DNA from: Gemmatimonadaceae bacterium
Lineage (GTDB): Bacteria; Gemmatimonadota; Gemmatimonadetes; Gemmatimonadales; Gemmatimonadaceae
Reading direction: 5' to 3'
Assembly: GCA_026786185.1 (NCBI GenBank)
Contig: JAJAYP010000071.1
Coordinates: 1 to 39,353 of the forward strand
DNA length: 39,353 bases
Made by a program: the position numbers and the translations under genes. Under the pieces are notes generated by a model. It was given only the letters and a program-made list of their open reading frames with translations, was not told the origin of the DNA and did no database searches. Numbering within the stretch: the stretch's first letter is position 1; each line of letters opens with the position of its first letter. Positions 1 to 39,353 of the stretch are shown in pieces.

Positions 1-1518
1 CGCCTTCACCGTCGCAGCCTTCCTCGTGGTCGTGGCCCGCGCACGGGTGGTTGCCGGTCGAGCGGCCGCTGGTGCCATGTCATGCTGCATGCCCGGCATG
101 TCGTGCTGCATGCCCGGCATGTCGTGCTGCATGCCCGGCATTGTCGGGTCCATCATCCCCTGCATCATCCGGCGCATCGCGGTGTCGGCCATCACACGCT
201 CGCGAATGACCGGGTCACGCATCATGCGCTCGTGCATCTGCATCATCGACGACATGTGCATCTCGCTCATGCTGTCCGACGTCGTGGCCATCGCTCCGTG
301 CGTCATGCCGGGCATCGCGGGCATGCCGGCCATGCCGGGCATCTGATGCGCCGCGCCTGCCTTTGCGGAGTCAGCCATGCCAGGCGCCCCGTGCTGCATG
401 CCGGCCATCCCTGCCGCGCCCGTCGCGCCGTGCTGCATGCCGGCCATCCCCTTCATCGCTTCCGCCATGCTCGCGCCGCGCGCGAGCGTGGGTGTCGGAA
501 AGCCGGCGAGGAATCCCACGGCGGGACCGCCCATGTTCTCCACGCCCATCATCGTGCCCATCGACTTCCATTCGTCGATCGGCATGAGGAACGACGTATT
601 GTCGCGGTAGCGGCTCGCCGCTTCCATGATCGCCGCGCGTTTCCGCGAACGGGACACCACGGTGTTGTTGGTCAGGATGTCAGAGACGACATCATGCATC
701 GAGTGCAGGTTGTCGAAGATGATCGACGCCTCCTGATAGCGCGCGGCAAACATCGGCGCGATGGCCGCCGTCATGGGCATGACGCGCGGCATGTGCTCGG
801 GCGCGTTCTCCAGCATCTGCCGGAAGCGTGCGACGGCTGCGAGGACGCCGGCCTGCCGCTGCTCCTGGTTCCGTCCCACCATCAGCGGCTCGTAAAGCCC
901 GACCTGCAACCAGTGATAGCCCCAGATCAGGCCATTGAATTTGGGGTACCGTTGGCGAAAGGCGAGCGAATAGGGCTGGCTCTCCATCAGGTCCATGTTC
1001 TTGGGCAGGGAGCTGAAGGCGAGGTCCGGTCGTGTCTTGTAGTACGCCACCAGCTCCGCGACTTTGGCGTCCTTGTCGGCCTGCGACATCTGCTCGGAGG
1101 CGAGTACATCGTAGATCTGCCGGTGCAGCAGGTGCGCCCAGTCGAACATCATCTTCGCCTCGGGCGCGAGCTTGGCGTAGTTGATCTCGATCGCCGCTTC
1201 CTCCAGCGGAAGCTTGGGCGGACTGACGAGCAGCTTCTTCGTGATGAAGTCGTACTCATCGGACTCCAGCTGGCTGACAGGAGCACCAGGATTATTCAGC
1301 AGTCGCTCGTACAGGATGGCATGCCCGTAGTCGAACGCATTGAACAGGCGATCGGCCGCGGCGTATTCTCGCCGGAAGGTAAAGTTGAACTTTCCGGGCA
1401 GGTAGAACTGCTCGTAGGTGCGTGACCACTGCGCCGTCGCAGCGTGCGGCGTGACGATCGTTCCGGCGGCGCCGAACAGCAGGGCGCCCGCGAGACCGAT
1501 CCGCATGGAGTGCTTCAT
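1..1518 (-). CDS. Secreted protein with Met/His-rich C-terminal region (partial, runs off the left edge); putative periplasmic copper-binding protein
   Basis: Hand translation of the minus strand from ATG at 1518 (MKHSMRIGLAGALLFGAAGTIVTPHAATAQWSRTYEQFYLPGKFNF...) is open to base 1. Absent from the ORF track because no stop lies in the window. C-terminal part has MAGMQHGATGAAGMAGMQHGAPGM and (MPGMQHD)x3. Confidence 0.8.
   Translation of the reverse strand, partial: MKHSMRIGLAGALLFGAAGTIVTPHAATAQWSRTYEQFYLPGKFNFTFRREYAAADRLFNAFDYGHAILYERLLNNPGAPVSQLESDEYDFITKKLLVSPPKLPLEEAAIEINYAKLAPEAKMMFDWAHLLHRQIYDVLASEQMSQADKDAKVAELVAYYKTRPDLAFSSLPKNMDLMESQPYSLAFRQRYPKFNGLIWGYHWLQVGLYEPLMVGRNQEQRQAGVLAAVARFRQMLENAPEHMPRVMPMTAAIAPMFAARYQEASIIFDNLHSMHDVVSDILTNNTVVSRSRKRAAIMEAASRYRDNTSFLMPIDEWKSMGTMMGVENMGGPAVGFLAGFPTPTLARGASMAEAMKGMAGMQHGATGAAGMAGMQHGAPGMADSAKAGAAHQMPGMAGMPAMPGMTHGAMATTSDSMSEMHMSSMMQMHERMMRDPVIRERVMADTAMRRMMQGMMDPTMPGMQHDMPGMQHDMPGMQHDMAPAAARPATTRARATTTRKAATVKA
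79..141. repeat. Three tandem 21-bp units (gtcrtgctgcatgcccggcat) encoding MPGMQHD on the minus strand
   Basis: Read directly: 79-99, 100-120 and 121-141; one mismatch in the first unit. Confidence 0.95.
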
Positions 1519-1544
1519 ATGAGTGTGTATCATGGTGTGTGTGA

Positions 1545-2417
1545 TCAACGACCGGTCGGAAAGAGTGAGGCCACGCCGAACGCGAACGAGCTGCCGAAGG
1601 TGACGTACCAGCCGGGCGCGTCACCGTTGAGGCGGCGGCCAAGTCCGGCGTCGAGTGCGAGTGTCGGCGTGAATTGATGGCGGACGCCGGCGCCGGTGTT
1701 GTACTCCACGTCTTCACCAGTGATGAGCGGCTTGCGTCCGTACAACTCGGCCGTGATCAGCGTGGAGCGCAGGGGGAAAGTCCGATCGACCGCGCCGCCG
1801 ATGAGCCACCGCGACAGCTCTTCCGCGCCGGCACTCGAGGTCGACGCCGCCGAGAGTGACGAGCCTGCGGTGTACTTGGCGTTCATGTGCACGCGACCCC
1901 ACGTGTACGTGCGCGTCGCGATGCCGGTAATGCTCGGATACGCTCGGCTCGGTGCGAGATTGCCGACCGGTGCCAGCACGTCGGCGCGGATGCCGAGCGC
2001 GGGCCAGCCTTCCGTCTCCGCATTCAGGTTGTGCATGACGGAGAAATCGAGGCCGGCGATGCCGGACTGGCGCTCAGTTCCCACTTCCCGGTAGGAGAGC
2101 GGAAGCCCGACTTCGATCTGCGTGCGCGGCAGGATGCCGTACGCGATCTCGGGCTCGATCCCCCAGTTGTAGACGCCGCCACGCGCACGCTCGAGCCTTA
2201 ACGGCGCGAGCTTGAGTTCGATGCCGTATCGCTCGGCAACGTAGGCGTCCTCGATCTGGATGGGGCGTCCGCGATCGGTGTTGTAGTAGTCGGTCTGTGC
2301 ATCGAGCCGTGACGCGCCGCTGGCGCTGGCGACGGCGACGATGATGGCGAGCGCGCAGATGCGCCGAAGATGATCGTGCGGTGCGAGCACCGCGTTGAAT
2401 TTTTGGATGAACTGCAT
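1545..2417 (-). CDS. Outer-membrane transporter-like beta-barrel protein (MetA-pathway/phenol-degradation-like)
   Basis: 290 aa ORF with signal-like N-terminus; barrel-like pattern (IEPEIAYGILPRTQIEVGLPLSYREVG... LALDAGLGRRLNG). Confidence 0.6.
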   Translation of the reverse strand: MQFIQKFNAVLAPHDHLRRICALAIIVAVASASGASRLDAQTDYYNTDRGRPIQIEDAYVAERYGIELKLAPLRLERARGGVYNWGIEPEIAYGILPRTQIEVGLPLSYREVGTERQSGIAGLDFSVMHNLNAETEGWPALGIRADVLAPVGNLAPSRAYPSITGIATRTYTWGRVHMNAKYTAGSSLSAASTSSAGAEELSRWLIGGAVDRTFPLRSTLITAELYGRKPLITGEDVEYNTGAGVRHQFTPTLALDAGLGRRLNGDAPGWYVTFGSSFAFGVASLFPTGR

Positions 2418-2525
2418 CGGTCGGATGAAGGAAGGCTGGCTGGCGCGCCGTGGATCCGCGCGCGTGGCTCGCCGGCGCGACTGCGCCGAACGAACGTGCG
2501 AACACCGAGTTGTCGGAGGTTCGGG

Positions 2526-2969
2526 CTAGGCCTTCGGAGGCGGCGGCTCGGGAGCCGGCGCGAACGACGCGGGCGCGTCGTGGAGAGCGACACAAATGCG
2601 TGTCGTGGGCGACACCGTGGACCCGATCACCTGCGTTGCGTCGGTGATGGCGACGCTGACGCTGCAACCGACGAGCGCACCGCAGCAATGCTGCTGGGTA
2701 GGGATCTCGCACGGTGGCACGCCAGCGGAACCGGCGGTACCAACGGCACCGGCCGACACACTGTGCATCATGTGCGTGGCGCCATCGGCCGCTGTCATCG
2801 GCATCGCGTGCGCAGACATCGGCACGACCGCATTGCGTTCGCCGGCCGAGCTCGCCAAGGCCGTTTGATGCTGCGTCATCGCCGGGCTCGCGCACGCGGA
2901 TTCGCCAGACACCACCGAGAGGTGGAGCATGGTGACCGACGAGAGCAAGGCGACCAGACGACGAATCAT
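2526..2969 (-). CDS. Small secreted Met/His/Cys-rich protein, C-terminal PEPPPPKA tail
   Basis: Likely start MIRRLVALLSSVTMLHLSVVSGESACA (ATG at 2969). Contains AHAMPMTAADGATHMMH and PPCEIPTQQHCCGALVGC; resembles the product of 23513..23911. Confidence 0.65.
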   Translation of the reverse strand: MIRRLVALLSSVTMLHLSVVSGESACASPAMTQHQTALASSAGERNAVVPMSAHAMPMTAADGATHMMHSVSAGAVGTAGSAGVPPCEIPTQQHCCGALVGCSVSVAITDATQVIGSTVSPTTRICVALHDAPASFAPAPEPPPPKA

Positions 2970-3041
2970 GCGGAGAGTACTGTTGGCTCGGGTTGTTCGT
3001 TCCAATTCGATCGACACATGCACGTCGCACGCCACCTTACT

Positions 3042-3443
3042 CTAACGGCTGTGCTTGTAGATCAGGTTCAGGAGCTCGTCGTACATGGGCTCCGACTGCT
3101 CGGGGCCCGACCTGATGGCGGCAGTGGCGCAATGCTTCAGGTGGTTTCGCATCAGCTCCCGACCCACCGACCGCAACGCTTCATGCACGGACGAGATCTG
3201 CGTCATGATGTCGGCACAGTAGCGGTCGTCCTCCACCATCTTCTGCAGTCCGCGCACCTGCCCCTCGATCCGGCGCAGCCGCTTGATGTTTCGATCCTTG
3301 GCATCCGGATCCACCGCGAGGGCCTTCCGACCGGCGTCGGCCGCGTCAGGCAGCGCGCATCCACACTGAAGCACGGGCAGTTCGCCCGTACTCGCCTGCT
3401 TCGCACTGCGCTTCTTCGTCACACGGGTCGTTTTCTCCTTCAT
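3042..3443 (-). CDS. csoR: CsoR/RcnR (DUF156) family metal-sensing repressor
   Basis: [58 protein letters not shown] shows the C...H-x3-C CsoR-type ligands; N-terminal extension has CGC. Confidence 0.92.
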
Positions 3444-5860
3444 GCGAAACGTGCCCGGCGCAACCTGAGGCTGTTCATCACGCCGCTCACAGAACTGAAT
3501 GCCATCGCCGCGCTGGCCAGGATGGGGCTCAGCAGCAGTCCGAACGCGGGATAGAGCGCGCCGGCCGCGACAGGAATGCCGATGACGTTGTAGACGAAGG
3601 CCCAGAACAGGTTCTGCTTCATCGTCCGCATCGTGCGCCGAGAGACCGCGATCGCCTGCGGCACACTCCGCAGGTCGCCGCGCATCAGCACGACGTCCGC
3701 TGCCTCGATGGCGATGTCGGTGCCGGTGCCCATCGCGATACCGACGCTCTGCGCCATGGCGGCCGCGTCGTTCACGCCGTCACCCACCATCGCCACCACT
3801 CGACCCTCTGCCTGCAATCGCTTGATCTCGGCCACCTTTCCATCGGGCAGCACGCCCGCCACGACGCGGTCGATGCCGGCCTGGCGTGCGATCGCCTGCG
3901 CTGTCCGTTCGTTGTCGCCGGTGAGCATCACCACCTCGAGCCCCATATCGTGGAGTCGCGCGATCGCGTCGCGCGAGCTGGCACGAATCGGATCGGCGAC
4001 CGCCATGAGTCCCGCCAGCCGTCCGTCGATCGCGGCGTACATCGGAGTCCTCGCCTCGCTCGCGAGCGCCGCGGCACGCTCGCCGAGCGGCGCGACGTCG
4101 ACGGTGTGCTCCAACATCAGCAGCTCGTTGCCCACCGCAACCGTCCGGCCGTCAACCATTCCCACCGCGCCGCGTCCACTCACCGACTTGAATCCGGTCG
4201 GTGTCGCGAGCGTCAGGCCGCGTTCCTTCGCGTACCGCACGATGCCATCCGCGAGCGGGTGCTCGCTCATCGTCTCGACGGCGGCGACGAGCGCGAGCAG
4301 CTCGTCATCGGTCATCGTCACGCCCGGAGCGCGCACGATGTCCGTCACCGTGGGCCGGCCTTCGGTGACGGTGCCCGTCTTGTCGAGCGCGATTGTCGTG
4401 ATGGTGCCCAGCTCCTGGAGCGCCTGTCCGCCCTTGATGAGGATGCCGAGTTCGGCACCCTTCCCCGTCGCCACCATCACCGCCGTCGGCACCGCGAGGC
4501 CCATGGCGCACGGGCACGCGATGATCAGCACGGCCACCGCCGCAGTGAAGGCACGCACCGCGGGCGCCGTCACGCCGTTGACGTTGCCCGCCACGAACCA
4601 GACGACGAACGTCGCGATCGCGAGCGACATGACGACGGGCACGAAGACGCCGCTCACCCGATCGGCGAGCCCCTGGATGGGGGCTCGCGAGCCCTGGGCA
4701 TCGCGCATCAGCTTGACGATCTGCGCCAGCGTGCTGTCGGCGCCGAGCGTTGTCGCGCGGTAGCGGAGCGCCCCGGTGCGGTTGATGGTGCCACCAATCA
4801 CGCGGTCGCCGGCGTGCTTTTCCACCGGTACCGACTCGCCGGTGAGCATCGACTCGTCGACGGCGCTTTCGCCCGTCTCCACGTCGCCGTCCACCGCGAG
4901 CCGCTCACCAGGCCTGACGAGCACGAGATCCCCTGCGGCGACCTCCGCGATGGGGACATCGACCTCTTCATCGCCCGCACTCCCCGCGCGGACGAGTCGC
5001 GCCGTTTTCGGCTGGAGCCCAGCGAGCGCGCGCAGCGCCGACGATGTCTGCTTCTTCGCTCGCGCTTCGAACGCATTGCCCGTGAGGATGAGCGCGATGA
5101 TGATGATGACCGCTTCGTAGTAGACGTCGGGCGCGAGCCCGCGGCTGGTGAAGAACGCCGGCGCGACCGTCGCGATCACGGAGTATACGAAGGCCGCACC
5201 GGTGCCGACGGCGATCAGCGTGTTCATGTCCGCCGCGTGATGCCGGAAGGCGGCCCACGCGCGGGTGTAGAAATGGCGTCCCGCCCACGACATCACCGCG
5301 ATCGTCACGACCAGCAGCGTCCAGGTGATCGTCCATACCGGCACCTCGTACAGCCAGGGCATCACGGCGCGATGCAGCGGCTCGAGCACACGAGACGCCC
5401 ATCGCATGAAGGGATCTCCGCTCGCGCCGCTCGCCTGATGCGCCCCCATGCCGACTCGGCTCATCAATGGCATGGACACGATCATCGCGATCGCGCCAGC
5501 GATGCCGCTCACGATCGCCTTGCGCCGGAGATCGTCGAACTCCTCCGTCTGCGCCGTGTCGCGAGCCGCCTGCTCTTCGAACGCTGTCTGGTCAGCGACG
5601 GGCAACTCCGCGCCGTACCCGGTGGCGCGAATGTGCTCGACGAGCGCGTCGGGACGGATCGCCGCCGGATCGTATGACACGGTCGCGTTTCCCATCATCA
5701 GGTTCACTGCGGCATCGGAGACGCCAGGAACCTTGTTGAGCGTACGCTGCACCCGGCTCTGACAGGCGGCGCAGGTCATCCCCGTCACGGGAATGACCAC
5801 TTTCTCGGTGGCGGCGCGAGCCGGTACAGGTTCGGGCAGGCTGGTGTTCGTGGCGGTCAT
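3440..5860 (-). CDS. copA: Copper-exporting P1B-type ATPase with one HMA domain (GMTCAAC) and CPC motif
   Basis: [37 protein letters not shown]. Start taken at [11 protein letters not shown] (5860) rather than the track start at 6202. ATGA overlap with csoR. Confidence 0.95.
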
Positions 5861-5865
5861 CCTCG

Positions 5866-6252
5866 TCACTCCGCGATCAGGCGTCCATGGAGCATGCCCA
5901 TGCCGCAGGTGAATTCGTACGTGCCCGCCTTGGGTGGAGTGATTTCCACCGTGGTCTTCTGGTGCTCGGGCAGAAAGCGGCGCACGCCGAAGTCGGGGAA
6001 CACGACTTCCTCGGAGCAGCTCGAGTTTTCCTGACGGTCGAACACGAGGCGAACGGGCTGCCCCGCCGTGGCGCGGATGGTCGATGGCGAGTAGCCGCCG
6101 CGGACGACGATCGCGATCTCCTGCCGCCCCGCTCCACCGACCGCGGCGACCGCAGCGTTCGCGAGGCCACGCTCGGCCAGGAAGAAATACCAGTTGACCC
6201 ACGCCACGGCGGCAACGCCGGCGGCAATGACGATCCAGTCGATCGGCTGCAT
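5866..6252 (-). CDS. Membrane-anchored cupredoxin-domain protein
   Basis: [26 protein letters not shown] anchor followed by a cupredoxin-like fold ([48 protein letters not shown]). Confidence 0.85.
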
Positions 6253-6272
6253 GTCAGACCTCCCTCGTGTCG

Positions 6273-6497
6273 TCAGCGCGCCGGCGCGGCGCCGAAACCG
6301 ACCCGTTCGATGGCCTTCACCGCGTCAGCCGTCACGCGCTCGGAGCCGCCTTCCGTTGCCGTGAAGGTGGCTTTGCCCACGGAGACTTGCGCATCGGTGA
6401 GGCCGGCAACGCCGGCGAGCGCCTCTTGTACGGACGCGACGCAGTGACCGCAGCTCATTCCGTCGATGGCGAGCGTGGCGTGCTCGGTGGTGCTCAT
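6273..6497 (-). CDS. copZ: Copper chaperone, HMA domain
   Basis: MSTTEHATLAIDGMSCGHCVASVQEALAGVAGLTDAQVSVGKATFTATEGG. Start at 6497; the track extends upstream spuriously. Confidence 0.9.
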   Translation of the reverse strand: MSTTEHATLAIDGMSCGHCVASVQEALAGVAGLTDAQVSVGKATFTATEGGSERVTADAVKAIERVGFGAAPAR

Positions 6498-6524
6498 GGA
6501 AGCCTCTGGCGTACGGGAAGCGCA

Positions 6525-6572
6525 TATACCCCTGGTGGGTATAAGTGTAGATACCCCCCATCCCCATGTCAA
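6525..6572 (-). promoter_or_regulatory. Promoter of the cop operon with CsoR-like operator
   Basis: Minus strand: TTGACA (6567-6572) - 17 bp (TGGGGATGGGGGGTATC) - TACACT (6544-6549), followed by perfect inverted repeat TATACCC-N5-GGGTATA (6525-6543). Confidence 0.75.
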
Positions 6573-6689
6573 GGCGCTCGCGGAGTTTTTGCAGCCACAC
6601 CGTGAGTTGGTACGCGGCATGACCGATGCCCTCTCTGCGTGATCATCGATGACGGTGCGTTGCGCCCCCGCCACCCGGATCACCTGCCC

Positions 6690-8093
6690 ATGACGCCGCT
6701 TCTTCCGCCCGCGCACGACGCGAATGACGAAAACGCTCCCGTCGCTTCCTCCACGCTCTCGCGTCGCAAATTCTTCGCGGTGAGCGCGGTGGCGGCTACC
6801 GGGCTCACCGGACTGCACGAGTCACTGTCAACGCGAACTCCGGTCGCCGTGGATGTCGCGACCGGCGCCTGCACGACGATCCCGGACACACCCACCGCGG
6901 CGCGACCCGATCCGCAGGCCAACTGGCGCGACTTCAGCGCGGCCGAGACGACGCTGGCCTTTCGCAACCATGGCATGCAGGCCGAGCTGCTCAGGGAGGC
7001 GGTCACGCCCCTCGGCGCGCATTACCTGCTGATCCACTTCGATATCCCGAAGCTGTCGGCGGCCGAGTACAGCGTCGCCATCGGCGGCCGGGTACGCACG
7101 CCCTCGCGGCTGTCGCTCGATGCGATCAAGTCCCGCCGCACGGTGACCCAGTCCGTGACGATGGAGTGTGCCGGAACCGGTCGCTCGACCGTGCACCCGC
7201 GCGCGGTGTACGTCCCGTGGGCCAAGGAGGACATCGGTACCTACCAGTGGACAGGCACTCCGCTGCGGTCCGTGCTCGAGGAAGCTGGATTGCTCGATGA
7301 TGCCGTCGAAGTGCTCTTCACCGGCTGGGATTCCGGCGTCGACCTCGGCGTCGAGCACGCGTTCGAGCGGAGCCTGCCAATTGCCGAGGCGTTGCGCGAC
7401 GAAGTGATGCTGGCGTGGGGAGCCAACGGTCAGCCGCTGCTGCCGCAGCACGGCTTTCCGCTGCGCCTCATCGTCCCGCGCTGGTACGGAATGGCGAGCG
7501 TGAAGTGGCTGCGAGCGATCACGGTGCTCAACGAACCGTTCAAGGGCGTGGAGCAGGCGAAGGTGTACCGCTATCAGCAAGTGAAGGGCGAGTCAGGCGA
7601 GCCGGTGACGCTCAAGCGGGTCATCTCGGCGATGGCGCCTCCTGGCATACCCGACGCGATCAGCCGGCATCGGTTCGTCGCGCCGGGCACGCACACGATC
7701 CAGGGCGCGGCGTGGTCCGGGTCGGGGCGGATCAGGCGGGTGGAGTTCAGTGCGGATGGCGCGAAGACCTGGCGCGACGCTGAACTCGTGAAAGTCTCCG
7801 ATGATCCGTACGCGTGGACGCAGTGGCGCGCGCGCTGGGAGGTGAACGCGCCCGGCGAGTACGTGCTCGCGTCTCGCGCGACCGACGAGGCGGGGAACGT
7901 GCAACCGCTCGATCCGCAGCGCGCCTGGAATCGACAGGGGATGGGAGTGAACGGCGTCCAGCGGATCGCGGTGACGGTGCAGCGCGGCATCGGCGGTGCG
8001 GGCGTGAACGCGCCGTCACGTGCGAGAGCGGCGGTACCTGGCGCCGAGATGCCGCCCGTTGTGCGCGTCACCAATTCCATGGATGCACGTTGA
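6690..8093 (+). CDS. Sulfite-oxidase-like molybdopterin-dependent oxidoreductase with Tat signal
   Basis: SRRKFFAVSAVAATG Tat motif; VTMECAGTGRSTVHPR, GFPLRLIVPRWYGMASVKWL and a C-terminal Mo-co dimerisation-like domain. Start probably at MTPLLPP (~6690); an upstream ATG at 6639 is also possible. Confidence 0.88.
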   Translation: MTPLLPPAHDANDENAPVASSTLSRRKFFAVSAVAATGLTGLHESLSTRTPVAVDVATGACTTIPDTPTAARPDPQANWRDFSAAETTLAFRNHGMQAELLREAVTPLGAHYLLIHFDIPKLSAAEYSVAIGGRVRTPSRLSLDAIKSRRTVTQSVTMECAGTGRSTVHPRAVYVPWAKEDIGTYQWTGTPLRSVLEEAGLLDDAVEVLFTGWDSGVDLGVEHAFERSLPIAEALRDEVMLAWGANGQPLLPQHGFPLRLIVPRWYGMASVKWLRAITVLNEPFKGVEQAKVYRYQQVKGESGEPVTLKRVISAMAPPGIPDAISRHRFVAPGTHTIQGAAWSGSGRIRRVEFSADGAKTWRDAELVKVSDDPYAWTQWRARWEVNAPGEYVLASRATDEAGNVQPLDPQRAWNRQGMGVNGVQRIAVTVQRGIGGAGVNAPSRARAAVPGAEMPPVVRVTNSMDAR

Positions 8094-8137
8094 GGTGATC
8101 GACCCCGTTGCGTTCGTGGTCGCGAACGGGCTGCGGG

Positions 8138-8165
8138 CGCGACGAGCCGTGTAACGCTCGTCGCG
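8138..8165. terminator. Hairpin between convergent genes, putative bidirectional terminator
   Basis: CGCGACGAGC (8138-8147) - 8 nt - GCTCGTCGCG (8156-8165), perfect 10-bp stem between genes ending at 8093 (+) and 8176 (-). No clear U-tract. Confidence 0.5.
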
Positions 8166-8175
8166 ACCGTGACCT

Positions 8176-9492
8176 CTACGGCTGACGCCGCGCGCGCGAC
8201 GACCAGTGAATGGCGCGAATCCGCCACGCACCGTCCGCGCCGCGTGTGAGCACCATCAGCTCCGAACCCGCGGAGTTCACGGCCTTCCCACGATACTCGC
8301 CCTGCGACACACTCGTCGACGACGCCCACGCCGCGTTTCCCTCGATGACCACGTGCACGGGCGAGCTGACACTTTTCACGGCGCGCGCATAGGCCATGTC
8401 GGCCGGCAGGTGATGACTGCGATACTCCGCCAGTGATTCGATCCCGCCACTCTCCAGCACCACGGCGTCCGGTGCGAGCAGTGCGAGCGCGGTCGCACTG
8501 TCACCCGAGGAAAGCGCGGCGTCGTACCGATGCACCACGGCCGCGACCGCGGCTGAATCGCTCGTCGAGCTTGCGGCCGGCGAGCCCGATCGCGCGTCCG
8601 TTCCCGTCGCGAACACCATCGTCGCCCAGTGAACGTCCCAGTCGGACCCGGAACCCGCCGCCGCGGAAAGAATCTGGATTCCCCGGACATTCCACATGCC
8701 CGGCCGATCGACCGGGATGCGGATCGTCCCGGCCGCGTCGGTCGTCAGCGACCGGTCGCCCGACGCGCTCCGTCTCGCCGCGCCCGTGTCCGCAAGTGTG
8801 CGCTCCCCGTTCCACGCGATCGCGCCCGCGTGCACGTGCGCGCCGACGAGTGGCTTTCCGAGGAGGAGCACGCGCACCGACAGCGTGTCGCCGATGCGCA
8901 GCGAGGCGGGATCCCGTAGCGGAACGAATTCGAGAGGATGACCGGCGATCCGTTCGAAAGCACGCGGACCTCCGCGCCCCACCTCGACGAACGTCTTGGC
9001 ATACTTCGCGTACCGTCGAGTGAGGCTGTCGCGCGAGCTCGCTGGTGCGAGCCGGCCCTCGCGTTCGTAGCGCGCCACCGCTTCCGGCGCGCCTTCCAGC
9101 ATCATGTAGCGCCGAAAGCTCGCTGGCGTCTCCCGCACCGATCGCGGAACGAGCGCGAGCGCGACGATGTGCTGGCCGGTGGTCGACACCGGATGCCGGA
9201 TCAGGAGCGAGGTGCCCGACACCGATCGTTCTCCGAGCGGTGCGTCGCCCGCGGCGCCGATGATGCGCGCGTCGGCGAGCCGGTCCGTCGCCACCGCGGA
9301 CTTGCTCGTTGGAAAGAGGCTCGACGTCTGCCCACGCAACTCGAGCGTGCTGCCTTCGGCAAGCTGGAATGCGTTGGGGATCACCCAGAAGTCATCGGCG
9401 GAGAGCGTGGTCGTGGAGCCCAGGAGGCCAGCGAGGAGCCCGATGACGGCGGCCGAGCGAGCCGCGAAGCGTGCGCGATGCGTGTGGGTCAT
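8176..9492 (-). CDS. Secreted DUF4198-like protein fused to a SnoaL/DUF4440-like domain
   Basis: N-terminal part: DDFWVIPNAFQLAEGSTLELRGQTSSLFPTS... DTLSVRVLLLGKPLVGAHVHAG... C-terminal part: AAVAAVVHRYDAALSSGDSATALALLAPDAVVLESGG... GSELMVLTRGADGAWRIRAIHWSSR. Start at 9492. Confidence 0.75.
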   Translation of the reverse strand: MTHTHRARFAARSAAVIGLLAGLLGSTTTLSADDFWVIPNAFQLAEGSTLELRGQTSSLFPTSKSAVATDRLADARIIGAAGDAPLGERSVSGTSLLIRHPVSTTGQHIVALALVPRSVRETPASFRRYMMLEGAPEAVARYEREGRLAPASSRDSLTRRYAKYAKTFVEVGRGGPRAFERIAGHPLEFVPLRDPASLRIGDTLSVRVLLLGKPLVGAHVHAGAIAWNGERTLADTGAARRSASGDRSLTTDAAGTIRIPVDRPGMWNVRGIQILSAAAGSGSDWDVHWATMVFATGTDARSGSPAASSTSDSAAVAAVVHRYDAALSSGDSATALALLAPDAVVLESGGIESLAEYRSHHLPADMAYARAVKSVSSPVHVVIEGNAAWASSTSVSQGEYRGKAVNSAGSELMVLTRGADGAWRIRAIHWSSRARRQP

Positions 9493-9654
9493 GAGAGACA
9501 GTCGGGTGGCGGGTGATCGCGTACTCGATTCGGTACCGAACAACTCGGTCGGCGCGTTTCAGTTGGAACGATAACTGCCAGCCCGTGCAGAAGCACACGA
9601 GGCCGGCTCCTCCATCGCGACTGGCCACAGAACAATCTGACACGAGAGGACCCC

Positions 9655-10023
9655 ATGGCAGCCATCGAGCTCGGCACCTACCTGCGCGGTACCGCCAAGA
9701 AGTACCACGAATGCATCGAAGCGTGCGTCGCCTGCCTCGTGGCGTGCGAAATGTGCTCCGATGCGTGTCTCGACGAAAAGGACGCGAAGATGATGCTGGC
9801 ATGCATCCGCCTGGATCGCGACTGCGCGGACGCATGCACGGCGGCGATCCGCGTCATGTCGCGCGGCGGACCGCTCGCCGCCGATGTGTGCCGAGCTTGC
9901 GCCGCGGCTTGCGATGCCTGCGCCAAGGAGTGCGAGAAGCACGCGGCGCACATGGATCATTGTCGCTTGTGCGCCGAGGCGTGTCGTCGATGCGCCGACG
10001 CGTGCCGCAAGATGGCGGCGTGA
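9655..10023 (+). CDS. Cys-rich four-helix-bundle copper-binding protein (Csp / DUF326-like), apparently cytosolic
   Basis: 122 aa with repeated CxxxC/CxxC spacing (YHECIEACVACLVACEMCSDAC...CRACAAACDACAKECEKHAAHMDHCRLCAEACRRCADAC); no signal peptide. Confidence 0.9.
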   Translation: MAAIELGTYLRGTAKKYHECIEACVACLVACEMCSDACLDEKDAKMMLACIRLDRDCADACTAAIRVMSRGGPLAADVCRACAAACDACAKECEKHAAHMDHCRLCAEACRRCADACRKMAA

Positions 10024-10075
10024 TCGCGGCAGGAGCGCCTTTGCCCGGCACGTTGCCGCACGGGCTGGGCGACTC

Positions 10076-12463
10076 ATGAAGACGACGACGGTACAGATCG
10101 ACGGCATGATGTCCATGTTCGACGGTGCCGGCGTCGAGAAGCGGATCGGTCGCCGCGATGGAGTGGCGGAGGTCCACGCCAACTTCCTGAGCGGCACGGC
10201 GACCGTCGTGCACGACGAGACCCGTGTCGCGGCCGCTGAGCTTCAGGCGCTCGTCGACGACTGTGGGTATCACTGCCGCGGCGAAGTCGTACCGGCACAC
10301 GTGTGCGAGCCGGATCCGCCACGCGACGCAGGTAGTGCGCACTCGAATCACGCGCAGCCGGCAGCGGGTGTCGCCCCTGGCGATGATCATTCCGGCCATC
10401 GAGCGACAGTGGCCGCCCCCCCGACCGCCGACATGGCGCACGGCATGGGGCACGGCGTCGGCGAGTCGATGGACGACATGGTGCGCGGGATGCGCACCCG
10501 TTTCTTCGTCACGCTGGCACTCACCATCGTGGTGTACCTCTACACCCCGATGTTCGCGAACATGACCGGCGTCTCATTGCCGACGCCGTTCGGCATTTCG
10601 AGGGCGCTGGTGGGCTTCATCGTGGTCACGCCGGCGGTCGTGTACGGCGGCTGGGTCTTTTACGTGGGAGCATGGCGCGCGCTGAAGAACGGCGTCGCCA
10701 ACATGGCGGTGCTCGTGTCGCTCTCTGTGATGGCGGGCTACCTCTTCAGCGTCGGCGCCACCTTCTTCTTCACGGCGGAAGTGTTCTACGAAGCGGTCGC
10801 CATGCTGCTCGTCTTCATCCTGCTGGGACACTGGCTGGAGATGCGCGCGCGTGCCGGTGCGTCGAAATCCGTACAGGCGCTGTTGAGTCTCGCCCCGCCG
10901 AAGGCCACGGTGATTCGCGACGGCCAGCCTGTCGAGGTTCCGACCGCTGACGTCGCCATTGGTGACATCGTGATGATCCGCCCCGGTGACAAGCTGCCAG
11001 TGGACGGTGAGGTGAGCGACGGCGAGTCCAACGTCGACGAATCCATGATCACCGGCGAAAGCATGCCGATCAGGAAAAGCGTTGGCGACACCGTGATCGG
11101 TTCGACGATCAACAAGACGGGGACGTTCCGCTTCCGCGCCACGAAGATCGGCGCGGACACGGCACTCGCGCAGATCGTCAAGCTCGTGCAGTCCGCGCAG
11201 AACTCCAAGGCGCCGTCCCAGCGGCTCGCGGACAAGGCCGCGCAGGTGCTCACCATCTCGGCCGTCGTCTTCGGCGTCGCCACATTCGCTGTGTGGTTCT
11301 GGGTTGCTGGCTCGACGGCCGTCTTCGCGATGCTGCTGGCGATCACGGTCGTCGTGATCGCCTGTCCCGACGCGCTCGGACTCGCCACCCCGATGGCGAT
11401 CATGGTCGCCAGCGGCAAGGGAGCTCAGAGCGGCATTCTGTTCAAGGACGCCGTTGCGCTCGAAGAGGCAGGAAGGCTCCAGGCGATCATCTTCGACAAG
11501 ACGGGCACGCTCACCATCGGGCAGCCGCAGGTCGTCGAGCTCGTGGTCGACGGCACAGGCGTCACCGACTCGGAGCTGCTCCGGCTCGTTGCCTCGCTCG
11601 AGCAGTCGAGCGAGCATCCGCTGGCGCAAGCCGTGATCGAGAAGGCGAACGCTGGTGGTGTGACACTCAGCGCGCCGTCACAATTCGAAGCGATACCGGG
11701 GCACGGTGCGCGGGCGACTGTCGACGGGCGCTCCGTGCTCGCGGGCAATCGGAAGCTGATGACCGACAATCGTGTGGAGCTTGGTGGACTCGGTGAGCGC
11801 TCGCAGTCGCTCGAGCAGCAGGGCAACACCGTCGTCTACGCCGCCGTCGATGGAAAGCCGGCCGGTCTGATCGCCATCGCGGACGCGATTCGTCCCAATG
11901 CGAAGCAGGCAATCGACCGCCTCGCCGCGCTCGGCATCGAGGTGGCGATGCTGACGGGAGACAACCAGGGGACCGCCAACCTCGTTGGAACGGCGCTCGG
12001 CATCAAGACGGTGTTCGCTGAAGTACAGCCGGGACAGAAGGCGGACAAGGTCAAGGAGATGCAGGCGCGCGGACTGCGAGTCGGGATGGTCGGTGACGGC
12101 ATCAACGATGCGCCGGCGCTCGCGCAGGCTGACGTTGGCATCGCCATCGGCGCTGGCACCGACGTGGCGATGGAGACAGCCGACGTCGTGCTGATGAAGA
12201 GCGATCCATTCGACGTGATCGGCACCATCATCCTGAGTCGCGCGACGCGGCGCAAGATGCGACAGAACCTGTGGTGGGCGGCGGGCTACAACGTGATCGC
12301 CTTTCCGCTCGCCGCCGGCGTGCTGTATCCGTGGACCCGCTGGCTGCTCAGCCCCGAAGTCGCCGCGCTCTCGATGTCGGGCTCAACCCTGATCGTGGTG
12401 GCCAACGCGTTGCTTCTGAAGCGCGTGAAGATGGGCGCCCTGAGCGGCAGGAGCGGTGACTGA
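10076..12463 (+). CDS. Heavy-metal P1B-type ATPase with CPD membrane motif and HMA-like domain lacking CxxC
   Basis: MKTTTVQIDGMMSMFDGAGVEKRIGRRDGV (no CxxC); DCGYHCRGEVVPAHVC; Met/His linker MAHGMGHGVGESMDDM; ITVVVIACPDALGLATP (CPD at 11363-11371); DKTGTLT; GDGINDAPAL. Confidence 0.93.
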   Translation: MKTTTVQIDGMMSMFDGAGVEKRIGRRDGVAEVHANFLSGTATVVHDETRVAAAELQALVDDCGYHCRGEVVPAHVCEPDPPRDAGSAHSNHAQPAAGVAPGDDHSGHRATVAAPPTADMAHGMGHGVGESMDDMVRGMRTRFFVTLALTIVVYLYTPMFANMTGVSLPTPFGISRALVGFIVVTPAVVYGGWVFYVGAWRALKNGVANMAVLVSLSVMAGYLFSVGATFFFTAEVFYEAVAMLLVFILLGHWLEMRARAGASKSVQALLSLAPPKATVIRDGQPVEVPTADVAIGDIVMIRPGDKLPVDGEVSDGESNVDESMITGESMPIRKSVGDTVIGSTINKTGTFRFRATKIGADTALAQIVKLVQSAQNSKAPSQRLADKAAQVLTISAVVFGVATFAVWFWVAGSTAVFAMLLAITVVVIACPDALGLATPMAIMVASGKGAQSGILFKDAVALEEAGRLQAIIFDKTGTLTIGQPQVVELVVDGTGVTDSELLRLVASLEQSSEHPLAQAVIEKANAGGVTLSAPSQFEAIPGHGARATVDGRSVLAGNRKLMTDNRVELGGLGERSQSLEQQGNTVVYAAVDGKPAGLIAIADAIRPNAKQAIDRLAALGIEVAMLTGDNQGTANLVGTALGIKTVFAEVQPGQKADKVKEMQARGLRVGMVGDGINDAPALAQADVGIAIGAGTDVAMETADVVLMKSDPFDVIGTIILSRATRRKMRQNLWWAAGYNVIAFPLAAGVLYPWTRWLLSPEVAALSMSGSTLIVVANALLLKRVKMGALSGRSGD

Positions 12464-12491
12464 GACGTCTGAACGAGGTTCCGCGCAGGCC

Positions 12492-13721
12492 TTACTTGAT
12501 CACCACGCCTGTCAGGTACAGCACGAGCATCCCGGCGAGCACACCGCCGAATGTCGTCATCGGCCGCGCCCGGGCCGATGCGTTGTTCCAGACCATCTGC
12601 CGCCCGATCGCGTACGCCACCTGAAACACCGCGCCCGCGCCGATGGCGAGGAAGAGCACCGACAACGCCTGCACGTTGACGAGACCACCCACCCACGCGC
12701 CCACGATGGCCGGAGCGCCGCCAATGAGCCCGAGGAATGCCAGCGTCCGGAGCGACGGACGATCCTTCGCCAGCGGCACGACGATCCCCAATCCCTCCGT
12801 GATGTTCTGGATGATGAACCCCACGACGAGGAATGTGCCGAGTGTCGCCGCACCGACCGCGTAGGCCGCACCGATCGCGAGCCCTTCGCCCAGGTTGTGC
12901 AACCCGATGCCGAGTGCGATCACCAATGCCAGTGAGCGCCGTTGACCGATCTCGTCGCGCCCGATGCTTCGCTGCCGGCGACTGAGCGCGTCCAGCAGAA
13001 GCCACGTGCCCACGATGCCGATCCCCACGATGCCCACACCCTGGAACGCCCCGCCCAGACCGCTGGTCATCTCCAGTGCTTCGGCCGTGGCATCGAGACC
13101 CAGGTAGAGCAGCAGACCCACCGTCGCCGCCATCAGGAACAGCATGGTGCCTGCGCCGAGCTGCTTCAGCGCGGGAAGCCAGAGCATCCCGAGCAGCACC
13201 GGCAGGATGCCCACGTACAGTCCGATGAGCGTGAAGCTCCACAACGTTGCGGCAGACGCACGAGGCGTTTCGGCCGCTACCGCAATCGTGTGCGCGAACG
13301 GTATCGAGTTGCTGGACAGGATCCCGATCTCGTATGCCTCACCCACTACCCATGGGTAGCGCAGCGTCACGACCGCGCTGCCGAGTCGCGAGATCTCTCG
13401 TGATGGCACGGCCTCGTACGGCCAGATCGCGTCGTTGATGTTCACCTGCGCAAGGGTGATCGCTTCAGGACTCGTGTTCCGCACGTGCATCTCGATCTCG
13501 CCCGGACGCAGGATCGTCCGCCCGAACTGCACGGTTTCGATCGGCGCGGCCGGCGCGACGTTGAGGCCAGCGCCCTGCGTGTAGACGAAGAGCGCGATCA
13601 CACCGGCCAGCAGCACCAGCGGCAATGCGAGCAGGAAGATCGTGCGCAGACCCTGCCGGCGGACGGGCTGGGCATCGGGCGTTGCCGAGACGACCGGTGC
13701 GGTGTCGGTCATCGTGCTCAT
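12492..13721 (-). CDS. ZIP-family metal transporter with additional N-terminal periplasmic beta-domain
   Basis: ALGIGLHNLGEGLAIG and IIQNITEGLGIVVPLA are ZIP signatures; extra N-terminal TM plus APIETVQFGRTILRPGEIEMHVRNTSPEAIT... Start at 13721 overlaps the upstream stop (ATGA). Confidence 0.85.
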   Translation of the reverse strand: MSTMTDTAPVVSATPDAQPVRRQGLRTIFLLALPLVLLAGVIALFVYTQGAGLNVAPAAPIETVQFGRTILRPGEIEMHVRNTSPEAITLAQVNINDAIWPYEAVPSREISRLGSAVVTLRYPWVVGEAYEIGILSSNSIPFAHTIAVAAETPRASAATLWSFTLIGLYVGILPVLLGMLWLPALKQLGAGTMLFLMAATVGLLLYLGLDATAEALEMTSGLGGAFQGVGIVGIGIVGTWLLLDALSRRQRSIGRDEIGQRRSLALVIALGIGLHNLGEGLAIGAAYAVGAATLGTFLVVGFIIQNITEGLGIVVPLAKDRPSLRTLAFLGLIGGAPAIVGAWVGGLVNVQALSVLFLAIGAGAVFQVAYAIGRQMVWNNASARARPMTTFGGVLAGMLVLYLTGVVIK

Positions 13722-14857
13722 GCGTCCACCTGAAAGATTCCCGTCCACCCCAGTTCGGCGAACTCCGTCTTGTGCGCGTGGAACATGTAGCGGCCAGGAT
13801 GCTTGAAGCTGAACTCCAGTATGCCGCGCTGTCCCTGCATCTGGGCGACGGTGTCGGTGAACTCGCTCGGCGTGAGGCTCGTACCCGTCGGGTAGTACTG
13901 AAAGAAGTTGGCGTGCAGATGAAACGAGTTGCTCTGGTCGTACTCGAGCACGTTCACCAGATACACGCGCACCGTCTCGCCGACCTTGAGCACGATGGGA
14001 TGCCGGTCGTAGTGAAACGGAATCCCGTTCACCATGTAGAAGTCGTTCGACCCGTCGAAATCGACGTCGTAGCCGCTCATTACCATCACCAGCTCTCGAT
14101 CGACCGGAGGCCGGCCCACCTTGGGATCGACGATAAATGCGCCGTAGAGTCCCTTGGCGATGTGCTTGGCGAGTGGTGCGGTGTGGCAATGATAGAGGTG
14201 CAGCCCGAAGGGCTCGGCGTCGAAGTCGTACGTGTAGGTCCCCCCGGGCGCCACTACACCGGACCGCATGTCGAACACACCGTCCATGCTGCCCGGATGC
14301 ACACCGTGAAAGTGCAGGCTGTGCGGGTGATCGCTCGCGTTCAGGTGGGTGATGCGCACGCGATCGCCTTCAGTCACTCGAATCGTGGGACCCGGCACGC
14401 GCCCGTTATACGTCCATGCGGCGAACTGCACGCCGGGCACGACCTCGATCGTCTTGTTCTGCGCCACCAGCGTGTATTCGCGCAGCGTCTGTCCGTTCGG
14501 CAGCGTGCTCACCTTGCCCCCGTCGAAATCGACGAGCATCTCCGAGGGGTTGAATCCGTTTCGCACGTGGTTGACTTCGCCGACGACGGCAGGCATGGGG
14601 TGCATCGCCCCGTGCGCGCTGGCGGAGTTCGTGCCGATCGCGCCGGGCCGCGGGGGCTCATACGGACCAGGACCCTGCGCGCCACCGCCGAGTATTGCGG
14701 CGCGAGCTTCGCTCGAGATGCCAAGCGCGGCCGCGCCCAGCAATCCCGTGCCGCCGACGCCGGCGAGAAGAAATTTGCGGCGCGAGACTCGGCTGTCATC
14801 GCTCTGGATGGCGTTCGTCTGCTCGGCGTCGCCGTCTGTGTCGGAAGGATTCTTCAT
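13718..14857 (-). CDS. Tat-exported multicopper oxidase (two-domain laccase-like)
   Basis: SRRKFLLAG Tat motif; HSLHFHG, HLYHCHT, NSFHLHANFF and HPGRYMFHAHKTEFAELGW copper motifs. Confidence 0.93.
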   Translation of the reverse strand: MKNPSDTDGDAEQTNAIQSDDSRVSRRKFLLAGVGGTGLLGAAALGISSEARAAILGGGAQGPGPYEPPRPGAIGTNSASAHGAMHPMPAVVGEVNHVRNGFNPSEMLVDFDGGKVSTLPNGQTLREYTLVAQNKTIEVVPGVQFAAWTYNGRVPGPTIRVTEGDRVRITHLNASDHPHSLHFHGVHPGSMDGVFDMRSGVVAPGGTYTYDFDAEPFGLHLYHCHTAPLAKHIAKGLYGAFIVDPKVGRPPVDRELVMVMSGYDVDFDGSNDFYMVNGIPFHYDRHPIVLKVGETVRVYLVNVLEYDQSNSFHLHANFFQYYPTGTSLTPSEFTDTVAQMQGQRGILEFSFKHPGRYMFHAHKTEFAELGWTGIFQVDA

Positions 14858-15693
14858 GGCTTCGCCTTCTCGTCATCGCTGGCCTGGCGGGTGAACGCGT
14901 GCTCGAGACTGAGGTAGACGAACACGCTTCGCATGCCTCGGCTCGCCCCGACGCCGAACGGAAATGCCAGGCCGGGGACGATCTGCAACCCCGAGGGCAG
15001 GTCGATTGCCCCGCGAATGGCGGGTGAGATGAGCGTCTCGGTGCTTCGGGCGGTTTGCCCCGCGCCGACGACCTCTTCGGAGCGGTTCCACACCGCTTCG
15101 AGCATCAGGTTGAGCTTCGGGTGGGTCAGCCAGATGACGCTCTGTCCAATGGAGTAGTCCTTCGTCGTCGCCCGCTCCCCCAGTGCGCTCCGAGCGCGCG
15201 GCGTGTACGTCCCGCCAACGTTGGCATGCGTGACGAGCGAGGCGGGAAGCTCCACGCTGAACGGAAGGTTGAACTGGATGCCCGGAGCGCCTGCGCCCTG
15301 ACCACGGTCACTGGACCCGACGGGAAAGAGGACCGAGACCCGAGGGGAGAACGCCATGGGGACGCTGTCCATGCGTCCCACCTGGTACCGGTAGTTCAGC
15401 GCGACGTCGCCCACGCCATGCGTGCTGCCACCGAGCTGCTCGGTGCGCGCGATGGGGACGGTGTAGCTCAGTTGGTGGCGCTGCCCGTGGACCGGCCACT
15501 CCTGCGTGAAGGTGTACAGCCAATCCCCGCCGCGCTCGGCGCGCGCGAAGGTGCTGATGTGCTGGACCACGCCGAATGGCTGGTTGTAGGCCTCTTCGAC
15601 GAGAAAGCTGTTGTCGCGAATGGGCGCGGGATCCTGGGCTCGCGCCGTAGTGGCGAAGATGAGCGAGCAGAGCAGGAGGGCGGGGCGAATCAT
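14854..15693 (-). CDS. Outer-membrane transporter-like beta-barrel protein
   Basis: Signal peptide MIRPALLLCSLIFATTARAQ and barrel-like sequence (YTFTQEWPVHGQRHQLSYTVPIARTEQLGGSTHGVGDVALNYRYQ). ATGA overlap with the oxidase gene. Confidence 0.6.
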   Translation of the reverse strand: MIRPALLLCSLIFATTARAQDPAPIRDNSFLVEEAYNQPFGVVQHISTFARAERGGDWLYTFTQEWPVHGQRHQLSYTVPIARTEQLGGSTHGVGDVALNYRYQVGRMDSVPMAFSPRVSVLFPVGSSDRGQGAGAPGIQFNLPFSVELPASLVTHANVGGTYTPRARSALGERATTKDYSIGQSVIWLTHPKLNLMLEAVWNRSEEVVGAGQTARSTETLISPAIRGAIDLPSGLQIVPGLAFPFGVGASRGMRSVFVYLSLEHAFTRQASDDEKAKP

Positions 15694-15730
15694 GGGAACT
15701 CCGGGAGCCGTTCCAGGTCTTCGGTATTCG

Positions 15731-15780
15731 TAGACCCGTAGAATTAGTTTAACATCAACTAATTTTAGCGCAAGGGTCTA
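15731..15780 (-). promoter_or_regulatory. Nested dyad operator/promoter upstream of the OM protein-MCO-ZIP operon
   Basis: Inner perfect IR AATTAGTT-N7-AACTAATT (15742-15764); outer IR TAGACCC (15731-15737) / GGGTCTA (15774-15780). Minus-strand TTGCGC-N16-TAAACT overlaps the inner dyad. Confidence 0.65.
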
Positions 15781-15854
15781 TATACGATCGATTTAGCAGG
15801 CCCTTGGCAGTTGACGAGTTCGCCGAGCTTGAGGTCACCAGACGGGCACCGCCA

Positions 15855-16320
15855 TTCTCACTTCTGACGCTGAGAGCTTGCAGCTGTCAGCTCGGCCGTC
15901 GACGTGTAACTCCTGGCCGATGCCCTCTACCTGCAGTCGGGAGTTGGCACTGCCGAGCTGATAGCTCCAGGCTGTGAGCTGACGGAAACTGATCGTGACG
16001 CCGTGCGCGAAGACGGGGCGCCGGACCGGGGCGTCATCGTGACGAACTGCGGTGACGCAGTTCTCACTTCTGACGCTGAGAGCTTGCAGCTGTCAGCTCG
16101 GCCGTGGATGGGCAGCTCACAGCTCATGCCTTACCTGCAGTCGGGAGTTGGCACTGCCGAGCTGATAGCTCCAAGCTGTGAGCTGACAGAAACCGCTCGT
16201 GACGCCGTGCGCGAAGACGGGGCGCCGGACCGGGGCGCCATCGTGACGAACTGCGGTGACACAGTGCTCCCTTCCGACGCTGAGAGCTCCAGGCTGTCAG
16301 CTCGGCCGTGGACCGTCAGT
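15855..16320. repeat. Imperfect tandem repeat, period ~204-206 bp (two full units plus a partial third), containing inverted AGCT-rich ~30-bp elements
   Basis: ttctcacttctgacgctgagagcttgcagctgtcagctcggccgt at 15855 and 16061, diverged copy at ~16265; cctgcagtcgggagttggcactgccgagctgatagctcc at ~15930 and ~16134. Confidence 0.9.
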
Positions 16321-16354
16321 TCTGCCAACAGTCCGTCTCGAGCGTCCACCTCAC

Positions 16355-16933
16355 CTACATCTTCATCCCTTTCATCATGGAACCATGCATCTGCATCAGG
16401 CGCATCATCCGGGCGTGATGCGCCGGCACGGCGTCCTTCAGCTGTTGTGCGCTCTGTTCGGGAAGACGTACGAGATCCTGGCGCACGGAGTCGACGGTCG
16501 CCGTCCATGCCGCGTTCGCGGGCATGTTCATGGTGCGCATCTGCGTGTTCATCTGCGCGAGCATATTGGCCGCCATCTGCCGGTGCATCGGCAGCATGGC
16601 CTTCATCTGCTCTGGGCTCGCCTTCATCATGGCGTCCATCTGCTTCTGCATGTCGGCCATCATGGTCATGCCGCCCATGGCACTCGAGTCGCCACCCGAC
16701 ATGCCCTTCATGCCGCCCATGCCCTGCATCGGCATCCCCGACATGCTACCCGCGCTCGCGGAATCTCCCGATCCGGCGCGCATCGCGGCGGCGGCTGTAT
16801 CCACGGCAGTCTCTTTCTTGGCGCACGCACCGAGTGCAACCGCGAGGACGGCGAGCGCGATGCTGCCTCTGTACAAACCGGCGCACGAGCGCGACTGCGA
16901 CGCGGTCATCGAGATTCTGCGAGTCAGTTGCAT
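16355..16933 (-). CDS. Met-rich lipoprotein, putative copper-binding
   Basis: Lipobox ALGACAKK; SGMPMQGMGGMKGMSGGDSSAMGGMTMMADMQKQMDAMM... MMRLMQMHGSMMKGMKM. Start at 16933. Confidence 0.75.
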   Translation of the reverse strand: MQLTRRISMTASQSRSCAGLYRGSIALAVLAVALGACAKKETAVDTAAAAMRAGSGDSASAGSMSGMPMQGMGGMKGMSGGDSSAMGGMTMMADMQKQMDAMMKASPEQMKAMLPMHRQMAANMLAQMNTQMRTMNMPANAAWTATVDSVRQDLVRLPEQSAQQLKDAVPAHHARMMRLMQMHGSMMKGMKM

Positions 16934-16937
16934 GATT

Positions 16938-17450
16938 TCATCTCCGAGATTGGATGGCAATCGCACCGGCGAGATGCCGGTCGCTCAGCCACAAGACGAC
17001 CAATGGAAGTACCAACCACTGCACGAGTGGCACCACTCCGATCCCACCGATCGTCGGCATGATCGACGAATAGCTCCAGCGACCCATTCGATACACGCTG
17101 ATGTACTCGAGCGCGATCGACACCCCGACGCCGCAGGCGATATACACCGCGATCAATCGAGGACTGGCGGCGTTGATCCATCGCCGCGTGTCGATTGCCG
17201 CGACTGCCGCGTAAGAACCGATCGTGATTCCCGCATCGCCGAACGAGGAGCGCAGGCATGCCAGAACAGTGATGCTGTGCGGCGCCGTCGCATGCAGGGC
17301 GTAGAACGGCGGGACGAGGACCTCCCACGCGAAATTGACGAGCAGACTGAACAAGGCGAGTGTCACCCAAGGCTGGTAGCGCGGCCAGGTGGTGTCGCTG
17401 CCCCGCTCCTCTGCCCTCGGCTCGAACGCCATCGGATCACGCTCACGCAT
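16938..17450 (-). CDS. Polytopic membrane protein of unknown function
   Basis: About five hydrophobic segments; NFAWEVLVPPFYAL motif near the first TM. Confidence 0.6.
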   Translation of the reverse strand: MRERDPMAFEPRAEERGSDTTWPRYQPWVTLALFSLLVNFAWEVLVPPFYALHATAPHSITVLACLRSSFGDAGITIGSYAAVAAIDTRRWINAASPRLIAVYIACGVGVSIALEYISVYRMGRWSYSSIMPTIGGIGVVPLVQWLVLPLVVLWLSDRHLAGAIAIQSRR

Positions 17451-17484
17451 TCAACACGACCTCCGTCGTATGTCCCCGCCGTGC

Positions 17485-17530
17485 TCACGTCTGACGCTCA
17501 CAGCTCGAGCCGTCAGCTCGGCCGTGGACG
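17485..17530. repeat. Dispersed copy of the AGCT-rich repeat element
   Basis: TCACGTCTGACGCTCACAGCTCGAGCCGTCAGCTCGGCCGTGGACGTG resembles the cores at 15855, 16061 and 16265. Confidence 0.7.
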
Positions 17531-20500
17531 TGCAACTTCAGTCGCGTGCACACGTCGCATCAGGAGTCGCTCCTTCCATAATGAATAGATCGCCGGAATG
17601 ACCACCAGCGTGAGGATGGTGCTCGTCACCATCCCGCCCACCATCGGCGCGGCGATCCGCTTGAGCACGTCGGCCCCGACGTCCTGACTCCAGAGAATCG
17701 GCAGCAGGCCGGCAATGATGGCGACGACGGTCATCATCTTCGGACGCACGCGCTCCACCGCGCCGTACTCCACCGCGGCATCGATGTCCACCCGCGACCT
17801 GATCGCGTCGCGCGCCGCGCGGTCGCGAAAGGCGTGGTCGAGATAGATCAGCATGATCACCCCGGTCTCCGCGGCGACGCCCGCCAGCGCGATGAATCCG
17901 ATGGCCACGGCCACGCTCATGTTGTAGTCGAGCAGCCACATGAGCCACACCCCGCCAACGAGCGCGAATGGCAGCGACAGCATCACGATCGCCGTCTCCG
18001 TCACGCTCCTGAAGTTGAAGTACAGCAGGCCGAAGATGATGAGCAGGGTGATCGGCACCACGACACGCAATCGCTTCGTCGCCCGCTCGAGCGATTCGAA
18101 CTGTCCAGACCACTCGATTCGATAGCCGGGTGGCAGCGTCACATTGCGCGCGACGACCTGCTTCGCCTCGCCGACGTAACTCCCGATGTCGCGGCCGCGC
18201 ACGTCCACGTACACCACGTTGTTGAGCATCGCGTTCTCGGACTTGATCAGCGTGGACCCTTTCACCACCGTCACCTGCGCGAGTTCGCCGAGTGCTACCT
18301 GAGCACCCGATGGGGTGGCGATGAGCACGTCGCGCACGCGGTCCGGATCGTCGCGCAACTCTCGCGGATAGCGCACGAGCACGTTGAACCGCTCGCGTCC
18401 CTCGATCACCTGCCCCGCATCCATCCCGCCCACGGCGGTGGCGAGCGCCATCTGCACGTCGTCGCTCGTCATGCCGTACCGCGAGGCGGCCGCGCGATCG
18501 ATCGTCACGTCGAGGTACCGACCACCCACCGCACGCTCGGCGAACACCGATCCGGTGCCTGCGACTGAGGGCAACACGCCTTCGACTTCCTTCCCGATAC
18601 GGTCCAGCGTCGACAGGTCGGGCCCGAAGATCTTGAGTCCGACCGGTGTCTTGATGCCCGTCGCAAGCATGTCGAGCCTGTTCTTGATCGGCATCGACCA
18701 CATGTTCGCGACCCCCGGCGTGTTCACCGTATTGTTCGCTTCGGTGACGATGGAGTCGTAGGTCACCCCCGGTCGCCAGTCCTTCCGGTCCTTGAGGATG
18801 GCGATCGTCTCGATCATCGACATCGGCGCCATGTCGGTGGCGCTCTCGGCGCGCCCGATTTTCCCCATCACCGTCTTCACTTCCGGGATGCGCGCCAGCG
18901 CCGCATCACGCTGCTGCAAAATCTGCTTCGCCTGGGCCGAGCTCACGCCGGGAAAGAGCGAGGGCATGTCCATGATCGAGCCTTCGTTGAGCGGCGGCAT
19001 GAACTCGCTGCCGATGCGCGACCATGGCAGCCACGTCGCCAGCAGGATGACGCCTGCCACGGCGATCGTCGGCCAGCGATGACGCAGCACGAGCTCGATG
19101 ACGGGACGGTACGCCCGTACCAGCACGCGATTCACCGGATTGGCCGACTCGGGCTTCACCCCCTTTCTCACGAACAGTCCCATCGCCACCGGAACCAGCG
19201 TCACCGAGAGCAGCGCCGCCGAGCCCATCGCGAGCGTCTTCGTCCAGGCGAGCGGCTTGAACAGGCGCCCCTCCTGATCCTGGAGCGCGAACACGGGGAG
19301 GAACGATGCCGTGATGATGAGCAACGAGATGAAGAGCGACGGACCGACCTCCTGCGCCGACTCGATCACCAGCGTCCAGTGGTCCTTGCCCGACTTCTCC
19401 GCGTCGTTGCGCTCCATGTGCTTGTGGAGGTTCTCCACCATCACGATCGCGGCGTCGATCATCGTGCCGATGGCGATGGCGATGCCTCCAAGACTCATGA
19501 TGTTGGCGCTGAGCCCAAGCGTGCGCATGGCGAGGAGCGCCATCAGCACGCCGATCGGCAGCGTCACGATGGCGACAAGCGCGCTCGGGGCGTGCAGCAG
19601 GAACAGCACCGTGACGAGCGCGACGATGATCGATTCCTCGATCAGCTTCGTCTTGAGCGTGCGGATCGCGCGGTCGATCAGTCCCGAGCGATCGTAACCC
19701 TCCACGAAGCGCACGCCCCGTGGCATGGCGCCTTCCAGCTCGGTCATCTTCCGCTTGACGCCGTCGATCACGTTGCGGGGGTTGGCGCCGTAGCGCATCA
19801 CCACCCAGCCCGTCACCACCTCACCCTTGCCGTTCAGATCCGCGATGCCGCGCCGGATCGCCGGTCCCACCTGCACGTCCGCGACATCGCCCACCGTCAC
19901 CGGTGTGCCACCCGGCCCCATGCCGATGGAGACACCACGGATGTCGTCGAGCGACGTGAACCGGCCGCGGGCACGGACCACGTACTCCGTTCCTCCCGCC
20001 TCGAGCACGCGACCGCCGACGTCGGCGTTCGAGGCGCGGACGGCATCGGTCACCTTCTGGATCGGGATGCCGTACGCGAACAGCTTCGCCGGGTCGACCT
20101 GCACCTGATACTCCTTCTCGAACCCGCCGAACGACGCGATCTCCGCCACGCCCGGCACCGCCGTCAGCGCCGGCCGCACGGTGAAGTCCTGCAGCGCACG
20201 AAGCTCGGCGAGATTGAGCGTGCCGCTCGTGTCGGCGAGCACGTACTGCATGATCCACCCGACACCGGTGGCATCGGGCCCGAGGGTCGTGGTCGCGCCT
20301 GGCGGAAGCTTGCCGGCGATGCCGTTGAGGTACTCGAGCACGCGCGAGCGGGCCCAGTACAAATCAGTGCCGTCCTCGAACACGACGTACACCGCCGACA
20401 GTCCGAACTGGCTCATCCCGCGCACGAACTTCGCATTCGGGACCTTGAGCAGCTCGGTTTCCAGCGGATAGGTGACCTGATCCTCCACGAGCTGCGGCGC

Positions 20501-20668
20501 CTGGCCCGGCCACTCGGTCATGACGATCACTTGCGCGTCGGACAGATCGGGAATCGCGTCGACCGAGGTGTTCAGCATCGCCCACACTCCGGCGATGATG
20601 AGCGCGACGGTGCCGATGCCGACGGCGAGCGGATGCGTGGCCGACCACGCGATGATGCGCTTGAGCAT
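17513..20668 (-). CDS. cusA: Cu(I)/Ag(I) efflux RND permease
   Basis: 1051 aa HME-RND. NEGSIMDMPSLFPGVS, NRLDMLATGIK and ASRYGMTSDDV keep the CusA-type Met positions. Confidence 0.93.
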   Translation of the reverse strand: MLKRIIAWSATHPLAVGIGTVALIIAGVWAMLNTSVDAIPDLSDAQVIVMTEWPGQAPQLVEDQVTYPLETELLKVPNAKFVRGMSQFGLSAVYVVFEDGTDLYWARSRVLEYLNGIAGKLPPGATTTLGPDATGVGWIMQYVLADTSGTLNLAELRALQDFTVRPALTAVPGVAEIASFGGFEKEYQVQVDPAKLFAYGIPIQKVTDAVRASNADVGGRVLEAGGTEYVVRARGRFTSLDDIRGVSIGMGPGGTPVTVGDVADVQVGPAIRRGIADLNGKGEVVTGWVVMRYGANPRNVIDGVKRKMTELEGAMPRGVRFVEGYDRSGLIDRAIRTLKTKLIEESIIVALVTVLFLLHAPSALVAIVTLPIGVLMALLAMRTLGLSANIMSLGGIAIAIGTMIDAAIVMVENLHKHMERNDAEKSGKDHWTLVIESAQEVGPSLFISLLIITASFLPVFALQDQEGRLFKPLAWTKTLAMGSAALLSVTLVPVAMGLFVRKGVKPESANPVNRVLVRAYRPVIELVLRHRWPTIAVAGVILLATWLPWSRIGSEFMPPLNEGSIMDMPSLFPGVSSAQAKQILQQRDAALARIPEVKTVMGKIGRAESATDMAPMSMIETIAILKDRKDWRPGVTYDSIVTEANNTVNTPGVANMWSMPIKNRLDMLATGIKTPVGLKIFGPDLSTLDRIGKEVEGVLPSVAGTGSVFAERAVGGRYLDVTIDRAAASRYGMTSDDVQMALATAVGGMDAGQVIEGRERFNVLVRYPRELRDDPDRVRDVLIATPSGAQVALGELAQVTVVKGSTLIKSENAMLNNVVYVDVRGRDIGSYVGEAKQVVARNVTLPPGYRIEWSGQFESLERATKRLRVVVPITLLIIFGLLYFNFRSVTETAIVMLSLPFALVGGVWLMWLLDYNMSVAVAIGFIALAGVAAETGVIMLIYLDHAFRDRAARDAIRSRVDIDAAVEYGAVERVRPKMMTVVAIIAGLLPILWSQDVGADVLKRIAAPMVGGMVTSTILTLVVIPAIYSLWKERLLMRRVHATEVARPRPS

Positions 20669-20674
20669 GGTCGA

Positions 20675-21994
20675 TTACCGCGGCGCCTTCGGGACCGTGC
20701 GCGCTCCAGCGGCACCCGGCATCCCACGCGTGTCCGCGCCCTTCACATCCATCCCCTTGAGCTCCGTTCCCTTCCTGTCACCTCCACTCATGTCCATTCC
20801 GGCCATGTCGCCGCCGGCGTTCGTGCGTCCTCCACCCATGCCGATCATGCTCTTCATGACCTCGGCAAGATTGGACTCCGAATCGAGAAGGAACTGCGCC
20901 GACGTGACGACGCGCTGTCCCGGCTCGAGACCCGCGAGGATCTCGACGTACTCTCCCGCGCTCGCGCCCGTCTCGACGTCGACCGGCCTCAGCTCACCCT
21001 TCCCCTGATCGACGAACACCACCGCCCGTTCGCCCGTCTGCACCACCGCGGCGCGCGGCACGGTGAGCGCCGAGCGCGTCGGCGAGGAGAGCCGCACCGT
21101 GGCGTACATCCCGGGCTTGAGCTGTCCCCCCGCGTTGGCGACGGACACACGCGCGCGCACCGAGCGGGTCTGCTCAGCGATGGTCGGATAGATGAAGGTC
21201 ACGCGGCCCTTGTACGTCCGGCCCGGATAGGTCGCGAACTCGACGTCGGCTCCCGTGCCGGCGCGCACGTTGGCCGCCTCCGTCTCGCGCACCTGCACGT
21301 CGACCCACACTTCCGTCAGGTCGGCGAGTGCGTAGAGCTCCATGCCCGCCTGCACTGCCTGACCGACGACCACCTTCTTCTCCGTGACGATGCCGCTTAC
21401 CGGGGCGTACAGCGTGACGGTGCGACGCGCGCGTCCCGTGCGGAGCACCTCGTCGATCTGTGCATCGGATACGTCCCACAGCCGGAGCCGGCGCCGAGCC
21501 GCGGCGAGCAGCTCGCCTGACGAGGACGGCACCCCCGGTACAGCGCTCTGCCCCACCGTCCGATCGAGTCGCCGCGCGAGCAGCAGCTCTTCCTGTGCGG
21601 CGAGGAGATCCGGCGAGTACACATCGGCGAGCGGCTGGCCGCGCCTCACCGGCTGGCCCGTGGTATTCACGTACAGCCGCTCGACGAAGCCGTTGATCTT
21701 GGGCGTGACGGAGGCCATCCTCGATTCATCCACCATCACGGTTCCCACCGTGCGCACGTCGGTCGACAGCGTTCGCTGCTCCACCGTACCGAACGTGACG
21801 CCGAACGTCGTGAGCTGGCTCGCGGTCAATCGCACTGCACCGTCGGGGCTCATGCCCTGCATGCCGGCCATGCCGGCCATCGAGTCGGGCGCTGCTCCGG
21901 CGGATTTCGAGCGCGTGCGTCGCACCATGATCACCACCACCACGAGCGCGATGACGATCCCGATGCCTGCAATCCACTGCGTGCGGCGAGTCAT
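20675..21994 (-). CDS. cusB: Periplasmic adaptor subunit of Cus-type efflux, Met-rich at both ends
   Basis: MFP fold motifs; DSMAGMAGMQGMSPDGAVRLT at N-terminus and DMAGMDMSGGDRKGTELKGMD at C-terminus. Confidence 0.9.
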   Translation of the reverse strand: MTRRTQWIAGIGIVIALVVVVIMVRRTRSKSAGAAPDSMAGMAGMQGMSPDGAVRLTASQLTTFGVTFGTVEQRTLSTDVRTVGTVMVDESRMASVTPKINGFVERLYVNTTGQPVRRGQPLADVYSPDLLAAQEELLLARRLDRTVGQSAVPGVPSSSGELLAAARRRLRLWDVSDAQIDEVLRTGRARRTVTLYAPVSGIVTEKKVVVGQAVQAGMELYALADLTEVWVDVQVRETEAANVRAGTGADVEFATYPGRTYKGRVTFIYPTIAEQTRSVRARVSVANAGGQLKPGMYATVRLSSPTRSALTVPRAAVVQTGERAVVFVDQGKGELRPVDVETGASAGEYVEILAGLEPGQRVVTSAQFLLDSESNLAEVMKSMIGMGGGRTNAGGDMAGMDMSGGDRKGTELKGMDVKGADTRGMPGAAGARTVPKAPR

Positions 21995-23379
21995 GGGAGC
22001 ACCTCCGCGCCGACCAACTGTTCCAGTTCCGCCATCTTCTTCGCAAAGTCGCTCTGCGCACGATAGTACGCCGTCTCGTACTCGAGCACGGTGTTCTGGA
22101 GATCCAGCAGCGCGAGCAGCCCCGTGCGCCCCGTGCGATAGCCCGTGAGCGAGGACGAAGCCGCGGCGCGCGCCTGGGGAAGAATCGCCTTCACGTACAG
22201 CGCGAGCTGGGTGCGGTTGTGTTCGATCTCGCTCACGAGGGTCGCCACGCGCGCGCGCACGGCGCGCGTCTCGGCGCGACGCTCCGCCTTGAGAGCCGAG
22301 CGATCAGCACTCGCCTCGGCCACCGCCTGATCCTGGCGGGCGGACTTCTGCAGGCGGAGCGGGATGGACACCTGCGCCGTGAACAGATCGGGAAACGCCA
22401 CGCGATGGTTGTACTGCAGCGAGACGTCGAAGTCCGGCTTGTACTCACGGCGCGCGAGGTCGACTCGTGCGCCCTGCGCGGCGATCCGTGTTTCGAGCTC
22501 GCGAAGGAGCGGGCTGGAACGCGCGGCGAGGTCCTGGAGATCGTGAAGCGGGGGAAGTGGCGAGTCGGCGGCCCGCGCGCCGATGGTTTGTGACGTGAAG
22601 CGGATGCTCGCGGCGTCGGTGGCGACCGACGCCCGCGCAAGGCGTGCGGGAATCGTCGCGTGGCTCATGGGCGTGTCGGTCGGCCGGTCGAGCGTTGCGT
22701 TCAACTCTGCCAGCGACGCCACTCGCGCCTCGGTCAGCGCCGTCACCGTCTCGGTGAGTCGCGCGGCTTCGACGCGTGCTTTCAGGACGTCCTGCTGGGT
22801 GCCGGTTCCAGACCCGTACTGCGATTCGGTGAGGCGCACAACATCGGCGAGCAGCACCCGGCTTCGTTCCGCGATCTCGAGCGCATGATCGAGATAGGCG
22901 AGCTCGAACCACGCCTCCTTGACGGCGCGCACCACTCCACGCTGCGCACCGTCGATCGCGGAGCCCAGTGCGTCGGCGTCGAGTGTCGCGGCGCGCGTTC
23001 GGAGCGCGCGCTTGCCGGGATAGGGAAACGACTGCTGCACCCCCACCATCAGCATCGTGAAGTCGTCGTCGGTGAGGCTCGGTTTCACGATGGGGATCGC
23101 GATGAGCGCCGCCATGAGATTGGGATCGGCGCGGGCGCCCGCCGGCCTGACTCTCGCCCGCGCCGCGGTCACGCGGTGCCGCGCCGCGTCGATTGTGGGA
23201 CTTCGTTTCAGCGCCTCGGCGATGAGGAGATCGAGCGTGTCCTCACCCGTGGACTGCGACTGCGCAGGGAGCACGCCGGCGAAGAGCAGGACGACGCTCA
23301 GCACCGACGGAGCGACGACTCGCGCCCGTGCGATGCCGAGTATGCGCGTGCACCGCACGCGTTGAATGGCTGGCAACAT
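21991..23379 (-). CDS. cusC: TolC-family outer-membrane efflux protein
   Basis: Two OEP-like repeats; start placed at MLPAIQRVRCTRILG (23379). ATGA overlap with cusB. Confidence 0.85.
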   Translation of the reverse strand: MLPAIQRVRCTRILGIARARVVAPSVLSVVLLFAGVLPAQSQSTGEDTLDLLIAEALKRSPTIDAARHRVTAARARVRPAGARADPNLMAALIAIPIVKPSLTDDDFTMLMVGVQQSFPYPGKRALRTRAATLDADALGSAIDGAQRGVVRAVKEAWFELAYLDHALEIAERSRVLLADVVRLTESQYGSGTGTQQDVLKARVEAARLTETVTALTEARVASLAELNATLDRPTDTPMSHATIPARLARASVATDAASIRFTSQTIGARAADSPLPPLHDLQDLAARSSPLLRELETRIAAQGARVDLARREYKPDFDVSLQYNHRVAFPDLFTAQVSIPLRLQKSARQDQAVAEASADRSALKAERRAETRAVRARVATLVSEIEHNRTQLALYVKAILPQARAAASSSLTGYRTGRTGLLALLDLQNTVLEYETAYYRAQSDFAKKMAELEQLVGAEVLP

Positions 23380-23476
23380 GAGTTCCCGATGTGGTTCGTT
23401 CCGGAACGCGCCGACCGCGGTGGCGGTCACGAGTGACGCGTCCGTGCGCGCGTGCAGCTGCAACGCGCGGCAGTGC

Positions 23477-23503
23477 CACACCTCGCCCAGCGGGGGAGGT
23501 GTG
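23477..23503. promoter_or_regulatory. 27-bp near-perfect palindrome between the small secreted protein gene and cusC
   Basis: CACACCTC-g-CCC-agc-GGG-g-GAGGTGTG read directly. Confidence 0.6.
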
Positions 23504-23512
23504 CGAACGATG

Positions 23513-23911
23513 CTACGCTCGGGGAGGTGGAAGCTCGGGTGCGGTGCTCGACGATGCCGGCATCAGTGCGGTCCACGACGCGTCATCGCCTGCGCGGGTC
23601 GCCAGAATCGGTAACAGCGTCGCGATGGCGTCGGAACCGAGCACGGTGACACAGGCCATGGACGCCAGGCACTGACCGGTCGCTGGTCCCGAGCACGGGC
23701 CCTGTTCTGCCGGCGGAGCATTCACGCCTTCGCGCATCCCGGGCATGTCGCGCATGGATCCTGCGCCGCCACCGGAAGGCGCGGCTGCGACGGCAGCGGA
23801 CATCGTCGCCATGCCGGGTCGCACGCACACGGCGCCGCTGGACACCAGACCGAGGTGTCCCGCGAACACGGCCATCAACAGGGCCCCGGAGCGACGCAGT
23901 CGTGTCAGCAC
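23513..23911 (-). CDS. Small secreted Met/Cys-containing protein, C-terminal PELPPPRA tail
   Basis: MLTRLRRSGALLMAVFAGHLGLVSSGAVCVRPGM... PPAEQGPCSGPATGQCLASMACVTVL... APELPPPRA; resembles 2526..2969. Confidence 0.65.
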   Translation of the reverse strand: MLTRLRRSGALLMAVFAGHLGLVSSGAVCVRPGMATMSAAVAAAPSGGGAGSMRDMPGMREGVNAPPAEQGPCSGPATGQCLASMACVTVLGSDAIATLLPILATRAGDDASWTALMPASSSTAPELPPPRA

Positions 23912-24024
23912 ACTTCAACACTACTCAAAGAGAGGGCCGGAGGTTCGAAATCGCTCGCCTCGAGTCACCGGGCGACGGACGGCTTTTCCGCGCGCCCTGG
24001 TCGCTACGTGTGTCGTGGGCGTGA

Positions 24025-24040
24025 CTCGGGCCAGCCCGAG
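24025..24040 (-). terminator. Hairpin downstream of the YeeE operon
   Basis: CTCGGGC-CA-GCCCGAG, perfect 7-bp stem just past the stop at 24067. Confidence 0.4.
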
Positions 24041-24066
24041 CCGCTGGATCGGCTCGAACGCGCCGT

Positions 24067-24486
24067 TCAGTGCGGCAGGCTGGCCCGCACCGTCCCGTAC
24101 ACCCACGTGCCGCCGATGGCACCGAGCAGCGCGACGAGCATCACCGTCACCCCGCCACCGACGAGCGCGAACAGCGGACCGGGACACGCACCGATGATTC
24201 CCCACCCGAGCCCGAACAGCGTGCCGCCGAGCCAGTAGCGCGTGCCGCGTCCCAGCGACTTCGCCGGTATCGCGATGTCCTCGCCACCGATCGAGCGCAG
24301 ACCGAGCCGCTTGATGAGTTGCAACGACACGCCAGCGGTGAGGACCGCGGAGCCGATGATGCCATACATGTGGAAGGCCTGAAAGCGGAACATCTCCTGG
24401 ATCCTGAACCAGGACACCACATCCGACTTGATGAGCAGGATGCCGAACACCACACCGAGCGCGAGATATCGCAGCAGGCCGCGCAC
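24067..24486 (-). CDS. YeeE/YedE (TsuA-like) family membrane protein, putative sulfur-compound transport
   Basis: GGTLFGLGWGIIGACPGPLFALVGGG signature; GTG start. Confidence 0.85.
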   Translation of the reverse strand: MRGLLRYLALGVVFGILLIKSDVVSWFRIQEMFRFQAFHMYGIIGSAVLTAGVSLQLIKRLGLRSIGGEDIAIPAKSLGRGTRYWLGGTLFGLGWGIIGACPGPLFALVGGGVTVMLVALLGAIGGTWVYGTVRASLPH

Positions 24487-24487
24487 G

Positions 24488-25063
24488 TCAGCCTCCCAGC
24501 AGCATGGGGAGCAGCATCCAGGTCGAGATCAGGCCCCCGGCGAAGAAACCCAGCACGGCGATCAGCGATGGAAGCTGAAGATCGGCGAGCCCGCTGATGG
24601 CGTGACCCGAGGTGCAACCACCGGCGTACGCCGTACCGAAGCCGACGAGGAATCCGCCGCCCACGATCATGACGGCGCCGCGTATGGTGCCGAGCGCGCT
24701 CCAGTTGAACAGCTCGCGCGGCACCAGTCCACGCGCGTCTTGAATGCCGAGCGCGGCGAGCGACGCCTGCGTCGCCGGCGAGATCGACACCAGATCACTT
24801 CCAACGAGCAGGTGCACCGCAAGCGCGCCCCCGATGCCGATGCCCAGCGCGAAGGCGAGGTTCCATCCACCCGCTCGGCGCCAGTCGTAATCGAAGAACG
24901 GCGCGCGTGCGGGAAACGCCACCGCGCAGATGTGGCGCAGGTTGCTGGAGATGCCGAACGACTTGTTGCCGGCGAGCAGGAGCGCCGGTACCATGAGCCC
25001 GATCAACGGGCCCGCCACGTACCAGGCCCATGGTGCCCGGATGATCTCGATGAGTGTCGTCAT
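24488..25063 (-). CDS. YeeE/YedE family membrane protein, putative sulfur-compound transport
   Basis: GGFLVGFGTAYAGGCTSGHAISGLADLQLPSLIAV signature. Start at MTTLIEII (25063). Confidence 0.88.
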   Translation of the reverse strand: MTTLIEIIRAPWAWYVAGPLIGLMVPALLLAGNKSFGISSNLRHICAVAFPARAPFFDYDWRRAGGWNLAFALGIGIGGALAVHLLVGSDLVSISPATQASLAALGIQDARGLVPRELFNWSALGTIRGAVMIVGGGFLVGFGTAYAGGCTSGHAISGLADLQLPSLIAVLGFFAGGLISTWMLLPMLLGG

Positions 25064-25085
25064 GCCTGGCACGCGTGCGCCGGCG

Positions 25086-25937
25086 TCACCGTTTGCTCCG
25101 CTCGAGGAGGAGCGCCGTCTCGATCTGCTTTCTGAAGTCGGCGAGCGGCAGGGCACCCTGCACCGGATGTCCGTTGACGAGGAAAGAGGGCGTGACGCGC
25201 AGGCCGATGCTGTTCACCAGCTCGTTGGCGCGCTCGGTCCGCGCCACGGTCCGGCGCTCCGAGTAGCACGCCGAGAATCGCGCGCTGTCGACGGGTGTGG
25301 TTCCGGCGAGCGCGGCCATCTGCGCATCGATCGAGTTGCCCCGCTTCCACTCCGTCTGTGTGGAGTAGATGCGCTCCAGCATCAGCCAGAATTGGCCCTG
25401 ATCCGCGGCGCACTCGGCAGCGCGGGTGGCCTGTTCGCCGTGCCGGAACGATCCGACGACGAACGGGATGTATTTGAACAGCACCTTGCCCGTCTGGACG
25501 TACTCGCGATCGAGCGCGGGATAGGTCTTGAGAGAGAACTCTGCGCAGTACGGACAGGCGAAGTCGCTCATGTCGATCAGCACGACCGGCGCCGATTGGC
25601 TGCCGCGGTCATGCCCCATGCCCGTGAAGTCGACACCGCCGAACACGATACGTCGAGGACGGGCGGATGCGGGCGCGCGCGGCATGTCACGCGGTGGCTT
25701 CGCCGACGTAGGCGGTGCCGCTGTCACCGCCGGCGCGGCGCTCGGCCTGACGACGCTGTCCGTCGCGATGGTACCGGCGATCGGTCGGGTCGTCGTATCC
25801 GCCGACGCGCGGGCGACAGCGGACTCCGCCAGCGAGCGAGGTGCGCTCTCGCCACATGCGGCGAACGCCAGTAGCGCGAAAGCAGGAGACATGGAACGAG
25901 TGACGAGACGAACCCGATATCGGAAAATCATTGTCAT
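25086..25937 (-). CDS. DsbA-like thioredoxin-fold lipoprotein
   Basis: Lipobox LLAFAACGES; VVLIDMSDFACPYCAEFSLKTYPALDREYVQTGKV; RVTPSFLVNGHPVQGA. Start at 25937 (ATGA overlap). Confidence 0.88.
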   Translation of the reverse strand: MTMIFRYRVRLVTRSMSPAFALLAFAACGESAPRSLAESAVARASADTTTRPIAGTIATDSVVRPSAAPAVTAAPPTSAKPPRDMPRAPASARPRRIVFGGVDFTGMGHDRGSQSAPVVLIDMSDFACPYCAEFSLKTYPALDREYVQTGKVLFKYIPFVVGSFRHGEQATRAAECAADQGQFWLMLERIYSTQTEWKRGNSIDAQMAALAGTTPVDSARFSACYSERRTVARTERANELVNSIGLRVTPSFLVNGHPVQGALPLADFRKQIETALLLERSKR

Positions 25938-26675
25938 GGACCGAGAGTGACAAGCTGGCCGAAGCCGGCAAGGAAGCCGGTGAGGAGCCTGAACTGCCCC
26001 GTCGCCAGCACGACGCCGACGATCACGAGCAGTGCGCCGGATATGAGCTCCAGCGGTCGAAGCCATCGCTTGATGCCGCGCAGGCGCGTCAGGAAGCGGT
26101 CGAGCGCGAACGCGGCAGCGAGAAAGGGAATGCCGAGCCCGAGGGAATACGCGGCGAGGAGCACCGTGCCCTCCTGCATGGAGCCCGCGGTGCCGGCATA
26201 GAGCAGGATGGATGCGAGCACGGGGCCTACGCACGGTGTCCAGCCCGCGCCGAACGCAACGCCCGCCACGAGCGAGCCTGCCATGCCCGACGGCCGGCGC
26301 GCGAGATGTGCACGCCGCTCGCGCATCAGGAACGGCAGGCGCACGACGCCCAGGAGATACAGGCCGAACAACACGATCAGCACACCGCCCACCTGCTGCG
26401 CGATGAGGAGCGACTTGCCGATCGCCGATCCCAGCGCCGTCGCCGCGGCGCCGAGCGAGACGAACACGATCATGAAGCCGACGACGAAGAGCGTCGCGTG
26501 CGTCATCGTGCGCGTGCGCGCCGTGCGACCGCCGTCCTCGGTCAGCTCGTCGAGCGTCATGCCCGTGACGAAGGTGAGGTAGCTCGGCACGAGCGGCAGT
26601 ACGCAGGGGCGAGAGGAACGAGACGAGGCCCGCGACGAACGCGAGGCCGAGCGAGATGGTGCCGCCGTCGGTCAC
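25934..26675 (-). pseudogene. ccdA: CcdA-family transmembrane thiol-disulfide transporter interrupted by a 1-nt frameshift
   Basis: GTG at 26675: VTDGGTISLGLAFVAGLVSFLSP then shift. Removing one C from the CCCC run (forward 26606-26609) restores FLSPCVLPLVPSYLTFVTGMTLDEL and joins ORF 25934..26590. Confidence 0.8.
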
Positions 26676-26721
26676 GCCGGACTCGCAGTGTCCGGCGCGT
26701 GCATCGCTGGTGCGCGTGACG

Positions 26722-27051
26722 TCATCGCGTGAGCACCTTCGCGCGTGCCCGGTGCTCGGCCTCGAGCCGGCCGCACATGATCTCGCAGAGCTGGAGCACG
26801 CTGCGGTCGGCGAGCATGTAGAAGGAGAACAGCCCCTCCTTGCGGCGCGACACGAACCCCGATGCGTCGAGCTGGCGCAGGTGCTTCGATACATTCGCCT
26901 GCCCGAGACCGGTCGCGAGCACCAGGTCCGTCACGGTGAGCTCGCCGTCGCGGAGGCATTGCAGGATCTGGAGTCGCGCCGGTTCGGCGAGCACCCGGAA
27001 GCGTTCCGCCACCAGCTCCAGCACGTCCGGCGTGAGGGCGCGCCTAGCCAT
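26722..27051 (-). CDS. ArsR-family regulator, possible BigR/SqrR-like persulfide sensor
   Basis: VAERFRVLAEPARLQILQCLRDGELTVTDLVLATGLGQANVSKHLRQLDASGFVSRRKEG; Cys in QCL and in LQLCEIMC. Start at 27051. Confidence 0.85.
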   Translation of the reverse strand: MARRALTPDVLELVAERFRVLAEPARLQILQCLRDGELTVTDLVLATGLGQANVSKHLRQLDASGFVSRRKEGLFSFYMLADRSVLQLCEIMCGRLEAEHRARAKVLTR

Positions 27052-28477
27052 CGGCGCGCATCGTGGGCAGGCCTGCGGCGGCCCACGCCGCATATCCGCC
27101 GACGAGGTTGGAGACATCCGTCGCTCCACGAGCCTGGAGAATGCTCGCGGCGAGCGACGATCGCGCGCCGCTCTGACAGTGCACCACGATCGGCTTGTCG
27201 AGCGCGAGACTCGACAGGCTGGACTCGAGCTGGCCGAGCGGAATGTTGGGGACATCCGGGATGTGGCCGGCGCTCCACTCCGACGCACCGCGCACGTCGA
27301 CGACCTGTACCTCGCGCGACGGCATGCGAGTGCGCAGGGCCTGCGGCGTGATCTGCGGAATGGTGGCTGAGGTCCGCTCGTCGGGTCGCGGAAGCGTGAC
27401 GGCCGATCCGTCGTAGTAGCCGTCGACGTGATCCAGCCCGATCATGGCGAGCGCACGGGCGGCCTCGTCGATGCAGCCGGGGCACTGCTCGTCGACGATG
27501 ATGGAAAACGCGTCGTCATAGCTGAGCAGGGCGCCCGCCCAGGTCGTGAAGCTCTTGTTGAGCGGGATGTTGATCGTGCCCGGCACGTGCGAGGCCGCGA
27601 ACTTGTCCGCCGGTCTCGTATCGACGATGCGATGTCCGCCGGTCGCGCGCGCGCGCAGGGTCGCGGCATCGAGCCGAGCGGGACGACGGACGCCGTTCAG
27701 CATGTCCGGGCCTTCCCGATTGATGCGTTTCATGGTGGCGAAGTACGCTGGTGGTTCCGGCTGGCCGGCGAGCACCGCCTGCACGAACTCCGCTTCGCCG
27801 CCCGTGCCGAACGCCCAGTTGGCGATCTTCTCGTAGCCCAGCGTCGTGGAGGGCACGGCGCCCAGCGCCTTGCCGCATGCCGAGCCGGCGCCATGGCCGG
27901 GGAAGAGCTGGAGGTAGTCCGGTTGCGTCGCGAAGCGCTGGAGACTTCGATACAATGTGCGCGCGCTCGATTCCATCGTGCCCGCCACCTTGGCTGCGCG
28001 CTCCAGGAGGTCGGGACGTCCCACGTCGCCCACGAACACGAAGTCGCCGGTGAACGCGCCCATCGGGCGATCCGTGGCCGGCGTGTCGGTGACGAGGAAG
28101 GTGAGATGTTCCGGGGTGTGTCCGGGCGTGTGCAGGACGTCGAACCGGAGGTTGCCGACCATGAAGTGGTCGCCGTCGTGCAGCAGGGTGGCGCCCGCGT
28201 CCGCTGCGAACGCGTACTGCCAGTCCGCTCCCCCTTCGCCGGACAGGAGCAGTGTCGCGCCGGCCGTCGCCGCCAGCTCGCGGCTGCCCGAGACGAAATC
28301 GGCGTGGATGTGCGTCTCCGTCACGTGCGTGACGCGCAGGCCCTCGTCCTTGGCGGCGCGCAGGTACTGCTCGACATCGCGATTGGGGTCGATGACGAGC
28401 GCCTCGCCGGTGGCCTGGCAGCCGACGAGGTAGCTGGCCTGCGCGAGATTCGCGTCGTACAGTCGTTTCAGCAACAT
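27044..28477 (-). CDS. Metallo-beta-lactamase-fold persulfide dioxygenase fused to two rhodanese domains
   Basis: THIHADFVSGSRELA, HTPGHTPEHLTFLV, FPGHGAGSACGK; rhodanese 1 with EQCPGCIDEAA, rhodanese 2 with VVHCQSGARSSLAASIL. Confidence 0.92.
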   Translation of the reverse strand: MLLKRLYDANLAQASYLVGCQATGEALVIDPNRDVEQYLRAAKDEGLRVTHVTETHIHADFVSGSRELAATAGATLLLSGEGGADWQYAFAADAGATLLHDGDHFMVGNLRFDVLHTPGHTPEHLTFLVTDTPATDRPMGAFTGDFVFVGDVGRPDLLERAAKVAGTMESSARTLYRSLQRFATQPDYLQLFPGHGAGSACGKALGAVPSTTLGYEKIANWAFGTGGEAEFVQAVLAGQPEPPAYFATMKRINREGPDMLNGVRRPARLDAATLRARATGGHRIVDTRPADKFAASHVPGTINIPLNKSFTTWAGALLSYDDAFSIIVDEQCPGCIDEAARALAMIGLDHVDGYYDGSAVTLPRPDERTSATIPQITPQALRTRMPSREVQVVDVRGASEWSAGHIPDVPNIPLGQLESSLSSLALDKPIVVHCQSGARSSLAASILQARGATDVSNLVGGYAAWAAAGLPTMRADG

Positions 28478-28535
28478 GGTGGCTGCCGGCAGAGGGTCGG
28501 TGTGACGTCGCGCCTGCCCACCCGGCCCGTGGCGC

Positions 28536-28571
28536 TTGCATGAGCATATGCGTGTGTAGTAATATAGTCAA
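28536..28571. promoter_or_regulatory. Overlapping divergent promoters between the persulfide operon (-) and tauE-like gene (+)
   Basis: Plus: TTGCAT (28536-28541)-N18-TAATAT (28560-28565). Minus: TTGACT (28566-28571)-N17-TATGCT (28543-28548). GCATATGC palindrome lies within. Confidence 0.55.
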
Positions 28572-28613
28572 GACGCCACCTTCGCCTGCCACCTTCTTCG
28601 CACGGTAACCCTG

Positions 28614-28970
28614 ATGACCCTCCTCCTCATCGCCATCGGGCTCGCCGCCGGCGTGCTCTCCGGGCTGTTCGGCATCGGCGGCGGCGTGATCATCGTGCCG
28701 GCGTTGCTGCTCATTGCGCGCATGCCGCCGCTCACCGCCACCGGCACCTCCCTCGCCGCGCTGCTGCTGCCGGTCGGCGCGCTCGGGGCGTGGGAGTACC
28801 ACAAGAACGGCAACCTGAACATCGTGGCGTCGCTCTGGATCGCCGTCGGCCTCTTCTTCGGCGCGTATCTTGGCGCCCGGCTCGCCCAGCACGCGTCGCC
28901 GCTGCAGCTCAAGCGCGCCTTTTCCATCTTTCTCGTCCTTATCGCGGCACGGGTGTGGACGTCGCCGTGA
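28614..28970 (+). CDS. TauE/SafE-family (half-length) putative sulfite/organosulfur exporter
   Basis: GLAAGVLSGLFGIGGGVIIVPALLLIARMPPLTATGTSLAALLLPVGALGAWEYHKNGNLN. Confidence 0.88.
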   Translation: MTLLLIAIGLAAGVLSGLFGIGGGVIIVPALLLIARMPPLTATGTSLAALLLPVGALGAWEYHKNGNLNIVASLWIAVGLFFGAYLGARLAQHASPLQLKRAFSIFLVLIAARVWTSP

Positions 28971-31900
28971 ACACGGCGGCGTCACCGGCCGCGACGGGCT
29001 GCCGGTTGCCGTAGAGCCAGTACAGGGAAGGCAGGACGATCATGTTGAGCGCCGTGGCCGAGAGCAATCCGCCGAGAATCACGATCGCCATCGGCGTCTG
29101 GAGCTCGTTGCCCGGCTCGCCACCCCCGATCGCGAGCGGGATCAGCGCCAGCCCCGCGGTGAGCGCGGTCATGAGGATCGGAGAGATGCGCTCGAGCGAC
29201 CCGCGCACCACTGACTCGCGAAACGGGACGCCTTCGGTCAGGAGCTGTCGGTAGTGGGCCACCAGCAGGATCCCGTTGCGCGTAGCGATGCCGAACAACG
29301 TGACGAACCCCACGAGCGAGGCGATGCTCACCACCCGACTCGTCACCAGCACCGCCAGCACACCCCCGATGAGCGCCAGCGGCAGGTTGGCCATCACGAG
29401 CGCGGCGGTGCGCGCCGAGCGGAACTCGCCGAACAGGATGAGAAAAATTGCGGCGATGGAGAGGAGCGAGAACGCACCGAGCGTGCGCGTCGACTCTTCC
29501 TGCGCCTCGAATTGTCCGCCGTATTCCACGTGATAGCCGGCCGGCAGTTTCACGCCATCGCCCACCGCCGCGCGAATATCGGCCACCGTGCTGCCGAGAT
29601 CGCGATCCGCCACGTTCGCCTGCACGACGATCTTTCGCTGCACGTTCTCGCGGCTGATCGTGTTCGGCCCGCGCTCCACGGAAATGGTCGCGAGCTGCGA
29701 CAGCGCAACCCGCTGTCCCGTGGGCGTGTCGAACGACACGCCGGAGATCGTCGCCGCGTCGGCGCGCAGCTCGTCCGGGAATCGCACGACGAGGTCGAAG
29801 CTCTTGCCCTCTTCGAGCACCTGCGACACTTCTTCCCCATTGAACGCGACGTCGATCGCCTCGGACAGCTGGCTCACGGTCATGCCGTAGCGCGCGAGCG
29901 CACCGCGGTCGGCGCGGATGCGCAGCTGCGGCACGTCCATCTGCTGTTCCAGTTGCAGGTCCGCGACGCCGGGAATCCCCTGCATCACGTCGCGCACCTG
30001 CGCGCCGACCTGACGCAACTGGTAGAGGTCGGGCCCGAACACCTTCACCGCGATGTTGGCCCGCGTGCCGGACAGCATGTGGTCGATGCGATGGCCGATC
30101 GGCTGGCCGATCGTGACGTTGGTGCCGGGAATCACGGAGAACTCCCGCCTGAGCGCATCGAACAGCGCGTCCTTGTCGACGTCGTCCTTCAGCGTGACGT
30201 CGATCTCGGCCGCGTTCACTCCCTGCGCATGCTCGTCGAGCTCGGCGCGACCCTGCCGTCGGTCGGTGTTCCGCACCGCCCTGTTGGCGAGCAGGATCTC
30301 CTCGACCCGCCGTCCGATCGCATCGGACTCGGCGAGCGAGGAGCCGGGCACGGTGACGACGGATACGGTGAGTGCTCCTTCGTTGAACTCCGGAAGGAAC
30401 GACGTCCCCAGAAACGGTACCACCGCCAGCGTGAGCGCCAGCATCAGCGCGGCAGCGCCGAGCACCTGCTTCGGTCGCTCGATCACCCAGTCGAGCGTGG
30501 GCGCGTACCGGGCCTTGATCCAGGTGACGAGGCGGCTCTCATGCTCAGTCTGCACCGCCTTCGCGTTGGGGAGCAGATAGGCGCAGAGCACGGGCGTCAC
30601 CGTCACCGCCACGAGCAGGGAGGCGAGGATGGACACGACGTACGCGAAGCCGAGCGGGCGAAGCAGCCGGCCTTCCACTCCCGGCAGGAAGAACAGCGGA
30701 AGGAAGACGACGATGATGATCATCGTCGCGTTGACGATGGAGGCGCGTATCTCCTTCGATGCCTCGTAGACGACGCGAATCGCGGGACGCTGCTGGCTCG
30801 GCGGGAGGTGGTGATTCTCCTTGAGCCGGCGGAAGACGTTCTCCACATCGATGATCGCGTCATCCACCAGCGCGCCGATGGCGATCGCCATGCCACCCAG
30901 CGTCATCGTGTTGATCGTGATGCCCAGCAGCTTCATGGCGAAGATGGCCACGACGAGCGAGAGCGGAATCGCGACGATGGAGATGGCGGTCGCGCGCAGG
31001 TTCCAGAGGAAGATGAAGAGGATGATCACGACGAAGATCGCGCCGTCGCGAAGCGCCGCCACCACGTTGCGCACGGCGACCGAGATGAAGTCCGCCTGCC
31101 GGAAGAGCCGCGAATGCACGACCATGCCCTTGGGCAGCGTCTTCTGCATGTCCACGAGCTCGCGCTCGATCCGGTCCGTCAGCTCCAGGGTGTTCGCGCC
31201 GGGCTGCTTCTGAACGGCGAGCACGACGCCGGGCTTCGCATTGACCGATCCTTCACCGTACTTGGGCGCGGGTCCGACGCGCACGTCCGCGACCTGCCGC
31301 AAGAGCACGGGAATGCCCCCTTTCACCGCGACCACCGTGGCGCCGATGTCGTCCGCGCTCTCCACGCGGCCCAGTCCGCGGATGACGTACTCCTGCCCCT
31401 TGTCCATGTACACGCCGCCCGATGCGTTCTCGTTCGAGCCTCTCGCGGCGTGCAGCACCTGCTCCAGCGTCACACCCGTGGCGAGCATGCGCGCGGGATC
31501 GGCGAGTACCTGGTACTGCTTCACGTCCCCGCCGATCGGGATCACCTGCGCGACGCCGGGCACGGCGAGCAGTCGCCGGCGAATCGTCCAGTCGGCCGCG
31601 GTGCGCAGTTCCTGCGGCGACTGGGTTCCGGTGAGCCCGATCATGAGGATTTCGCCCATCACGCTCGACACCGGCGCGAGCAGCGGCGCGGCCACGCCCG
31701 CCGGCAGCGAGCTCGCGACGCTCTGCAACTTCTCGGCGACGACCTGCCGCGCCCTGAAGATGTCGGTGCCCCAATCGAACTCCACCCAGACGACCGAGAT
31801 CCCCTGTGCCGTCGAGGATCGTACGCGCCGGATGCCGGTGGACCCGTTCACCGCCGTCTCAATTGGAAACGAGACGAGTGCCTCGACTTCTTCCGGCGCC

Positions 31901-32067
31901 ATTCCGTGCGCCTCGGTGAGCACGGTGACGGTGGGCGCGGTGAGGTCGGGAAAGACATCCACCGGCATGCGGTACGCGGTATACGCGCCGGCCACGAGCA
32001 TGATGGCCGAGATGGCGAGCACGACGACGCGATTCTGGAGCGCCCAGGCGATGACTCTGTTCAGCAT
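28939..32067 (-). CDS. HME-RND heavy-metal efflux permease (CzcA/CusA family), metal unknown
   Basis: 1042 aa; MPVDVFPDLTAPTVTVLTEAHGMAPEEVEALVSFPIETAVNG; IGHRIDHMLSGTRANIAVKVFGPDL. Confidence 0.9.
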   Translation of the reverse strand: MLNRVIAWALQNRVVVLAISAIMLVAGAYTAYRMPVDVFPDLTAPTVTVLTEAHGMAPEEVEALVSFPIETAVNGSTGIRRVRSSTAQGISVVWVEFDWGTDIFRARQVVAEKLQSVASSLPAGVAAPLLAPVSSVMGEILMIGLTGTQSPQELRTAADWTIRRRLLAVPGVAQVIPIGGDVKQYQVLADPARMLATGVTLEQVLHAARGSNENASGGVYMDKGQEYVIRGLGRVESADDIGATVVAVKGGIPVLLRQVADVRVGPAPKYGEGSVNAKPGVVLAVQKQPGANTLELTDRIERELVDMQKTLPKGMVVHSRLFRQADFISVAVRNVVAALRDGAIFVVIILFIFLWNLRATAISIVAIPLSLVVAIFAMKLLGITINTMTLGGMAIAIGALVDDAIIDVENVFRRLKENHHLPPSQQRPAIRVVYEASKEIRASIVNATMIIIVVFLPLFFLPGVEGRLLRPLGFAYVVSILASLLVAVTVTPVLCAYLLPNAKAVQTEHESRLVTWIKARYAPTLDWVIERPKQVLGAAALMLALTLAVVPFLGTSFLPEFNEGALTVSVVTVPGSSLAESDAIGRRVEEILLANRAVRNTDRRQGRAELDEHAQGVNAAEIDVTLKDDVDKDALFDALRREFSVIPGTNVTIGQPIGHRIDHMLSGTRANIAVKVFGPDLYQLRQVGAQVRDVMQGIPGVADLQLEQQMDVPQLRIRADRGALARYGMTVSQLSEAIDVAFNGEEVSQVLEEGKSFDLVVRFPDELRADAATISGVSFDTPTGQRVALSQLATISVERGPNTISRENVQRKIVVQANVADRDLGSTVADIRAAVGDGVKLPAGYHVEYGGQFEAQEESTRTLGAFSLLSIAAIFLILFGEFRSARTAALVMANLPLALIGGVLAVLVTSRVVSIASLVGFVTLFGIATRNGILLVAHYRQLLTEGVPFRESVVRGSLERISPILMTALTAGLALIPLAIGGGEPGNELQTPMAIVILGGLLSATALNMIVLPSLYWLYGNRQPVAAGDAAVFTATSTPVPR

Positions 32068-32078
32068 GGACCGGTCTC

Positions 32079-33584
32079 CTAGTGCTCGTGGCCCTGCGAG
32101 GGCACGGCGGTAGAGAGCGACGCGAGTCGCACCTGGTACGCCGCGCCCGTCACGACCCGCTCCCCTGCCTTGACGCCATCGAGCACCAGCACGACGCCGC
32201 CCTGCTCTCCGCCCAGCCGGACCTCCCGCTTCTCGAACGTCTCACCCTCGGGCTGCACGTACACGATGGTGCGTCCATCCTCGTCGAGCACGGCACTCGC
32301 GGGAATGATCACGCCGTCGGCCTGCTGGCCTGTGCGCACCGACACGCGCGCGTTGGAGCCCACCCGGATGCTGGCGTCGGAGTTGTTTACCTCGTACAGC
32401 GCGCGCACGGTGCGCGACTGCGGATCGATCACGCTGCCGATCGATACCGTTCGAGTCGACGTGTAGCGTCGCGGACTTCCTTCGATCGTGAACGCAGCCC
32501 CCGACGTGCGACCCACCAGCGGCGCCTGAGCTGCCGGGACATTGACGGAGAGCCAGACGGTACGCGCGTCGACGATGGTGAACAGCGGAGTGCCTGCCTC
32601 GACGCGGCTCCCCGGCGTGATGGTGCGCGTGGCGACAACGCCGGCGATCGGCGACCGGATCACGATGCGACCACCCGCGCCCGCGCCGCCGAGTCCCGCC
32701 AGCGCCTCGCGCGCCGCCTGCAGCCTGTTCTGCGCTTCGTGCAACCGTCTCTGCGGCGCCGCTTCTGCGTCAACCAGACGCTTCGCGCGGTCGTACTCGT
32801 CCTGCGTTTCGCGCAGCGTCGCACGCGCTTCCGCGTACGCGCTGCCACCTTCACCGAGTGTCGGCGTGAGCACGGCGAGCGACTGCCCACGGGCGACGGC
32901 CTGACCCGGCGCCGGCGACGTCGCGATGCTGCTGGGATCCACCAGCCCGCTGATGGGCGCGGTGACGTCGGCGTACCGACCCGCCGCGGGCTCGATCGTG
33001 CCTGGCGCATCGAAGCTGGCCATCACGCTGCCCGACTGCGCGAACATCGTGCGAAAGCCCGGCGTCTTCCATTGTTGCTCCTTCAGGAAGCTGACCCCGC
33101 TCTCCCCTCCCGCCGCTTCGCGCGGCGCATCGGCGGCCCTGGCGTACACTCGCAGATTGGGCACCGTGATGCTGTCACGTGCTTGCGGACTGTTCACGAG
33201 CAGCGTGAGATCGTAGATCCCCGGTGCCGTGAACGCCGGAGCGGGCCCATAGATGCCCGGTGCACGCGGAACGTCCTGCGTCACCACGAGTGGCGCGCCT
33301 CCACCGCGCGGCACGAACCGCAGCGTGATCTTGCCCGATCGCAGCGGCGCGAAGTCGGTCACGTCCGTCAGGTGCACCGCAAACTTGTCGGGCGCGCCGA
33401 CGATCAGCGCCGGATGCTCCATGAAGAGCTCCGTCGAATCGGTCCAGATGGTGATCGCGCCGCCAGCAGGTGCATTCGCCACCTCACCATCGGCACTGCC
33501 CGACTCGGCCCTGCCACAGCCGCCGAGCGACAGCGTCAGGATGGCGAAAGCGATTCCAGTGAAAAGCGTTGCGGTGCGCATCAT
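32079..33584 (-). CDS. RND periplasmic adaptor lipoprotein with extra N-terminal domain
   Basis: Lipobox LSLGGCGRAE; extra ~120 aa (TIWTDSTELFMEHPALIVGAPDKFAVHLTDVTDFAPL...) before canonical MFP; C-terminus ends HEH. ATGA overlap. Confidence 0.88.
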   Translation of the reverse strand: MMRTATLFTGIAFAILTLSLGGCGRAESGSADGEVANAPAGGAITIWTDSTELFMEHPALIVGAPDKFAVHLTDVTDFAPLRSGKITLRFVPRGGGAPLVVTQDVPRAPGIYGPAPAFTAPGIYDLTLLVNSPQARDSITVPNLRVYARAADAPREAAGGESGVSFLKEQQWKTPGFRTMFAQSGSVMASFDAPGTIEPAAGRYADVTAPISGLVDPSSIATSPAPGQAVARGQSLAVLTPTLGEGGSAYAEARATLRETQDEYDRAKRLVDAEAAPQRRLHEAQNRLQAAREALAGLGGAGAGGRIVIRSPIAGVVATRTITPGSRVEAGTPLFTIVDARTVWLSVNVPAAQAPLVGRTSGAAFTIEGSPRRYTSTRTVSIGSVIDPQSRTVRALYEVNNSDASIRVGSNARVSVRTGQQADGVIIPASAVLDEDGRTIVYVQPEGETFEKREVRLGGEQGGVVLVLDGVKAGERVVTGAAYQVRLASLSTAVPSQGHEH

Positions 33585-34954
33585 CGGTCGAGTCCTGTCG
33601 ATGTCGCCCGCGAGTCGCCAGGCGTGGGGTTGAGCGGGAGGGTGACGGGTAGCAGTGGCGCGCCGACGGCGCGCTCGAGTGCCGCACGACGGATGATCAC
33701 GTCCGCCTGCAGCGTCGCGAAGCTCGCCTCCGCCTCGCGGTACGCGCGCACCGCGTCGAGCCACTCCACCAGCGTGATCTCGCCTTCGGCATAGGCCACC
33801 TGCGCCGCGCCCAGTGCCGCGCGCGACTCGCCACCCAGCTGCGGCGCGAGCATGGCGAGCTGCGCGTCGGCCGCGCGATACGCGTCGTACACGTCGGCGA
33901 TCTCGCGAGCGATGCGTCGGCGCAGACCTGCCACCTCAGCGGCACGCCGACGGGACTCGGCATCCGCCGCCTCGATTGCGCCACCGCGGCGATCCCACAG
34001 CGGGATCGGAATCGAGAGGCCGGCGACGAATCCGGTGAGGCCCTGCGACGGTGCGCCGGCCACACCGATCCGCTCCGACTTCAGTCCGCCTGCGAGCACG
34101 GGCGTTGGCGTGCGCTCGCGCGCCAGGAGACGGGCATCCGCCGCGGCGGCGAGCGCGTCGAGCTGCGCGGCACGCAGCTCACCGCGACTTCGGAACGCCA
34201 CCGCCAGGAGCGAGTCCCCGCTCGGAGCCGCACCGCGCGAGCCGAGAGTGTCGGCAAGGACGAGGCTCGAAGCGTCGATCGCGTCGACTCCAGACGCGAC
34301 GAGCGACGCGAGCTCGGTGCGCGCCACGCGCCGCGCGAGAATCGCCTCCGCCCGGAGCGCGGCATATCGCGCCGCCTCGAGCTTGAGCCGCCGGTTCGCG
34401 TAGCCCGACAGATCGCCGGCCGCCAGGCGGCGCGCACTTACCCGCAACGCCTCGGTGAATGCCGTCGTCGCCTGGTCCGCGAGTGTGGCGCGTCTGTCGG
34501 CCGCGAGCGCGAGCGCATACGACCGTGTCACCTCGAAGTCGAGCGACGCCTCGGCGACTGCGACTCGCACGTCGGCCGCCTCGCGCCGCACCCGCGCCGC
34601 GTCACGGCGTGCCGAGCGCAGGGCGCCGCGCTCGAGCGGCTGCTCGAGCAGCGCGATGTTCTGGGCGGTGGACTGTCCATCGCCCGACGCTTGTTCACGC
34701 GAGAACGCGAAGACGGGATTGGCATGAGCACGGGCCTGCCGCTCGAGGCCGCGTGCGGCGTTCACCACTTCGCGCGCCGCGACGAGAGCAGGGCTGTGGC
34801 GCCGTGCGCTGGCTCGCGCGCCCTCGAGCGTCAGCCCAGGCGGAGCCTGCGCTGTCGCGATGGTCGAATGAACGAGCATGAAGGCGAGCGCTACGACCGC
34901 GCGCCGCAGTGCACGAGAGACGCGCCATGGGCGCGACGAGAGGAATGCCGACAC
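33581..34954 (-). CDS. TolC-family outer-membrane efflux protein
   Basis: 457 aa OEP-like coiled-coil pattern with signal sequence; GTG start. Confidence 0.85.
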   Translation of the reverse strand: MSAFLSSRPWRVSRALRRAVVALAFMLVHSTIATAQAPPGLTLEGARASARRHSPALVAAREVVNAARGLERQARAHANPVFAFSREQASGDGQSTAQNIALLEQPLERGALRSARRDAARVRREAADVRVAVAEASLDFEVTRSYALALAADRRATLADQATTAFTEALRVSARRLAAGDLSGYANRRLKLEAARYAALRAEAILARRVARTELASLVASGVDAIDASSLVLADTLGSRGAAPSGDSLLAVAFRSRGELRAAQLDALAAAADARLLARERTPTPVLAGGLKSERIGVAGAPSQGLTGFVAGLSIPIPLWDRRGGAIEAADAESRRRAAEVAGLRRRIAREIADVYDAYRAADAQLAMLAPQLGGESRAALGAAQVAYAEGEITLVEWLDAVRAYREAEASFATLQADVIIRRAALERAVGAPLLPVTLPLNPTPGDSRATSTGLDR

Positions 34955-35096
34955 CGCTGTACCCTGCCGTGGCCCCTCGGTGGCGCGACGCGGAGTTGCG
35001 CGCAGCCGTCGACGGGGCGTTCCCGGGAAAAGGATCGACGAGCACCAGCGCGCACCGCGATCTCACGTGGTGGAGATCGGGCGTGACGCTGGTGGG

Positions 35097-35483
35097 TCAG
35101 CGGGCTGGCGGTGCTCGGAGCCGGGGAGGTGGACCGGTGCGGGGGTCGCCGCGTGCGAGTGTCGCGCGACGCACGGGAGTGACGTGCGCGACGCCGACGA
35201 CGCGAGCCGCCGGAACACGCGCCGGGACGGGGATGACGATCGCCAGGCCTTCGATCCGCGTCGGAGCGCCGGTATCCAGGCGAGGGTGCTGATGGTCGTG
35301 ACCGTGCTCCGGCGCCGAGACGGCGGAGACATTTTCGTGCGCATCGGCGACCGCGTGATGCGGGTCGTGCTCGCGCTCGTGCTGATGTGCCGCGCCGTGC
35401 GTCAACGCCTCGCCGGGGACGGCGAAGGTGGTCAATGCGAACACGGCGGCGACGGTCAGCCGGGAGAATGGAGTGCGGCGCAC
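35097..35483 (-). CDS. Small secreted His-rich protein
   Basis: Signal-like RLTVAAVFALTTFAVPGEA, then HGAAHQHEREHDPHHAVADAHENVSAVSAPEHGHDHQH; C-terminus GPPPRLRAPPAR. GTG start. Confidence 0.55.
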   Translation of the reverse strand: MRRTPFSRLTVAAVFALTTFAVPGEALTHGAAHQHEREHDPHHAVADAHENVSAVSAPEHGHDHQHPRLDTGAPTRIEGLAIVIPVPARVPAARVVGVAHVTPVRRATLARGDPRTGPPPRLRAPPAR

Positions 35484-35492
35484 GCTGGGAAG

Positions 35493-36602
35493 CTAATCGG
35501 GGGCGAGTCGCGCGACACGATCGCCCGCGTTCTTCACGAGCGCGCGGGCGGAACCGTCGGCCTCGCGCCACATCGCCTGGAACCGCTGGTATTCGGACCG
35601 TGCGCCCACAGTGTTGCCGCGGCGTTCATGGATCTCGCCGCGCCGCAGATGCGACGGTGCCGCCAGCACCAGCTCGAGCATCGCGCCGTTGACGACGGGC
35701 GACTCGTTGGCCAGCGCATACCAGTGTAACGCTTCCTCGTCGCGCCTCAGGGTAAACAACGCCTCCGCACGCAACCACCGCGTATGCACTTCGGCCATCC
35801 GGAATTCGGCGGCATAGATGGGTGGCACGACGTCGTTCGTGGGGCCGAGTATCGCGAGCGCCGCGGTGGGGTCGCCACGCTGGAGCGCCACCGACGCGCG
35901 CACTCCGCGCGCGAGGGTGCGCGCCACCGGCTCCGCGCCCGCCGGCGTGGCGAGCTGCTCGACATTCGTCGCGTTAGCCAGCGCCTCGTCGTACGCACCG
36001 CGGCGGGCGTCGAGCAGCCCGAGCAGATACGCGCGCATCTGCGGCTGCATCCGCGCTGGCATGTCCTCGGCCGACGCCGACGAATCCACGACGGCCGGCC
36101 AGCCGCCAACGATGGCGCGATCGGCGTCGACGTCCCCAGGCGGCACGGGCAGCGCGGCGAGCGCGGTGACCATCGCCTGCACTTCCAGCGGGACGCGCAT
36201 CAGGACCGGCGCGGCCGCGCGCACACCGGCCGCGCTCGCGGCAGTGAGCGCCGCGCGACCAGCACGCCACCGGCCGGCAGCCAGCTCCACTCCCGCCTGC
36301 GCATACCGGAGTTGCGCGGCCTCGCGAGGTGTCGGCGCCCGACGCAGCGACGATTCGACAATGGAGCGCGCCGCCGCGAGGTCGCCGGAGAGCATCGCCA
36401 CCGCCCACACCGGCACCGGGTCGGTGGCATCCGCGCCCCGCACCTCCGCCAGCACCGCTTCGCGGCGCTCGGCGCTTCCGCTTCCGATGGCCGTCAGCGC
36501 GCGGGCCGCGTACGGATGCGGCAGCCCCCTGCGCCGCGCGAGCTGCGTCGCCAGCGAATCGTAGCGGGAGTAGTCATGCTCGCGCCCGGCGAGCTCCATC
36601 AT
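35493..36602 (-). pseudogene. TPR-like C-terminal part of the kinase protein, separated by an in-frame TGA
   Basis: MMELAGREHDYSRYDSLATQLARRRG... is in the same frame as 36606..38486; only stop TGA (36606-36608) and CCC intervene. Confidence 0.65.
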
Positions 36603-36605
36603 GGG

Positions 36606-38486
36606 TCATATGTAGCAGAAGAATCGTTGGTCCAGGCGCGCCATCTCGAGGTAGACCGCCTGCGCCTCCACGATCGATCGCCCTCGCGGCGGGTTGTAGC
36701 GCATCAACGTCTCGGCCAGCAGGAACTTCGCCTCGAGCTCCTCTGGATATTCATCGAGAATGGCGCGATACCGGCGTTCCGCGTCGTCGGCGCGTCCGTG
36801 CACGTAGTCATCGTACGCCTCGAGCAACAGGCTGTCCCGCGAGCCCAGTCGGTCGGCAAACCGCAGGGCGCGCGCGCTCGCCGACAGTGCCGGCTCCCAG
36901 CGCGCGCCCATCCGGCTCGCCAACAATCCGTTCGAGACGGCGAGGCGATAGTGCGCGAGCGCGAAGCCGGTGTCGGCGGTGATGGCCTGACGGAAGTAGT
37001 GCGCAGCGGAGTCGTACAACGCGCTCCGGAGCTGCTGCTCGCCCTCGAGATACGACTTGAGCGCCGACAGCGAGTGCGACGTCTTGGCTGCGGTGGCCGA
37101 GAGGCGAGCGCCGGGCGCGCGCGACTGACTGGCGACGAGTCCGACGGTGAGGCTGTCGACGAGGGCGAAGACTGCCGCCGTGTCGCCCTCGGCCGACGCC
37201 CGCGCCACGCTCGCTCCGGTTGCATTCTCGTCGAACAGGTCGGCCTGCATGCGCATGCGGGCACCGCTCACGTGCACGCTGCCCACGACGTATACGCCCG
37301 CGTCGAGGCGCTTCGCAAGCGCGCGGGGCTCCATCGGTGTTCCCTGCTTCGCGCCGGCCTGCGCGTTCGTGAGCACGGTGGCGACGTCGACGGTACGGTA
37401 GGCGCCGAGCCCGTCGAGATTGCGGGTGAGGAGATCCACCATCCCCCCGCGCAGATAGGAGAAACTTTCGCTCCCATGCACGGCAAAGGGCAGCACGGCG
37501 AGCCGGGCGGGGGCGGCTTCCGCAACCGACGCGCGGCCCCACACGGCCCACATGATACCCGCCGCTGCGATCAGACCCGCCGCCGCGAGCGCGAAGCGAG
37601 GCGCGATTCGGGCGCGCGATGGAGAGACGGCAGTCGTCGAACCCGACAGGCCGGCCTCGTCGAGCGCGTGCGTGAAAGCGACGACCGACGGAAATCGGTC
37701 CTCCGGATTCGTCGCCATCGCCGTCACCAGCGCGGCATCGAGCTCGGCCGAAACCGTGGGGCGTGCGGCCGACACGTGTGGTGGCGGCTCCACGAAACGG
37801 CGCGTGATCAGCTCCTGCGCCGTGCGTCCAGTGAAGGGCGGCCGGCCGGCGAGCATCTCGTAGAGCACGCAGCCCAGCGCGTAGACGTCGCTGCGCGCAT
37901 CCGCCTGATCGCCCGCCGCCTGCTCGGGACTCATGTAGGCCGGCGTGCCGACGCCCATGCCCGTGCCCGTGAGTCGCTCGCTGACGGCCGCGTCCAGCGC
38001 GCGCGCGATGCCGAAGTCGGCGACGAGCGCCTGCCCGGACGCGAGGAGAATGTTCTCCGGCTTGATGTCGCGATGAATGACGCCGTGCTCGTGGGCGTAC
38101 GCGAGGGCGCTCGCCACTTCCCGCGCAAGCTGGAGCGCGTCGCCGAGTGACAGCTGGCCGTCGCGGTCGAGCCGGTCGCGCAACGACTCGCCCTCCACGA
38201 ACGGCATCACGAAATAGAGCAGCGCGCCCGCGGAGCCCGAGTCGTGAAGCGGGAGGATGTGCGGGTGGGTGAGGCCGGCGGCGATCTCGATCTCGCGCAG
38301 GAAGCGCTGTGCACCGACCGAGGCGGCCAGGTCCGGATGCAGCACCTTGATGGCGACGCGTCGCGAATGCTTGAGGTCGCGCGCCAGGTAAACGGTGGCC
38401 ATGCCCCCGCGGCCCAGCTCTCGCTCGATCGCATAGCGCTCCGCCAGCGCCTGTTGCAATGCCGTCGAGTGAGAGTCCGCGGCCAT
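36606..38486 (-). CDS. Ser/Thr protein kinase with C-terminal sensor/TPR region, truncated by TGA
   Basis: YAIERELGRGGMATVYLARDLKHSRRVAIKVLHPDL, HRDIKPENILL, DFGIARAL, GTPAYMSPEQ; one TM; ends LDQRFFCYI*. Start at MAADSHSTALQ (38486). Confidence 0.9.
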   Translation of the reverse strand: MAADSHSTALQQALAERYAIERELGRGGMATVYLARDLKHSRRVAIKVLHPDLAASVGAQRFLREIEIAAGLTHPHILPLHDSGSAGALLYFVMPFVEGESLRDRLDRDGQLSLGDALQLAREVASALAYAHEHGVIHRDIKPENILLASGQALVADFGIARALDAAVSERLTGTGMGVGTPAYMSPEQAAGDQADARSDVYALGCVLYEMLAGRPPFTGRTAQELITRRFVEPPPHVSAARPTVSAELDAALVTAMATNPEDRFPSVVAFTHALDEAGLSGSTTAVSPSRARIAPRFALAAAGLIAAAGIMWAVWGRASVAEAAPARLAVLPFAVHGSESFSYLRGGMVDLLTRNLDGLGAYRTVDVATVLTNAQAGAKQGTPMEPRALAKRLDAGVYVVGSVHVSGARMRMQADLFDENATGASVARASAEGDTAAVFALVDSLTVGLVASQSRAPGARLSATAAKTSHSLSALKSYLEGEQQLRSALYDSAAHYFRQAITADTGFALAHYRLAVSNGLLASRMGARWEPALSASARALRFADRLGSRDSLLLEAYDDYVHGRADDAERRYRAILDEYPEELEAKFLLAETLMRYNPPRGRSIVEAQAVYLEMARLDQRFFCYI

Positions 38487-38569
38487 CGCACGTCCCGACG
38501 TGAAGGTGAGTGTGCTGCAATAGTAGGAGTCGGCGGAACGAGCCGCCAGACAGCGCGGACCGTGGCGGG

Positions 38570-39184
38570 TCAGCGGCGCCGCAGCACGACGTAGGTGAAT
38601 CGCTGCTCGGCGCCGGAGGGCGTGCGGTGGACGTCCCCCAGGCCACGAACGAGGATGAACGAGGAGTCGAACTCGCGGGCGAGTCCTGCTTCGTCGTAGC
38701 GGGCGACGTCGAGCCCGCTGCACCGAGTGGGGCCGTCGGCCGCGAACGTGGCGACGATGAGCGTGCCACTCGGTCGGACTGCTTCCGCCGCCGTCGCGAC
38801 GTACCGCGCGCGGTCATCGGGGGAGGTCAGGAAGTGGAACACCGCTCGATCGTGCCACACGTCGTACGCATCCACGCCAAGGCGTGTTCGAGTGACATCG
38901 CCCTCGATCCAGTCGACTTCGGATGCACGGGTGCCGAGGCGAGCCTTGGCGCGTGCGAGCGCGCTTGCGGAAAGGTCGAGCACCGTGATGCTCCCGAGCC
39001 GGTGTTCGACCACCTCGTCCGCGAACGACGAATCTCCCCCGCCTACATCAATGATCCTGCGCTCAGCACCTCCATTGACGTCACCCAGAAACTCGAGCGA
39101 GCGCGTCGGGCGCGCCTGAAACCAGCTCACTTCATTAGACGGCTTGGTCGAGTACACCCGCTCCCAGTGTGCAACCGGATCCAT
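38570..39184 (-). CDS. Class I SAM-dependent methyltransferase
   Basis: MDPVAHWERVYSTKPSNEVSWFQARPTRSLEFL; RIIDVGGGDSSFADEVV motif I; ITVLDLSASAL. Start at 39184. Confidence 0.85.
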   Translation of the reverse strand: MDPVAHWERVYSTKPSNEVSWFQARPTRSLEFLGDVNGGAERRIIDVGGGDSSFADEVVEHRLGSITVLDLSASALARAKARLGTRASEVDWIEGDVTRTRLGVDAYDVWHDRAVFHFLTSPDDRARYVATAAEAVRPSGTLIVATFAADGPTRCSGLDVARYDEAGLAREFDSSFILVRGLGDVHRTPSGAEQRFTYVVLRRR

Positions 39185-39353
39185 ACGGCTCCTCCCGACG
39201 TTGGGCTGGCGCCGCCCTCCTCCGTGGCCCGGAGCGCGGAGTGTCCGGGCAGCAGCAGCTTGCCGACAAGGTGTTGTGCAGGGCCGGCGCCAGCAATGGC
39301 GAGGCGCCGCCCATGCCACGCCGGGCATGGCGCGCGAACGTGACTCCTGGACC

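Follow-up and report, generated by a model that had tools for sequence, protein, structure and literature searches.

A P1B-type ATPase with a Cys-Pro-Asp transport motif in a gemmatimonad copper-resistance region: a probable Cu+ exporter of the named subtype P1B-3a

The stretch of DNA analysed here, referred to as the window, comprises 39,353 nucleotides of contig JAJAYP010000071.1 from a Gemmatimonadaceae bacterium and encodes two P1B-type ATPases together with several genes typical of copper handling (Table 1). The subject of this study, a 795-residue ATPase (P0001), is encoded by an uninterrupted open reading frame in which inspection found the catalytic motifs TGES, DKTGT, SEHP and GDGINDAP all unbroken. 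Its score of 622.9 bits against the heavy-metal ATPase profile TIGR01525 (cut-off 346) identifies it as a P1B ATPase, and it scores 604.6 bits against TIGR01511; both belong to the NCBIfam profiles for heavy-metal/copper P-type ATPases. The protein is 44% identical to the ordinary CopA of the same window, and the top structural match of its predicted full-length model is LpCopA (4bbj). This model, whose underlying alignment excluded rows from the plasmid collection, is of moderate quality (pLDDT 75), with poorly predicted stretches at residues 64-118 and 413-429, and for this reason the geometry of the metal sites was not read from it. The gene for a Cys-rich copper-storage (Csp) homologue ends 52 bp before the ATPase start codon on the same strand, and this arrangement suggests that the two are probably operon partners. 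The Csp assignment draws on DUF326 repeats and on 19 cysteines in 122 residues, the score against TIGR04401 (49.7 bits) lying below the curated cut-off of 100. Cytosolic Cu(I) is stored by Csp3 proteins, which are competitors of CopA (PMC6747150). The window also encodes a CopZ-like HMA protein and a cupredoxin and, judged by its gene content, is a copper-resistance region. Two other genes of the window may be recorded: an open reading frame at 3042-3443 that appears CsoR-like from a reading of its sequence only, and a DUF4198-domain protein (8176-9543, minus strand) that is divergent to the Csp-ATPase pair and has a homologue (L015:660-1466, 38% over 285 residues) near another gemmatimonad CPD pump.

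Table 1. Genes and protein features of the window, with positions counted from its first nucleotide
Feature	Position	Strand	Basis
P1B ATPase with CPD motif, subtype P1B-3a, 795 aa	10076..12463	+	ORF translation, profiles, tree
HMA-fold N-terminal domain, residues 8-66, without CxxC	10097..10273	+	Pfam PF00403, AfCopA alignment, model
Conserved Cys/His tail of the HMA domain, C63-G-Y-H66-C67-R-G-E-V-V-P-A-H75-V-C77	10262..10306	+	Motif scan, alignment
H/M-rich linker MAHGMGHGVGESMDDMVRGMRTRF, residues 120-143, ahead of the first TM helix	10433..10504	+	Alignment
TM6 metal motif C430-P431-D432	11363..11371	+	Codons TGT CCC GAC, within VVIACPDALGLATP
TM7 Y738-N739, kept as in copper pumps	12287..12292	+	Alignment
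TM8 M767-S-G-S-T771	12374..12388	+	Alignment; G769 kept across close CPD clade
Csp homologue, Cys-rich four-helix, 122 aa, 19 Cys, no visible signal peptide	9655..10023	+	Pfam DUF326, 53.7 bits
Second P1B ATPase, ordinary CopA, CPC and CxxC HMA	3440..6202	-	Homologous start at about 5800, ORF extends upstream
Multicopper oxidase	13718..14857	-	Annotation of window
RND efflux pump (CusA/CzcA type)	17513..20668	-	Annotation of window

The initial annotation, made from the letters of the DNA, had drawn attention to a CPD metal motif in this ATPase, and the motif is indeed present. It was read in all 86 of the close relatives retrieved (the best 80 of 416 genome stretches and six plasmid loci). 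Of 101 CPD genes, 58 use GAC and 43 use GAT for the aspartate, and the occurrence of both codons indicates purifying selection on the residue. A single base change would convert GAC to the histidine codon CAC, yet aspartate has been kept, which likewise points to selection. Chance and base-calling error are both ruled out as the source of the motif, since the aspartate is conserved in all relatives and both of its codons are used. The close CPD clade shows no variation at the copper-pump positions M210, E239, E255, D386, C430, Y738, N739, M767 and S770, which were mapped to LpCopA, and M210, E239, E255, D386, Y738, N739, M767 and S770 agree with the sites described for Cu-ATPases (PMC9433437). 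At position 769 in TM8 the close CPD clade carries glycine, in contrast to the leucine, phenylalanine or valine of CPH pumps and most CPC pumps.

The N-terminus of the protein is equally unusual. As the initial annotation had proposed, it is HMA-like and devoid of CxxC: Pfam PF00403 matches residues 8-66 with 30.5 bits (cut-off 24.8), residues 10-23 read GMMSMFDGAGVEKR, and alignment to AfCopA places S13 and D16 at the two cysteine positions of CxxC. The predicted domain superposes on CopZ (2qif) with a TM-score of 0.72 and an rmsd of 1.0, consistent with the ferredoxin-like HMA fold. A Pfam HMA match was obtained for each of the 30 relatives' N-termini tried, and none of the 102 CPD proteins scanned has a CxxC in this domain. 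The sequence DCGYHCRGEVVPAHVC at residues 62-77 and the H/M-rich linker that follows it were likewise found where that annotation had seen them. The exact pattern CGxHCxGExxPxHxC occurs in 56 of the 102 CPD proteins (13 of 22 non-redundant), and the linker residues M124, G125, H126, G129, M135 and M139 are nearly invariant among CPD relatives. Two CPD pumps (L142, L143) are missing the HMA domain altogether and retain an M-x-H-x-MGH linker; on the sequences compared, the linker is the more constant of the two elements. At one further locus with a CPD pump, a small stand-alone HMA-like protein without CxxC (L015:166-438) resembles the pump N-terminal domain.

A class for such proteins already exists. 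Cubillas et al. 2017 named the CPD subtype P1B-3a from three rhizobial proteins, those of Xanthobacter autotrophicus, Nitrobacter hamburgensis and a Bradyrhizobium sp., and the passages of that paper drawn on here define it by CPD in TM6, YN(X)4P in TM7 and MSGSS in TM8 (PMC5552934). P0001 has the first of these and the second as YNVIAFP, and its TM8 reads MSGST, a single conservative S-to-T change; threonine stands there in several other CPD relatives too, L012 and L142 among them. Plasmid genes of Nitrobacter, Bradyrhizobium and Xanthobacter, tied to the proteins of Cubillas et al. by organism and motif, encode proteins that align with 98-99% of P0001 at 56.0-56.5% identity and carry CPD, MSGSS in TM8, an N-terminus devoid of CxxC, the CGxHCxGExxPxHxC tail and the linker MAHEMGHGAGMDM. 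By this identity of about 56% and the same N-terminal architecture, rather than by the tree, from which the founders were left out, the window ATPase groups with the P1B-3a founders and, as judged from these comparisons, is a new member of a subtype already named from sequence. Those passages of Cubillas et al. describe a long, His-poor N-terminus; they mention neither the CxxC-less HMA domain with its Cys/His tail, nor the nearly invariant MGHG linker, nor the two additional CPD groups described below. The literature searched yielded no biochemical characterisation or metal assay of any CPD pump, in line with the initial annotation.

To place the CPD proteins among P1B pumps, a tree was built with CopA and ZntA of E. 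coli, SilP, CopF, TcrA and TcrB as reference rows. In it the CPD pumps join the CPH pumps in a single clade, set apart from all other P1B rows, CPC and ZntA-type alike, with 100% SH-aLRT support. When the motif residue was masked, the CPC and CPH pumps each formed clades (100/100) and the close CPD clade received support of 99/95. Two further CPD groups occur in Gemmatimonadota, one with CPDALGLATPTAVAV (L092, L148-L152) and one with CPDALALATP (L144-L147, L153), both without an HMA domain. The best tree implies two changes for the CPD motif, and a single CPD clade is not rejected (p-AU 0.25). Eight residues, W253, M256, L392, A396, P711, D713, K727 and A742, are common to the 17 CPD and nine CPH proteins tabulated, save for isoleucine in place of M256 in one CPD row; none of the nine CPC rows, ZntA included, has any of them. 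Placement in a characterised CPC or CPH clade, the outcome that the initial annotation had set against its own reading, is half borne out, in that the CPD pumps stand beside the CPH clade and outside it; this position favours copper as the cargo, short of proof.

Relatives of the pump, whose existence in genomes the initial annotation had indicated, proved numerous: a search across the genomes of 84,980 species recovered 416 stretches encoding them. The 86 CPD relatives come from Acidobacteriota, Chloroflexota, Gemmatimonadota, Pseudomonadota and Actinomycetota, and from plasmids as well. Within Gemmatimonadota, the window's own phylum, 16 of 298 sampled genomes gave a match at E <= 1e-180, and every readable protein from these 16 has CPD. 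Other genomes of the same genus contain no close orthologue, the best matches being 48-51% identical, and the nearest of the fetched relatives are from Acidobacteriota (L013 and L012), L013 being 87% identical over the core. Vertical inheritance within the genus is unsupported on both counts, and we infer from these comparisons that the ATPase gene was probably acquired horizontally. A contaminant contig is unlikely, as the neighbouring CPC CopA groups with that of a same-genus genome. Judged from its phyla and plasmids, the CPD clade as a whole is widespread and appears to have spread horizontally.

The genes that accompany CPD pumps elsewhere are mixed. By raw counts over the loci of the 86 relatives, DUF2933 is found in 31 (tblastn; 10 of 22 non-redundant loci), ICMT in 27 and multicopper oxidase in 19. 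In Alteromonas, DUF2933-ICMT pairs belong to copper-induced copA clusters (PMC8478169). Independent actinobacterial plasmids, of Rhodococcus and Nocardia, pair the CPD pump with a multicopper oxidase and with DUF305 or DUF2933. The Csp homologue adjoins just four of the CPD relatives searched and appears from this sample to be a local rather than a general partner. Genes for substrate-level energy metabolism were often seen beside CPD pumps (L006, L008, L010, L011, L038, L154, L155, L156 and about 20 Rhodobacterales loci), among them ppk2, acetate kinase, phosphoketolase, arginine deiminase/OTC/carbamate kinase, type II GAPDH, thymidine phosphorylase and aldolase/PGM/PGI. Directly upstream of the Enterococcus tcrYAZB copper operon (L133) lie genes for an aldolase and an aldehyde dehydrogenase.

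Taken together, the sequence evidence suggests that the window ATPase is probably an active CPD-subtype (P1B-3a) pump that exports Cu+, and perhaps also Ag+, from the cytosol. Cu+ export is favoured by the joint CPD and CPH clade, the eight shared residues, the Cu-ATPase site residues, the copper-type neighbours, the structural match to LpCopA and the cargo of the P1B-3 (CPH) class, which was once thought to be Cu2+ and is now held to be Cu+, as stated in a passage of PMC10654040 citing Purohit 2018. The initial annotation was right that the motif is unusual; its claim that classical rules give no cargo is too strong in view of the named subtype, this clade, these residues and the Cu+ now assigned to P1B-3 pumps. 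In the proposed mechanism, Cu+ would be delivered by the neighbouring Csp, CopZ or thiols and picked up by the H/M linker, by the relocated C63/H66/C67/H75/C77 cluster, or by both. It would then pass from M210 at the entry to C430/D432 and on to M767, with M210, E255 and D386 serving as entry residues, C430, Y738, N739, M767 and S770 as transport residues and E239 as the exit residue. The carboxylate of D432, weaker and protonatable in comparison with a tightly binding thiolate, would favour quick release, and the protein could thereby act as a lower-affinity, higher-capacity detoxification pump alongside the ordinary CopA of the locus. Several points count against Cu+ export. A carboxylate is a poor ligand for Cu+. 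The usual Cu+ docking site, CxxC, is absent, and in the DNA examined no copper genes are evident at many CPD loci, among them those of L012 and L013, the nearest two relatives; many of the neighbours are metabolic. Furthermore, the entry site of AfCopA consists of a methionine and both CPC cysteines, and Cu+ binding and function both suffer when one of these cysteines is lost (PMC9433437), so that aspartate in place of the second cysteine likely affects function.

The main rival explanation takes the Cys/Asp site to select a divalent or borderline metal (Zn2+, Co2+, Ni2+, Cd2+ or Cu2+), which would also account for the location in a metal island. Aspartate is a harder ligand than cysteine or histidine and is invariant here, G769 opens space beside M767 that could allow a higher coordination number, and the Cu+ docking cysteines have been lost in every member. 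Nevertheless, the clade shares its ancestry with the Cu+ pump CopB and keeps M767 and Y738-N739 of the copper pumps, which ZntA does not have, and the 25 commonest neighbour families include multicopper oxidase and DUF2933 and no zinc, cobalt or nickel transporter family; a divalent cargo is accordingly judged rather unlikely. A second alternative, that Cu+ is carried while D432 acts as a proton carrier or charge balancer rather than as a ligand, with export coupled to proton counter-transport, is improbable on present analysis. It draws on analogy with the acidic TM4 residue of P2-type pumps (PEGL motif): Ca2+-type pumps carry glutamate after the TM4 proline, at the place of D432, and AVPEGLP is visible in a P2-type protein of the same genome. 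Sequence, however, cannot separate a ligand from a proton carrier. That the protein is a transport-dead or regulatory copy, as the loss of both classical cysteine motifs might suggest, is very improbable given that members from five phyla show no variation in the catalytic and other transport residues, that variation in the Asp codon is purely synonymous and that the clade has a wide distribution with horizontal spread.

Guesses at what a metal pump carries are guided mainly by the residue that follows the TM6 proline, and a widespread CPD group breaks this rule. With CPD pumps so close to the Cu+ pump CopB, single-residue D, H and C variants in one scaffold could reveal the role of this residue, and the CxxC-less HMA domain with its new conserved Cys/His cluster raises a second question of metal binding; the roles of Asp432 and of the relocated cluster are well-posed questions. 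A broader proposal may tentatively be offered: that CPD pumps possess a mixed thiolate-carboxylate site new to metal ATPases, that they carry a different cargo or export Cu+ in a proton-coupled manner, and that the HMA metal site has moved from the CxxC loop to the C-terminal CGxHCxGExxPxHxC cluster. Equally tentatively, His-type pumps of the CopB kind may have evolved from inside the Asp group through one base change, GAC to CAC.

Compared with known systems, the window ATPase most resembles the P1B-3a founders, with which it shares CPD in TM6, YN(X)4P in TM7, the long N-terminus, the Cys/His tail and the MGHG linker, and from which it differs in having MSGST rather than MSGSS in TM8. With the P1B-3 pumps CopB and TcrB it shares a clade, with an ancestry apart from the CPC pumps, and the eight signature residues. 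In contrast, those pumps have histidine after the TM6 proline where the window ATPase has aspartate, together with a His-rich N-terminus and no HMA domain. The positions M210, E255, D386, Y738-N739, M767 and S770 are kept as in the P1B-1 pumps CopA, SilP and CopF; unlike these, which are marked by CPC in TM6 and an HMA domain with CxxC, the window ATPase has aspartate for the second cysteine, no CxxC and the eight residues of the P1B-3 signature.
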